A stretch of DNA of 45,573 nt from Candidatus Gorgyraea atricola (GTDB taxonomy: Bacteria; Omnitrophota; Gorgyraeia; Gorgyraeales; Gorgyraeaceae): assembly GCA_030765235.1 (NCBI GenBank), contig JAVCCW010000004.1, forward strand, positions 1 to 45,573. Direction: 5' to 3'. Both the position numbers and the translations under genes were made by a program. Each line of letters begins with the position of its first letter. Positions within the stretch are counted from its first letter, which is position 1. Shown here piece by piece: positions 1 to 45,573 of the stretch. The notes below the pieces were generated by a model, which was not told the DNA's origin, did not search any database, and worked only from the letters and a program-made list of their open reading frames with translations.

Positions 1-1
1 A

Positions 2-319
2 CAGAAGACAGCGGAACAGACTAGGCGTGCTGCTGAATTAGAAGCTACAGGTAGGTATGAAGCTGCGAAACAGGATAAGCTTGCTGCTATCGAGAAAGCT
101 GATGGTGCTATGCAAGCAGAGATTAAAGTAGCTGAAGGGAAAGCTAAAGCTATTAAACTCGTTAATGAAGCTGCTGAGAAATACTTTGTAGGTAATGCTG
201 TAGTATTAAAGAAGTTAGAAGTTACCGAGAATTCTTTAAGTAAAAATTCAAAGATAATTCTAACAAAAGATGGTATAAATCCTAACTTAATTTTAGGTGA
301 ATTACCATTAACTAATTAA
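2..319 (+). CDS. SPFH/band-7 (flotillin-like) protein, C-terminal part, truncated by window edge
   Basis: The open frame runs in from the left edge, so only the last 105 codons are visible. The sequence is an Ala/Glu/Lys-rich helical stretch (QKTAEQTRRAAELEATGRY) followed by AEGKAKAIKLVNEAAEKYF and VGNAVVLKKLEVTE. These are typical of the coiled-coil tail of SPFH/prohibitin-type membrane proteins, which form ring-like scaffolds at the inner membrane. The internal ATG at 110 is not a credible start because the homologous-looking frame continues upstream. The N-terminal anchor and SPFH core are outside the window. Family assignment is by pattern only. A different coiled-coil protein is possible. 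Confidence 0.7.
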   Translation, partial: QKTAEQTRRAAELEATGRYEAAKQDKLAAIEKADGAMQAEIKVAEGKAKAIKLVNEAAEKYFVGNAVVLKKLEVTENSLSKNSKIILTKDGINPNLILGELPLTN

Positions 320-340
320 AAGCATGTAAGTTTTGTGCCA

Positions 341-370
341 TACCAAAATCGTAGATTTTGTTACGGGGTA
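341..370. repeat. Imperfect palindrome (AAAATC-GTA-GATTTT core)
   Basis: CAAAATC at 344-350 pairs with GATTTTG at 354-360 around a GTA loop, and TACC pairs with GGTA farther out. The NAATC-nnn-GATTN core recurs in the palindromes at 9787-9818, 35830-35864 and 35954-35988, so this is probably a member of a dispersed hairpin family. It lies in the 142-bp gap between the SPFH gene and the transposase, where no gene is seen. Confidence 0.55.
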
Positions 371-397
371 CATCGCATCCTCGGAAATCTTGTGGAA

Positions 398-413
398 ATC
401 TTGTACCGTTTGG
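398..413 (+). repeat. 16-bp motif ATCTTGTACCGTTTGG, left copy
   Basis: The motif ATCTTGTACCGTTTGG occurs here on the + strand. It recurs inverted at 1069-1084 and 1182-1197, on the other side of the transposase gene. A fourth copy with one extra T lies at 3770-3786. Inverted bracketing of a RAYT gene by short repeats is the arrangement known for REP/RAYT systems. Whether this motif is the actual REP is an inference. Confidence 0.5.
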
Positions 414-461
414 AAATTCACCCTTGCAAGTGTCCCCATTTCCAAGATTAACAGTGTCTCT

Positions 462-959
462 TCAGTTCACATACCTGCAATCAATCTTCATCTCATCTAC
501 TATATTATTATTGGCAAATAAACACCTTGCTCTATAGCTACTCCAAGGGTAATCAGCGGGGTCATTTACTATCCCTGCCTGTACAGGATTATTTTCAATA
601 TAAGTCGCTGCATTTATAAGATACTGACCTTTTATAATGGGACTGTTCTGGAATCTACCCTGCCACAGATGACCTGTTTTTCCGTATTTAGCATTAAAAT
701 ATGCAGTATAGCCCCGACTTACCCAATGCATGAATTTAGAGATATCTTTTGATTTGATGGCTTCGATAAGCATGTGTACATGGTTTTTCATAAGGCAATA
801 GGCATATAGGAATATCCTATATTTTCTCTTTGCTTTTTTGACCATGGAAAGATACTTTTCGTAGTCTTCAGCACATAAGAATATACATTGCTGCTGATTG
901 CCTCTTGCAGTAATATGATAAGAGGCATTGTCAATCAATATCCTGGAACATCTAGCCAT
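462..959 (-). CDS. REP-associated tyrosine transposase (RAYT, Y1/TnpA_REP type)
   Basis: Single-domain Y1 transposase of the IS200-like superfamily, 165 aa from the chosen ATG at 959. A GTG at 968 is in frame, but the GGGGG ribosome-binding run sits 8 nt before the ATG. The Y1 signature is clear. The metal-binding HUH motif reads NHVHML, preceded by YAYCLMKNHVH. The catalytic tyrosine lies in NAATYIENNPVQAGIV. The family ends WSSYRA are also present. RAYTs cut single-stranded DNA at REP hairpins and are usually domesticated single-copy genes. Here the gene is flanked by inverted 16-bp motifs and a 113-bp-period tandem repeat. It appears intact. Confidence 0.9.
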   Translation of the reverse strand: MARCSRILIDNASYHITARGNQQQCIFLCAEDYEKYLSMVKKAKRKYRIFLYAYCLMKNHVHMLIEAIKSKDISKFMHWVSRGYTAYFNAKYGKTGHLWQGRFQNSPIIKGQYLINAATYIENNPVQAGIVNDPADYPWSSYRARCLFANNNIVDEMKIDCRYVN

Positions 960-977
960 AATAACCACCCCCTGTTA

Positions 978-1198
978 TATTAGACACATTTGACAGTTAA
1001 ATTCTTTCAGAAATAAAAACAGGGACAGCTTTAATCTTATAGAAAGGGACAGTTTACCGATGTAAATCCCAAACGGTACAAGATTCCTAATATTAGACAC
1101 ATTTGAGAGTCAAATTCTTTCAGAAATAAACACAGGGACAGCTTTAATCTTACAGAAAGGGACAGTTTGCCGATGTAAATCCCAAACGGTACAAGATC
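978..1198. repeat. Two-copy tandem repeat, period 113 bp, next to the RAYT gene
   Basis: Copy 1 spans about 978-1085 and copy 2 about 1091-1198. Each contains, in order, TATTAGACACATTTGA, TTCTTTCAGAAATAAA, CAGGGACAGCTTTAATCTTA, GAAAGGGACAGTTT and CCAAACGGTACAAGAT. Only scattered substitutions separate the copies. The AGACACAT...TTCTTTCA part also occurs at 28414-28444 and 45382-45410, which suggests that part is the end of an insertion element. The 16-bp CCAAACGGTACAAGAT end is the inverse of the motif at 398-413. The rest of the 960-1247 gap holds no gene. Confidence 0.85.
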
Positions 1199-1247
1199 CC
1201 TTACAAGATCCCTCTCAGTCTACTATAGTTTTACCCCTAAAAACTCC

Positions 1248-1276
1248 TTGCTAAAACACGTCTATAGGAGTATAAT
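1248..1276 (+). promoter_or_regulatory. Sigma70-like promoter of the first exported-protein gene
   Basis: TTGCTA (1248-1253) and a consensus TATAAT (1271-1276) are separated by 17 bp. The predicted start near 1283 precedes a terminator-like hairpin and the strong Shine-Dalgarno of the gene at 1386. Confidence 0.7.
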
Positions 1277-1302
1277 AAAAATATAGCATGAACCAACCAA
1301 AT

Positions 1303-1336
1303 ATAGCCTTTAGAGATAAAGGAAGGCTATTTTTTT
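1303..1336 (+). promoter_or_regulatory. Terminator-like leader hairpin (putative attenuator)
   Basis: ATAGCCTT (1303-1310) pairs with AAGGCTAT (1323-1330) and is followed by a T7 run, the form of an intrinsic terminator. It lies between the promoter and the coding start at 1386, so it would reduce read-through unless antagonised. The same ATAGCC/GGCTAT stem plus T-run lies in the leader of the gene at 4182. Repetition in front of two exported-protein genes suggests a shared leader control. The mechanism is inferred. Confidence 0.6.
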
Positions 1337-1385
1337 ACCTGCAATACGCTTGGACTTAAAAAAGTATTATCAAAGGAGGCATAAG

Positions 1386-3638
1386 ATGAGAAAGATAATT
1401 AGTTTTGCCATAGTTATAACCTTTCTATTTACTAATATCGCCTATTCTTCAGATATTCTAAGACCTAACATAATGACTAATGGGGAGAAAGAAAGACAGA
1501 GGCTTCAAGTTGCAGCTGCTCATGAAGCAGTATGCGGAAGGAAATATGTTGAGGCGTATGATTTAGTAATGGAATACCTGTTAGGGGAAGAACTTGTAGT
1601 CAATATGGAAATGACGATAAAGATTTTAGAGAGAATAAAGTCTCATTGGGGATATATTACTTATGAGGGGAAGCTCGTTCAGGCGATATTAGATATAGTA
1701 ATTAAGCATCAAAATGCTAGTGACCAGAGTCAAATGAAGGTAGAATTGAAAGAATTTGAGAGGTCTTTTTGGGAAAGAGATGGAAAGAGAAAATTAGCTA
1801 TAAAATTATTTAAAAAAATTGATTTAGCAGATATAGAAAAACACGAGGGCGACATAAAGAAAAGATTGGAGTTGTCTTATGATCAATTTATTGACTTATT
1901 GCGCATAGGAATGAACGAGGTATCTAACTTAGAAAAACTTAGATTTAGCGGTTGGCAGGAGGACTACTGGGGCCGGACAGAAGAATGTATTAATAAGAAA
2001 TTTAAAAATACCGATGAAAGAAAAAAGGCATTGCAATATTTAACAATACTTAGAAGAGGTATTAAGGCGAGAAAAGTGAGTCATAAATGGGCGTTTGAAA
2101 AAATATTACCAGTTGCAGTAAAATTAGCAAAAGATAGCGATGAATTTAAAGATATATGTAAATATTTTAGTAGCATAAAATCGAACTTGGACTATACTAA
2201 TTATGAAATTTCAAATCTGTCTGACGCTGTCTTAGAAGATTTTGATGACCTAAGGTTGTTGTATGATTCGGTATTACCAAAAATTAGTAAACAAATACGT
2301 AAAGCACATAGTATATTAAAATATCATCCTGGAGACGTGAAATTCCTTGTAGATGTAATTGCTACTAAAGAAGATAGTGTACGTAAGGCGATTAAGCTTC
2401 AGAGAAAGTATGGAGATTTTAAATTACTATATACCCCACATGTTATTGCTCGGGGTTATAAAGATGGAATGGATGAATATTATGGAATTATAAGTGCAAG
2501 TACGACCCAAGAAGAAAAATTCGAAATTTTGCCACCAGATATGAAATCCAAAAATTTCAAACCTTGGCTTACCGTTAGAGAAAGGATGGCAATAAAGAAA
2601 GCCATATACGCTAAATTTAAGACAACTAATGAAAGGAAAGAAACGTTACGATCAATTTTTACTCTTCTGAAGGAGTCTCCTGTAAATTTTGTAGGTGGGT
2701 ATACCTTTTTACGCCAGAAACCAACTATGACCTATCGGTCTCGAACGAGACACAAACAGATTAAATATATATTTCCTGAATTACCGTTAGAAATAGTTAG
2801 ATTATCCTCCAACATAACAGAATTAAAAGAGATATGTGATTATTTGCAAATTTTGAATAAAAAACTAGCACAGGGGGTATTTCATTATTCTATGCCTCAA
2901 ATAGCCAAATTGGCAAAGAATGTTACAGAATTAAAAGAAGCAAGCGGCTACTTACTTTTTATAGATGGTTTAATAAAAAATAAGAATAACATGAGAGGCT
3001 ATGAAGTTGTCTATGAAGCAGTAATTGCAGCAGAAAGCATAGTAAACCTAAAGGAAATCAGTAATGTGCTATCCAAAATTTATAAAATAGCAAGGGAAAC
3101 GAATAACGAATATAGCGTTGATGGATCTATTAATGAGGGGCATATTGGAAAAGCAGTAGACATACAGAAATCCTATGGAGACTTTGTCTTTAACTATGAA
3201 GATGGACCCACAGGGATGGTTACTTATGACCGCCAAGAAAATGAAATCGAAGAAACTGTACCCGTGATTACAATTACGCCTTTAAGCCATGTTTCCAACC
3301 TCAAGCTAACCCCAACCCTTTTCTTAGATACAGAAGTGACCACTAATCCAGACAACTTCAAAGACGCCTTAGTCAAACTAAAGACCAATGAAGGCAATAT
3401 CCCTATAGTTCTACTAACAAAGGAAACCAAGGACAGCTTAGAAGCCAAACTCAAAGGCATTGACCTAAAAGGCGTGCAATTCAGGACTCCTAAGGAACTT
3501 GGCTTAGAGAAGTTAGAGTGGGAAAAAGATGAACGAGTAAGCCATATAGCTGAAATAGATAACCTAAGATGTATTCCCCTTACTGTATCTCTATGTGAGA
3601 AATTCAAAGACTTGCAGAATGCAAGGGACGAACTATAG
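1386..3638 (+). CDS. Large exported alpha-helical repeat protein of unknown function (750 aa)
   Basis: Start chosen at ATG 1386, which has AAAGGAGG 6 nt upstream. A TTG at 1350 is in frame but lacks these features. Residues 1-20 form a signal peptide (MRKIISFAIVITFLFTNIAY) followed by SSDILRP. The body is Lys/Glu-rich helix with repeated units of the form LAKNVTELKEASGYLLFI (about residues 235-265, 475-500, 510-535 and 550-580). Two further repeats carry QRKYGDF or QKSYGDF. The last ~115 residues look like a separate alpha/beta domain (LTPTLFLDTEV, IPIVLLTKET). I recognise no enzyme family. It probably acts in the periplasm or outside the cell. It shares N-terminal motif, leader hairpin and 3' flank with the gene at 4182, suggesting a genomic family. 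Confidence 0.75.
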   Translation: MRKIISFAIVITFLFTNIAYSSDILRPNIMTNGEKERQRLQVAAAHEAVCGRKYVEAYDLVMEYLLGEELVVNMEMTIKILERIKSHWGYITYEGKLVQAILDIVIKHQNASDQSQMKVELKEFERSFWERDGKRKLAIKLFKKIDLADIEKHEGDIKKRLELSYDQFIDLLRIGMNEVSNLEKLRFSGWQEDYWGRTEECINKKFKNTDERKKALQYLTILRRGIKARKVSHKWAFEKILPVAVKLAKDSDEFKDICKYFSSIKSNLDYTNYEISNLSDAVLEDFDDLRLLYDSVLPKISKQIRKAHSILKYHPGDVKFLVDVIATKEDSVRKAIKLQRKYGDFKLLYTPHVIARGYKDGMDEYYGIISASTTQEEKFEILPPDMKSKNFKPWLTVRERMAIKKAIYAKFKTTNERKETLRSIFTLLKESPVNFVGGYTFLRQKPTMTYRSRTRHKQIKYIFPELPLEIVRLSSNITELKEICDYLQILNKKLAQGVFHYSMPQIAKLAKNVTELKEASGYLLFIDGLIKNKNNMRGYEVVYEAVIAAESIVNLKEISNVLSKIYKIARETNNEYSVDGSINEGHIGKAVDIQKSYGDFVFNYEDGPTGMVTYDRQENEIEETVPVITITPLSHVSNLKLTPTLFLDTEVTTNPDNFKDALVKLKTNEGNIPIVLLTKETKDSLEAKLKGIDLKGVQFRTPKELGLEKLEWEKDERVSHIAEIDNLRCIPLTVSLCEKFKDLQNARDEL

Positions 3639-3858
3639 TTCTCCCAGTCATTATTTCCTGCCCCACAGTCTATGGACTAACTCACCTAATCCCTCTATCA
3701 TAATACCATGTACGATGACCTTGTCTTCTTCTGGAAGGGTAAGGGTGTTGTTTATGCTATTATAATATAATCTTGTACCGTTTTGGAAATCCCTTACCAA
3801 GCTGTCCTGGAATTGATCTTCAAAGTGTCCCTGATTGTATATTGTATGGGGTGGGATA
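3639..3858. other. Gene-free stretch with 3' box and 16-bp repeat copy
   Basis: No credible gene is present. At 3644-3671 lies a box (CAGTCATTATTTCCTGCC) that resembles the 3' flank of the second exported-protein gene near 6119-6146 (CAGTCACAATTTCCTGCC). This gives the two genes similar downstream as well as upstream flanks. At 3770-3786 is a copy of the 16-bp ATCTTGTACCGTT motif, followed by sequence partly similar to 411-440. Short open frames here are repeat-derived and have no ribosome-binding site. Confidence 0.6.
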
Positions 3859-3917
3859 GGTCCTTCGGATGCTCCTATTTCGTCGCATCCTCAGGATCAA
3901 ATTTACTTCGCAAATTT
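3859..3917 (-). repeat. Third, divergent copy of the two-hairpin structured repeat
   Basis: The order is GGTCC, hairpin GGATGC...GCATCC (3867-3890), TCAGGATCA, then hairpin AAATTT...AAATTT (3899-3917). It follows the layout of the copies at 6956-7017 and 7674-7753 but with weaker boxes. It ends exactly where a 17-bp copy of the tRNA-Leu 3' end begins, as the other two copies abut the tmRNA or its duplicated end. Confidence 0.55.
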
Positions 3918-3933
3918 GGTGCGGAAGGAGGGA
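3917..3933 (-). repeat. 17-bp duplicate of the tRNA-Leu 3' end (att-like)
   Basis: TGGTGCGGAAGGAGGGA is identical to 6228-6244, the CCA end plus acceptor and T-stem strand of tRNA-Leu read on the + strand. The two copies are 2311 bp apart in the same orientation and enclose the gene at 4182-6083. Such duplications are left when elements integrate at tRNA 3' ends. No integrase gene is present between them. Confidence 0.55.
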
Positions 3934-3996
3934 TGAAATACGTAAAATCCCCGATTTCCTCACGAATTCCCTAACCCCTTAAAAACCCAACGTTTA

Positions 3997-4031
3997 GTTA
4001 CCTCCAGTTACGTTAAGTTGCCTCCAGTTAC
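3997..4031. repeat. Two-copy 20-bp-period tandem repeat
   Basis: GTTACCTCCAGTTAC (3997-4011) and GTTGCCTCCAGTTAC (4017-4031) differ at one base and are spaced 20 bp apart. They lie just upstream of the 25-bp direct repeat and the promoter of the second exported-protein gene. They could be paired binding sites or part of the mobile flank. Confidence 0.5.
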
Positions 4032-4060
4032 ATAGCCATTTTGGACCGATTTTAAAGCAT

Positions 4061-4085
4061 TTGCGTGCCAGAAGCGTGCCAGGAT
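4061..4085 (+). repeat. 25-bp perfect direct repeat, left copy
   Basis: The 25 bases beginning TTGCGTGCCAGAAGCG are repeated exactly at 6163-6187. The unit itself contains AGCGTGCC after GCGTGCCAG. The two copies bracket the promoter, leader and coding region of the gene at 4182-6083 and lie inside the duplicated tRNA-Leu ends. Confidence 0.85.
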
Positions 4086-4101
4086 AGTTCTTTAAGAAAA
4101 C

Positions 4102-4130
4102 TTCCCAAAGCCACATTTATATGGTATAAT
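4102..4130 (+). promoter_or_regulatory. Sigma70-like promoter of the second exported-protein gene
   Basis: TTCCCA (4102-4107) and consensus TATAAT (4125-4130, preceded by TGG) are spaced by 17 bp. Transcription would start near 4137, just before the leader hairpin. Confidence 0.65.
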
Positions 4131-4148
4131 TACTTACATAGGAGCTAT

Positions 4149-4170
4149 ATAGCCTTACAGGGCTATTTTT
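4149..4170 (+). promoter_or_regulatory. Terminator-like leader hairpin, second copy
   Basis: ATAGCC (4149-4154) pairs with GGCTAT (4161-4166) over a six-base loop and runs into five Ts, ending 11 nt before the ATG at 4182. The stem is identical to the core of the hairpin at 1303-1330. Confidence 0.6.
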
Positions 4171-4181
4171 ATGGGTGGATT

Positions 4182-6083
4182 ATGAGGAAGATTGGAAAAG
4201 GACATATTGTAGCTTTGATATTGATGCTAGTAGGGGTGTTTTTAGGGCAGAGCATTACCTATTCAGATGATACCTTGCGACTTCCGATGGATAGAGAAGT
4301 GAATGAGCGCCAAAGTGAAACCAATGATTTATTAGCGCCTTCATACATAAAAAGAAAAGGCCCAAAGTGCACTATTAAGATTATGGGCAAAACTTTTAAA
4401 GGCAGGAGAAATAATGTAAGGAATGATATCTTTAATATGCTTTTAAACAGTGAAGAAATATCATTAACAGATAATGAATTGCAGATTCTATCTCAATTTG
4501 TATCCGCGAATGAATTCAATGGGCTTGTTTACGAAGCCAAGTTTATTTCGGAGAAAAGACGGAAAATTATAACTTCTTTGACTGAAACTATTGAAGAAAA
4601 ACAGCCAGAAATTGAAAAGCAAACTATGGAGCAACGGCTATTCTTGTGCATGTATAGTGCCTGGGGCAAATCTGGAGGCCTTAATCTGATTACAAATATA
4701 TTAAAAAAACTAAGAGCGAAGGAGTTGCTCAAAACACCGGAATTAGGACAAATCGCATCAACAGGTTACTCCAATCTTTTAGTAAACCCACATCTTAACG
4801 ATGAAGGTGATGCAAAAAGTTTATTTGGCAATTTAGGGATAAAGCTATTCAAAGAATTCAACTTAAGGTATTTAAAGCTGAAGCAATGCAAACAGAAGAT
4901 AAAAAAGTTATTATTGGTATCAGGAAAACAGCCTCAAGACGGAGACAGGCCTATACTAATCGAAGTATTTACAGAAATGTTAAAATTACAAGTTTTTCTT
5001 CTTAGGCAATATATTACTATTGGAGAAACCTATGGCGTGCCAAAAGAAACTTTATTAGAATTTTCAATGTTTGACCCTAAAAATCATGTAAGTAGCCAAT
5101 GGGGAGAAGATAGGATGCCTAATGTAGGAGAGTTGTTAACAAGGGCAAATGCCCAGCTCGCCTCAAAATCTGAAGACCAGCCAAATCTTGCGTCGGGGGA
5201 GGAGATTAAAGAACAATCTACAGAAAATATTACAAAACTATCATTTAGCACCCTTATGTTATCCGATGGCTTTAGAACAGAATTTATTGCCAAAGATTCG
5301 CTTAAACAGCAGGTACATGTGCGCGGTATCTATCCAGATAAGAGAATAATTAGAAATTATATTGCTGCTATAAGAGCGCGTCAAGCTAATAACAGAAGAA
5401 CTACTCCACAGGTTTTTCGTGTATATGCCCCTCTATTAAAATTAGATATTGAAGGATCTATGGCCAAAAAAGAAATGGTGACTCAGTATAAAGATGAATC
5501 TGATTTACCATCTGAGATTATCTCTTTTCTAAGGCAGGCAGAACAGGAGGGGCTTTTTGAACTAGCGGAACTTAGAAGTAGAGAAGATTATATACAGGCA
5601 GCACGCGATTTAGGACTAGCGGAAGAAGAGTTTTTCCATAATATGACTCAAAATAGGTTTCTTGTTTTTATTTCCGGATGGATAGGGCCCAATGTGCATA
5701 ATTTCATAGCGGAAAATGCTACGAATGAGCAACTAATGAGAAATTTGGGACTGCGGCTAGGAGAAACACTTGCAGCTCTTCATAATCATAGTTTAATTGC
5801 AGGAGATACTCATCTTGAACAGTTTGTAGTTAGGGGAGCAGCGAAAGAAGTTTTTAGAATAGATCTTGTAAATATTTATTCTTTACGAGAAGCAACACAT
5901 CAGAATTTTTTGGTGGAATTTTATGAAATTGCCAGTCGACTTGCACGAGGTTCTCGTGTTGCTTTTGATTCATTTAAAGAAGCTTACGCGCGGAATATAG
6001 ATGAAAATACTTTAAAGCCTTTACAAGAAAGCCCTATTCTAGAAATCCGTCAATCTGTACAATATATATTAACTGGGGTATAA
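4182..6083 (+). CDS. Exported protein with C-terminal kinase-like (APH/Bud32-like fold) domain, 633 aa
   Basis: Start at ATG 4182 gives MRKIGKGHIVALILMLVGVF, a signal peptide, then SITYSDDTLRLPM, comparable to SSDILRP in the gene at 1386. An in-frame GTG at 4065 lies inside a repeat upstream of the promoter and is rejected. Residues 60-380 are helical and unrecognised. The last ~200 residues resemble a protein-kinase C-lobe. The visible pieces are GLRLGETLAALHNHSLIAGD (catalytic-loop-like, with His replaced by Ala and Asp kept), HLEQFVV (Gln where Asn is usual) and FRIDLVN in the DFG position. The altered residues suggest a divergent or pseudo-kinase. It is probably periplasmic. Function unknown. 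Confidence 0.7.
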   Translation: MRKIGKGHIVALILMLVGVFLGQSITYSDDTLRLPMDREVNERQSETNDLLAPSYIKRKGPKCTIKIMGKTFKGRRNNVRNDIFNMLLNSEEISLTDNELQILSQFVSANEFNGLVYEAKFISEKRRKIITSLTETIEEKQPEIEKQTMEQRLFLCMYSAWGKSGGLNLITNILKKLRAKELLKTPELGQIASTGYSNLLVNPHLNDEGDAKSLFGNLGIKLFKEFNLRYLKLKQCKQKIKKLLLVSGKQPQDGDRPILIEVFTEMLKLQVFLLRQYITIGETYGVPKETLLEFSMFDPKNHVSSQWGEDRMPNVGELLTRANAQLASKSEDQPNLASGEEIKEQSTENITKLSFSTLMLSDGFRTEFIAKDSLKQQVHVRGIYPDKRIIRNYIAAIRARQANNRRTTPQVFRVYAPLLKLDIEGSMAKKEMVTQYKDESDLPSEIISFLRQAEQEGLFELAELRSREDYIQAARDLGLAEEEFFHNMTQNRFLVFISGWIGPNVHNFIAENATNEQLMRNLGLRLGETLAALHNHSLIAGDTHLEQFVVRGAAKEVFRIDLVNIYSLREATHQNFLVEFYEIASRLARGSRVAFDSFKEAYARNIDENTLKPLQESPILEIRQSVQYILTGV

Positions 6084-6162
6084 TCTTTACAAATCTTAAC
6101 TCCCAATCCCCTGCTCCTCAGTCACAATTTCCTGCCTTACAGTTTATTGCCTATAGCAGATT

Positions 6163-6187
6163 TTGCGTGCCAGAAGCGTGCCAGGAT
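6163..6187 (+). repeat. 25-bp perfect direct repeat, right copy
   Basis: Exact copy of 4061-4085. It is followed by GGGGTGGG, as also seen near 3848, then an imperfect hairpin (6200-6227) that abuts the encoded CCA end of tRNA-Leu. The 6084-6227 gap holds no gene. It carries the 3' box near 6119 described for 3639-3858. Confidence 0.85.
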
Positions 6188-6227
6188 GGGGTGGGTTAGA
6201 GTTTTTATCGTCGATAAAGATGAAAAC

Positions 6228-6314
6228 TGGTGCGGAAGGAGGGAGTTGAACCCTCATAACCTTACGGTCATACGCTTCTGAAGCGTACGCGTCTGCCAGT
6301 TCCGCCACTTCCGC
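6228..6314 (-). tRNA. tRNA-Leu(CAG), CCA encoded
   Basis: Read on the - strand the gene begins GCGGAAGTGGCGGAACTGGC and ends CTTCCGCACCA. The seven-base acceptor stem pairs fully. The anticodon loop TTCAGAA is closed by GTACGC/GCGTAT, giving anticodon CAG. A long variable arm (TGACCGTAAGGTTATG) and the T-loop GGTTCAACTCC fit a class II leucine tRNA of 87 nt. The 3' CCA is encoded. Its 3' end is duplicated at 3917-3933. Confidence 0.95.
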
Positions 6315-6328
6315 TTATATTTTAATTT

Positions 6329-6357
6329 AGTATACCCTCAATTCTCAAATTAGTCAA
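6329..6357 (-). promoter_or_regulatory. Promoter of tRNA-Leu
   Basis: On the - strand TTGACT (6357-6352) and TATACT (6334-6329) are spaced 17 bp, about 14 bp before the mature 5' end at 6314. Confidence 0.7.
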
Positions 6358-6384
6358 TTATTCGTATATAATTGTGATTTTATA

Positions 6385-6421
6385 TTGGACAAATTGTAAA
6401 TCAGGTTTACAATTTGTCCAA
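6385..6421. repeat. Perfect 16-bp inverted repeat between tRNA-Leu and smpB
   Basis: TTGGACAAATTGTAAA (6385-6400) and its exact complement (6406-6421) flank a TCAGG loop. It sits between two divergent promoters and lacks a T-run, so an operator or an isolated hairpin repeat fits better than a terminator. Confidence 0.6.
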
Positions 6422-6433
6422 ACATGCTATTTC

Positions 6434-6462
6434 TTGATTTTTGGGTGATTTTTTGATATAGT
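6434..6462 (+). promoter_or_regulatory. Putative promoter of smpB, very close to the start codon
   Basis: TTGATT (6434-6439) and TATAGT (6457-6462) are 17 bp apart. The -10 ends only 10 nt before ATG 6473, so the transcript would have almost no leader. Confidence 0.5.
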
Positions 6463-6472
6463 GATATATCAT

Positions 6473-6925
6473 ATGAAGCAGAATGGAGTCGTTACTAATA
6501 GGGCTGCCAGGCGGGATTATTTTATACAGGAGACTGTAGAGGCAGGCATTGAGCTTAAAGGGTGCGAGGTAAAGTCTATAAGGGCTGGCCAGGCGAGTCT
6601 GGCTGAGAGCTTTGGTAAAGTAGAGGACAGAGAGATATTTTTGTACCATATGTATGTCAGTCCTTATAAATATACTAAGCAGGAAGAGCAGGATTCACTG
6701 AGGCCCAAGAAACTTCTTTTGCATAGACGAGAGATAGAGTATCTCATGGTTCAGGTTTTGCAAAAGCGGCTTGCGCTTATTCCTTTAAGGGTTTATTTTA
6801 AGAAGAGTCTTGCGAAAGTCGAATTAGGACTAGCAAAAGGAAAGAAGCACTACGACAAGCGTGAGGCGATCAAGCGCAAGGAAGCAGAGCGCACGATTGC
6901 GCGCGCGAAGAGGCACAAAGGATAA
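6473..6925 (+). CDS. smpB: SsrA-binding protein SmpB
   Basis: 150-aa RNA-binding protein that delivers tmRNA to stalled ribosomes for trans-translation. Family motifs are clear: TNRAARRDYFI, ETVEAGIELKGCEVKSIRAG, FLYHMYVSPY, and the basic C-tail KGKKHYDKREAIKRKEAERT. The family usually begins a few residues before the NRxARxDY motif, which supports ATG 6473 over the GTG at 6461. No Shine-Dalgarno is visible, and the promoter is almost adjacent. The ssrA gene follows 92 bp downstream, so protein and RNA partner are neighbours. Confidence 0.97.
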   Translation: MKQNGVVTNRAARRDYFIQETVEAGIELKGCEVKSIRAGQASLAESFGKVEDREIFLYHMYVSPYKYTKQEEQDSLRPKKLLLHRREIEYLMVQVLQKRLALIPLRVYFKKSLAKVELGLAKGKKHYDKREAIKRKEAERTIARAKRHKG

Positions 6926-6955
6926 TTTAAAGGCGAACTATAAGTCAGAAATTTG

Positions 6956-7017
6956 GTCCCTCGACGCGGCCGCCTTTGGCGGCCTTGCTCGGGATCAAAT
7001 TTTGCTTCGCAAAATTT
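6956..7017 (-). repeat. Two-hairpin structured repeat, copy abutting the tmRNA 5' end
   Basis: Read on the - strand the order is hairpin AAATTTTGC-GAA-GCAAAATTT, box TGATCCCGAGCAAG (overlapping one base), hairpin GCCGCC-AAA-GGCGGC, box CGCGTCGAGGGAC. The boxes match the + strand copy at 7694-7707 and 7741-7753. The hairpins have different sequences yet pair fully. The repeat stops at 7017, one base before mature tmRNA, so it lies in the precursor leader or in the promoter region. Confidence 0.8.
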
Positions 7018-7411
7018 GGGGGCGAAAGGTTTCGACTGTGGTAAGCTTGGGAAGAGCAGCATGCCGAGGTTGTCAGGAGGCCTCGAAAAACACCTGGCAC
7101 ATATTAAACGCCAACTACGATGCAGTAGCTGAAGCTGAGGGTATTCTTACCTCCAGCGAGGCGCTCGCTGTTGCCTAATTAATTAGGCAACCCGTCTACA
7201 GGTCTTGCCTGCGGGACTTGACAGACGCTATTAGCAGGCTGGGTCATTTCTTTATGTCCTTTTGGAATGGCTGAGGAGCATGAAAAGGGCTTTGTTTGAT
7301 GATATCCCGTTTACCGGAGCTCATCAGGCGAGACCAAAAGGTAACCTAAGCATGTAGATACTGTTTTTGGGATGCCAGAGGACGCGGATTCGATTTCCGC
7401 CGCCTCCACCA
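7018..7411 (+). ncRNA. ssrA: Transfer-messenger RNA (tmRNA)
   Basis: The 5' end GGGGGCGAAAGGTTTCGAC and 3' end GGATTCGATTTCCGCCGCC TCCACCA form the tRNA-like part. GGGGGCG pairs with CGCCTCC over seven base pairs with one G-U, the T-loop is TTCGATT and CCA is encoded. The tag frame starts with resume codon GCC at 7110 and reads ANYDAVAEAEG...SSEALAVA, ending at TAA 7176. This is 22 residues, longer than the usual 8-12 or so, with a hydrophobic ALAVA protease signal. The stop lies in a hairpin (GTTGCC...GGCAAC), as in other tmRNAs. Pseudoknots follow. It works with SmpB, encoded just upstream. Confidence 0.97.
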
Positions 7412-7647
7412 AATTGAAAAATCGAAGCCGCAAAAGGGGGTATTAGGGAGTGAGTGTTCGCACGAATAAGTGCGAACAAGCTACGAACGCCGCCGAGAAT
7501 GTGAGGCGGCTAGATTGTTTCCCCCTATCGGCGTAGTAAACTTCTTTGCGGAAGAAAAGGGAATATTAAGGGAAAAACATCAGGTTTTTCCCTTAAGGAG
7601 CGGAGGCTGAGAATTGTCACGAAGTGACAAGCGGGAAGTCGAAGCGA
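7412..7647. other. Hairpin-dense noncoding stretch after tmRNA
   Basis: No convincing gene is seen. Perfect stems follow one another: 7455-7463/7470-7478 (TGTTCGCAC), 7489-7494/7505-7510 (GCCGCC), 7566-7578/7584-7596 (TTAAGGGAAAAAC), 7614-7620/7624-7630 (TTGTCAC). AGGGGG at 7435-7440 could pair with CCCCCT at 7521-7526 to enclose the first two. The stretch lies between the tmRNA 3' end and its duplicate at 7648-7675. It could be a scar of an element inserted in ssrA, a cluster of hairpin repeats, or a structured RNA. Confidence 0.55.
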
Positions 7648-7675
7648 CGGATTCCATTTCCGCCGCCTCCACCAA
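7648..7675 (+). repeat. 28-bp duplicate of the tmRNA 3' end (att-like)
   Basis: Matches 7385-7412 with a single change (G to C within the T-loop), including the CCACCAA end. The upstream half of the tRNA-like domain is not duplicated and the outermost T-stem pair is lost, so this is not a second working tmRNA. ssrA 3' ends are well-known integration targets, and such a duplicate is what integration leaves. Confidence 0.75.
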
Positions 7676-7753
7676 TCTCGCCGAAGGCGAGATTGATCCC
7701 GAGCAAGCCTAATAATGTGACGAATAGGAACATTATTAGGCGCGTCGAGGGAC
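7674..7753 (+). repeat. Two-hairpin structured repeat, + strand copy before murI
   Basis: Order: hairpin AATCTCGCC-GAA-GGCGAGATT (7674-7694), box TGATCCCGAGCAAG (7694-7707), hairpin CCTAATAATGT...ACATTATTAGG (7708-7740), box CGCGTCGAGGGAC (7741-7753). Both boxes are identical to the copy at 6956-7017. It begins at the end of the duplicated tmRNA CCA and ends 17 bp before the murI start codon. Confidence 0.8.
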
Positions 7754-7770
7754 ATCAAAAGATTTCAATT

Positions 7771-8568
7771 ATGGACAATAGACCCATAGGGATATTTGAT
7801 TCTGGAGTTGGGGGGCTTACTGTGGTTAGGGAGGTTATGAAGGCCCTGCCTAAGGAGCAGATTGTGTATCTGGGTGATACTGCCAGGGTTCCTTATGGCA
7901 CGAAGTCTAATGAGACGATAAAACGATTTTCAGTCGAGAATGCGCAGTTTCTTAAAAGCTTTAAGGTTAAACTTATAGTGGTGGCTTGCAACACTGCTTC
8001 TAGTATTGCATTGCCTGTTTTGAGAAAAAAATTCAAAGTTCCTATTATAGGTGTAATAAAACCTGGCGCGAGAAGTGCTATAAAGGTTACCAGGAATGGC
8101 AGGATAGGCGTTATAGGTACGCCGACCACAGTAAAGAGCAAGGCCTATGAAAAGGAGATCAAGCTTCTATCCAGAAATAGTATAATTTCCAGGGCATGTC
8201 CTTTATTTGTGCCTCTTGCTGAAGAAGGCTGGTTGAATGGCAAGATCACACTTAGTATTGTAAAAAAATATCTTGAGCCGCTAATGAAAAAAGATATAGA
8301 TACGCTTGTTCTGGGATGTACGCATTACCCGCTTTTGAAAAATTCAATCTCAAGGATAACTGGGAAAAAGGTGAGGATAGTTGATTCCGCGAGTTCAGTG
8401 GCAGAAGAGATTAGAGATGCATTGAAAATGAATAACAGATTAGCATCACGTTCCAAGATTCCTATGCATAGATTCTTTGCAACAGACGCGGTAGAGCAAT
8501 TCGTAAAGGTCGGACAGAAATTTTTAGGGAAAAAAATCTACAAGGCCAGGAGAGCAGACTATGTATGA
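7771..8568 (+). CDS. murI: Glutamate racemase MurI
   Basis: 265-aa cofactor-independent racemase making D-glutamate for peptidoglycan. The start MDNRPIGIFDSGVGGLTVV is the family N-terminus, so upstream in-frame codons within the repeat are not used. The two catalytic cysteines are visible as VVACNTAS (Cys73) and LGCTHYP (Cys183), with the phosphate-like loop SGVGG and YGTKS. No good Shine-Dalgarno precedes it. The nearest purine run (GAGGGA) belongs to the structured repeat and is 18 nt away. It overlaps queD by 8 bp. Confidence 0.96.
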   Translation: MDNRPIGIFDSGVGGLTVVREVMKALPKEQIVYLGDTARVPYGTKSNETIKRFSVENAQFLKSFKVKLIVVACNTASSIALPVLRKKFKVPIIGVIKPGARSAIKVTRNGRIGVIGTPTTVKSKAYEKEIKLLSRNSIISRACPLFVPLAEEGWLNGKITLSIVKKYLEPLMKKDIDTLVLGCTHYPLLKNSISRITGKKVRIVDSASSVAEEIRDALKMNNRLASRSKIPMHRFFATDAVEQFVKVGQKFLGKKIYKARRADYV

Positions 8569-8917
8569 GATTCTTGTAAAAGCAGATTTTAGTGGAGCGC
8601 ATAATCTCAGGGGATATAAAGGCAAGTGCGAAGAGCTGCATGGCCATAACTGGAAGATAGAAGCGAGATTTGAAAGCGATTCTTTAAATGATATTGGCAT
8701 AGCAGTAGATTTTAAGGTCCTGAAAGCAAAACTTAAGAGTGTGTTAAAAAAATTAGATCATTCGCATCTCAATAAATTGACTTTTTTTAAGAAACAGAAT
8801 CCCTCTGCGGAGAATATTGCCAGATATATTTTTGAAGAGTTGAAAAAGAAAAAGCTTCCCGTTAAGTCAATATCTGTCTGGGAGTCGGATACCTCGTGCG
8901 CTTCATATACGATTTAG
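8561..8917 (+). CDS. queD: 6-carboxytetrahydropterin synthase QueD-like (6-pyruvoyl-tetrahydropterin synthase family)
   Basis: 118-aa pterin-fold enzyme. Zinc ligands are His14 (FSGAHNLRG) and His27/His29 (ELHGHNW). The nucleophile-position cysteine is Cys23 (GKCEEL). DHSHLN supplies the active-site His, and WESDTS holds the substrate Glu near the C-terminus. The CxxxHGH spacing is that of bacterial QueD of queuosine synthesis, although PTPS-type activity cannot be excluded. No other queuosine gene lies in the window. It overlaps murI by 8 bp and waaA by 22 bp, pointing to co-translation. Confidence 0.88.
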   Translation: MYEILVKADFSGAHNLRGYKGKCEELHGHNWKIEARFESDSLNDIGIAVDFKVLKAKLKSVLKKLDHSHLNKLTFFKKQNPSAENIARYIFEELKKKKLPVKSISVWESDTSCASYTI

Positions 8918-10203
8918 CATTCATTATATTCGGTGTGATTTACCTGCCATATCTCGTCGTGACGAAGCGATATAGGTATGGTATGGCCAGCAGATTCGGT
9001 ATTCTCTCTAAACGCCTCAGGGCCATCTCTTCCAGAGGTAAGGTCATCTGGATACACGCGGTCAGCGTGGGAGAGATGAAGGCAGCGAGTATCTTGGCGC
9101 CCCTCTTGCGAGAAAAATTCCCTTCTCATAAAATTATATTCTCGAGCGTGACTCATACAGGAAATAAGGTCGCCAAAACAGTGGCTACGCCAGAGGAAGA
9201 GGTCTTTTATCTCCCGTTTGACCTGAGTTTTATTACAAACAAGGTCGTTAAGATTATAAAACCTGAGTTATTCTTGTGTCTTGAGACAGAACTCTGGCCC
9301 AATCTTATTTCTTCACTCTACAGGTTCAACGCAAAGATCATCCTGGTAAATGGCAGGATTTCCAACAGGTCTTACATCGGGTATAAAAGGATAAGGCTTA
9401 TAGTTTCAAGGCTCTTGAGAAAATTTTCTCTTATCCTTATGCAGTCAGACGAGGACGCAGCAAGGGTCCTGGACTTAGGCGCGCCAAAAGAGCGGATCTT
9501 TACTGTTGGCAACCTGAAGTTTGATCTCTTGTTATTAGGGCCTGGCAATAGGAGGCACGAGATAAGGGATAAATTAGGCATTGCTAAAGAAGAAATCCTG
9601 CTGGTCGCAGGCAGTACGCACAAAGGAGAAGAAGATATAATATTGGATTGTTTTTTAAGATTGAAAGAGGATCATAAAAATATAAAACTTCTTCTAGCGC
9701 CTCGCCATGTCGAACGCACACAGGAGATAGAAAACCTTTTGGCCAAGTTTGGCTTAGAGTCTAGAAAGTACTCAAGGGACAAGGGACCCCATACGAAAAT
9801 CGAAGATTTCGTACGGGGCAGGCAAGGGACAAGGGACAAGGTGCTTGTTTTAGATGTCATAGGCGAGCTTAAAAGCATCTATTCTGCTGCGGATATTGTG
9901 TTTATTGGCGGGAGCCTGGTTAAAAAAGGCGGGCAGAATCCTATTGAGCCGGCAGCTTTGTCACGGCCAGTTATATTTGGAAAATACATGTTTAATTTCC
10001 GGGATGCGGCAAAATCTTTTCTTGAGAATAAAGGAGCCATCCAGATACAAGATAAAGATGAATTGTATTCTTCTATTAAACTGCTTCTGGATGATCCTGC
10101 GGAAAAAAAGAGGCTTGGTGCCAATGCAAAGCATACTGTGGACAAAAATTCAGGCTCCAGCCAGCGCACTATCGATCTTATTCTACCCCTGTCCATAGGT
10201 TGA
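8896..10203 (+). CDS. waaA: Kdo transferase WaaA (3-deoxy-D-manno-octulosonic-acid transferase)
   Basis: 435-aa GT30 enzyme that transfers Kdo from CMP-Kdo to lipid IVA at the inner membrane. An N-terminal membrane anchor (residues 5-23) is followed by WIHAVSVGEM with catalytic Glu60, then ETELWPN, NGRISNRS, and the nucleotide-binding C-domain (VAGSTHKGEE, LAPRHVER, IGGSLVKKGGQNPIEPAAL). The start is GTG 8896, with GGAG 11 nt upstream. Residues about 294-315 derive from a palindromic/heptamer insert and fall in the loop before VLVLDVIGEL, a tolerant surface site. The frame is kept, so the enzyme is probably functional. Mono- or bifunctional Kdo transfer cannot be told. Confidence 0.95.
   Translation: MRFIYDLAFIIFGVIYLPYLVVTKRYRYGMASRFGILSKRLRAISSRGKVIWIHAVSVGEMKAASILAPLLREKFPSHKIIFSSVTHTGNKVAKTVATPEEEVFYLPFDLSFITNKVVKIIKPELFLCLETELWPNLISSLYRFNAKIILVNGRISNRSYIGYKRIRLIVSRLLRKFSLILMQSDEDAARVLDLGAPKERIFTVGNLKFDLLLLGPGNRRHEIRDKLGIAKEEILLVAGSTHKGEEDIILDCFLRLKEDHKNIKLLLAPRHVERTQEIENLLAKFGLESRKYSRDKGPHTKIEDFVRGRQGTRDKVLVLDVIGELKSIYSAADIVFIGGSLVKKGGQNPIEPAALSRPVIFGKYMFNFRDAAKSFLENKGAIQIQDKDELYSSIKLLLDDPAEKKRLGANAKHTVDKNSGSSQRTIDLILPLSIG
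9775..9840 (+). repeat. In-frame palindromic/heptamer insert within waaA
   Basis: AGGGACAAGGGAC precedes a 32-nt hairpin (9787-9818, CCCCATACG...CGTACGGGG, one mismatch and one bulge, GAA loop). GCAGGCAAGGGACAAGGGAC follows. The translated piece contains RGRQGTRDK, matching RGRQGK in the YfhO-like gene at 38965-39012, so the same repeat family has entered two unrelated genes in frame. Confidence 0.8.
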
Positions 10204-10228
10204 CAAATCCCCCTATTTATAATAGAAT
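10200..10228 (+). promoter_or_regulatory. Promoter of the CBS-protein/permease unit
   Basis: Perfect TTGACA (10200-10205) and TAGAAT (10223-10228) with 17-bp spacing. The -35 overlaps the waaA stop codon. GGAGG at 10253-10257 then serves the ATG at 10262. Confidence 0.8.
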
Positions 10229-10261
10229 AATAGCTTATTATATGATGTATATGGAGGCAAG

Positions 10262-10729
10262 ATGAATGCTAAAGACGTTATGGCAACGGATATAGTGACA
10301 GTATCTTTATCTACGGGGATACGTGAGATCTACGATATCTTTAAAAAGACTCGCTATGGGGGCATACCAGTTGTTAATGACGAAAGGCGCATTCTCGGTA
10401 TGATCACAAAGGCGGAGATCCTTGCAGTGCTTTTGCCGGATTATTTTGATATGCTGGGCGAGAACATCATGTTCATAGATGATTTCGGAGCGCTTGATGA
10501 GGAGTTTGAATCAATGCCTACGTTTGAGCTATTTGTGGCAGAGGATATTATGAAGAAGGGCGCGATAACCGTAGAAGAGAACGCCTCGCTTTTAAAGATA
10601 GTAGCTATGATGTTAAAGAACAATGTCCGCAGGATCCTTGTGGAAAAAGATGGAGTCTTGAAAGGTACAATTACGCGTGGTGACATCTGCAAGGCATTTT
10701 TTGAAAATAGGGACATAGGTAGATCATGA
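10262..10729 (+). CDS. CBS-domain pair protein (155 aa)
   Basis: A stand-alone Bateman module. The first CBS motif spans about residues 4-58 (VMATDIVTVS, GGIPVVNDERRILGMITKAEI) and the second about 97-150 (IMKKGAITVEE, VRRILVEKDGVLKGTITRGDI). An acidic linker (FIDDFGALDEEFESM) separates them. Such pairs bind adenosine ligands and regulate a partner. The gene overlaps the following permease by 4 bp (ATGA), so the permease is the likely partner. That link is inferred. It has its own strong promoter inside the envelope cluster. Confidence 0.88.
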   Translation: MNAKDVMATDIVTVSLSTGIREIYDIFKKTRYGGIPVVNDERRILGMITKAEILAVLLPDYFDMLGENIMFIDDFGALDEEFESMPTFELFVAEDIMKKGAITVEENASLLKIVAMMLKNNVRRILVEKDGVLKGTITRGDICKAFFENRDIGRS

Positions 10730-12003
10730 TCGGTATAATAATAGCCTCGGTAATAGTTCTGGTGGTGCTGTATCTTGTGGCAACTGAAAAGGTGGACAAG
10801 GTCATAGCTGTATCGTCTGGCGCGCTTTTGATGATCATATCAGGCAGGATGCTTGGATTTTATTCTCAAACCAAGGCGCTAGAGGCAATAGATTTTAATA
10901 CATTAGGTCTTTTGCTGGGCATGATGATCATGGCCGCGATACTCAAAAGAACCGGCTTTTTTAATTATATTGCCATCAGTCTGGCAAGGCTTTCAAAAGG
11001 AAAACCCTGGGCGCTTATGGCGCTTTTAGGCGTGTCAACGGCATTTCTCTCCATGCTCGTGGACAATGTCACTACAGTCGTAATAATGGTGCCTATCACG
11101 ATCCTTGTGTGCGACATACTTGGCATTACGCCCCTGCCGATTCTCATGGCAGAGATATTACTTTCGATAATAGGAGGCGTCGCGACGCTGGTGGGCGATC
11201 CGCCTAACATATTTATCGGTTCTGCCGCAGGCCTCAGCTTCAATGATTTTTTAAAAAATCTTTTTCCAATAACCCTTGTAACAATATGTTATTCACTTTT
11301 TATATTAAAATTCATACACAGGAGACACCTGTCTGAAGAGCCCACGAATTTTAAAGCAGTATTGAATATAGACGCGCGCAAGGCAATAAAGGATCCTAAG
11401 GGAATGGTAAAGTGTTTAATAGCGCTTGCCGTTACATTTACATTGTTTTTCTTTCATGATCATATTGGTCTATATCCGTCATTCATAGCCTTGATCGGCG
11501 CGGGCCTCGCGTTCGTGTTATTGCAGCCTGATCCCGAAGAGATATTCCATGATGTTGAGTGGGGGGTTCTGGCATTCTTCGCCTGCTTTTTTGTTATTAT
11601 AGGCGGACTTCAGGAAACAGGCATCCTGTCGCAGATCGCAAAAAAGACAGCTATTTTGGCAGAGGTAGATATCAGATTATATAAAGTGGCGCTATTATGG
11701 ATGACAGGGATATTCTCATCAATAATAGGCGCGGTGCCCCTTACGATGGTCATGCTGCCTATCATGAAGACGATTTCAGGCTTAGGCATAAATGGCGATT
11801 CATTGTGGTGGATACTTGCCATGGGCGTTGGTTTTGGGGCAAATGGCTTACCTGTTGGCCACGCAGCGAGTATTCTGGGCATAGCAATAAGCAAAAAATC
11901 CAGAAGTCCTATCACCATCAAGGCATGGCTTTCTTCAGGCACAGTAGTAGCTGTAGCAGCCCTTGTCTTCATCAGCATCCTGATCTTCGCGGGATTCTTT
12001 TAA
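10726..12003 (+). CDS. ArsB/NhaD-family ion permease
   Basis: 425-aa polytopic membrane protein with about 11-12 hydrophobic segments across its length. The ion-transporter signatures are DNVTTVVIMVPITI in the first half, GDPPNIFIGSAAG near residues 160-170, and a second-half repeat PLTMVMLPIM...GANGLPVGHAASILG. These place it in the SLC13/ArsB-NhaD superfamily. The substrate (Na+/H+, arsenite, or an organic anion) cannot be told from sequence. Translational coupling to the CBS protein suggests ligand-dependent control. Confidence 0.87.
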   Translation: MIGIIIASVIVLVVLYLVATEKVDKVIAVSSGALLMIISGRMLGFYSQTKALEAIDFNTLGLLLGMMIMAAILKRTGFFNYIAISLARLSKGKPWALMALLGVSTAFLSMLVDNVTTVVIMVPITILVCDILGITPLPILMAEILLSIIGGVATLVGDPPNIFIGSAAGLSFNDFLKNLFPITLVTICYSLFILKFIHRRHLSEEPTNFKAVLNIDARKAIKDPKGMVKCLIALAVTFTLFFFHDHIGLYPSFIALIGAGLAFVLLQPDPEEIFHDVEWGVLAFFACFFVIIGGLQETGILSQIAKKTAILAEVDIRLYKVALLWMTGIFSSIIGAVPLTMVMLPIMKTISGLGINGDSLWWILAMGVGFGANGLPVGHAASILGIAISKKSRSPITIKAWLSSGTVVAVAALVFISILIFAGFF

Positions 12004-12005
12004 AA

Positions 12006-12986
12006 ATGAAAATCTTACTCATACCTTTTTCATTTCTCTATTACGCGGTCATTTCTATCAGGAACTTTTTTTATAAGATAGGCATTTTTCGTTCGTACAG
12101 GCTCGACGCAAAGGTCATAAGCGTGGGCAATATCACCTGGGGCGGCACTGGAAAGACACCAGCAGCCGCATTTATAGCAAATCTTCTTTTTGGCCGTGGA
12201 CTAAAGCCAGCGATTTTATTAAGAGGATATGGTGATGATGAAGAGATACTTTATTCAAAATTGGCGCCTGCTATTCCTGTTGTGGCGGGGAAGGATAGGG
12301 TTGAGACAGGAAAGGCTATACTAGCAGGTCGTTCAGTAAAGACTATTTTGCTGGACGATGGCTTTCAATACAGGCGATTAAAAAGAGATCTGGATATTGT
12401 CTGCATAGATGCCACAGATCCATTTGGCAATGGCTGGGTCATACCAGCTGGTTCAATGCGCGAGGGCATGAGTAGCCTGAGGCGAGCGGATATCTTTTTG
12501 ATCACAAAGGTTGATCTGGCGCACGATAAAAATGGATCAAAGGAGCTGGAGAAGACCCTTAAGAAAATAAATCCAAAAGCAGCTATCTTAAAATCCAGCC
12601 ACAGCCCCCAGTATTTTTATAGACTCTCTGATGATAAGATCGTTGATGGGACAAAGTTAAAGAATAATAGTGTTGCGCTTCTCTCAGCGATCGGTAATCC
12701 TGACGCATTTGAAAAGACTATCTTGAGTCTTGGATTAAAATTCAAAAAACATTTCATCTTCCGTGACCATCATTGGTACAAAGAAGGCGACTTGAAGAAA
12801 ATAGAGAACTATTGCAGTAAAAATGGAATAGACACAATAATCACAACAGAAAAAGACGCGGTAAGACTTTCCCTTGTCCCTTGTCCCTTGTCCCTTGTCC
12901 CTGTGTTGGTTTTGCGCGTCCAACTCGAAATAACTGAAAATGAACAAGGATTCTATAATAGACTTTCTGGGATTTGTACTGGTTAA
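12006..12986 (+). CDS. lpxK: Tetraacyldisaccharide 4'-kinase LpxK
   Basis: 326-aa inner-membrane kinase that phosphorylates the 4' position of lipid A disaccharide. A hydrophobic N-terminus precedes the Walker A GNITWGGTGKTP (41-52). It is followed by LLRGYG, DDGFQYRRL (catalytic Asp-rich motif), PAGSMRE, and the late motifs RDHHWY and TTEKDAVRL. The start ATG 12006 follows the permease stop by 2 nt; an upstream in-frame start inside the permease gene is rejected. Near its C-terminus (about residues 289-299) four CCCTTGT heptamers are translated as LSLVPCPLSLVP right after the conserved TTEKDAVRL. A one-unit change would shift the frame of the last ~28 codons. Confidence 0.95.
   Translation: MKILLIPFSFLYYAVISIRNFFYKIGIFRSYRLDAKVISVGNITWGGTGKTPAAAFIANLLFGRGLKPAILLRGYGDDEEILYSKLAPAIPVVAGKDRVETGKAILAGRSVKTILLDDGFQYRRLKRDLDIVCIDATDPFGNGWVIPAGSMREGMSSLRRADIFLITKVDLAHDKNGSKELEKTLKKINPKAAILKSSHSPQYFYRLSDDKIVDGTKLKNNSVALLSAIGNPDAFEKTILSLGLKFKKHFIFRDHHWYKEGDLKKIENYCSKNGIDTIITTEKDAVRLSLVPCPLSLVPVLVLRVQLEITENEQGFYNRLSGICTG
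12871..12901 (+). repeat. Heptanucleotide tandem repeat (CCCTTGT)x4 in lpxK
   Basis: Four exact CCCTTGT units plus CCC. It is the complement of the AAGGGAC heptamer found in waaA (9775-9840) and in a degenerate form in the lpxL fusion (14314-14346). A seven-base unit changes frame when units are gained or lost. Confidence 0.9.
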
Positions 12987-14841
12987 GGTGTTCAGCGCTA
13001 TTCTTTGCTGTATGCCTTTAGGGGCCGTGCTATGGATAGGCCGGCGTGGCGGAGATCTCGCGCGTCTAGTTAATGTTAAGCGCCGATCTATAGCGTACGC
13101 TAATCTAAAATCCGCTTTTCCTGAAAAGGGCTCACGTGAGATCAAAGAGATATTGAAGTCACATTACAGAAATCTTGGCTCAAGTGTTGTAGAGTTATTG
13201 AAATTGCCTGTTATGGGCAAAAAATATTTAAATACACATGTGCGCATTGAGAATTTTGACAGGATCAATGATGTGATAGAGAAGGGTAAAGGAATTATTC
13301 TTCTTGCGGCGCATTTTGGGAATTGGGAGATAGCGTCACTGGCTGTTAGCGCGAGAGGAAAGAACATCTCTATCTTTGTACGGAAACAAAAATATGTACG
13401 ACTCAATAGATTATTGAATCAATACAGAGAGATGAGCGGATGCAATGTTATTACAAAGGGATTTTCAATTAGAGATATGATAGGGATCCTTAGAGATAAA
13501 GGCGTTGTGGCTATGCTCGTTGATCAGGATGCGGGGGCAAAAGGCGTGTTCGTTGATTTTTTGAACAGGCCTGCTTCTACGGCACAAGGGCCGATCAGCT
13601 TTGCCGTGAAAACAGGCGCCGCGATCCTTCCTACGTTTCCTCGGCGTTTAGGTTGCGCGGAGCATGTTTTAGAAATCGATGAGCCATTAAAGTTAATAAA
13701 TACTGGCAATAAAGAAGAAGATCTGAAGGCGAATTTGAGAAATGTCACTAATATCTTCGAAGATCGTATAAAGAGATTTCCTGACCAGTGGCTATGGTCG
13801 CACAAGAGGTGGAAATCTTCGCCCCAACGCACTGTCCTGGTTTTAGACGATGGCAAGGCAGGACATCTTAATCAGGCATTGGCTGTGGCAGAGATGGTAA
13901 AAGAGGCTTTAGGTTCGAGACTCAAGGCACGAGGAATAAAAGAACAGCCTATTGTTAAGATCAAGGTGGCGAAAGTAGAATTCAAAAATAAGCTGACGAG
14001 AAGGCTTTTAGATATGGCGAGTTTTTTTGCTGGAAAGCGATGCCAAGGGTGTTTACGATGTATGAAGTTTTGTTTAAAGAAAGAAAGCTTCAATGAGATC
14101 AAGGGATATGCTGATATAGTCATCTCTTGCGGCGCTTCTACTGTAGCCGCGAGTACATTTTTAAAATACGAGAATAACGCGAAGGGCATTGTGATCATGA
14201 AGCCAGGATTGGGACGAAGCAGGAAGTTTGATTTAGTTATTTTGCCGAGACACGATGCATCTCAGAAGCCTAAATCGAATATGCTTATTACAGAGATTGC
14301 GCCGAATAGGGTTAGGGACAAGGGACATGGGACAAGGGACATGGGGGTTGGGTTGCTTGTTGGAGGAGATGCGAAAAACTTCAAGTTGAAAAAAGAGGAT
14401 GTTGAGAAAGTGGTGGATGGAGTATTGAAGATCGGGCGGGATTTGTTTGTTTCTACTTCCAGGAGGACTTCGCCTGAAATAGATGGACTTATTAAAGAAA
14501 AATTAGGCGAAAAATGTAAATCATTAGTAATAGCAAACGAGAATAATAAACAAGGCGCGGTGCAGGAGATTTTTGACAAGAGCGAGGTTATAATTGTTTC
14601 GCCAGAATCTATATCCATGATCTCAGAGGCAGTGAGTTCTGGTAGGCATGTTGTAGTCTTTGGCAAGGCAGAGGGAAAGTACAATCAAGCTATTGCAAAT
14701 CTCGAGGTACAGGGTTACATAAAAACTTCTACATCAGACAAGATTTGCGATACAGTAAAACAGATTTTGACAGAAAAGCCAGAAGCAAAGAAACTCGAAG
14801 ATAAAGAGAAGATACTGAAGAGGCTAATAAGCTTAATATGA
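12940..14841 (+). CDS. Fusion: lipid A acyltransferase (LpxL/HtrB-like) + ELM1-like domain
   Basis: 633 aa. Residues 1-~290 are an LpxL-type lysophospholipid acyltransferase. It has a membrane anchor at 12-35, catalytic AAHFGNWE (His125, Glu130), VFVDFLNRPASTAQGPISFA, and the end motif PDQWLWSHKRW. It would add a secondary acyl chain to Kdo-lipid IVA. From about 296 a second domain begins, VLVLDDGKAGHLNQA. With DIVISCGASTVAASTFLK and VSPESISMISEAVSSGRHVVVF it is the ELM1 (DUF1022) type, a GT-B-like fold whose bacterial role is unsettled. A Cys cluster (CQGCLRCMKFC) follows the first ELM1 motif. A degenerate heptamer insert codes for about residues 458-469. It overlaps lpxK by 47 bp. Confidence 0.85.
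   Translation: MNKDSIIDFLGFVLVKVFSAILCCMPLGAVLWIGRRGGDLARLVNVKRRSIAYANLKSAFPEKGSREIKEILKSHYRNLGSSVVELLKLPVMGKKYLNTHVRIENFDRINDVIEKGKGIILLAAHFGNWEIASLAVSARGKNISIFVRKQKYVRLNRLLNQYREMSGCNVITKGFSIRDMIGILRDKGVVAMLVDQDAGAKGVFVDFLNRPASTAQGPISFAVKTGAAILPTFPRRLGCAEHVLEIDEPLKLINTGNKEEDLKANLRNVTNIFEDRIKRFPDQWLWSHKRWKSSPQRTVLVLDDGKAGHLNQALAVAEMVKEALGSRLKARGIKEQPIVKIKVAKVEFKNKLTRRLLDMASFFAGKRCQGCLRCMKFCLKKESFNEIKGYADIVISCGASTVAASTFLKYENNAKGIVIMKPGLGRSRKFDLVILPRHDASQKPKSNMLITEIAPNRVRDKGHGTRDMGVGLLVGGDAKNFKLKKEDVEKVVDGVLKIGRDLFVSTSRRTSPEIDGLIKEKLGEKCKSLVIANENNKQGAVQEIFDKSEVIIVSPESISMISEAVSSGRHVVVFGKAEGKYNQAIANLEVQGYIKTSTSDKICDTVKQILTEKPEAKKLEDKEKILKRLISLI
14314..14346 (+). repeat. Degenerate heptamer repeat within the LpxL-ELM1 gene
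   Basis: AGGGACAAGGGACATGGGAC is followed by AAGGGACATGGG. These GGGACAA/GGGACAT units are related to the repeats in waaA and lpxK. They are translated as RDKGHGTRDMG just before GLLVGGDAKN. Confidence 0.8.
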
Positions 14842-14844
14842 CCT

Positions 14845-14914
14845 AACTTTACTTGGCAAGGCTGGACCTCGGCTTTTTTAAAAAAGCCGAGGTCCAGCCT
14901 TGCCAAGTAAAGTT
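14845..14914. repeat. 70-bp perfect palindrome
   Basis: Two exact 35-bp arms meet without a loop at TTTTTT/AAAAAA (14874-14885). The arms begin AACTTTACTTGGCAAGG and contain CTGGACCTCGGC. It lies 3 bp after the LpxL-ELM1 stop codon. The T-run is at the apex rather than after the stem, so it is not a standard intrinsic terminator. Confidence 0.95.
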
Positions 14915-14948
14915 AACGGGAATAACGGAACTAACGGACATAACGGAC
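14914..14948 (+). repeat. Fourfold TAACGG tandem repeat before the GT4-GT9 gene
   Basis: TAACGG recurs at 14914, 14923, 14932 and 14941, i.e. every 9 bp, ending 7 bp before ATG 14956. No clear Shine-Dalgarno is visible there. A related AACGGATT repetition precedes the YfhO-like gene near 37005-37040. Confidence 0.75.
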
Positions 14949-14955
14949 TAAACGA

Positions 14956-17040
14956 ATGAATATCTTACAAATATTACCAATGTTAGATGTGGGTGGAGTG
15001 GAGACAGGGACTGTGGATCTGTCTAAGGAGCTTATTAAGCGAGGGCATAAGGTCATTGTTGTATCTGGCGGCGGCAAAATGGTAAGTGAGCTTTTGGACA
15101 TGAAGGCAAGGCATATCAAACTTCCAGTATATAAAAAATCCTTGCTTACAGTCATTGCCATGGTCAAGGCGCTGGAGCGGATTATAAAAGAAGAGCGTGT
15201 GGATATTGTGCATGCCCGTTCCCGCGTACCAGCTATTATCGCGTTCTTTGCAACACGGCGCACCAGCGCCAGCTTCATTACTACCGCGCATGGTTATTAC
15301 TCAACGCATCTTTTGAGCAGGGTCATGGGCTGGGGCAAATTTGTAATCGTAGCCTCTAATGTTATAGGCCGCCATATGATAGAGGATTTTGGCGTGGCGC
15401 GCGAGAGGATAAGATTTATTCCAAGGGGAGTTGACCTTGAGAAGTTTAGATTTAACCCGATAGACGCATCGCGCCAGAAGACAGAATACAAGATAGGTAT
15501 TATCGGCAGGATCACGCCTATAAAAGGCCATGCCTTTTTTTTACAGGCGATCGCAAGGGTGGTGCGCATATTTCCAAAGGCAAAGATATTGATCGTGGGA
15601 GACGCGCCTAAGGGTAAGCCTGAGTACAAGGAAAATCTAAAGGCATTGATACGAAAACTCAACATAGAAAAGTTCGTAGAGTTTTTAGGATCCAGGCACG
15701 ATATACCTGAGATCATATCCGGGCTGGATCTTTTGGTGCTGCCGTCTGTGGGCCAGGAGGCATTTGGCAGGGTCATTATCGAGGCAGGCGCATGCGGCGT
15801 GCCAGTGATAGCGACTCGCATAGGTGGTGCTGTAGATATCATAGAGGATAAAAAGACAGGCATGCTTGTAAAGCCGGGCGACATAATGGAGATGGTGGAT
15901 TCTATCGTGAAGCTCTTGAAGGATCGCAGCCTTGCTAGGGGCCTTGCGATCGAGGCGAGGAAAAAAGTTGAGAAGGAGTATAGCCTGATTCGCATGGCTG
16001 AGCGCACAATAAAGCTTTACGAAGAGGCATCCAGGAAGAAAAGGATCCTGGTGATAAAAATAGGCGCAATAGGTGATGTGATACTTGCGGTGCCGAGTCT
16101 AAGGGCGATCAGAAATAGTTTTCCAGACGCGTTTATTACAGTCCTCATAGGTACTGAATCCAGGCATGTATTGAAAAGGTGCCCGCATATAGATGATCTG
16201 ATACTTTATGACAGGAGAGATAGAGATAGGGGAATCAGGGGATTGGGGAAGATCTCAAACATTGTGAAGCGCAAGGCCTTTGATAGGTCTTTTGATTTTC
16301 AGAATAATAGAGCCAGCCATATCATTGCATGGCTGGGCGCTATACCTAATCGTTTTGGCTATCGCAATAATAAGTTTGGATTTTTGCTAAATCATGGATT
16401 AAGGCATTTGAAGATCGATGCAGGGCCTGTTGAAGATCAATTCAGGGTGCTTAAACGATCAGGCATCAACACCATAGGCGTTTCTAAACGTCTGGAGGTA
16501 TGGCCTACAAAAGAGGATTCTCTGTACGTGGAAAATCTTTTAAAGAATGAATGGGTGAGGGAAAATCAGATCCTGGTGGGTATTAATATTGGCTCGAGCT
16601 GGAAGACAAAGACATGGCCTTTAAAAAATTTAGCAAGGCTTTCAGATATGCTGGCTGCAAAGGACATCAGGGTGATTCTTACAGGATCAAAGAAAGAATC
16701 AGACCTGGCCGCGGATGCTATGAAACTAACGCATAGCAAGGTGATCAATATAACTGGAAAGACGACCCTGACACAGCTGGCAGCATTGATAAAAAAATGT
16801 AAGGTGTTTATTACAGGAGATAGCGCTCCTATGCATATTGCCTCGGCAATGGATGTAAATTTCATTGCGCTGTTCGGACCCACTGATCCCAGGAGGCATT
16901 TTGAGCCAACACCTAAAGGTATTGTGATACAAAAAAAGGTAAATTGCGGGCCATGCTACAAGGCCGAGTGTAAAAAGCATATATGTATGGAGAAGATCGG
17001 TGTGGATGAGGTTTTTAAATTAATTATGGGGAAGATATGA
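14956..17040 (+). CDS. Fusion glycosyltransferase: GT4 + GT9 (heptosyltransferase-like)
   Basis: 694 aa made of two GT-B enzymes. Residues 1-~355 are GT4: LQILPMLDVGGVETGTVDL at the acceptor loop, TAHGYYS, FIPRGVDLEKF, IGRITPIKGH, and EAFGRVIIEAGACGVPVIAT with the donor-binding E-x7-E pattern. From ~359 the GT9 domain starts RILVIKIGAIGDVILAVPSL. It contains GSSWKTKTWPLKNLARL, FITGDSAPMHIA, ALFGPTDPRRH and a terminal Cys set CGPCYKAECKKHIC. Such enzymes extend the LPS core with hexoses and heptoses. The fusion suggests two consecutive additions. Acceptors cannot be told. It overlaps the next gene by 4 bp. Confidence 0.9.
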   Translation: MNILQILPMLDVGGVETGTVDLSKELIKRGHKVIVVSGGGKMVSELLDMKARHIKLPVYKKSLLTVIAMVKALERIIKEERVDIVHARSRVPAIIAFFATRRTSASFITTAHGYYSTHLLSRVMGWGKFVIVASNVIGRHMIEDFGVARERIRFIPRGVDLEKFRFNPIDASRQKTEYKIGIIGRITPIKGHAFFLQAIARVVRIFPKAKILIVGDAPKGKPEYKENLKALIRKLNIEKFVEFLGSRHDIPEIISGLDLLVLPSVGQEAFGRVIIEAGACGVPVIATRIGGAVDIIEDKKTGMLVKPGDIMEMVDSIVKLLKDRSLARGLAIEARKKVEKEYSLIRMAERTIKLYEEASRKKRILVIKIGAIGDVILAVPSLRAIRNSFPDAFITVLIGTESRHVLKRCPHIDDLILYDRRDRDRGIRGLGKISNIVKRKAFDRSFDFQNNRASHIIAWLGAIPNRFGYRNNKFGFLLNHGLRHLKIDAGPVEDQFRVLKRSGINTIGVSKRLEVWPTKEDSLYVENLLKNEWVRENQILVGINIGSSWKTKTWPLKNLARLSDMLAAKDIRVILTGSKKESDLAADAMKLTHSKVINITGKTTLTQLAALIKKCKVFITGDSAPMHIASAMDVNFIALFGPTDPRRHFEPTPKGIVIQKKVNCGPCYKAECKKHICMEKIGVDEVFKLIMGKI

Positions 17041-18149
17041 AGATATTATTAATTACTACACATTTAAATATCGGCGGTATTGGCACGTATACTGTCAGCC
17101 TGGCAAGGGCATTGAAGAAAAAAGGGAACGAGGTTTTTGTTGCCTCCAGCGGAGGGGTGTTATTATCTGATCTGGCAGCTAGCGGAGTTTCGCATATAAA
17201 GATCAACATGCTCACCAAATCAGAGTTAAGCCCTAAGGTCCTGGCGTCTATTTTTGAGCTCCGAAAAGTAGTCAAGAAAATGAACATAGATGTAATACAC
17301 GCGCAGACGCGCGTTGCTCAAGTCATAGGATTTTTTGTCTCAAAATTATGCCGCAAGGCCTTTGTCACGACCTGTCATGGATTTTTTAGGCCAAAGATAG
17401 GAAGGCGGATTTTGCCTGCGTGGGGCGATCGCGTGATCGCGATAAGCGATGCAGTAGAAGGGCACCTGATAAAAGATTTTCATGTACGCAAGGACAGGAT
17501 TTCCTTGATCTATAATGGGGTCAATGCCATGAAATTCCTCAAGGATTTTTCAAAAGAGGAAAGAGATGCGCTAAAGGATAAATTCGGGATCCGCAAAGAC
17601 CATTCGATTATAGGCACAATAGGCAGGTTCACGCCTGACAAGGGGCAGGATGTGCTTTTGCACGCGCTTTTTGAGATATTAAAACAAAAGCCGAATGTTC
17701 AGCTTATTTTTGTCGGCGATGGCAAGGAGCGCTTAGAGATGATAGACATGGCGCAGCGTCTGGGCCTGTCAAACAATGTAATATTTGTAAAATCACAGAT
17801 ATCCACAGTCAATATTCTCTCTGTGATTGATGTATTTATGTTTACGCCGAAGAGAAAAGAAGGCCTGGGGCTCGCGCTTTTAGAGGCGCTTGCGGCAGGC
17901 AAGCCTGCAGTGGCTACAAATGTGGGCGGCGTCTCAAGCATTATCAAGGATGGTATCAATGGTTTTCTGGTCGAGCCTTCAAGGCATAAACTTCTGGTCG
18001 AGCCCACAGTGAGATTGTTAAAAGACAAGGCCCTTTATGAAAAGATGTCTCAGGCTGGCAGGGAGATGGTGATACAGAAATTTTCGATCAATGGCATGGC
18101 GGATAAGGTTGAGAAGCTGTATGGAGAGGTTTCGGAAAGTTACAAATGA
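17037..18149 (+). CDS. Glycosyltransferase family 4
   Basis: 370-aa GT-B enzyme. The N-domain begins MKILLITTHLNIGGIGTYTV with the acceptor-side GGI loop. TTCHGFFRPK, LIYNGVNAMKF, GTIGRFTPDKGQDVL and KEGLGLALLEALAAGKPAVATNVGG (UDP-sugar binding) follow. It resembles the N-terminal half of the preceding fusion. Probably adds a hexose to the LPS core or an exopolysaccharide at the cytoplasmic face. Start and stop overlap neighbours by 4 bp on both sides, indicating one operon. Confidence 0.9.
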   Translation: MKILLITTHLNIGGIGTYTVSLARALKKKGNEVFVASSGGVLLSDLAASGVSHIKINMLTKSELSPKVLASIFELRKVVKKMNIDVIHAQTRVAQVIGFFVSKLCRKAFVTTCHGFFRPKIGRRILPAWGDRVIAISDAVEGHLIKDFHVRKDRISLIYNGVNAMKFLKDFSKEERDALKDKFGIRKDHSIIGTIGRFTPDKGQDVLLHALFEILKQKPNVQLIFVGDGKERLEMIDMAQRLGLSNNVIFVKSQISTVNILSVIDVFMFTPKRKEGLGLALLEALAAGKPAVATNVGGVSSIIKDGINGFLVEPSRHKLLVEPTVRLLKDKALYEKMSQAGREMVIQKFSINGMADKVEKLYGEVSESYK

Positions 18150-18913
18150 AAAGATGGCGTCGTTTTGCAATCTTAATAGTCTTTGTAATAGCTGGATTTT
18201 TGTGGGCCAAAGAGCAGTATGTTGTGCCTGTTATTATGTATCACAAGATTAATGATAAGGCTGGGATTTCCAAATTAAACGTTACTCCGGAAAGTTTTAG
18301 AGATCAGATCTCTTTTTTAAAAAGGCACGACTATAATATTGTAAAACTTGAGGAGTTGGCTGAGTTAGTAAGAGAAAATAAAATCCCTTATAAGACAATC
18401 GCGATTACATTTGATGACGGATATGAGAATAATTACACATGCGCCTATCCTGTTTTAAAGGAGCTGGGGATCCCAGCCACGATTTTTATATCACCTGCGC
18501 TTATAGGCTATGAGGGATATTTGACATGGGATCAGATCATTGAGATGTCTGAAAGTGGCGTTATATCTATTGGCAGTCACGCGATGACGCACGCGTATCT
18601 GCCAGGTTTAGCAGAGCAGAAGTTAGATATAGAGATAGCTGATTCCAAGCGCGCAATAGAAACCCATATTAGAAAAGCGGTTTTTTCATTCAGCTATCCT
18701 ATAGGCGCTTTTGATGATCGCGCAAAAGAAAAAGTCAGGAAAGCAGGGTATAGAATCGCAGTAGCCACTAATCCAGGGAACGATTATCCAGACCATGATC
18801 TCTTTGCGATGAAACGCGTGCGCATATCCAGGACATCGGATAGCATGCTCGTATTCTGGATAGAGACATCTGGGTTTTATACGTGGGTAAAGGAACATCG
18901 GGACGAGGACTGA
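18146..18913 (+). CDS. Membrane-anchored polysaccharide deacetylase (CE4/NodB)
   Basis: 255 aa with an N-terminal anchor or signal (FAILIVFVIAGFLWA). The NodB motifs are VIMYHKIN (leading motif), ITFDDGYENN with the Asp-Asp pair (catalytic base and metal ligand), and SHAMTHAYL with two metal His. They are followed by FSYPIGAFDD. These metal-dependent enzymes remove N- or O-acetyl groups from glycans. In this setting an LPS or exported glycan substrate is likely. It is fully embedded in the glycosyltransferase operon, overlapping the next gene by one base (TGATG). Confidence 0.9.
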   Translation: MKRWRRFAILIVFVIAGFLWAKEQYVVPVIMYHKINDKAGISKLNVTPESFRDQISFLKRHDYNIVKLEELAELVRENKIPYKTIAITFDDGYENNYTCAYPVLKELGIPATIFISPALIGYEGYLTWDQIIEMSESGVISIGSHAMTHAYLPGLAEQKLDIEIADSKRAIETHIRKAVFSFSYPIGAFDDRAKEKVRKAGYRIAVATNPGNDYPDHDLFAMKRVRISRTSDSMLVFWIETSGFYTWVKEHRDED

Positions 18914-19875
18914 TGAAACGCATACTTATTGTAAATGTTAATTGGCTAGGAGATACGATTTTTGCAACACCATTCATAAGGGCTGTAAAAGAAAGTTCTC
19001 CAGGTTCTTATGTGGCTATACTTACGCATTCGAGATGTAAAGAGGTGCTTGAAAACAATCCCCATATAGACGAGATTATTACATATGATAGGGGCAAATT
19101 TTCACTTATTTTACACCTAAGATCGAGGCGTTTTGATACAGCATTTATATTGCGCAGGTCTTTGAGCAGGACCATACTTCTTTTTCTTTCAAGGATACCC
19201 AATAGGATAGGATACGACAGTAAGAAATCGGGATTCTTGCTGACAAAGAAAATAGCGTTGCCATCCAAGGATTTACACAGAGTAGAGCATTTTTTAGACA
19301 TTGCAAGAGGTGTAGGCATAAGACCGAAAAGCGTAAATTATGATTTTTTCATTTCAGATAAAGACAGGGCTGAGGCAAAGAATATTTTAAAGGACCTGGG
19401 AATTAAAGATAATGAAGATTTTATAGTGCTAAATCCTGGCGGCAACTGGGATTTAAAGAGATGGCCTGCTAAAAACTTTGCCATGCTGGGCGATAAGATA
19501 GATATAAAGGTGATTTTGGCTGGCGCAGAAAAAGATATAAAACTGTGCCAGGAGATTGCTAGTATGATGAAGAAAAAACCAATACTTATTTGCGGCAAGA
19601 CAGATCTAAAGACGCTTGGCGCAGTCTTTGAAAGGGCAAAAAAGGTCGTGTCCAGTGACTCTGGGCCCATGCATATCGCAGTAGCAGTAAATTCAAGCGT
19701 TGTCGCGTTATTTGGCCCAACATCGTCTCGAATAACAGGCCCTTACGGGGACGGCGATTACAGGATTTTACAGAAGAAGATAGATTGCGAGATCCCATGT
19801 TACAGACTTTCATGTAAGGACAATAAATGTATGAGCAATATAAGCGTCAATGATGTGGTGGAGGCGATTTCATGA
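18913..19875 (+). CDS. Heptosyltransferase-like GT9 (WaaF type)
   Basis: 320-aa GT9. ATG 18913 overlaps the previous stop, and GAGGA lies just before it; an in-frame GTG 30 nt upstream is rejected because family proteins start at MKRILIVNVNWLGDTIFATP. Also visible: VLNPGGNWDLKRWPAKNFA, VSSDSGPMHIAVAV, ALFGPTSSRITGPYG, and a C-terminal Cys motif CEIPCYRLSCKDNKC found in each GT9 of this cluster. It likely transfers a heptose or related sugar from an ADP-activated donor onto the Kdo core. Confidence 0.92.
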   Translation: MKRILIVNVNWLGDTIFATPFIRAVKESSPGSYVAILTHSRCKEVLENNPHIDEIITYDRGKFSLILHLRSRRFDTAFILRRSLSRTILLFLSRIPNRIGYDSKKSGFLLTKKIALPSKDLHRVEHFLDIARGVGIRPKSVNYDFFISDKDRAEAKNILKDLGIKDNEDFIVLNPGGNWDLKRWPAKNFAMLGDKIDIKVILAGAEKDIKLCQEIASMMKKKPILICGKTDLKTLGAVFERAKKVVSSDSGPMHIAVAVNSSVVALFGPTSSRITGPYGDGDYRILQKKIDCEIPCYRLSCKDNKCMSNISVNDVVEAIS

Positions 19876-20780
19876 AGATCATTTTTATTACGCTCAGTAA
19901 TATAGGGGACGTGATCTTGACCTTGCCGGTCTTAACCGCGCTAAAGGATAATTTTCCTGGAGCAAAGATAGATGTCGTGGTCGGGCCAAGGCCAAAGCAT
20001 GTCTTTGCCAAAGATCCTCGAATTAATAGGATCTTTACATACGATAAACACGCTTCCTTAAAAGATAAGATAGCCTTTGTGAGCAAACTAAGGAAAGAAA
20101 AATACGATCTGGCAGTGGATATGAGAAATAGCCTCCTGCCTATTTTAATCGGCGCTAAAAAAAAGACGCTTCTTTTTTCTAAAAATAAAAAGATACATAA
20201 AAGATCAGCGCATTTAGAAAAATTGAGCAGTTTCGGAATAAAATATAAGAATAAGCAGAACATCTATATTTCTGATGAAGATAAAAGATTCGTAGATAAG
20301 CTGCTCGAGGAAAATGGGGTTAAAAAAGGGGATGTTATTTTAGGTATAAGCCCTGGATCCCGCAGTTCCCTGAAGCGATGGAGCGCAGATGGATTTATAG
20401 AGGTAATAAATGAGGTGTTGAGGCAAGGAAGGTATAAGATTGTTCTTATAGGAGAGTCTAATGAGAGGGTATTTTCTCATAAGGATGTTATTGACTTAAC
20501 TGGCAAGACAAATCTAAATCAACTTTTTGCATTAATAGAGAGGATGCAGCTGCTTTTGACCTGTGATAGCGCTAGCTTACATATTGCATGTGATCTGGGT
20601 GTGAAGGTCATTGCAATATTCGGGCCAACAGACGCTCGCGAGTATGGCCCTACAGGCAAAGACGACGTAGTCATACGCAAGGATCTCAAATGCAGTCCAT
20701 GCAAAAAGGCACTTTGCAAATTCAACCACGAGTGCATGAGCCAACTTAGCGCCCAGGAGATAACTTTACATTTAAGGTAA
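19872..20780 (+). CDS. Heptosyltransferase-like GT9
   Basis: 302-aa GT9, the shortest and most divergent of the set. N-terminal MKIIFITLSNIGDVILTLPV is the acceptor and dimer region. GISPGSRSSLKRWSADGFIE, TCDSASLHIACDLG and AIFGPTDAREYGPTG mark the donor domain, and CSPCKKALCKFNHEC is the terminal Cys motif. The usual D-S-G-P is D-S-A-S here, so donor or activity may differ. It overlaps the previous gene by 4 bp. Its last codons and stop lie inside a perfect 15-bp inverted repeat. Confidence 0.9.
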   Translation: MKIIFITLSNIGDVILTLPVLTALKDNFPGAKIDVVVGPRPKHVFAKDPRINRIFTYDKHASLKDKIAFVSKLRKEKYDLAVDMRNSLLPILIGAKKKTLLFSKNKKIHKRSAHLEKLSSFGIKYKNKQNIYISDEDKRFVDKLLEENGVKKGDVILGISPGSRSSLKRWSADGFIEVINEVLRQGRYKIVLIGESNERVFSHKDVIDLTGKTNLNQLFALIERMQLLLTCDSASLHIACDLGVKVIAIFGPTDAREYGPTGKDDVVIRKDLKCSPCKKALCKFNHECMSQLSAQEITLHLR

Positions 20781-20821
20781 GACCTTAAATGTAAAGTAGG
20801 CCGGGTTTAAACCCGGCCTAC
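20764..20821. repeat. Two adjoining perfect palindromes at the end of a GT9 gene
   Basis: CTTTACATTTAAGGT (20764-20778) pairs with 20782-20796 over an AAG loop and includes the stop codon. Directly joined, 20796-20821 is a 26-bp loopless palindrome centred on GGGTTTAAACCC with outer GTAGGCC. The latter core returns at 34521-34548. Neither has a following T-run. Confidence 0.93.
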
Positions 20822-20866
20822 AAGAGGGGTTGCGGGGATGCCAAGTGTCAAGTTAAGGCAAAGGAT

Positions 20867-21862
20867 ATGAGGATACTTGTTATCAGGACAGATAGGATTG
20901 GGGATGTGGTGCTTTCTACGCCTGCGATTACAGCGATACGGAAGGCCTATCCGGACGCGTATATTGCTGTAATGGTCTCTTCGCAGGCCAAAGAGATCGT
21001 AAAAGGCAACCCATATATAAATGAAGTAATCGTATATGATAAAAAGTGTATTTTTCATGCGTTGCGCTTTGCGAATTGGTTAAGGGAAAAGAGATTTGAC
21101 CTGGCGCTAATTCTACATTCTACAAATAGGGTAAATCTGATAACCTTTTTAGCAAGGATTCTAAAAAGGGTAGGATATGCACGAGGCAAGATGGATTTTC
21201 TTTTGACAGATAAGCTGGAATACACGAAGCGGCTCGGAGAAAAGCACGAGGCAGAATATTCTCTGGATGTATTGCGTTCGCTCGGCATAGATGTAGAGTC
21301 CTCTCCTTTAGTTGTGCCAGTTAACAAGGAGAATGAAAAACATATTGAGGAGTTGGGATTAAAAAAGGACGGGAAGTTTATCGTGATCCATCCAGGAGCG
21401 AGTCATATCTCAAAGATATGGCCTGCTGAAAAATTTGCAAAGGCAGCAGATATCTTGATCGAAAGATTTAGCGTGCAGGTAATATTGATTTCAGGCCCTC
21501 AACAGGTCAATATAGGAGATAAGGTCAGGTCTTTGATGAAAAATAAACCTATCTTTTTGTGCGGTAAAACATCGGTCGGGGATCTGGCAGCGCTTTTTAA
21601 GAGAACGAAGCTATTTATATCAAATGATTCCGGACCAGTTCACATAGCGTGTGCAATCGGCACACCTGTAGTCTCTATTTTTAGCAGAAACGAAAGGGGC
21701 CTGAGTCCTAAGAGATGGGGGCCGCTCGGAACCAAAACCGCAGTGCTTCATAAAGATGCGGGTTGCGCTCCTTGCCTCGCGCATAATTGCAAAAAAGGTT
21801 TTTTGTGCCTTAACTCTATCACTGTGGAAGAACTTATTGAAAAGGCAGGTAAATTTCTATGA
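20867..21862 (+). CDS. Heptosyltransferase-like GT9
   Basis: 331-aa GT9: MRILVIRTDRIGDVVLSTPA, VIHPGASHISKIWPAEKFA, FISNDSGPVHIACAIG, SIFSRNERGLSPKRWGPLG and a Cys motif CAPCLAHNCKKGFLC. It is the fourth GT9 domain in the cluster, counting the fusion. It begins 86 bp after the previous stop, separated by the palindromes, and overlaps the DUF3108 gene by 4 bp. Probably a core heptosyltransferase; donor and order of action are not determinable. Confidence 0.92.
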   Translation: MRILVIRTDRIGDVVLSTPAITAIRKAYPDAYIAVMVSSQAKEIVKGNPYINEVIVYDKKCIFHALRFANWLREKRFDLALILHSTNRVNLITFLARILKRVGYARGKMDFLLTDKLEYTKRLGEKHEAEYSLDVLRSLGIDVESSPLVVPVNKENEKHIEELGLKKDGKFIVIHPGASHISKIWPAEKFAKAADILIERFSVQVILISGPQQVNIGDKVRSLMKNKPIFLCGKTSVGDLAALFKRTKLFISNDSGPVHIACAIGTPVVSIFSRNERGLSPKRWGPLGTKTAVLHKDAGCAPCLAHNCKKGFLCLNSITVEELIEKAGKFL

Positions 21863-22674
21863 GAGTGAGATCGATTTTAATATTTCTTGTTATATTTTTG
21901 ACATTAGGATGTGGTTCTGCGACAAGATATAGGATTATAAAGAGCTCCGAAGAGGTCGAGATAAAGGCCCCAACAAAGGAATTGCATGTGGGCGAAAAAC
22001 TTACCTATAAGGCAGAATGGCTTGGCATGGATGTTGGTATTGCCACATTGTCTGTGGAGGGGATCACAGAGCGCAACGGCCGCAAGGTCTATCATATACT
22101 TGCGTTGGCAGAGAGCACACCTATCATCTCAAAGATATATAAGGTAGAAGACAGGGTCTCTACCTATATAGATGTAGAAGAACTTTATCCTGTGAGATTC
22201 GAAAAGAAACAGCGAGAAGGCGGCTATCGCTCAGACGAATACACAGATTTTTATCAGGAAAAAGGTAAGGCAGTATATTTTTCGAGACTCAACCACAGCA
22301 AAAAAGAATATGATATACCTAAGAGGGTGCAGGATACATTGAGCTGTATGTATTATCTTAGGTTGCAGGATGTAGAGATAGGAGGTTCGGTTTTTGCAGA
22401 CGTGATCGCGGATGAAAAGAATTATCTCCTGGAGGCCAAGATACATAAGAAGGGTATCATAAGTATTAAAGATGTAGGTGAGTGGGAGGCCTTTATGGTC
22501 GAGCCGTTGCCGTGGTTTCAGGGAAAGATCAAGCGCAAGGCAAAGGCCACTATGTGGTTTTCAGCAGACGAGAAAAGGATACCGCTTTTAATGGTGACAA
22601 GCGGTATACCGTTTGTGGGCACTGTTAAAATAACGCTTCAAAAAATAGAGTATATTGACACTGAAAAGAAGTAA
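21859..22674 (+). CDS. DUF3108-family lipoprotein
   Basis: 271 aa. An N-terminal lipobox-type signal (ILIFLVIFLTLGCGS, Cys20) indicates attachment to a membrane on the periplasmic side. The remainder is beta-rich with DUF3108 features: LHVGEKLTYKAEWLGMDVG near the start, SKIYKVEDRVSTYID, VRFEKKQREGGYRSDEY, and ATMWFSADEKRIPLLM at the end. DUF3108 proteins are often near envelope genes, but their biochemical role is not established. It follows the GT9 genes with a 4-bp overlap. Confidence 0.85.
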   Translation: MRVRSILIFLVIFLTLGCGSATRYRIIKSSEEVEIKAPTKELHVGEKLTYKAEWLGMDVGIATLSVEGITERNGRKVYHILALAESTPIISKIYKVEDRVSTYIDVEELYPVRFEKKQREGGYRSDEYTDFYQEKGKAVYFSRLNHSKKEYDIPKRVQDTLSCMYYLRLQDVEIGGSVFADVIADEKNYLLEAKIHKKGIISIKDVGEWEAFMVEPLPWFQGKIKRKAKATMWFSADEKRIPLLMVTSGIPFVGTVKITLQKIEYIDTEKK

Positions 22675-22683
22675 TGTTAGAAT
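22655..22683 (+). promoter_or_regulatory. Strong promoter abutting the next start codon
   Basis: TTGACA (22655-22660), 17 bp, TAGAAT (22678-22683): the same hexamers and spacing as the promoter at 10200. The ATG follows 5 nt after the -10, so transcription would begin at or next to the start codon. Confidence 0.65.
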
Positions 22684-22688
22684 AGCAT

Positions 22689-23636
22689 ATGCCTAAAGAT
22701 AGACTTCAGATAGATTTAGCTAAACTCAAGACCTATCCTATATCAAAGAGGAAGAGCAAGGTCCGGCACCAGGATTTTGCAAAATCCCCTTCTAAGGACG
22801 CGTCTTTCTCTGATTTTTTAAAGACCCTTCCTAACATACTTGCTGGCAATAGTTTCAGAGAAGTCGTGGACGCGATTGTCTCGGCGCATAAAAAGAAAAA
22901 ACCTGTAATAGTAATGATGGGTTCTCACGTAATAAAATGCGGGCTTAATCCAGTTATCATAGAGCTCATAAAGAAAAAGGTGATTACCGCTATTGCGCTG
23001 AATGGCTCTGGCGCGATACATGATTTTGAGATCGCACTTATTGGCAAGACCTCAGAAGATGTCGAAGTCTCTCTCGAGGATGGAAGTTTTGGCATGGTAA
23101 AAGAAACAGCTCTTTATCTAAACGGTGCGTTCGGCGAGGCAGTTGAGCGCGAGATCGGCGCTGGCCAGGCAATAGGCCGGGTGATAGAGGAAGAGAAATT
23201 GTCTTTTAAGAATTTGAGCCTTTTGTATAATTGTGTAAAACAGAATGTGCCGGCCACTGTGCATATTGCAATAGGTACTGACATCATACACCAGCATGCG
23301 AGCTGCGATGGAGCGAATCTAGGAGAGGCCTCGCTCAGGGATTTTCATGATCTTATAGAAGTGGTCTCAATGCTTGGTGATGGCGGAGTGGTATTAAACA
23401 TCGGTTCCTCAGTGATTTTACCAGAGGTATTTTTAAAGGCCTTGAATGTAGCGAGAAATCTCGGTCATAAGGTCAAGAATTTCACCGCGTGTAATTTTGA
23501 TATGATAAATCATTATAGGCCTTATCAGAATGTGGTGAAGCGCCCTATAAAATCAGGCGGCGCAGGCTATACCATTATTGGCCACCACGAGATAATGATA
23601 CCACTTCTCGCCCAGGCGATTGTTGAAAAACTATGA
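22689..23636 (+). CDS. Deoxyhypusine-synthase-like conserved protein of unknown role
   Basis: 315 aa. The N-terminal ~25 residues are basic. The core has a Rossmann-like pattern: PVIVMMGSHVIKCGLNPVI, TAIALNGSGAIHDFEIAL, GAGQAIGRVIEE, TVHIAIGTDIIHQHASCDG and VLNIGSSVILPEVFLKALN. This recalls bacterial proteins annotated as deoxyhypusine-synthase-like, which bind NAD. The substrate is unlikely to be eIF5A, which bacteria lack. It overlaps hldA by 4 bp, suggesting work on sugar-nucleotide or envelope precursors. The family call is tentative. Confidence 0.55.
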   Translation: MPKDRLQIDLAKLKTYPISKRKSKVRHQDFAKSPSKDASFSDFLKTLPNILAGNSFREVVDAIVSAHKKKKPVIVMMGSHVIKCGLNPVIIELIKKKVITAIALNGSGAIHDFEIALIGKTSEDVEVSLEDGSFGMVKETALYLNGAFGEAVEREIGAGQAIGRVIEEEKLSFKNLSLLYNCVKQNVPATVHIAIGTDIIHQHASCDGANLGEASLRDFHDLIEVVSMLGDGGVVLNIGSSVILPEVFLKALNVARNLGHKVKNFTACNFDMINHYRPYQNVVKRPIKSGGAGYTIIGHHEIMIPLLAQAIVEKL

Positions 23637-24610
23637 AGAAGAAAGATAAATTCAAAAAAATTATATCAAAATTTTCCAAGGCAAATGTCTTAGTGATAGG
23701 CGATTTGATCCTGGATGAATTTTTATGGGGCGATGTATCAAGGATCTCGCCAGAGGCGCCGGTCCCTGTTGTGCGAGTGAAGTCAGAGTCATTTATGCCA
23801 GGTGGCGCGGCAAATGTGGCGAATAATATTCACGCGCTTGGCGGCAAGGCATATCTGGCAGGCGTAGTGGGCATGGATGAGCGCGGCAGGATCCTTACAA
23901 GTGAACTCGCTAAGAAGGACATGGATGTAGAAGGCATAGTTATTGACGGTGAAAGGCCTACTACATTGAAGACAAGGGTTATAGCGCATCATCAGCAGGT
24001 CGTGAGGATCGACAAGGAAAAGATGGATGGCCTGAGCAGTGGCCTGATCGAGCAGATCACTGATTATGTAAAAGAGATAATATGCAATATCGACGCTATC
24101 ATAATAGAAGATTATGGCAAGGGTGTTGTGACGCCGAAGCTCCTGCAGGAGGTCTTGAGATTGGCCAGACGGCATAAAAAAATAGTGACAGTGGATCCCA
24201 AAGAAGAGCATTTTCATTATTATAAAGGTGTCTCAGCGATTACTCCGAATCACCATGAGGCAGGGCAGGCAGTCGGGATAAAGGCAAAGGATGCAGAGAG
24301 CATTGCCAGGATAGGCAAGGTATTGCTTAATAAACTGAAGTGCGAGGCAGTATTGATGACGCGCGGCGAGGATGGCATGCAGCTTTTTGAAAAACAGGGC
24401 CGCGTTACGCATATTCCAACATTTGCGCAGGATGTGTTTGATGTCTCAGGCGCAGGCGATACAGTGATAGGCACTTTTACTTTGGCGCTTGCAGCTGGCG
24501 CAAACATGGTTGATGCAGCGCGCATCTCGAACACCGCAGCAGGTATTGTCGTAGGCAAAGTCGGCATTGCCGTGGCAACACAGGAAGAGATTCTTGCGAG
24601 GATGAAATAA
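23633..24610 (+). CDS. hldA: D-glycero-beta-D-manno-heptose-7-phosphate kinase
   Basis: 325-aa PfkB-type sugar kinase matching the kinase half of HldE/RfaE. Visible motifs: LVIGDLILDEFLWGDVSRIS, PEAPVPVVRV, GGAANVANNIHALGG, VVRIDKE, IIEDYGKGVVTP, TVDPKEEH, and catalytic DVSGAGDTVIGTFTLAL near residue 275. It makes heptose 1,7-bisphosphate for ADP-heptose. The adenylyltransferase half present in bifunctional HldE is missing, so a separate HldC-type gene is expected elsewhere. It is followed 2 bp later by kdsB. Confidence 0.93.
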   Translation: MKKKDKFKKIISKFSKANVLVIGDLILDEFLWGDVSRISPEAPVPVVRVKSESFMPGGAANVANNIHALGGKAYLAGVVGMDERGRILTSELAKKDMDVEGIVIDGERPTTLKTRVIAHHQQVVRIDKEKMDGLSSGLIEQITDYVKEIICNIDAIIIEDYGKGVVTPKLLQEVLRLARRHKKIVTVDPKEEHFHYYKGVSAITPNHHEAGQAVGIKAKDAESIARIGKVLLNKLKCEAVLMTRGEDGMQLFEKQGRVTHIPTFAQDVFDVSGAGDTVIGTFTLALAAGANMVDAARISNTAAGIVVGKVGIAVATQEEILARMK

Positions 24611-24612
24611 TT

Positions 24613-25350
24613 ATGGAAGCAATCGGCATAATTCCAGCTAGATTTGGGGCAACAAGGTTTGAAGGCAAACTATTGGCGGATTTCTGTGGTAAGCCAGTGA
24701 TCCAGCATACATGGGAGAATGCCAGGAAGTCAAAAGCAATCGAAGACCTTATAATAGCTACTGACGATAAGCGGATCTATAATGTTGCTAAAGGGTTTGG
24801 CGCAAAGGCCATATACACGTCAAAGGCACACAAAAGCGGTTCAGATAGACTAACCGAAGCAGTCGCATCTATTGATGCAAATATCGTGGTGAATATCCAG
24901 GCAGATGAGCCACTCATGCATCCTGCAATGATAGATGATGTAGTTGATGCTATTCAAAAAGATAATACAATACAAATGGCAACACTTTGTCATAGGATCA
25001 GTGACGAGCACGAGCTTTTAAATCCGAATGTCGTAAAGGTAGTATTTGACCGAAAGGGTCTTGCACTATACTTTTCGCGCGCAGCTATACCATATGGTTC
25101 GCGAAATACTAATAACTACAAGCACATTGGGCTTTACGCTTATACAAAGGATTTTCTTTTTACCTTTAAGAGTTTGCCGCAGTCAAGGCTTGAAAAAATA
25201 GAAAAATTAGAACAGCTCAGGGTGATCGAGAATGGTTATAAGATAAAGGTGATAGAGACAAAACATGATACTGTTGGCATAGATACGCCTGAGGATCTGG
25301 TCAAGGCAACAGAGCTTGTAAAAGGATCAAGGCAGTTGAGTTTCTTATGA
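24613..25350 (+). CDS. kdsB: CMP-Kdo synthetase KdsB
   Basis: 245-aa cytidylyltransferase that activates Kdo. Motifs: GIIPARFGATRFEGK (nucleotide loop; the usual Ser-Ser-Arg is Ala-Thr-Arg here), IIATDDKRI, VVNIQADEPLM (Mg-binding), FSRAAIPY, HIGLYAYTKDFL, EKIEKLEQLRVIENGYKI. Family length is normal. It follows hldA by 2 bp and overlaps kdsA by 4 bp. Supplies donor sugar to WaaA encoded at 8896. Confidence 0.96.
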   Translation: MEAIGIIPARFGATRFEGKLLADFCGKPVIQHTWENARKSKAIEDLIIATDDKRIYNVAKGFGAKAIYTSKAHKSGSDRLTEAVASIDANIVVNIQADEPLMHPAMIDDVVDAIQKDNTIQMATLCHRISDEHELLNPNVVKVVFDRKGLALYFSRAAIPYGSRNTNNYKHIGLYAYTKDFLFTFKSLPQSRLEKIEKLEQLRVIENGYKIKVIETKHDTVGIDTPEDLVKATELVKGSRQLSFL

Positions 25351-26168
25351 CAAAAGAGATAAAGATAAAAAACATAAAGATAGGCGCTAAGAATCCTATT
25401 GCCTTGATTGCAGGGCCTTGCGTGATAGAGAGCGAGAAGCACGCGGTAGATCATGCAAAGGCAATAAAAGAGATCTGCGAAAAACAGGAGATACCTTTTA
25501 TTTTTAAATCCAGCTATGACAAGGCAAACCGCTCGAGCATAAATTCTTATAGAGGTCCTGGCGTTACTAATGGGTTGGAGATTTTGGCAAAGATCAAAAA
25601 GGATCTTGGCGTACCTGTTGTGAGCGATGTTCATTGCAGGACTGAGCTAGCGGAGGCAAAGAAAGTTTTGGATATGATCCAGATACCTGCATTTTTGTGC
25701 AGGCAGACTGATTTTATTATGGAGATCGCAAAAGCAGCCAAAGTAGTGAATATAAAAAAGGGCCAGTTCCTGGCACCGTGGGATATAAAAAATGTTTTGG
25801 AAAAAATCGAATCCGCGGGAAATAAAAATATAATTATTACAGAGCGCGGCACCACATTTGGTTATAATAATCTTGTAAGTGACATGCGCTCATTGCAGAT
25901 CTTGGCCAAGTATGGATATCCTGTAATTTATGATGCAACTCACAGCGTGCAGCTTCCAGGTGGCGAAGGCGTTGTTTCTGGTGGAGAGCGGCAGTTTGTA
26001 TCAGGCCTTGCACGTGCAGCAATAGCCATGGGCTGCGACGGCCTATTCCTCGAGGTTCACAAAGATCCAGACAAAGCCCCCTGCGATGGACCGAATATGA
26101 TTGATTTAAAAACACTAGAGAAATTATTGAAAGAAATAAAAAAAATAGATAAGGTTGTGAAATGTTGA
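25347..26168 (+). CDS. kdsA: Kdo-8-phosphate synthase KdsA
   Basis: 273-aa DAHP/KDO8P-type aldolase condensing arabinose 5-phosphate with PEP. Motifs: LIAGPCVIES, FKSSYDKANRSS, RGPGVTNGLEIL, SDVHCRTEL, IPAFLCRQTD, VNIKKGQFLAPWD, TERGTTFGYNNLV, DATHSVQLPGG and LEVHKDPDKAPCDGPNM. The Cys in IAGPC corresponds to the metal-ligand position of the metal-dependent class, though class assignment needs alignment. It overlaps kdsD by 7 bp. Confidence 0.97.
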   Translation: MTKEIKIKNIKIGAKNPIALIAGPCVIESEKHAVDHAKAIKEICEKQEIPFIFKSSYDKANRSSINSYRGPGVTNGLEILAKIKKDLGVPVVSDVHCRTELAEAKKVLDMIQIPAFLCRQTDFIMEIAKAAKVVNIKKGQFLAPWDIKNVLEKIESAGNKNIIITERGTTFGYNNLVSDMRSLQILAKYGYPVIYDATHSVQLPGGEGVVSGGERQFVSGLARAAIAMGCDGLFLEVHKDPDKAPCDGPNMIDLKTLEKLLKEIKKIDKVVKC

Positions 26169-27121
26169 AAAAACGCGCAAAGCAAGTTCTGAAAATCGAA
26201 GCGGATTCTATTAGACGTCTTTCTTCTCGCATAAACAAAGATTTCGAGAAGGCAGTTAAGCTTATCTTTGCCTGTAAAGGCCAGGTAGTTGTAACAGGCA
26301 TGGGCAAGGCTGGTATTATTGGCAACAAGATCTCAGCCACACTTGCCTCCACTGGCACGCCTAGCCTGTGGCTACATTCAGGAGAGGCGATTCACGGTGA
26401 TCTTGGCCGCGTAAGAAAACAGGATGTTGTGGTTGCTATCTCAAATAGCGGAGAAACAGAAGAGATTGTACGACTTATCCCAAATATAAAAAAGCTCGGC
26501 GCAAAACTTATTGCCATAACAGGAAATCCGCGTTCAACCCTTGTCAAGAATAGCGATGCCACACTTGATGTATCCATAAAAGAAGAGGCGTGTCCCTTAG
26601 GCCTTGCGCCAATGGCAAGCACCACTACCATGCTTGCAATGGGCGATGCGCTTTGCGCTGCCTTGATCGACAAGCGAGGTTTTAAAAAGACGGACTTTGC
26701 GTTTTTACATCCTGGCGGAAGCCTTGGAAAGCAGCTTCTTCTAAAGGTAGAAGATATAATGCGAAAAGGCGCTCAGAATCCAATAGTAAAAGAAAATGCC
26801 AAGGTAAAGAGTGTACTTTTAAAGGTTACAAAAGCCCGTGCTGGAAGTGCCACAATAGTTGATGCAAATGGAAAACTCAAAGGCATATTTACAGACGGTG
26901 ATTTAAGAAGACACCTGGAAGAAGGGCATGACCCTTCAAAGAAAAAAGTAAAAGACATAATGACAAAAAATCCAAAGGCCCTGAGAAAAGGCCGCCTCGC
27001 AGTAGAGGCGCTCAGGATTTTGCGAGAACATAAGATAGACGAGATCCCAATAGTAGATGAAAAAGGCCGCGCAATAGGCCTGGTGGATGTGCAGGATCTT
27101 CTAAAGGCAGGACTTGTATGA
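26162..27121 (+). CDS. kdsD: Arabinose-5-phosphate isomerase KdsD
   Basis: 319 aa, SIS sugar-isomerase domain (about 30-185) followed by two CBS motifs (about 200-315). Signature pieces: VVTGMGKAGIIGNKISATLASTGTP, WLHSGEAIHGDLGRV, AISNSGETEEIV, FLHPGGSLGKQLLLKVEDIM, and the CBS ends GIFTDGDLRRHLE and EIPIVDEKGRAIGLVDVQDL. It converts ribulose 5-phosphate to arabinose 5-phosphate, the first Kdo-specific step. Its stop codon TGA (27119-27121) adjoins an inserted hairpin repeat. Confidence 0.96.
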   Translation: MLKKRAKQVLKIEADSIRRLSSRINKDFEKAVKLIFACKGQVVVTGMGKAGIIGNKISATLASTGTPSLWLHSGEAIHGDLGRVRKQDVVVAISNSGETEEIVRLIPNIKKLGAKLIAITGNPRSTLVKNSDATLDVSIKEEACPLGLAPMASTTTMLAMGDALCAALIDKRGFKKTDFAFLHPGGSLGKQLLLKVEDIMRKGAQNPIVKENAKVKSVLLKVTKARAGSATIVDANGKLKGIFTDGDLRRHLEEGHDPSKKKVKDIMTKNPKALRKGRLAVEALRILREHKIDEIPIVDEKGRAIGLVDVQDLLKAGLV

Positions 27122-27248
27122 AATCCCAATACTACCAATACTACCAAATCCCAAATAAATCCAAAATCCCAAATCCCAAGACATGTTTGGGATTTTGAAA
27201 TTGGGATTTATTTGGTAGTATTGGTATTTATTGGGATTTGGGATTTTT
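27121..27248 (+). repeat. ORF-less long hairpin element (AATCCCAA family), copy 1
   Basis: The left arm begins AAATCCCAATACTACC and reads outward to about 27178. The right arm (27187-27248) is its imperfect complement, ending ATTGGGATTTGGGATTTTT. The centre is ACATGT. It is nearly identical to 31431-31558. Its arms match the two arms that enclose the four-helix-bundle gene at 44866-45358. It lies between kdsD and kdsC and begins on the last base of the kdsD stop codon. Confidence 0.92.
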
Positions 27249-27257
27249 CATGATGTT

Positions 27258-27773
27258 ATGATAGAAGAAAAAGCAAGAAAAATAAAGCTATTAATCCTCG
27301 ACGTCGATGGTGTATTGACCGACGGCCGTATCGTATACGACAACTTTGGCGATGAGCTGAAGTTTTTCAATGTAACCGATGGCCTGGGCGTATTTCTTCT
27401 TCGTAAGGCTGGCATAAAGACAGTCATCATAACTGCTAAAAAAACCAAGGCAGTGCTAAAAAGGGCAAAGGATATGCGCGTCGCAGAAGTGTATTCAAAT
27501 CACCATAAACTTGGCATCTACAAAAAGGTCTTGAGAAAATTCCACGTAAAAGACGAAGAGGTCTGTTTCATGGGAGACGATCTACTTGACCTACCCCTAA
27601 TAAAGCGAGCAGGCCTTGCAGTTTCACCTCCAAATGCAGTAGACGAGGTAAGAAACCTCTCTCACTACACCACCCAAAAACACGGTGGCAAAGGCGCAGT
27701 CCGCGAACTCATCGAGCTAATCCTCAAATCCCAGGGTCTCTGGGACAAGGCAATCTCCGCATATACAAAATAA
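27258..27773 (+). CDS. kdsC: Kdo-8-phosphate phosphatase KdsC (HAD family)
   Basis: 171-aa HAD phosphatase yielding free Kdo. Motifs: LLILDVDGVLTDGRI (nucleophile Asp15 and Asp17), NVTDGLGVFLLRKAG, VIITAKKTKAVLKR, CFMGDDLLDLPLIKRAGLAVSPPNAV, and HGGKGAVRELIELIL. The start MIEEKARKIK fits the family; an upstream in-frame start at 27231 lies inside the inserted repeat. No Shine-Dalgarno is visible before 27258, so the repeat may have displaced the original one. Confidence 0.95.
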   Translation: MIEEKARKIKLLILDVDGVLTDGRIVYDNFGDELKFFNVTDGLGVFLLRKAGIKTVIITAKKTKAVLKRAKDMRVAEVYSNHHKLGIYKKVLRKFHVKDEEVCFMGDDLLDLPLIKRAGLAVSPPNAVDEVRNLSHYTTQKHGGKGAVRELIELILKSQGLWDKAISAYTK

Positions 27774-27775
27774 TT

Positions 27776-28033
27776 TTAGGGGTTGCGCAGCAAGTCGTGG
27801 GTACCTATTTTTCTTAAATAGGCAGTATTGTTTATCCTCTGGTACGTTATTCTGTAATTATTAGAAACTCTGATCTCATATATATCTTTTTGGCCTACCA
27901 TTTTTTTATGCCCCAGAGATGGATGTGAAGGATTTTCTTGAAGGAACTCTATGGCCTTTTTGGCCTTCTCTTTGATTTCTTCAGGGAGTTTTTTGTAGAG
28001 CCTTATGAATGTCTGGGTGGTTTCTATGTGCAT
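27776..28033 (-). CDS. RelE/ParE-superfamily toxin
   Basis: 85 aa, the length of RelE/YafQ-type toxins. Begins MHIETTQTFIRLYKKLPEEI with the N-terminal helix pair, then a basic strand region DIYEIRVSNNYRITYQRIN and the terminal LRKIGTHDLL common in this superfamily. Such toxins cleave mRNA on ribosomes. It abuts the antitoxin gene (shared base at 28033). The gene runs opposite to the surrounding operons and ends 2 bp from the kdsC stop, i.e. convergent. Confidence 0.85.
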   Translation of the reverse strand: MHIETTQTFIRLYKKLPEEIKEKAKKAIEFLQENPSHPSLGHKKMVGQKDIYEIRVSNNYRITYQRINNTAYLRKIGTHDLLRNP

Positions 28034-28302
28034 TACTCATCCAGTTTCTTAAATAGTTTTTTGAGATTTTTTGTCTTTGTGACACGGCCTTTTTTGATAT
28101 CCTCATGGGCTTCAGACTCTTCCTTTTGCCACTCGGGTGTATAAAAATAGGCCTGGTCCTTGGGTATTACAATCTGCGGTTCTAGCACGATTTTCCTGTC
28201 CTTTACTCTTATATCGAGATAATCATTGATATGAAGATGGAGGTTTTTTATTACCTCTCTAGGCAGGGCAATCTGGTAGTTTTGCCCTAATTTCCTTAAC
28301 AT
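28033..28302 (-). CDS. AbrB/MazE-type antitoxin
   Basis: 89 aa from ATG 28302, chosen because an AGAGGGG run lies about 10 nt upstream and the promoter at 28328-28355 would start near 28321. A further upstream ATG at 28323 would sit at the transcription start. MLRKLGQNYQIALPREVIKNL is the swapped-hairpin AbrB/SpoVT DNA-binding domain, followed by INDYLDIRVKDRKIVLEP. The C-terminal 45 residues are charged and probably bind the toxin. Likely represses its own promoter, which is AT-rich with palindromic segments. Confidence 0.85.
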   Translation of the reverse strand: MLRKLGQNYQIALPREVIKNLHLHINDYLDIRVKDRKIVLEPQIVIPKDQAYFYTPEWQKEESEAHEDIKKGRVTKTKNLKKLFKKLDE

Positions 28303-28327
28303 GACAACCACCCCTCTTTCCATATCA

Positions 28328-28355
28328 ATTATACCATATTTTCATATTTTGTCAA
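28328..28355 (-). promoter_or_regulatory. Promoter of the toxin-antitoxin pair
   Basis: On the - strand, TTGACA (28355-28350), 16 bp, TATAAT (28333-28328). Both hexamers are consensus. The spacer and flanks contain ATATTTT/AAAATAT inverted pieces suitable for autoregulation by the antitoxin. Confidence 0.75.
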
Positions 28356-28410
28356 TATATTAAAATATTATATTCTCTCATCAGTGATGAGAGTTTTGAC
28401 TAATCCCTTA

Positions 28411-28445
28411 TATATAGACACATCTCGAGGCCCATTTTCTTTCAA
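28411..28445 (+). repeat. AGACACAT...TTCTTTCA dispersed repeat
   Basis: TATATAGACACATCTC followed after an 11-base spacer by TTTTCTTTCAA. The same arrangement occurs at 45376-45410 and, with AGACACATTT, in both tandem copies at 978-1198. It marks the junction between the toxin-antitoxin side and a response-regulator gene that lacks its 5' half, so it may be the end of an insertion element. Confidence 0.7.
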
Positions 28446-28502
28446 GAAAATAAAATATTTTTCCCTGACCTTGTAGAAATATGGATTATCAGGTAAACTT
28501 AT

Positions 28503-28763
28503 ATGACTGCGCTTAATAAGGCAAGGGGCGAGAAGCCTGACTTAATCATAATGGACTTAATGCTTCCTAAGCTGGATGGTTTTAAGGTGAGCGCTATGCT
28601 TAAGTTCGACGAAAACTATAAAGATATACCTATAATAATACTCACTGCGCGTGCTGGTGAAACAGATAAGAAAAAAGGCAAGGACGTGCATGCAGACGCT
28701 TATATAACTAAGCCGTTTGAGCCAGAAGCGCTCTTAGCAAAGATAAAGGAGCTATTAAAATGA
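28503..28763 (+). pseudogene. Decapitated response-regulator receiver domain
   Basis: The 86-aa frame keeps KPDLIIMDLMLPKLDGF (phospho-acceptor Asp), IIILTARAGETD and DAYITKPFEPEALLAKI. It lacks the first ~43 residues, including the acidic Asp pair and the first strand, which are intact in the next gene (MRKILIVDDEKDL). A stop codon lies 9 nt upstream in this frame, so the missing part is gone. A repeat junction lies 60 bp upstream. The stop still overlaps the next start by 4 bp, showing the former operon order. Could be expressed but cannot fold as a full receiver. Confidence 0.85.
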
Positions 28764-29125
28764 GAAAGATTTTAATTGTTGATGATGAAAAGGATTTACT
28801 CGAGACCCTGGCGTATCGTCTAAAGAGTAGCGGCTACGAAGTTATTACTGCGGGAGACGGCCAGGAGGGCATGGATAAGGCAAAAAAAGAGCGCCCTGAT
28901 CTGATCATACTGGATTTTATGCTGCCTAAGATGCCTGGCTATGATGTGTGTAAGGCCTTAAAGTCCGACGAGAAATATAAAAAGATACCAGTGCTTATGT
29001 TTACAGCGCGGGCACAGGAAACAGACGAGGAAAAGAGCAGACAGGCAGGGGCCGAGGCATATATAACAAAGCCGTTTGAATCCAAGGAACTTCTCGCTAA
29101 AATTAAAAAACTACTAGGGGAATAG
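28760..29125 (+). CDS. Single-domain response regulator
   Basis: 121-aa receiver without an output domain. ILIVDDEKDLLE (acidic pocket), DLIILDFMLPKMPGY (phospho-acceptor), PVLMFTARAQETDEE (switch Thr) and AEAYITKPFESKELL (Lys). CheY-like signal carriers of this sort in front of pilus genes often control motility or relay phosphate between the kinases. It is 10 bp before the histidine kinase gene. A paralogue of the truncated receiver and of the one at 30668. Confidence 0.93.
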   Translation: MRKILIVDDEKDLLETLAYRLKSSGYEVITAGDGQEGMDKAKKERPDLIILDFMLPKMPGYDVCKALKSDEKYKKIPVLMFTARAQETDEEKSRQAGAEAYITKPFESKELLAKIKKLLGE

Positions 29126-29135
29126 AGAGAGGATC

Positions 29136-30290
29136 ATGAAAGAGTCGCAGAGAGAAATTCGAGAGTTAAAACAATCACTTTTAAGGGCGAATAAGGATAT
29201 TGAAAAGCTCTCTAAGGTAAAGTCGGATTTTGTATCAATAATCTCGCATGAACTGCGTACGCCGCTTACCTCTATAAAGGAAAGCGTATCTCTGGTGTTA
29301 GAGGGAGTCACAGGTCCCCTCAATGAAGAGCAAAGGAAGTTTTTGAGCATAACAAAGACTAATATAGACAGGCTTGTAAAGATCATAACTGATATACTTG
29401 ATTTTTCAAAATTAGAATCAGGCAGGATCACCATGCATCGCAGAAAGGAAAATATAAATAGGCTCATAGAGGGTGTATATGGTAGAGTAAAGGATGTGGC
29501 AGGCAAGAAGGGCCTTGCGTTCTCGCTGGATCTTTCAGGAGAATTGGAGCCGACGTGGCTTGACCTTGACAGAATAACTCAGGTCTTGAATAACTTAGTG
29601 TCTAATGCGATAAAATTTAATAAAGAAAAGGGAGAGATAAAGATATCCAGCACTAAAGAGATCGTAGGCGACAGCGAATCTATAAAGATCATTGTGGAGG
29701 ATACAGGCGCTGGTATTTCAAAAGAGAATCTACCAAAGCTTTTTAAGGAGTTTAATCCTCTTGATGCCAGCATGACACGTTCTTACGGAGGCGTAGGACT
29801 TGGACTTGCTATTTCAAAAAGCATAGTACGTCTTCATGGCGGAAGCATATGGGTTGAGTCTGAAAAAGGACTTGGCAGCAGGTTTATTTTTACATTACCC
29901 GTCTACAAAAGGAATAATGAATTTAATTTTCTGTTGGACTGGGCAATAGAGAGGGCTAAGTATAATGATCTGAAGCTCACATTAATAATCTTCGGACTTA
30001 AAAATCCCAAAGACGCGAACGAGAATACACTCGCGGAATTGGAAAAAACAATCCAATCCGCAGTGAGGGGGCCTGAAGACAAGGTGGTAAGGTTTGACGA
30101 TAAGGACTTAATCGCTGTAATGGCGGGTACAGACCTTGAGGGCGCTGAGAAGATATTAAAGAGACTGAAGAAAAAGGTTAAGGCCCCCCTTAATTTCGGC
30201 ATAGGGACTTATCCTGACAAAACGCAGGTAAAAGGAGAGTTGATAAAAGGGATAGAAAAAGAATTGAAAGACAAGAAGAATATTCTTTGA
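29136..30290 (+). CDS. Soluble histidine kinase with C-terminal degenerate GGDEF-like domain
   Basis: 384 aa, no membrane segment. N-terminal coiled coil (about 1-30), HisKA with FVSIISHELRTPLTSI (His38), ATPase with LNNLVSNAIKF (N box), VEDTGAGIS (G1) and GVGLGLAISKS (G2) to about residue 255. The last ~120 residues (LTLIIFGLKNPKDANENTL, DKDLIAVMAGTDLEGAEKIL, FGIGTYPDK) look like a GGDEF fold without the GGDEF catalytic motif, possibly a sensor or pseudo-cyclase. It sits among receiver genes and likely phosphorylates them. Confidence 0.88.
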   Translation: MKESQREIRELKQSLLRANKDIEKLSKVKSDFVSIISHELRTPLTSIKESVSLVLEGVTGPLNEEQRKFLSITKTNIDRLVKIITDILDFSKLESGRITMHRRKENINRLIEGVYGRVKDVAGKKGLAFSLDLSGELEPTWLDLDRITQVLNNLVSNAIKFNKEKGEIKISSTKEIVGDSESIKIIVEDTGAGISKENLPKLFKEFNPLDASMTRSYGGVGLGLAISKSIVRLHGGSIWVESEKGLGSRFIFTLPVYKRNNEFNFLLDWAIERAKYNDLKLTLIIFGLKNPKDANENTLAELEKTIQSAVRGPEDKVVRFDDKDLIAVMAGTDLEGAEKILKRLKKKVKAPLNFGIGTYPDKTQVKGELIKGIEKELKDKKNIL

Positions 30291-30305
30291 AAAGTGGAGG
30301 GTGGC

Positions 30306-30671
30306 ATGGATAAGAAGAAGGTATTAGTAGTCGATGACGACGTTGATTTATTAAAAATGCTGAAGTTGCGGATGGAGACAGAGGGATATGAATTTATGAG
30401 CGCCCAGAATGGCGAAGAGATGTTTAATATTATCAAGATCAAAAAGCCTGACGTGATATTATTGGATGTCATGCTTCCTAAGATGGATGGTTATACTGCC
30501 TTAAGAGAGATGAGAAAAGAAGAGAAGTATAAAGATATACCGGTCATTGTTTTAACAGCAAAGGAGAAGAGGAAAGTCGGGGATCTCTTTGCGCTTGAGG
30601 AGATAGCGTTTTTTGTAGAAAAACCTTTTGAAACAAGGGATTTATTACAGAAAATAAGGAGCTTATTATGA
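30306..30671 (+). CDS. Single-domain response regulator (FVEKPF subgroup)
   Basis: 121 aa from ATG 30306, with a GGAGGG run 5 nt upstream. A GTG at 30294 overlaps this ribosome-binding site and is rejected. Receiver residues: VLVVDDDVDLL, DVILLDVMLPKMDGY, VIVLTAKEKRKVGDLF and AFFVEKPFETRDLL. Its loop between the switch residue and the Lys (KRKVGDLFALEEI) resembles that at 31054 rather than the TARA type, so two receiver subgroups alternate in this array. It overlaps the next gene by 4 bp. Confidence 0.93.
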   Translation: MDKKKVLVVDDDVDLLKMLKLRMETEGYEFMSAQNGEEMFNIIKIKKPDVILLDVMLPKMDGYTALREMRKEEKYKDIPVIVLTAKEKRKVGDLFALEEIAFFVEKPFETRDLLQKIRSLL

Positions 30672-31042
30672 CAGACAAAAAAACAATACTTATAGTAGAT
30701 GACGAGGATGATTTAAGGAGTATGTTGAAGTTTCGCCTCGAGGCAGTAAATTATGAAGTTTCTGAAGCAATTGATGGCCAGGAGGGCTTGAACAAGGCCA
30801 GGACTGAAAACCCGGATTTAATAGTGCTGGATCTGATGCTTCCCAGGATGGATGGCTACAAGGTCTGCAGGATGCTTAAATTTGACGAGAAGCATAAACA
30901 TATACCTATTATTATGTTTACTGCCCGCGCAACAGACAAAGATAAAAAAGTCGGCGAAGAAATGGGCGCGGACGCGTATATAACCAAGCCCTTTGAACCA
31001 AAGGTGCTGGTGGATAAGATAAAAGAACTTTTAGAAAAGTAG
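30668..31042 (+). CDS. Single-domain response regulator (ITKPF subgroup)
   Basis: 124 aa. ILIVDDEDDLRSML, DLIVLDLMLPRMDGYKVC, IIMFTARATDKDKK and ADAYITKPFEPKVLVDKI are all complete. It is the nearest relative in the window of the truncated copy at 28503 (MLKFDEKHKHIPII compared with MLKFDENYKDIPII), implying recent duplication. No output domain is present. Confidence 0.93.
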   Translation: MTDKKTILIVDDEDDLRSMLKFRLEAVNYEVSEAIDGQEGLNKARTENPDLIVLDLMLPRMDGYKVCRMLKFDEKHKHIPIIMFTARATDKDKKVGEEMGADAYITKPFEPKVLVDKIKELLEK

Positions 31043-31053
31043 AGGAGGAGAAG

Positions 31054-31431
31054 ATGGCAGGTATACAGAAGAAGATTCTAGTAATCGACGATGAAGAGGA
31101 CATGCAGAAACTTTTAAAGGTGAGGCTTGAGCAGGAGAGTTTTCAGGTAGTAACAGCCGGCGATGGGGATATCGGATTGAAGACAGCAGAACAGGAGCTG
31201 CCTGATCTGATCATCCTGGATATCATGATGCCCAAGGTAGATGGGTTTAGCTGCTTAAAAGACATAAGAAAGCTTCCAAAGACAAAGGATATCCCTATTC
31301 TCATGTTAAGCGGCAAGGAAGAAGAAAAGGTCAGGGACTTATTTGCCTTTCAGAAGATCAGTGGATATATTGAAAAGCCATTTGAGCTGGACGATTTAAT
31401 TACTAAGGTAAAAGAGATACTTAAGATATGA
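31054..31431 (+). CDS. Single-domain response regulator (FVEKPF-like subgroup)
   Basis: 125 aa preceded by GAGGAGGAG. Receiver residues: ILVIDDEEDMQK, DLIILDIMMPKVDGF, PILMLSGKEEEKVRDLF (Ser as switch residue) and SGYIEKPFELDDLI. The stop codon TGA (31429-31431) shares its last base with an inserted hairpin element that separates it from the next kinase gene. The insert leaves the coding frame intact. Confidence 0.93.
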   Translation: MAGIQKKILVIDDEEDMQKLLKVRLEQESFQVVTAGDGDIGLKTAEQELPDLIILDIMMPKVDGFSCLKDIRKLPKTKDIPILMLSGKEEEKVRDLFAFQKISGYIEKPFELDDLITKVKEILKI

Positions 31432-31558
31432 AATCCCAATACTACCAATACTACCAAATCCCAAATAAATCCAAAATCCCAAATCCAAAACCATGTTTGG
31501 GATTTGGAAATTGGGATTTATTTGGTAGTATTGGTATGTATTGGGATTTGGGATTTGT
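31431..31558 (+). repeat. ORF-less long hairpin element (AATCCCAA family), copy 2
   Basis: Same structure, orientation and length as 27121-27248, differing at only a few positions (e.g. AATCCAAAACCATG for AATCCCAAGACATG at the centre). It also follows TATG and starts on the final base of a TGA stop codon. The copies are too alike to be old. Confidence 0.92.
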
Positions 31559-31573
31559 CAGATAGGACTATAT

Positions 31574-32773
31574 ATGGATACGAAAGTTTGGAGCGAGATA
31601 ATTAGGGATATAAATGCGCAGTTGGACCTGGATGCGTGCTTGAAGACTTCCATGGAGAAGGTTTCTGACTTATTGTGCGTGGAAAGAGGTTCATTGATGC
31701 TGTTAGATAAAGAGAACCAGGAGCTTTCTATTAGGGCAGCAAAGGGCCTGAATGAAAATATTATCAAAAAGGCCAAGACTAAGGTAGGAGAGGGCGTTTC
31801 TGGATGGGTTGCGAAAAATAAAGAGCCTCTTCTTATAAAGGATATAGCCAGGGATAAAAGGTTTCGCAGAAGAAGCAAGGGTTATCATAATAATTCTTTA
31901 TTGAGCGTGCCGCTAGTGGCGAACAACGAACTCCTTGGCGTTATTAATGTAAATAATAAGGCATCGAAAGAGACCTTCCAGGAAAATGATCTCGATATCT
32001 TAAAAGAGATGGCCTCGCATGTTTCTGGAGCGATCGATAAGTCTTTGAAGTATGAGGAGATAAAAAGATTGAGCCAGCTAAAGCTGGATTTCGTAGCTAC
32101 GGTCTCGCATGAATTGCGCTCGCCTCTTACGTCGGTAAAAGAGGCCATGAATATTTTACTCGACGGGCTAACAGGGGAAGTAGATCCTAACCAGAAAAAG
32201 TTCCTTACTATTTCAAAGAGTAACATAGATAGAGTCTTGCGCCTCATAGAAGAACTTTTGGATCTTTCCAGGCTCGAGGCAGGTAAGGTTGATACAGAAA
32301 GAAGTTTCCAGGATATATGTGTCGTGGCAAAAGAGGCCTATGAGACCATGAAGATAGACGCTGACAAAAGAGATGTAAGACTTAAGTTGGATCTGTCGCA
32401 TAAGAAATTAGAGATGTGGTTTGATCGCGATCAGATCGAAAGGGTATTTACAAATCTCATAGGAAATGCCATCAAGTTTACGCAAAATAATGGCATAGTT
32501 AATATAGAATTAGAAGATCTGGGAAAATTTGTAGAGGTGAGTGTAACAGATAACGGCCCTGGCATAGCAGAGAATGACCTCAATAAGGTATTTAATAAGT
32601 TTTACACAGTCAGCAAGGCAAAATCTAGCGGCATGAAGAGCACTGGCTTAGGACTGCCTATTACAAAAGAGATAGTCGAGGCACATAGGGGTCGGATCTG
32701 GGTGAATAGCAGAGTGGGTAGAGGTTCGAAATTCTCGTTCACGCTGCCGAAAGACATACGTACTGAGAGGTAA
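31574..32773 (+). CDS. GAF-domain histidine kinase
   Basis: 399 aa from ATG 31574 with AGGA 6 nt upstream; an in-frame start at 31541 belongs to the repeat. The GAF sensor (about 10-160) carries LLCVERGSLMLLDKE, GEGVSGWVAKN, SLLSVPLVANNELLGVINVNN. HisKA has FVATVSHELRSPLTSV (His about 178). The ATPase has FTNLIGNAIKF, VTDNGPGIAE and GLGLPITKEIV. It is cytoplasmic, as no membrane segment is seen. It ends 2 bp before pilB, so it probably controls or senses the state of the pilus via the receiver array. Confidence 0.93.
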   Translation: MDTKVWSEIIRDINAQLDLDACLKTSMEKVSDLLCVERGSLMLLDKENQELSIRAAKGLNENIIKKAKTKVGEGVSGWVAKNKEPLLIKDIARDKRFRRRSKGYHNNSLLSVPLVANNELLGVINVNNKASKETFQENDLDILKEMASHVSGAIDKSLKYEEIKRLSQLKLDFVATVSHELRSPLTSVKEAMNILLDGLTGEVDPNQKKFLTISKSNIDRVLRLIEELLDLSRLEAGKVDTERSFQDICVVAKEAYETMKIDADKRDVRLKLDLSHKKLEMWFDRDQIERVFTNLIGNAIKFTQNNGIVNIELEDLGKFVEVSVTDNGPGIAENDLNKVFNKFYTVSKAKSSGMKSTGLGLPITKEIVEAHRGRIWVNSRVGRGSKFSFTLPKDIRTER

Positions 32774-32775
32774 TA

Positions 32776-34455
32776 ATGGCAAAAAAGACTGTAGAAGAGA
32801 TTTTGATAGAGCGTTCTCTTCTCACACAGGAACAGCTTAAGAAGGCAAAAGAGGATTCTAAGAAAAAAGGTATTGCCTTGGGTAAAATCTTGCTGCGTTC
32901 AGGTATTGTGAATGAAGATGATTATACTCAGGCTATGTCAGAGATCTTAGGGATGCCATATATCGATCTTAGTAATTATTTAGTGGATGCTAACATCCTA
33001 AAGCTTATTCCTGAAAGTGTGGCGCGTAAGCACAAGGCCATCCCTACCTTTAAAATAGGAACCAGCCTTACTGTAGCTATGTCAGATCCAAAGGATATTA
33101 TGGCCATAGATGATCTGGCACGTCGGTCCAAATGCGAGATAGAGCCTGTATTGGCCAGCCAGAGCAGTATCTTAAATGCAATAGATCAATATTATGGCGT
33201 AACAGGTTCAGTGGATGATGTGATAAAGGATATTGATAAAGGAAAAAAGAAAAAAGGCCCACAGGTCGAGGTAGATTCAAAAAAGCTTGCTGAAATGGCA
33301 GAAGAGGCACCTGTAATAAAGCTCGTGAATCTTATAATCATGCAGGCAGTAAAGGATAGGGCGAGCGACATACATGTAGAGCCAGAGGAAGACAGCCTAA
33401 AGGTGCGCTTTAGGGTCGATGGAGTACTGCACGAGATGTTTTCACCGCCAAAGCATTTGGAGTCAGCGCTTCTCTCTCGAATAAAGATACTTTCTAGAAT
33501 CGACATAGCTGAGAAGAGAAAACCCCAGGATGGACGCTTTAATATAAAGGTAGAAAACAGGAATGTGGACCTCAGGGTGTCGACCTTCCCTACCATATAT
33601 GGTGAGAATATTGTAATAAGGATCTTAGATAAAGGTTCTGTCTTGGTTGATCTGGATAAGCTTGGTTTTTCTAAGGATATGAAGAAACAGTTCGAGGTAT
33701 TGATAAAGCGGCCGCACGGTATAGTCCTGGTGACAGGGCCTACTGGCAGTGGTAAGACCACCACGCTTTATTCAGCGCTTTCTACAATTGATTCAGAAGA
33801 GAAAAACATTATTACTGTGGAGGATCCAGTAGAATATCACCTGGGTAGGATCAGGCAGTCACAGGTAAATGTAAAGGCTGGCCTTACCTTTGCTTCAGGC
33901 CTTCGCTCGATCCTTAGGCAGGATCCTGACATAATAATGGTAGGAGAGATACGCGATAAAGAGACAGCGGAGATCGCTGTGCAGGCAGCAATGACAGGCC
34001 ACCTGGTTTTTAGCACGCTTCATACAAACGATGCTGCAGGTGCATTGACGCGACTCGTAGATATGGGAGTGGAGCCGTTTTTGATCTCGAGCTCTGTCAT
34101 AGGTATCCTGGCGCAGAGGCTTGTAAGGGTGGTTTGCGAGAAGTGTAAACAAGAGGATAAGCCATCAGAAGAAATTTCAAAAGGCCTGGGTATCATGCAG
34201 GAAGGTAAGCTGTTCAAAGGCAAAGGCTGCAATGCCTGCAAGAATACTGGATATAAAGGAAGGATCGGGATATTTGAGCTGTTAGTCATGAATGAAGACA
34301 TTAAAAAACTTATTGTAGCTAAGGCCTCAAGCGATGTCATAAAGAAAAAGATCATTGAGGCAGGCATGAAGACGCTACGCAGTGATGGCCTGGACAAGGC
34401 AACAAGAGGCATTACCACTGCGGATGAGGTAATCAAGGCTACACAAGAGGAATAA
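32776..34455 (+). CDS. pilB: Type IV pilus assembly ATPase PilB
   Basis: 559-aa GspE/PilB ATPase powering pilus extension. N-terminal MshEN-type domain (about 1-150: LLTQEQLKKA, ILGMPYIDL). The core then shows VKLVNLIIMQAVKDRASDIHVEP, Walker A GPTGSGKTTT (about 320), the Asp box ITVEDPVEYH, Walker B IIMVGEIRDKETAEIA and the His box FSTLHTND. A zinc tetracysteine follows (CEKC about 454-457, CNAC about 485-488). All key residues are present. Intact length is typical. Confidence 0.97.
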   Translation: MAKKTVEEILIERSLLTQEQLKKAKEDSKKKGIALGKILLRSGIVNEDDYTQAMSEILGMPYIDLSNYLVDANILKLIPESVARKHKAIPTFKIGTSLTVAMSDPKDIMAIDDLARRSKCEIEPVLASQSSILNAIDQYYGVTGSVDDVIKDIDKGKKKKGPQVEVDSKKLAEMAEEAPVIKLVNLIIMQAVKDRASDIHVEPEEDSLKVRFRVDGVLHEMFSPPKHLESALLSRIKILSRIDIAEKRKPQDGRFNIKVENRNVDLRVSTFPTIYGENIVIRILDKGSVLVDLDKLGFSKDMKKQFEVLIKRPHGIVLVTGPTGSGKTTTLYSALSTIDSEEKNIITVEDPVEYHLGRIRQSQVNVKAGLTFASGLRSILRQDPDIIMVGEIRDKETAEIAVQAAMTGHLVFSTLHTNDAAGALTRLVDMGVEPFLISSSVIGILAQRLVRVVCEKCKQEDKPSEEISKGLGIMQEGKLFKGKGCNACKNTGYKGRIGIFELLVMNEDIKKLIVAKASSDVIKKKIIEAGMKTLRSDGLDKATRGITTADEVIKATQEE

Positions 34456-34472
34456 AGGCAAAGGCCGAGAAT

Positions 34473-34596
34473 AGGCAGATTTTAATCTGCCTGTTTATGA
34501 AGGCCTTAGTCGCCCACCTCTGTAGGCCAGGTTTAAACCTGGCCTACAGAGGTGGGCGACGTTGCGACAAATATGTAGGTCACACTTTAGTGTGAC
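34473..34596. repeat. Three palindromes between pilB and pilC
   Basis: AGGCAGATT/AATCTGCCT (34473-34492). A 52-bp loopless perfect palindrome at 34509-34560 begins GTCGCCCACCTCTG and has a GTAGGCCAGGTTT half shared with 20796-20821. GTCACACT/AGTGTGAC lies at 34579-34596. The last ends 7 bp before the pilC start codon, where no Shine-Dalgarno is seen. Confidence 0.93.
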
Positions 34597-34603
34597 AATA
34601 ACA

Positions 34604-35821
34604 ATGCCAAACTTCAAGTACAAGATCCGCGACAAATATGGCCGGGCCTCTACAGGCACGATAGAGGGCGAGTCTAAAGAGGCAGTGGCAGCGCATTTTA
34701 AGCGCATGGGCTATGCGCCTACCTCAATAGAAAAGGCCGGACCCACCTTAAAGAAATTTAACCCCTTTGAAAGATTTTTTCGTCGGGTAAAATTAGAAGA
34801 GCTGATTGTTTTTACGCGACAGCTAATGACGCTGCAGCGCGCAGGCGTGTCAATACTGGTCAGTCTCGAGGCCATCCGCGAGCAGGTCAATAATGCCTAT
34901 TTTAAAAATACCATCAATGAGATCTCCCACACAATAGAGGCAGGCAAATCGCTTTCAGATTCGATTGCTAAGTTTCCTGATGTATTTTCCGATATCTATA
35001 TCAATATGATACGCTCAGGCGAGACAGCTGGCATCCTGGACAATATCTTGGATAGATTAGCCACTCTCCTCGAGCATGAACTTGACATAAGGATGAAGAT
35101 AAAGCAGGCAACGCGCTATCCATTGCTCGTAATAGCAAGCATCTGTATTGCATTTCCCGTGGCAATCATGTTCATTATACCTAAGTTCAGCACGCTTTTT
35201 GCAAGGTTTGATACCCAGCTCCCGCTTCCTACGCGTATACTCCTGGCCTTGAATTTTATGTTAGTCAATTACTGGCCGCTTGTTATTGTCGGAGTCGTTG
35301 TTTTAATAATAGGATTTAGATATCTAATCAATACCAATCTTGGCAGGGCTATCTGGGATAATATTAAATTAAAAATCCCTGTTTTTGGCCCGCTTATCTT
35401 AAAGATCTCAATGTCGCGATTTTGCAGGATGACAGCTACGCTTTCTGCAAGCGGTGTCCCTATAATAAATACGCTGGAGATCGTTAAAGAGGCGGTTGGA
35501 AATAGGATCATCGCGAATTCAGTTGAGAATATCATAAATGGTGTTAGTGAAGGCGAGGGCATAGCAGCTTCAATGAAGGTGACCAGCCTTTTTCCTTCTA
35601 TAGTGATACAGATGGTGAAGATCGGAGAAGAGACAGGTAAGATAGACGAATTGCTTATGAAGGTCTCGGATTATTATGATGAGCAGGTAAATTATACGGT
35701 CCAAAACCTCACGGTCTTGATAGAGCCGATACTGATATTTATAATGGGGATCATGGTTTTGATCCTGGCATTGGCGATATTTTTGCCCATGTGGAATCTG
35801 ATCTCACTTTTTAGACATTAA
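34604..35821 (+). CDS. pilC: Type IV pilus inner-membrane platform protein PilC
   Basis: 405-aa GspF-type protein. Start MPNFKYKIRDKYGRAS is the usual PilC beginning; an upstream in-frame start at 34562 is in repeat sequence. Two T2SSF domains are seen: FTRQLMTLQRAGVSILVSLEAI with GETAGILDNILDRLA, and FCRMTATLSASGVPIINTLEIV with GEETGKIDELLMKVSDYYDEQV. Hydrophobic spans lie near 180-205, 222-250 and 380-402. It works with PilB to assemble pilin subunits. Confidence 0.96.
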   Translation: MPNFKYKIRDKYGRASTGTIEGESKEAVAAHFKRMGYAPTSIEKAGPTLKKFNPFERFFRRVKLEELIVFTRQLMTLQRAGVSILVSLEAIREQVNNAYFKNTINEISHTIEAGKSLSDSIAKFPDVFSDIYINMIRSGETAGILDNILDRLATLLEHELDIRMKIKQATRYPLLVIASICIAFPVAIMFIIPKFSTLFARFDTQLPLPTRILLALNFMLVNYWPLVIVGVVVLIIGFRYLINTNLGRAIWDNIKLKIPVFGPLILKISMSRFCRMTATLSASGVPIINTLEIVKEAVGNRIIANSVENIINGVSEGEGIAASMKVTSLFPSIVIQMVKIGEETGKIDELLMKVSDYYDEQVNYTVQNLTVLIEPILIFIMGIMVLILALAIFLPMWNLISLFRH

Positions 35822-35829
35822 GTGAGGAC

Positions 35830-35988
35830 ATGAGTTACGACAATCTAAGATTGTCGTAACTCATAAGTCCGAACTTACCCCGCACCTTTTTGTATTCATG
35901 CTTTTCTTTAAAAAGCGTGAATGGTCAAAAGGTGCGGGGTCAAATTCGGCCAAATCACTTACGTCAATCTTCGATTGTCGTAAGTGAT
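35830..35988. repeat. Three consecutive long hairpins between pilC and the next gene
   Basis: 35830-35864: 16-bp perfect stem with TAA loop (ATGAGTTACGACAATC). 35878-35939: stem CCCCGCACCTTTT with an inner stem ATTCATGCTTTT. 35954-35988: 16-bp stem ATCACTTACGTCAATC, one mismatch, TTC loop. The first and third share a TTACGNCAATC core although their outer bases differ in a paired manner. The 190-bp gap holds no gene. Confidence 0.92.
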
Positions 35989-36011
35989 GGCCTCATTTGA
36001 GAAGGCACAAA

Positions 36012-36239
36012 ATGACTTTTCTAATAGTCTCAGGGACAATAGCACTAATCTTTGGTATTTTATTATTGGTATCTCCAGATGGAGTAAGAAAGATGAATAT
36101 GAAAGTCAGTAGGATGATGAGTAATATAGATAATTTTGTCTGTCAATATAATCAGGGTATTGGGCTGTGTCTCGTATGCTCAGGCCTGACAATACTTTTT
36201 ATTGCGTATTATTTGTATAAGACCGGGGCCCATGTTTGA
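36012..36239 (+). CDS. Small two-span membrane protein
   Basis: 75 aa from ATG 36012, with GAGAAGG 7 nt upstream. Hydrophobic segments at about residues 3-22 (FLIVSGTIALIFGILLLV) and 50-68 (GLCLVCSGLTILFIAYYL) flank a short basic loop. I recognise no family. It overlaps the following pseudopilin gene by 8 bp and sits in the pilus operon, so a pilus-assembly accessory role is plausible but unproven. Confidence 0.65.
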   Translation: MTFLIVSGTIALIFGILLLVSPDGVRKMNMKVSRMMSNIDNFVCQYNQGIGLCLVCSGLTILFIAYYLYKTGAHV

Positions 36240-36603
36240 TAATAAGCTGGGCAGGAGCTTAATAGAGATCACCTTTACTGTACTGGTTATATTTATTATC
36301 TCAGCTGTATTTACTAGGTACTGGATTGTAAATCTTAAGGAGGCACGAGAGGTTACGCTTGAAAATCAATTGACAAACATCAAATTGTCATTAGAATTGT
36401 ATATGATATTGGAAGGTAGGCACCCTGAGGATCTGAGAGAGCTTGATAAGAAGTACAAGTTAAAAATAGACGACAGTATATACGAAAGAAGGTATTTAGA
36501 CGATCAGTTTTTTGACGAAGGAAGATATCCTGTGGATCCATATGGCCATAGGTTCCTGTACGACAGTAAAACTGGGAGTGTAAAAAAAGGAGGCAAGAAA
36601 TGA
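36232..36603 (+). CDS. Pseudopilin-like protein
   Basis: 123 aa from ATG 36232. The N-terminus MFDNKLG-RSLIEITFTVLV is a class III signal: Gly before the cleavage site, Glu at mature position 5, then one hydrophobic helix. The C-terminal part (HPEDLRELDKKYK, GRYPVDPYGHRFLYDSKTG) resembles GspG-type proteins with a short PxDPYG motif that ends in a calcium-loop-like region. It lacks the phenylalanine usual at mature position 1. Coupled to the pilin gene by a 4-bp overlap. Confidence 0.8.
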   Translation: MFDNKLGRSLIEITFTVLVIFIISAVFTRYWIVNLKEAREVTLENQLTNIKLSLELYMILEGRHPEDLRELDKKYKLKIDDSIYERRYLDDQFFDEGRYPVDPYGHRFLYDSKTGSVKKGGKK

Positions 36604-37004
36604 GGAATAGTAAAGGTTTTACATTAATTGAACTCGTAATGGTGATTGTCATACTTGGTATCTTAGCAGCTATTGCTATTCCCAAATTTGTAGATCTACA
36701 GACTATGGCAAAGGATAATGCTACAAAGAGCGGACTGGGCGCTATTCGCTCAGTAATTGCCATTCAGTATGCAAAGAGCGCCACCTCTGGCACTGCTGCA
36801 TTCCCTTCTGCGATTACAACGGATTTATTTGCGGATGAGAGGATTCCCACTAATAAGTTAAACGATGCTACAGGTGTAGTTGCTACAACTGCTGCACCAG
36901 GAAGCGCCACAGCCACATCTGCAGATTATGGATGGTGGTATATATCAGCATCTGGCAGGGCAGGCGCATATTCTGACGGAACAAGCGAGACAGACGACTG
37001 GTAA
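36600..37004 (+). CDS. Type IV prepilin
   Basis: 134 aa, canonical prepilin leader MRNSKG-FTLIELVMVIVIL with Glu5 and a hydrophobic helix continuing GILAAIAIPKFVDLQ. The globular part is small and rich in Ala/Thr/Ser (ATSGTAAFPSAITTDLF, AAPGSATATSADYGWWYISA). No cysteine pair is present. Position and size make it the best candidate in the window for the major pilin. An upstream GGAGG (36590-36594) supports high translation. Confidence 0.9.
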   Translation: MRNSKGFTLIELVMVIVILGILAAIAIPKFVDLQTMAKDNATKSGLGAIRSVIAIQYAKSATSGTAAFPSAITTDLFADERIPTNKLNDATGVVATTAAPGSATATSADYGWWYISASGRAGAYSDGTSETDDW

Positions 37005-37022
37005 AACGCGGATTAAACGGAT

Positions 37023-39350
37023 TTGAAACGGATTAACACAGATATTAGATGGGGATGGTGGAAAGATACTATCCCCATTTCTATTTTAGCAGTATTTACG
37101 GTTTTATTTTTCTCTGATATATTTTTTGGAAACAAAATCTTTATCCACCGCGACCTTTTAAGATTTTTTTATCCCCTAAGAGAATTTAGCGTAACGCAGT
37201 TTAAACTCGGCCAGATCCCGCTATGGAATCCGTACATACATTGCGGCAGTCCTCACCTGGCAGAATTTCAGACCTGCGTATTTTATCCCTTCAGTATAAT
37301 CTATCTGTTATTTCCTTTTGCGAAGGCCTTTAATTATTTCATAGTATTTCATGTGTTCTTGGCAGGATTCTTTACATATCTTTTGATGAGGCACTGGAGC
37401 TACTCTAGGTATGCCTCGTTTTTGTCAGCGTCGGTATTTATGGTGAGTGGATACACCATCTCTGTAATAAATCTTCTGGCCTCGCTCGGCTCAGTAGTAT
37501 GGCTACCGCTTATAATTTTATTTTACGATAGAAAGAATTATATATGGACTGGGATCTGTTTGGCTTTTATGGTCTTAGGCGGCGGCGAGCCAGCAATTAT
37601 CTTTGGTACGATTTTAATATTGTTATTTCTAGGTAGGCATAAAGCCCTTTTAATATCTTTGCTTGTCGCCATAGGGCTTACTGCTTTTCAGATTTTACCA
37701 TTTATTGAATTTTTATTTCATTCCTCACGGCCTAGCATGGCATTTAGTGAAGCAGCTATGTGGTCGCTCCCTCCGTATGCGCTTCTGGATCTTCTTGTAC
37801 CCTATTTAAGTGAAACAGATTACCTTTATAAGGATTATTGGACGCGGCAAAGTTGGCTTTTGGTTTATTATATGGGGTTGTTTAGCATTATCTGCGCCTT
37901 CATATCTTTGAAGTTTAACACCACAAAGAGAAGAAAGGCGTTTTTTTATATTTTAGCAGCTGGTTTAGTACTTTCTTTTGGGAAATACACGCCAATATAT
38001 TATTTATTGTATAAACTCATGCCAGGTTTTAGCCTGTCGCGATACCCTATAAAATTCTTTTTCATGGTGACATTTTCTCTGGCAGTTTTGGCAGGTATGG
38101 GGTTGGATTATTACAGGCAGAATGTTTTAGCGCTAAAAAGATTTTTGAAAATAGGCTTGGCCATAGGATTTATATCATCGATTCTGTATCTTTTGATAAA
38201 TTTAAACTTCGTAGAGATCTATAGCTTTTTTTACAACGAGGTATTGGGTTTTATAGATAAAAAAGCAGAACTTGGTCAGCTGGTATGCGTGGGTCTTTAC
38301 AATATAAAAAGGGGTTTTGGTATTTTAATGCTTTTGTTGCTTTTGATGTTTTTACCGTCGAGGAAAAAGATAGGATTAAATATAGCTTTGCCGATATTGA
38401 TCTTTATATCGCTAATAGATATTTTTACAGCAAATAAAAATCTCTATCTGAATATGGATACTAATGATCATCTGCGGCCTGGAGAGAGTATAGAGTTTTT
38501 GAAAAAGGACAATGACCTATTCAGGATATTCGATTCTCCTGCAACCTTGAGACAAAATACCTTTGTTCCAGAAAGGGATTATTTCGATGGCGTGACAGCT
38601 TTAAAGAAAAGGATGGTGTCGAATAGAGGTGTTAGCTTTGGCATATATGATGCATATGGGTATGGTTCGCTTTACAATAAAAGACACGATCAGGTGATAG
38701 AAGCAATAACAGAAAAGGATTTGCCTACTGAGACAAATCTATTAGACCTTTTGAATGTAAAATACGTGATCTCACCAAAGGATTTTGAGGCTAGTGGATA
38801 CAGGCTGGTCAAAAAGGGTGAAAAGGCAAATATCTACGAGAATGAAAATGTGCTGCCGCGGGCGTTTCTCGTGGATAAGGCAGTGGTTATTAAGGACGAA
38901 AAAGAGATCCTGGAGAAACTGACGAGCAAAGACTTTAAGCCGGAAGAAGAGGTGATTTTAGAAGAGGGACCCCGTACCAGTCGCTTCGCTCCGGTACGGG
39001 GCAGGCAAGGGAAGGTTAGGATTTTGGATTATAAGGCTAATCAAGTTATTGTAGAGGCTGAAGTAAGCAGTCCAAAGTTTCTTGTATTGAGCGATTCATA
39101 TTATCCTGGATGGAAGGCGTACGTGGATGGCAAGCAAACAAAGATCTACAGGGCAGACTACATCTTACGCGCTGTACATCTTGAGCCAGGCAAGCATACT
39201 GTAAAATTCATATATGACCCATATTTATTTAAGATAGGAGTAATAATAACATTTATAACACTGATAGTGATTATGTTGTCATTGCGAGGCTGGCGAAGCC
39301 AGCCGAAGCAATCTCATGAGATTGCTTCGTCGCTTCGTTCCTCGCAATGA
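37023..39350 (+). CDS. YfhO-like polytopic membrane protein
   Basis: Up to 775 aa, starting from TTG 37023. The exact start is uncertain, as no Shine-Dalgarno is visible and the upstream DNA is AACGGATT-type repetition. About 12 hydrophobic segments occupy 20-500. Family features: IPLWNPYIHCGSPHLAEFQTCVFYP, GSVVWLPLIILFY and a periplasmic C-domain with SDSYYPGWKAYVDGK. YfhO proteins are GT-C-like and linked to glycosylation of surface polymers. In a pilin operon a role in pilin or surface glycan modification is a guess. Residues about 648-663 come from a palindromic insert. The last ~24 codons and stop lie in a TCATTGCGAGG-type repeat. Confidence 0.82.
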   Translation: MKRINTDIRWGWWKDTIPISILAVFTVLFFSDIFFGNKIFIHRDLLRFFYPLREFSVTQFKLGQIPLWNPYIHCGSPHLAEFQTCVFYPFSIIYLLFPFAKAFNYFIVFHVFLAGFFTYLLMRHWSYSRYASFLSASVFMVSGYTISVINLLASLGSVVWLPLIILFYDRKNYIWTGICLAFMVLGGGEPAIIFGTILILLFLGRHKALLISLLVAIGLTAFQILPFIEFLFHSSRPSMAFSEAAMWSLPPYALLDLLVPYLSETDYLYKDYWTRQSWLLVYYMGLFSIICAFISLKFNTTKRRKAFFYILAAGLVLSFGKYTPIYYLLYKLMPGFSLSRYPIKFFFMVTFSLAVLAGMGLDYYRQNVLALKRFLKIGLAIGFISSILYLLINLNFVEIYSFFYNEVLGFIDKKAELGQLVCVGLYNIKRGFGILMLLLLLMFLPSRKKIGLNIALPILIFISLIDIFTANKNLYLNMDTNDHLRPGESIEFLKKDNDLFRIFDSPATLRQNTFVPERDYFDGVTALKKRMVSNRGVSFGIYDAYGYGSLYNKRHDQVIEAITEKDLPTETNLLDLLNVKYVISPKDFEASGYRLVKKGEKANIYENENVLPRAFLVDKAVVIKDEKEILEKLTSKDFKPEEEVILEEGPRTSRFAPVRGRQGKVRILDYKANQVIVEAEVSSPKFLVLSDSYYPGWKAYVDGKQTKIYRADYILRAVHLEPGKHTVKFIYDPYLFKIGVIITFITLIVIMLSLRGWRSQPKQSHEIASSLRSSQ
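38965..39012 (+). repeat. In-frame palindromic insert within the YfhO-like gene
   Basis: AGGGACCCCGTACC, loop with GCTTCGC, GGTACGGGGCAGGCAAGGGA. Same family as 9775-9840 in waaA: shared GGGACCCC start, GTACGGGGCAGGCAAGGGA end, and a different hairpin interior. Translated as RTSRFAPVRGRQGK without breaking the frame. Confidence 0.82.
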
Positions 39351-39352
39351 CA
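39277..39352. repeat. TGTCATTGCGAGG-type palindromic repeat at a gene end
   Basis: Outer arms TGTCATTGCGAGG (39277-39289) and CCTCGCAATGACA (39340-39352) enclose nested hairpins CTGGCGAAGCCAG and GAAGCAATCTC/GAGATTGCTTC. Similar GTCATTGCGAGG palindromes are dispersed in many bacterial genomes. Here the repeat supplies the final codons and TGA of the YfhO-like gene. Confidence 0.9.
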
Positions 39353-39406
39353 TATGATGCTCTAGGTTGACTTTTTTAGGGGTATGGGGTAAGGTTTAGG
39401 TATATT

Positions 39407-39925
39407 ATGGGAAGATGTAAAGGTTTTACATTAATCGAGCTGGTGGTGATAATAGTTATTTTAGGGATTCTGGCAGTTATAGCTATCCCTAAGATAGATT
39501 TAACAAATCTGAGGATAAATCTGGCTGCTGAGAAGGTGCAGTCGGATATAAGGTATGCCCAGAAAATGGCAATGGATATTCAGAAAAGGACAGGGGTGTT
39601 CTTTAGCAGTGTTAATGATAATTATACAGTATACATAGAAGATTCTCCTGGGAGCTGGGTGATAGTCAAAGATCCAAGGACAAGGAATGATTTTACGATC
39701 CAGCTAAATCAGAATGAATTTGCGGGTGTAGACATTACTTTGGTATTTTTTAATGTGGCTGGCAGGCCTTTAGTTTTCGATATGTTTGGTACACCTTATG
39801 ACTATAATATCGCAACCGGCGTCGCAACATTATTAACGAACCCTGCCGGGGTCAGGATTAATGGGACGAGGGATGTTATAGTAACTCAGAATACTGGGAG
39901 GGTGAATACTCAAGATGTGCCGTAA
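39407..39925 (+). CDS. Pseudopilin, GspH/FimT-like
   Basis: 172 aa. The leader MGRCKG-FTLIELVVIIVIL is followed by AVIAIPKIDLTNLRI, then NLAAEKVQSDIRYAQKMAMDIQKRTGVFF, the pattern of FimT/GspH minor pilins whose helix is followed by a helical QxxxRYAQ segment. The C-terminal beta domain contains NPAGVRINGTRDVIVTQNTGRV. Minor pilins form the initiation complex at the pilus tip. It overlaps the next gene by 11 bp. Confidence 0.87.
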   Translation: MGRCKGFTLIELVVIIVILGILAVIAIPKIDLTNLRINLAAEKVQSDIRYAQKMAMDIQKRTGVFFSSVNDNYTVYIEDSPGSWVIVKDPRTRNDFTIQLNQNEFAGVDITLVFFNVAGRPLVFDMFGTPYDYNIATGVATLLTNPAGVRINGTRDVIVTQNTGRVNTQDVP

Positions 39926-40298
39926 TTCAAAAGGATTCTCTTTAATCGAATTGGTAATTGCCATGCTGATAGCGGGTATATCTATTCTCTCGCTTGCGTT
40001 CTTGTTCAGTCAGGTTATGAAGACATATGCCGAGCCAGAGGTTATGCAGGTGGCTACAGCATTGTCTGAACAAAAGATGGAAGAAGTTACTAGCTTTCGT
40101 TATTCTGATGTCGCTGATGATGGACCAACAGCATTTTCTGGAAATTTTTCAAATTATACCTGGCAGATCACTGTGAGCGCTGTGCCGACTGCTTTAGCCA
40201 TTGATCCAGGCATGACTGACTACAAGCAAGTAGAAGTAACTGTGTCAAACGGCATCATAGGAAGCGTTACTTTGGCAACTGTTGTTACGAATAACTGA
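39915..40298 (+). CDS. Pseudopilin, PilV/GspI-like
   Basis: 127 aa. MCRNSKG-FSLIELVIAMLIAGI is the prepilin signal. It continues LAFLFSQVMKTY and ATALSEQKMEEVTSFRY, the typical GspI/PilV element with many Ala/Gln/Lys after the helix. The remaining short beta domain (FSNYTWQITVSAVP, DYKQVEVTVSNG) fits. One of four consecutive minor-pilin-type genes. Confidence 0.87.
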   Translation: MCRNSKGFSLIELVIAMLIAGISILSLAFLFSQVMKTYAEPEVMQVATALSEQKMEEVTSFRYSDVADDGPTAFSGNFSNYTWQITVSAVPTALAIDPGMTDYKQVEVTVSNGIIGSVTLATVVTNN

Positions 40299-40304
40299 TA
40301 GATT

Positions 40305-40814
40305 ATGAAGAAAAAAGGGTTTACTCTAATAGAACTTGTAATAGTCATAGTTATCCTCGGTATTATTGCTAGTACCGCTACCCCTTTATTATTAGCCATA
40401 TCAGACTCAGTTACTTTTTTAATTAGCAGGGCGGGAATGGATCAGGCCGCAGATATAGCCTTGAGCAGGATGGCAAGGGAGATGCGAAGGCTGAAAGATG
40501 ATTCAAGTGTCAATACTGCAGCTTCTTCTCAATTTTCGTTTGATGACGTCAATAGTAATACGATAAGCTATTCTTTAAGCAGTATGAATCTAATGCGGAA
40601 TTCTGATATCCTGGCAAGTGATGTACAAAGTTTAAGCTTTACTTATTACGGTGACAGCGGCAGTACGATATCAACACCTGTTGTTAGCCCGAATGAGACT
40701 GACATAAGACGTATTGATATATCTCTTGAATTCCAGAGTGGCGATCAAACGCTTTATTATGAATCACAAGTAAGGCCCAGAAACCTGAGGCATGCAAATG
40801 AGGTATTTTTTTAA
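40305..40814 (+). CDS. Pseudopilin, PilW/GspJ-like
   Basis: 169 aa. MKKKG-FTLIELVIVIVILGII leader, then QAADIALSRMAREMRRLKDDSSVN, the LxRMxREMR-like motif characteristic of GspJ/PilW. It is followed by QFSFDDVNSNTISYSLS and DVQSLSFTYYGDSG and ends VRPRNL. The stop overlaps the start of the next gene by 1 bp (TAATG). Confidence 0.88.
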   Translation: MKKKGFTLIELVIVIVILGIIASTATPLLLAISDSVTFLISRAGMDQAADIALSRMAREMRRLKDDSSVNTAASSQFSFDDVNSNTISYSLSSMNLMRNSDILASDVQSLSFTYYGDSGSTISTPVVSPNETDIRRIDISLEFQSGDQTLYYESQVRPRNLRHANEVFF

Positions 40815-42253
40815 TGATTACACAGATGACTAACCAGAAAGGCCAGGCATTAGCAGCAGCTGTTGTTGTTATGCTCATATGTTCTTTATTTGGGCTGGTG
40901 GGGGTGTCGCTATTGACTTCAAAGAGTGGTCATTCTTCTGTAGGAGGCCTTCAGTCAGCACAGGCCTTCTGGCTTGCCCATGCCGGGCTTGAATGGTACT
41001 TACAACAGTTAAATGATGATACGGATTGGACTGATGAAACTAACCAGACAAAATCTTTTGCCAATGGGTCTTTTACTATAACGGTATCCAATGTCAGTTC
41101 AACGAGTATAGATATAAACTCTACAGGAGAAGTCGTTAGTGCCTCAGAGGGTCAGGATATAACTCGCTATATAAATATAACAGCGAAGAAACAGCCGCAA
41201 GCCATGAGATTTGCTGTATATTGGGGCAGAGATGCAGGATCGTGGTTAGAGTTGAGAACTTCTACCACGGTCAATGGCGACCTGTGGTCGAGGGGGACTA
41301 CAGATGTTAAAAGTGGATGTTCTGTTGCTGGCACTGCTTACTGTCCAAGCAATCGAGATATAACTGGAGCAGGAAGTTACACAGAAGAAAAGATAGATTC
41401 ACCATATCTGTCCATGCCACAGATAGACGAGAGTTATTATAATAGCTTGATCAGTACCTATAATTCATACATCAATACTTATGGAACTAACAGCAATCGC
41501 AATCAATCTACAGATTTAACATTGGCAGGTGATATTATTGGTTGTAAGAATTTTACTACAAATGGCAATATTACTATAGCAGGCTATGGTTATATAGTAG
41601 CGGACCGGAATATTAATTTACATTCTACTAATGGCGCATCAGGAACACTCACAATAACGCCTTCGGGTGGAAATATCTATTTTCTTGCAGCAAGGAATGT
41701 TACTGTTAATTCTACAAAGGCTGACACCAATGTAACAATAAGTAGTGGAGATGGCAGCCTCACTTATCTTTATTCAAGGGCTCAGACTAACAATAACCAG
41801 TTAGCGAGAGTTCGTAAACACGCTGCCACAACCACGGATATCGATTCAGCTTTTATTATTGGAAGAAGGAGGATTATTGTACAAAACGGGGCTCAGGTTA
41901 CAAATTCTACTTTATATGTAAGTGATCTTTCTAATGATAATAATTATTTACAGATTACCAATAGTGGAACATTGGTTTCTGGCAGTGTAATCAGTGTTTC
42001 AAGCAGGGACCCTGGCTTGATTATAAATAATGGCGCATCAGCTACAGGCCTTGTCTATCAATGGGGGGCAAACTCTGGGTATACACGACTGAATAATGCC
42101 ACGATTACAGGATCAGTAGTTGCCAGTCAATATACAAATGACCGCATTGTAAATTCTACAATAACCTATAGCACAACAAGTCTTCCTTCGGTTCCACCAG
42201 AAGGCTTTGATGGACATATCTCAGTTGAGCCTGATTCATGGGAAGGCTTGTAA
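40814..42253 (+). CDS. PilX/GspK-like protein with large Asn/Ser/Thr-rich domain (479 aa)
   Basis: The N-terminus NQKG-QALAAAVVVMLICSLFGLVGVSLL is a pilin-like helix without Glu5, as in the PilX/GspK position. It continues SAQAFWLAHAGLEWYLQQL, common to PilX N-terminal domains. From about residue 130 on the protein is rich in Asn, Ser, Thr and Gly with short beta repeats (TTNGNITIAGYGYIVADRNINLHS, TNVTISSGDG), suggesting a beta-solenoid. It ends PPEGFDGHISVEPDSWEGL. Likely a pilus-tip or surface adhesin-like minor pilin; no adhesin family is recognised. Confidence 0.75.
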   Translation: MITQMTNQKGQALAAAVVVMLICSLFGLVGVSLLTSKSGHSSVGGLQSAQAFWLAHAGLEWYLQQLNDDTDWTDETNQTKSFANGSFTITVSNVSSTSIDINSTGEVVSASEGQDITRYINITAKKQPQAMRFAVYWGRDAGSWLELRTSTTVNGDLWSRGTTDVKSGCSVAGTAYCPSNRDITGAGSYTEEKIDSPYLSMPQIDESYYNSLISTYNSYINTYGTNSNRNQSTDLTLAGDIIGCKNFTTNGNITIAGYGYIVADRNINLHSTNGASGTLTITPSGGNIYFLAARNVTVNSTKADTNVTISSGDGSLTYLYSRAQTNNNQLARVRKHAATTTDIDSAFIIGRRRIIVQNGAQVTNSTLYVSDLSNDNNYLQITNSGTLVSGSVISVSSRDPGLIINNGASATGLVYQWGANSGYTRLNNATITGSVVASQYTNDRIVNSTITYSTTSLPSVPPEGFDGHISVEPDSWEGL

Positions 42254-42280
42254 TTTAGATGGCAAGAATCGTTGTAGTTA

Positions 42281-42289
42281 TGGTATAAT
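42281..42289 (+). promoter_or_regulatory. Extended -10 promoter just before pilM
   Basis: TGGTATAAT (42281-42289) contains an extended TG plus a consensus -10. No matching -35 is seen. The ATG at 42299 is 9 nt after it, so any transcript would be leaderless or nearly so. Confidence 0.4.
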
Positions 42290-42298
42290 TACAAAGAT

Positions 42299-43834
42299 AT
42301 GAAAGATCTTTTAGCACAACTTAAAAAAGAGAGCGAATCCATACTTTCAGACATAGGGCTAAAGGCAAAGTCTGGAAGTATCATTGGCCTGGATTTAGGC
42401 ACAAGCTCTTTCAGGGCTGCGAGAATTAGGCAGGGCGTAAAAGAGATACCGCTTAAAGACACCTTAATAAAAGAAAAGTCCTCACTTAAGGATTTGGTTG
42501 CGCAGCTTAATATAGGTGATGATGAGAGGGTAGCTATAAATTTTAGCGGAGAGGCATTGACAATAAAACGAGTAAGAATACATTCTATGCCTGTCGAGGA
42601 AATAAAAGAGGCGCTAAAGTGGGAACTGAAAGAGCAGATCCAGGCAGATATTGATAACTCAGAGATAAAATTTAGTATCATAGGAGAAAAAGAGGCACAG
42701 GATGGCTCTAAGAAGATAGATGTAATTGCATTAGTATATAATGAAAAGGATGCTGAAAGAAAGGTTAAAGAATTAAAGGGCCTTGGCCTGAATGTACAGA
42801 GTATTATCCCTACTGAATTCGCGCTTGCCAGTTATATAAATTCTCAAAATTTAATATCTCCAGACGAAACTGCTGCTATCGTAGATATAGGAAGCGCTAC
42901 TACAAGAATATCTATAGTTGAAAACAAAAAACTTTTTTTTACAAGAGACGTGGCAATAGGCGGCGATACCATTACTGATGCAATGACAGGCACGCTTCTT
43001 TCAGACAAAGGTAAGATAGAGCTTTCAAAAGAAGAGGCAGAGAAGATAAAGCGCGAGCAGGGCGTCTCAGATGATATGAGGATCTTGTCAATGATGAGGC
43101 CGGTTCTAGAGAGATTCGTTACTCAGATAAAGAGGTCTTTTGAATATTGCGAGCACCAGTTTGGATGCGCGACTGTCAAAAAGATCATACTTGCAGGAGG
43201 CGGCGCAAAGTTAAAAGGCCTTAAGGAATATCTATCCAAGGAAATGGGCATTGAGGTAACAGATGCGCTTCCTGAGATCGCAGAAGCAGTTGGCCTGGCT
43301 ATAGTCAGCAGCAATGAATTAAACATGCTTCCAGCGAAATTCAAGGAAGAAAAAGGCAGTGCCTTAAAAAATATTTCTTTAAGGATGATCTCTATAGTGG
43401 CTGGATTTATATTTTTATTATCGTATGGATTTTTGTCAGTCAAGGCAGTTAATCTAACCAAAGAACTCCAGATATATAAAGCCCATTTAGAGACAGTCGA
43501 GGACATAAGAGTAATCAGGGATAAGATGATCGTTCTCGGCGGAGCAGTAAATACTATTTCCTCTAGCAGCATAAAAACAGGCAAGATAATGAAAGAATTA
43601 AGCAATATCGTGCTCTCTTCTATGGTGCTAGGCAATGTGGTTATAAGGGACAAAGAGCCAAATATAGAGTTATCAGGTGTTGTTGTAAAAGGAGAAGAGT
43701 TGAGCGAGTTTATGTCCAGTCTTGAGAAGTCTAGTATGTTTGAAAAGGTAAAATTGATATTCAGCGAGAGAAATCAGGATTATTCTAAAGGCGCATTGGA
43801 TTTTGAGATCACAGCTAATCTGACGAGGCAGTAA
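42299..43834 (+). CDS. PilM-PilN fusion protein
   Basis: 511 aa. Residues 25-~345 are the PilM actin-like ATPase: IIGLDLGTSSFRAARI (phosphate 1), VEEIKEALKWELKEQI, AAIVDIGSATTRISIV (phosphate 2), RDVAIGGDTIT and IILAGGGAKLKGL (adenosine). A membrane helix follows (about 360-383, MISIVAGFIFLLSYGFLSV). Then comes a PilN-like periplasmic region with a helical stalk and a ferredoxin-like end (NIELSGVVVKGEELSEFMSSLEKSSMFEKVKLIF). Normally these are separate adjacent genes whose products bind through the PilN tail; here they are covalently joined. Confidence 0.88.
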   Translation: MKDLLAQLKKESESILSDIGLKAKSGSIIGLDLGTSSFRAARIRQGVKEIPLKDTLIKEKSSLKDLVAQLNIGDDERVAINFSGEALTIKRVRIHSMPVEEIKEALKWELKEQIQADIDNSEIKFSIIGEKEAQDGSKKIDVIALVYNEKDAERKVKELKGLGLNVQSIIPTEFALASYINSQNLISPDETAAIVDIGSATTRISIVENKKLFFTRDVAIGGDTITDAMTGTLLSDKGKIELSKEEAEKIKREQGVSDDMRILSMMRPVLERFVTQIKRSFEYCEHQFGCATVKKIILAGGGAKLKGLKEYLSKEMGIEVTDALPEIAEAVGLAIVSSNELNMLPAKFKEEKGSALKNISLRMISIVAGFIFLLSYGFLSVKAVNLTKELQIYKAHLETVEDIRVIRDKMIVLGGAVNTISSSSIKTGKIMKELSNIVLSSMVLGNVVIRDKEPNIELSGVVVKGEELSEFMSSLEKSSMFEKVKLIFSERNQDYSKGALDFEITANLTRQ

Positions 43835-44418
43835 TGAATGTAAAGCTTAACTTGAAAGATAAAAAAAGTTTAATGCACGCAGGTATTTTTATAGCTATCT
43901 TGCTAATAGTGTTTCAGTTTATATATTTTCCAAAACATAGACAGGTAAAGAAACTCGAGGCAGAACATAAGACAGTAAAAAAAGATATAGACGAGCTTTA
44001 TAGTTTTATCGGAGGCCAGGAGAATCTGAAGGATAATATCGTCAATATGCGGAGGGAGATGTCTCTGCTGGAGGGCGCGTTTCCTTTTGAAAAAGAGGTG
44101 TCAAATATCATCAAGCAGTTAAATAGAGAGGCAAAGAGATTTAAGATAAACGTAGTTTCTATAAAGCCGAAGAATCTAGTTATGTATAAAGACGAGCACG
44201 GGGGAGAGATCAAGGTATCAGAGTATTTTTGTAAATGTATGCCATTGACGCTGAAAGTACAGTCAAGGTATCAGGCATTGGGTGAATTTCTCATGAGTCT
44301 TGAGGAAAGTAGGCTGCCGCTAGTTTCTGTGGAGAGAGTGAGTATAGTAAAAAGTGAACCTAGTTCACCTAATGTAGATACAGAGGTGGAATTAAACGCC
44401 TTTATGCTGGGAAAATAA
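43834..44418 (+). CDS. PilO-like alignment protein
   Basis: 194 aa with a short cytoplasmic tail, a membrane helix at about 14-28 (MHAGIFIAILLIVFQFIYF), a coiled coil (VKKLEAEHKTVKKDIDEL) and a PilO-like ferredoxin fold (FPFEKEVSNIIKQLNREAKRF, MPLTLKVQSRYQALGEFLMSLEESRLPLVSVERVSI). PilO pairs with PilN to link PilM to the outer complex. It overlaps the PilM-PilN stop by 1 bp (TAATG). Confidence 0.85.
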   Translation: MNVKLNLKDKKSLMHAGIFIAILLIVFQFIYFPKHRQVKKLEAEHKTVKKDIDELYSFIGGQENLKDNIVNMRREMSLLEGAFPFEKEVSNIIKQLNREAKRFKINVVSIKPKNLVMYKDEHGGEIKVSEYFCKCMPLTLKVQSRYQALGEFLMSLEESRLPLVSVERVSIVKSEPSSPNVDTEVELNAFMLGK

Positions 44419-44419
44419 T

Positions 44420-44866
44420 ATGCTGGAAAATTTAGGTAAAAAAGAGAAGACTGAGATTGCGATAACTGCTATTGGTATCGTATTTTTGATATTTATGGTC
44501 ATAGGCAATGTGCAGAAGTTTCAGACTAAAAAGGCCTCCATGGCTAAAAAGCAAGATGTAGTGACGTCTTCTCTGTCAGTGCCGATCTCTTTTGAGGCGC
44601 CAGAGATAGAGGAGACAACCATAAAGGAAGGTTGGGGTCACGATCCTTTTACCTTAGGCTCGGCAGGAGCAGGAGACATTGAGCTCGAAGGCCTTGTCCT
44701 GAATGGCATTATGTGGGACCCAGCCAATCCACTTGCGATCATCAATAGTGACGTTATTAAAGTAGGAGACTCGCTCGGCACTGCAACAGTAGTTGAGATC
44801 ACCCAGAACAGCGTTATCCTCGAACAAGACAGCCAACGCCACACCCTAAACCTTGTAGCATATTGA
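44420..44866 (+). CDS. PilP/GspC-like periplasmic protein
   Basis: 148 aa, membrane helix at about 13-30 (IAITAIGIVFLIFMVIGNV), linker of ~40 residues, then a small beta domain: WGHDPFTLGS, LEGLVLNGIMWDPANPLAIINSDVIKVGDSLG, VVEITQNSVILEQDSQRHTLNL. This matches the homology region of PilP/GspC-type proteins that bind the secretin. It is anchored by a helix rather than a lipobox. A secretin gene (pilQ) would be expected next but an inserted element follows the stop. Confidence 0.8.
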   Translation: MLENLGKKEKTEIAITAIGIVFLIFMVIGNVQKFQTKKASMAKKQDVVTSSLSVPISFEAPEIEETTIKEGWGHDPFTLGSAGAGDIELEGLVLNGIMWDPANPLAIINSDVIKVGDSLGTATVVEITQNSVILEQDSQRHTLNLVAY

Positions 44867-45358
44867 AAAATCCCAAATCCCAATAAATACCAATACTACC
44901 AAATAAATCCCAATTTCCAAATCCCAATTTTTTCAATCATCTAGATTTACTTATAATTGCGCTCAGAATGCTGATAATTTCTTGACATTCTTTTATATCC
45001 ATAATAATGTCTTTTTCTTCGATATATCTGCCAGAAGAAAGTCTCAGCCAATATCTTGTTTCCTTGGCTTCTTTTCTAGCTATCACCGTTTTGTTAACAA
45101 AATCTTTCTTTGTTAAAGTTCCATCAGCTTCTTCTACATTAGCACCAATTGACGTACCTGCTTTAGTTAATTGCCTACCTATTATCTCACATCTAGTATT
45201 ATTAGGCAACTGCTCAACTATGTCAATTATCCTCTGTGCAAATTTAAATGTTCTATCTTTCAAATTGTAGTATTTTTCACTCATTTTAACCTCCGTGTTT
45301 TGGATTTGGGATTTTGGATTTATTTGGGATTTGGTAGTATTGGTAGTATTGGGATTTT
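44866..45358 (-). mobile_element. IVS-like element: four-helix-bundle gene enclosed by long inverted arms
   Basis: The left arm (44866-44929) begins AAAAATCCCAAATCCCAATA and the right arm (45299-45358) ends TAGTATTGGGATTTTCC. They are imperfect complements and can form a stem of roughly 60 bp. On the - strand they match, in order, the two arms of the ORF-less copies at 27121 and 31431, so those look like internal deletions of this form. Between the arms is one gene (44937-45284). The element starts on the last base of the PilP-like stop codon. The layout resembles 23S rRNA intervening sequences, but here it is not within rRNA. Confidence 0.85.
44937..45284 (-). CDS. Four-helix-bundle protein (S23/IVS-encoded family)
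   Basis: 115 aa from ATG 45284, which has GGAGG 5 nt upstream. In-frame codons farther upstream are arm sequence (NPNTTNTTKSQINPKSQ) and need not be translated. Motifs: LKDRTFKFAQRIIDIVEQLP, IGRQLTKAGTSIGANVEEA, TKKDFVNKTVIARKEAKETR, YWLRLSSG, ECQEIISILSAIISKSR. This is the family found in intervening sequences of 23S rRNA and, structurally, in Avd proteins of diversity-generating retroelements. It binds nucleic acid in the Avd case. No enzymatic motif is evident. Confidence 0.93.
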   Translation of the reverse strand: MSEKYYNLKDRTFKFAQRIIDIVEQLPNNTRCEIIGRQLTKAGTSIGANVEEADGTLTKKDFVNKTVIARKEAKETRYWLRLSSGRYIEEKDIIMDIKECQEIISILSAIISKSR

Positions 45359-45375
45359 CCATAATTACCTCTCTA

Positions 45376-45410
45376 ATATATAGACACATCTCAACCCCCG
45401 TTTTCTTTCA
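45376..45410 (+). repeat. AGACACAT...TTCTTTCA dispersed repeat, right copy
   Basis: AATATATAGACACATCTC, an 11-base spacer, then TTTTCTTTCA, matching 28411-28445. It lies 18 bp outside the arm of the IVS-like element, on the side of the insertion sequence that enters the window. Confidence 0.7.
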
Positions 45411-45457
45411 AAAATCTTTACCCTCCTTAAATTCCCTTAAATTATATGTAATACCAA

Positions 45458-45536
45458 AGTGATAATGTCCTATTTAGGCAAAGTTAAAATGTCCTAAATG
45501 AAAGTGCTATAATGTACTCTTTAAAAAGGAGGCATT
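45458..45536 (+). promoter_or_regulatory. Left end and promoter region of an insertion sequence
   Basis: AATGTCCTATTTAGGC and AAATGTCCTAAATG are spaced 25 bp apart and look like repeated terminal sites. TATAAT (45508-45513) and AAAAGGAGG (45525-45533) precede the ATG at 45537. The outer boundary of the element is not certain. Confidence 0.6.
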
Positions 45537-45573
45537 ATGGCAGAAAGGGATATTATCACAATGGGCCAGCAAG
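45537..45573 (+). CDS. N-terminus of an ISNCY-like transposase, cut by window edge
   Basis: Only MAERDIITMGQQ is visible. This start, together with upstream AATGTCCT repeats, recalls ISNCY-type transposases that begin MxERDIITMSQ and continue with a helix-turn-helix. The rest lies outside the window, so completeness is unknown. A strong ribosome-binding site (GGAGG, 4 nt before the ATG) supports the start. Confidence 0.55.
   Translation, partial: MAERDIITMGQQ

Follow-up and report, generated by a model that had tools for sequence, protein, structure and literature searches.

The window, by which we mean the whole 45,573-nucleotide stretch analyzed here, carries close to its right end a small S23/IVP gene of the four-helix-bundle type on the minus strand (44937 to 45284; ATG at 45284, stop at 44937). 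Its product is a basic protein of 115 residues (pI 9.1), which matches the profiles PF05635 (69.6 bits, E 3e-19) and TIGR02436 (86.9 bits, E 1e-24) with scores above their cut-offs; with phmmer, it also matched PDB entry 2rld, which comprises five chains of one sequence. A predicted ribosome-binding site, GGAGG (45290 to 45294, minus strand), lies just 5' of the start codon and within two inverted arms that enclose the gene. The 5' arm (AAATCCCAATACTACC... on the gene strand, 45297 to 45357, minus strand) is 100% complementary over its 61 nucleotides to positions 31431 to 31491, and the 3' arm (TTGGGATTTGGAAATTGGG... on the gene strand, 44864 to 44927, minus strand) is 97% complementary to positions 31497 to 31560. 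The preliminary description of this DNA had recognized an S23 gene bounded by inverted arms of about 60 bp and had placed the element at 44866 to 45358; the arms and the location hold, but the ends are corrected to about 44864 and 45357. At its low end, the element shares positions 44864 to 44866 with the TGA stop codon of the upstream open reading frame (ORF), which belongs to a pilus/type II secretion operon. The full element folds as RNA with -128.5 kcal/mol (z -7.1), and comparison with Rfam yielded no known family for the hairpin. A 7-nucleotide period is partly degraded in these arms.

As had been noted, the element contains no transposase and no reverse transcriptase, and the window genome (97.6% complete) gave no match to PF00078 either. 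A reverse transcriptase or diversity-generating retroelement partner was rejected on this ground, and because nothing of the kind parallels S23 in the relatives. The Avd protein of these retroelements is a basic four-helix-bundle relative of S23, but their reverse transcriptase is absent from the element and was not found in the genome. There is no rRNA in the window, whose RNA genes consist of a tmRNA gene (7018 to 7411; Rfam RF00023, 179.8 bits) and one tRNA gene. The reading of the locus as an architecture like that of rRNA intervening sequences (IVSs), with complementary ends around S23 and dispersed in protein operons, is borne out. A 45-nucleotide direct repeat (TATATAGACACATCTC..., 84% identical) occurs at 28404 to 28448 and 45370 to 45414, the latter adjoining the S23 element; perhaps it is a promoter or regulatory motif.

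Gene-less copies and a further family elsewhere in the genome

Two gene-less copies lie on the plus strand of the window, one between kdsD- and kdsC-type genes (27117 to 27250) and one at the junction of a response-regulator gene with the following gene of its operon (31427 to 31560). They are 96% identical to each other over 134 nucleotides, share a CATG center, and match the S23 arms at 94 to 100% in a repeat search of the window. Both had been reported earlier as CATG-centered copies, and the expectation that such copies align with the arms over their full length agrees with the 61 nucleotides at 100% and the 97% of the other arm given above. Folded as RNA, the short copy reaches -57.3 kcal/mol (z -8.1), and none of 200 shuffled sequences was equally stable. 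When the short copy was compared by blastn with the entire Omnitrophota genome (1.74 Mb), 50 strand-wise matches were obtained (best E 3e-65); after overlaps were merged by hand, they correspond to about 21 non-overlapping gene-less places, including the two of the window and excluding the gene-bearing copy. The arms are therefore not confined to the flanks of the S23 gene, a point for which a whole-genome search had been proposed. The only longer form found for the short copies bears S23 and no transposase. It may be their parent, as had been proposed, or a hairpin that acquired the gene. Matches to the short copy are also present in one relative, in which a contig carries an S23 gene with arms of the window family.

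The settings of the 21 short copies, read by eye against mechanical ORF calls, are nearly uniform: neighboring genes are co-directional at 20 of them and convergent at one. Eleven start with ATG|A(A)AATCC in the operon orientation; here a TGA often ends the upstream gene, and the ATG, which precedes the left end, may belong to the element end. Such settings would suit a domesticated signal for RNA processing or decay, in which RNase III cuts the hairpins to uncouple operon neighbors, S23 acts as an RNA chaperone, and slow spread is due to host recombination. The strength of the hairpins and the upstream stop codon at the end of many elements are in line with this account, as is the RNase III cleavage of S23-type IVSs (PMC4990558); the comparison of related genomes below makes us regard it as quite unlikely. 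At the convergent site (C28:60101 to 60272), a second hairpin (CCTTTGACTACGCTCAGGATTGG...) is seemingly nested within the short copy.

The genome has only one other PF05635 gene (C10:140470 to 140781), to which the Avd profile matches weakly and whose arms consist of GTGTCAA/TGACACT units. A genome-wide search with GTGTCAGGTGTCA, one mismatch allowed, gave 25 matches; the reversed control gave none. At least five inverted gene-less pairs (C2:39679, C10:114960, C10:136297, C28:56434, and C29:346215) and one-sided arrays (C20:47329 and C29:349496) belong to this group. It is a further family in the window genome, built to the same plan as the first but independent of it.

Filled and bare junctions in sister genera

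For three copies (kdsD/kdsC, metG, and nuoI), orthologous junctions were compared among sister genera, the empty-site comparison that had been suggested beforehand. The kdsD/kdsC junction, filled by the element in the window genome, is a bare ATGA stop/start overlap in G007, G001, G003, G011, and G012; the metG junction in G003 and G002 and the nuoI junction in G006 are likewise bare, whereas both are filled in the window genome. Unrelated palindromes or heptamer hairpins stand instead at metG in G007 and at nuoI in a second G006 locus, G007, and G004, and other palindromes occupy these junctions in G009, G002, and G008. Since the junctions are filled here and bare or otherwise occupied in relatives, small insertions turn over at gene junctions, and from this presence and absence we infer movement. 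The kdsD/kdsC operon junction is a hot spot of small insertions; at three loci from other genomes, it holds unrelated palindromes or repeats. At kdsC and metG, ATG(A) stands to the left and right of the element, of whose end it may be a part, and a clean target-site duplication was not established at the copies and junctions compared. Because the same junctions hold different palindromes or none in sister genera, no site-specific function is conserved, which counts against the RNA-signal account, as does an element that took over the central part of a methyltransferase gene.

The latter case concerns a C5-cytosine methyltransferase gene of Nostoc plasmids. Three plasmids carry it in intact form; in three others, an S23 element with AATTCGC arms has taken the place of about 330 bp in its middle part. 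The element thus replaces part of the host gene rather than merely interrupting it, which counts against the mode of spread proposed below. One of the three elements has one 7-nucleotide unit fewer in each arm than the other two. The intact gene has CAATTCG, which resembles the repeat unit, at the left junction. On several cyanobacterial plasmids, S23 genes adjoin defense genes, including a position between cas2 and cas1. Six plasmid loci of this kind were noted; other S23 genes among them lie next to a methyltransferase and a drmD-type helicase or between DUF1156 and Swt1/HEPN genes.

The window S23 protein and a homologue from another locus share 82 of 112 residues, with a dN of 0.18 and a dS of 2.0, a value near saturation that should be taken only as large. 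The arms of the two elements are identical at 53 of 58 and 55 of 59 aligned positions. Judged from these substitution rates, the gene is under purifying selection, and the arms are still 91 to 93% identical despite a dS of about 2.

Inverted heptamer arrays beside S23 genes of many phyla

Inverted arrays of degenerate 7-nucleotide repeats bound S23 genes of many phyla as well as S23 genes on plasmids and viral contigs. The full element consists of one small basic S23/IVP gene between two such arrays, and the unit sequence differs among elements, while the 7-nucleotide period and the inverted symmetry are constant. For 82 S23 loci drawn from the window genome and related genomes, each upstream flank was matched in inverted orientation with its downstream flank; the best match had a median score of 17.25, compared with 9.0 when flanks of different genes were paired at random. 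Only 28 of the 82 lie above the 99% control point (18.5), because the mispaired controls contain mutually similar elements. Self-matching at these loci is raised at lags 7, 14, and 21 (0.364, 0.340, and 0.327, against about 0.27 to 0.30 at other lags), with nothing comparable to the lag-7 signal in the far flanks. Among 77 named loci from many phyla, an uneven sample of the family because they were found by the profile of one S23 subgroup, the corresponding medians are 19 and 9, and 52 loci exceed the 95% control point.

In a pool of 201 S23 genes, a 7-nucleotide-periodic segment (score of at least 12, a cut-off chosen by us) is found upstream of 55%, downstream of 48%, and on both sides of 31%. 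Lags of 4 to 6 and 8 to 11 give at most 5%, and the far flanks give 4% at lag 7; given this 4% versus 48 to 55% beside S23, heptamers as a general trait of these genomes were rejected. About one-third of the S23 genes have weak or undetectable arms, and in a Desulfobacteraceae pair, the repeat unit is nearer 9 nucleotides. Read by eye, inverted heptamer arms are present at plasmid S23 loci of cyanobacteria, Chloroflexota, Treponema, and Bernardetia and at most of 20 viral-contig loci. An rRNA location was rejected for the window and for 20 sampled named loci, each of which has no rRNA within the surrounding 3.3 kb or so.

The two arms of an element belong together. Their repeat units agree at 5.76 of 7 positions, compared with 3.79 in mispaired arms, and their lengths are correlated (rho 0.48, p 8e-5, n = 63), with a median of five units per side; the purine-richer arm is the upstream one in 49 of the 63 elements. 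The S23 proteins are basic (median pI 9.17), and arm composition tracks protein identity when GC content is allowed for (partial Mantel r 0.395, obtained at a more permissive arm cut-off of 9; the maximum of 500 permutations was 0.126), a trend that flattens for cross-group pairs above 40% identity. This co-variation can reflect recognition or common descent as one unit, and under either, arms and gene form one element.

Alternatively, slippage of DNA polymerase might make the arrays, with the S23 genes as passengers that preferentially insert into them or are tolerated there. Such an origin has already been suggested for heptamers (PMC4692102); the number of units varies between strains and plasmids, as in Nostoc here and in an earlier report (PMC4990558), and arrays also occur without an S23 gene and within coding frames. 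Slippage, however, yields neither inverted pairs flanking one gene family nor dispersed, near-identical palindromes of 130 bp. The excess of matching inverted units on both flanks of one gene over mispaired controls, the co-variation of arms with protein, and the rarity of arrays in distant flanks also count against it, and we consider it quite unlikely.

Relation to known repeats and a proposed mode of spread

To our knowledge, S23/IVP genes occur widely, have no known function, and have rarely been studied outside rRNA. The window element resembles the S23-encoding IVSs of Coxiella and Leptospira in having an S23/IVP gene between complementary, stem-forming ends; it differs from the IVSs of 23S rRNA in lying in protein operons, in many dispersed copies, and with no rRNA nearby. 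It is the rRNA IVS in a form dispersed over protein operons, a hairpin whose sole protein is basic and which has neither transposase nor reverse transcriptase. Gene-less IVSs, too, are known in rRNA. The Coxiella IVS is excised by RNase III, and GACAGAT heptamers lie 5' of its S23 ORF, whereas both arms of the window-type elements are heptamer arrays; the S23 protein is a homopentamer, which in Coxiella is argued not to be made in vivo (PMC4990558).

The origin and function of the heptanucleotide repeats in cyanobacteria, xanthomonads, and other groups are unexplained (PMC4692102, PMC4476775). The STRR-type repeats of cyanobacteria, GGGAATC of Xanthomonas, and TAACTGA of Beggiatoaceae (PMC4679880) are 7 nucleotides long, intergenic, and sometimes arranged in inverted pairs, as are the S23 arms, which in turn are degenerate tandem 7-nucleotide units dispersed over S23 flanks, plasmid loci, and the second family. 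Four Xanthomonadaceae S23 genes have heptamer arms that include GGGAATC, a dispersed Xanthomonas repeat that forms about 70 inverted pairs in each genome and for which no function was found (PMC4692102). Cyanobacterial S23 arms are heptamer arrays. In a Saprospiraceae genome with ATGACAA/ATGACAG S23 arms, 53 pattern matches were found, against 0 in the control, which adds heptamer arrays of a third genome to the gene-less copies of the two families above; in one cyanobacterium, the count (208) is uninformative because the reversed control gave more (430). The stem of the Nostoc trnL (tRNA-Leu) intron contains complementary 7-nucleotide motifs of unknown origin (PMC4476775) and is plausibly a further case of S23-type heptamers. 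Two puzzles, the S23/IVP genes and the heptanucleotide repeats, are thereby joined, and scattered gene-less arms may account for several long-puzzling 7-nucleotide repeats. Two earlier reports describe such repeats with no S23 link or known mechanism (PMC4692102, PMC4679880), and in the open-access literature, we found S23 genes linked to inverted heptamer arrays only for Coxiella; subscription papers lay mostly outside this search, and priority for the link is not certain.

We consider it somewhat better than an even chance (about 0.55) that the window element belongs to a class of minimal, IVS-like mobile elements that extends across bacteria and spreads by S23-driven copying of a hairpin. 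How they move and what S23 does, we infer as follows. The transcribed arms would fold into a long hairpin that is cut by RNase III, as in rRNA IVSs, and because it can be cut, insertion into operons and rRNA would be tolerated. The basic and probably pentameric S23 protein, for which we know of no catalytic domain, may bind its cognate repeat arms, either as hairpin RNA or as single-stranded DNA, and help host enzymes to copy the hairpin into new sites, in cis for the full element and in trans for the gene-less palindromes. The 7-nucleotide period may be the register of binding or copying, since period and symmetry are kept while the sequence drifts. In a bolder version, which we hold only tentatively, S23 would be the hallmark of an unrecognized, transposase-free class whose pentamer reads the 7-nucleotide register of the hairpin for host enzymes to copy, with many heptamers and the Nostoc tRNA-Leu intron stem as its gene-less progeny. 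The pairing of S23 with inverted heptamer arrays and gene-less copies offers a concrete gene-repeat pair for binding, RNase III, and mobility assays.

The elements also recall miniature inverted-repeat transposable elements, in which short, ORF-less inverted repeats correspond to the termini of a longer copy with a gene, except that the longer copy here has no transposase. A resident Y1 transposase (IS200/REP-associated) might move the palindromes, as RAYTs move REPs and REPINs, with S23 as cargo or regulator. Palindromic intergenic elements dispersed in bacteria are typical REP material, and 52 of 59 relatives have Y1_Tnp genes, as has the window genome with six, one of them in the window (588 to 929 or, with wider limits, 462 to 968 on the minus strand). 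S23 is found in 33 of the 52 relatives with Y1_Tnp, compared with 1 of the 7 without it, a count that ignores relatedness. Being present in nearly all relatives, however, Y1 does not discriminate, and it was set aside as the obvious driver. S23 elements have heptamer arrays in place of one short REP and S23 in place of RAYT as the partner gene; no Y1 gene was seen within any of them, arm sequences differ between families while the 7-nucleotide period stays, unlike in REPs, and the GTGTCAA family lacks the GTAG tag. We therefore think this explanation unlikely, although Y1 may act in trans, and the window Y1_Tnp gene may drive other palindromes.

Further repeats were seen in the window. A CCCTTGT array (12870 to 12902) lies within the LpxK ORF and leaves its frame unbroken, and a GGGACAA/GGGACAT array (14314 to 14352) lies within an ORF for a lipid-A acyltransferase/ELM1 fusion, the frame of which is likewise intact. 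Directly 3' of an ORF end, positions 14844 to 14985 contain a palindrome with 38-nucleotide arms followed by a 9-nucleotide periodic array (TAACGGACA...).
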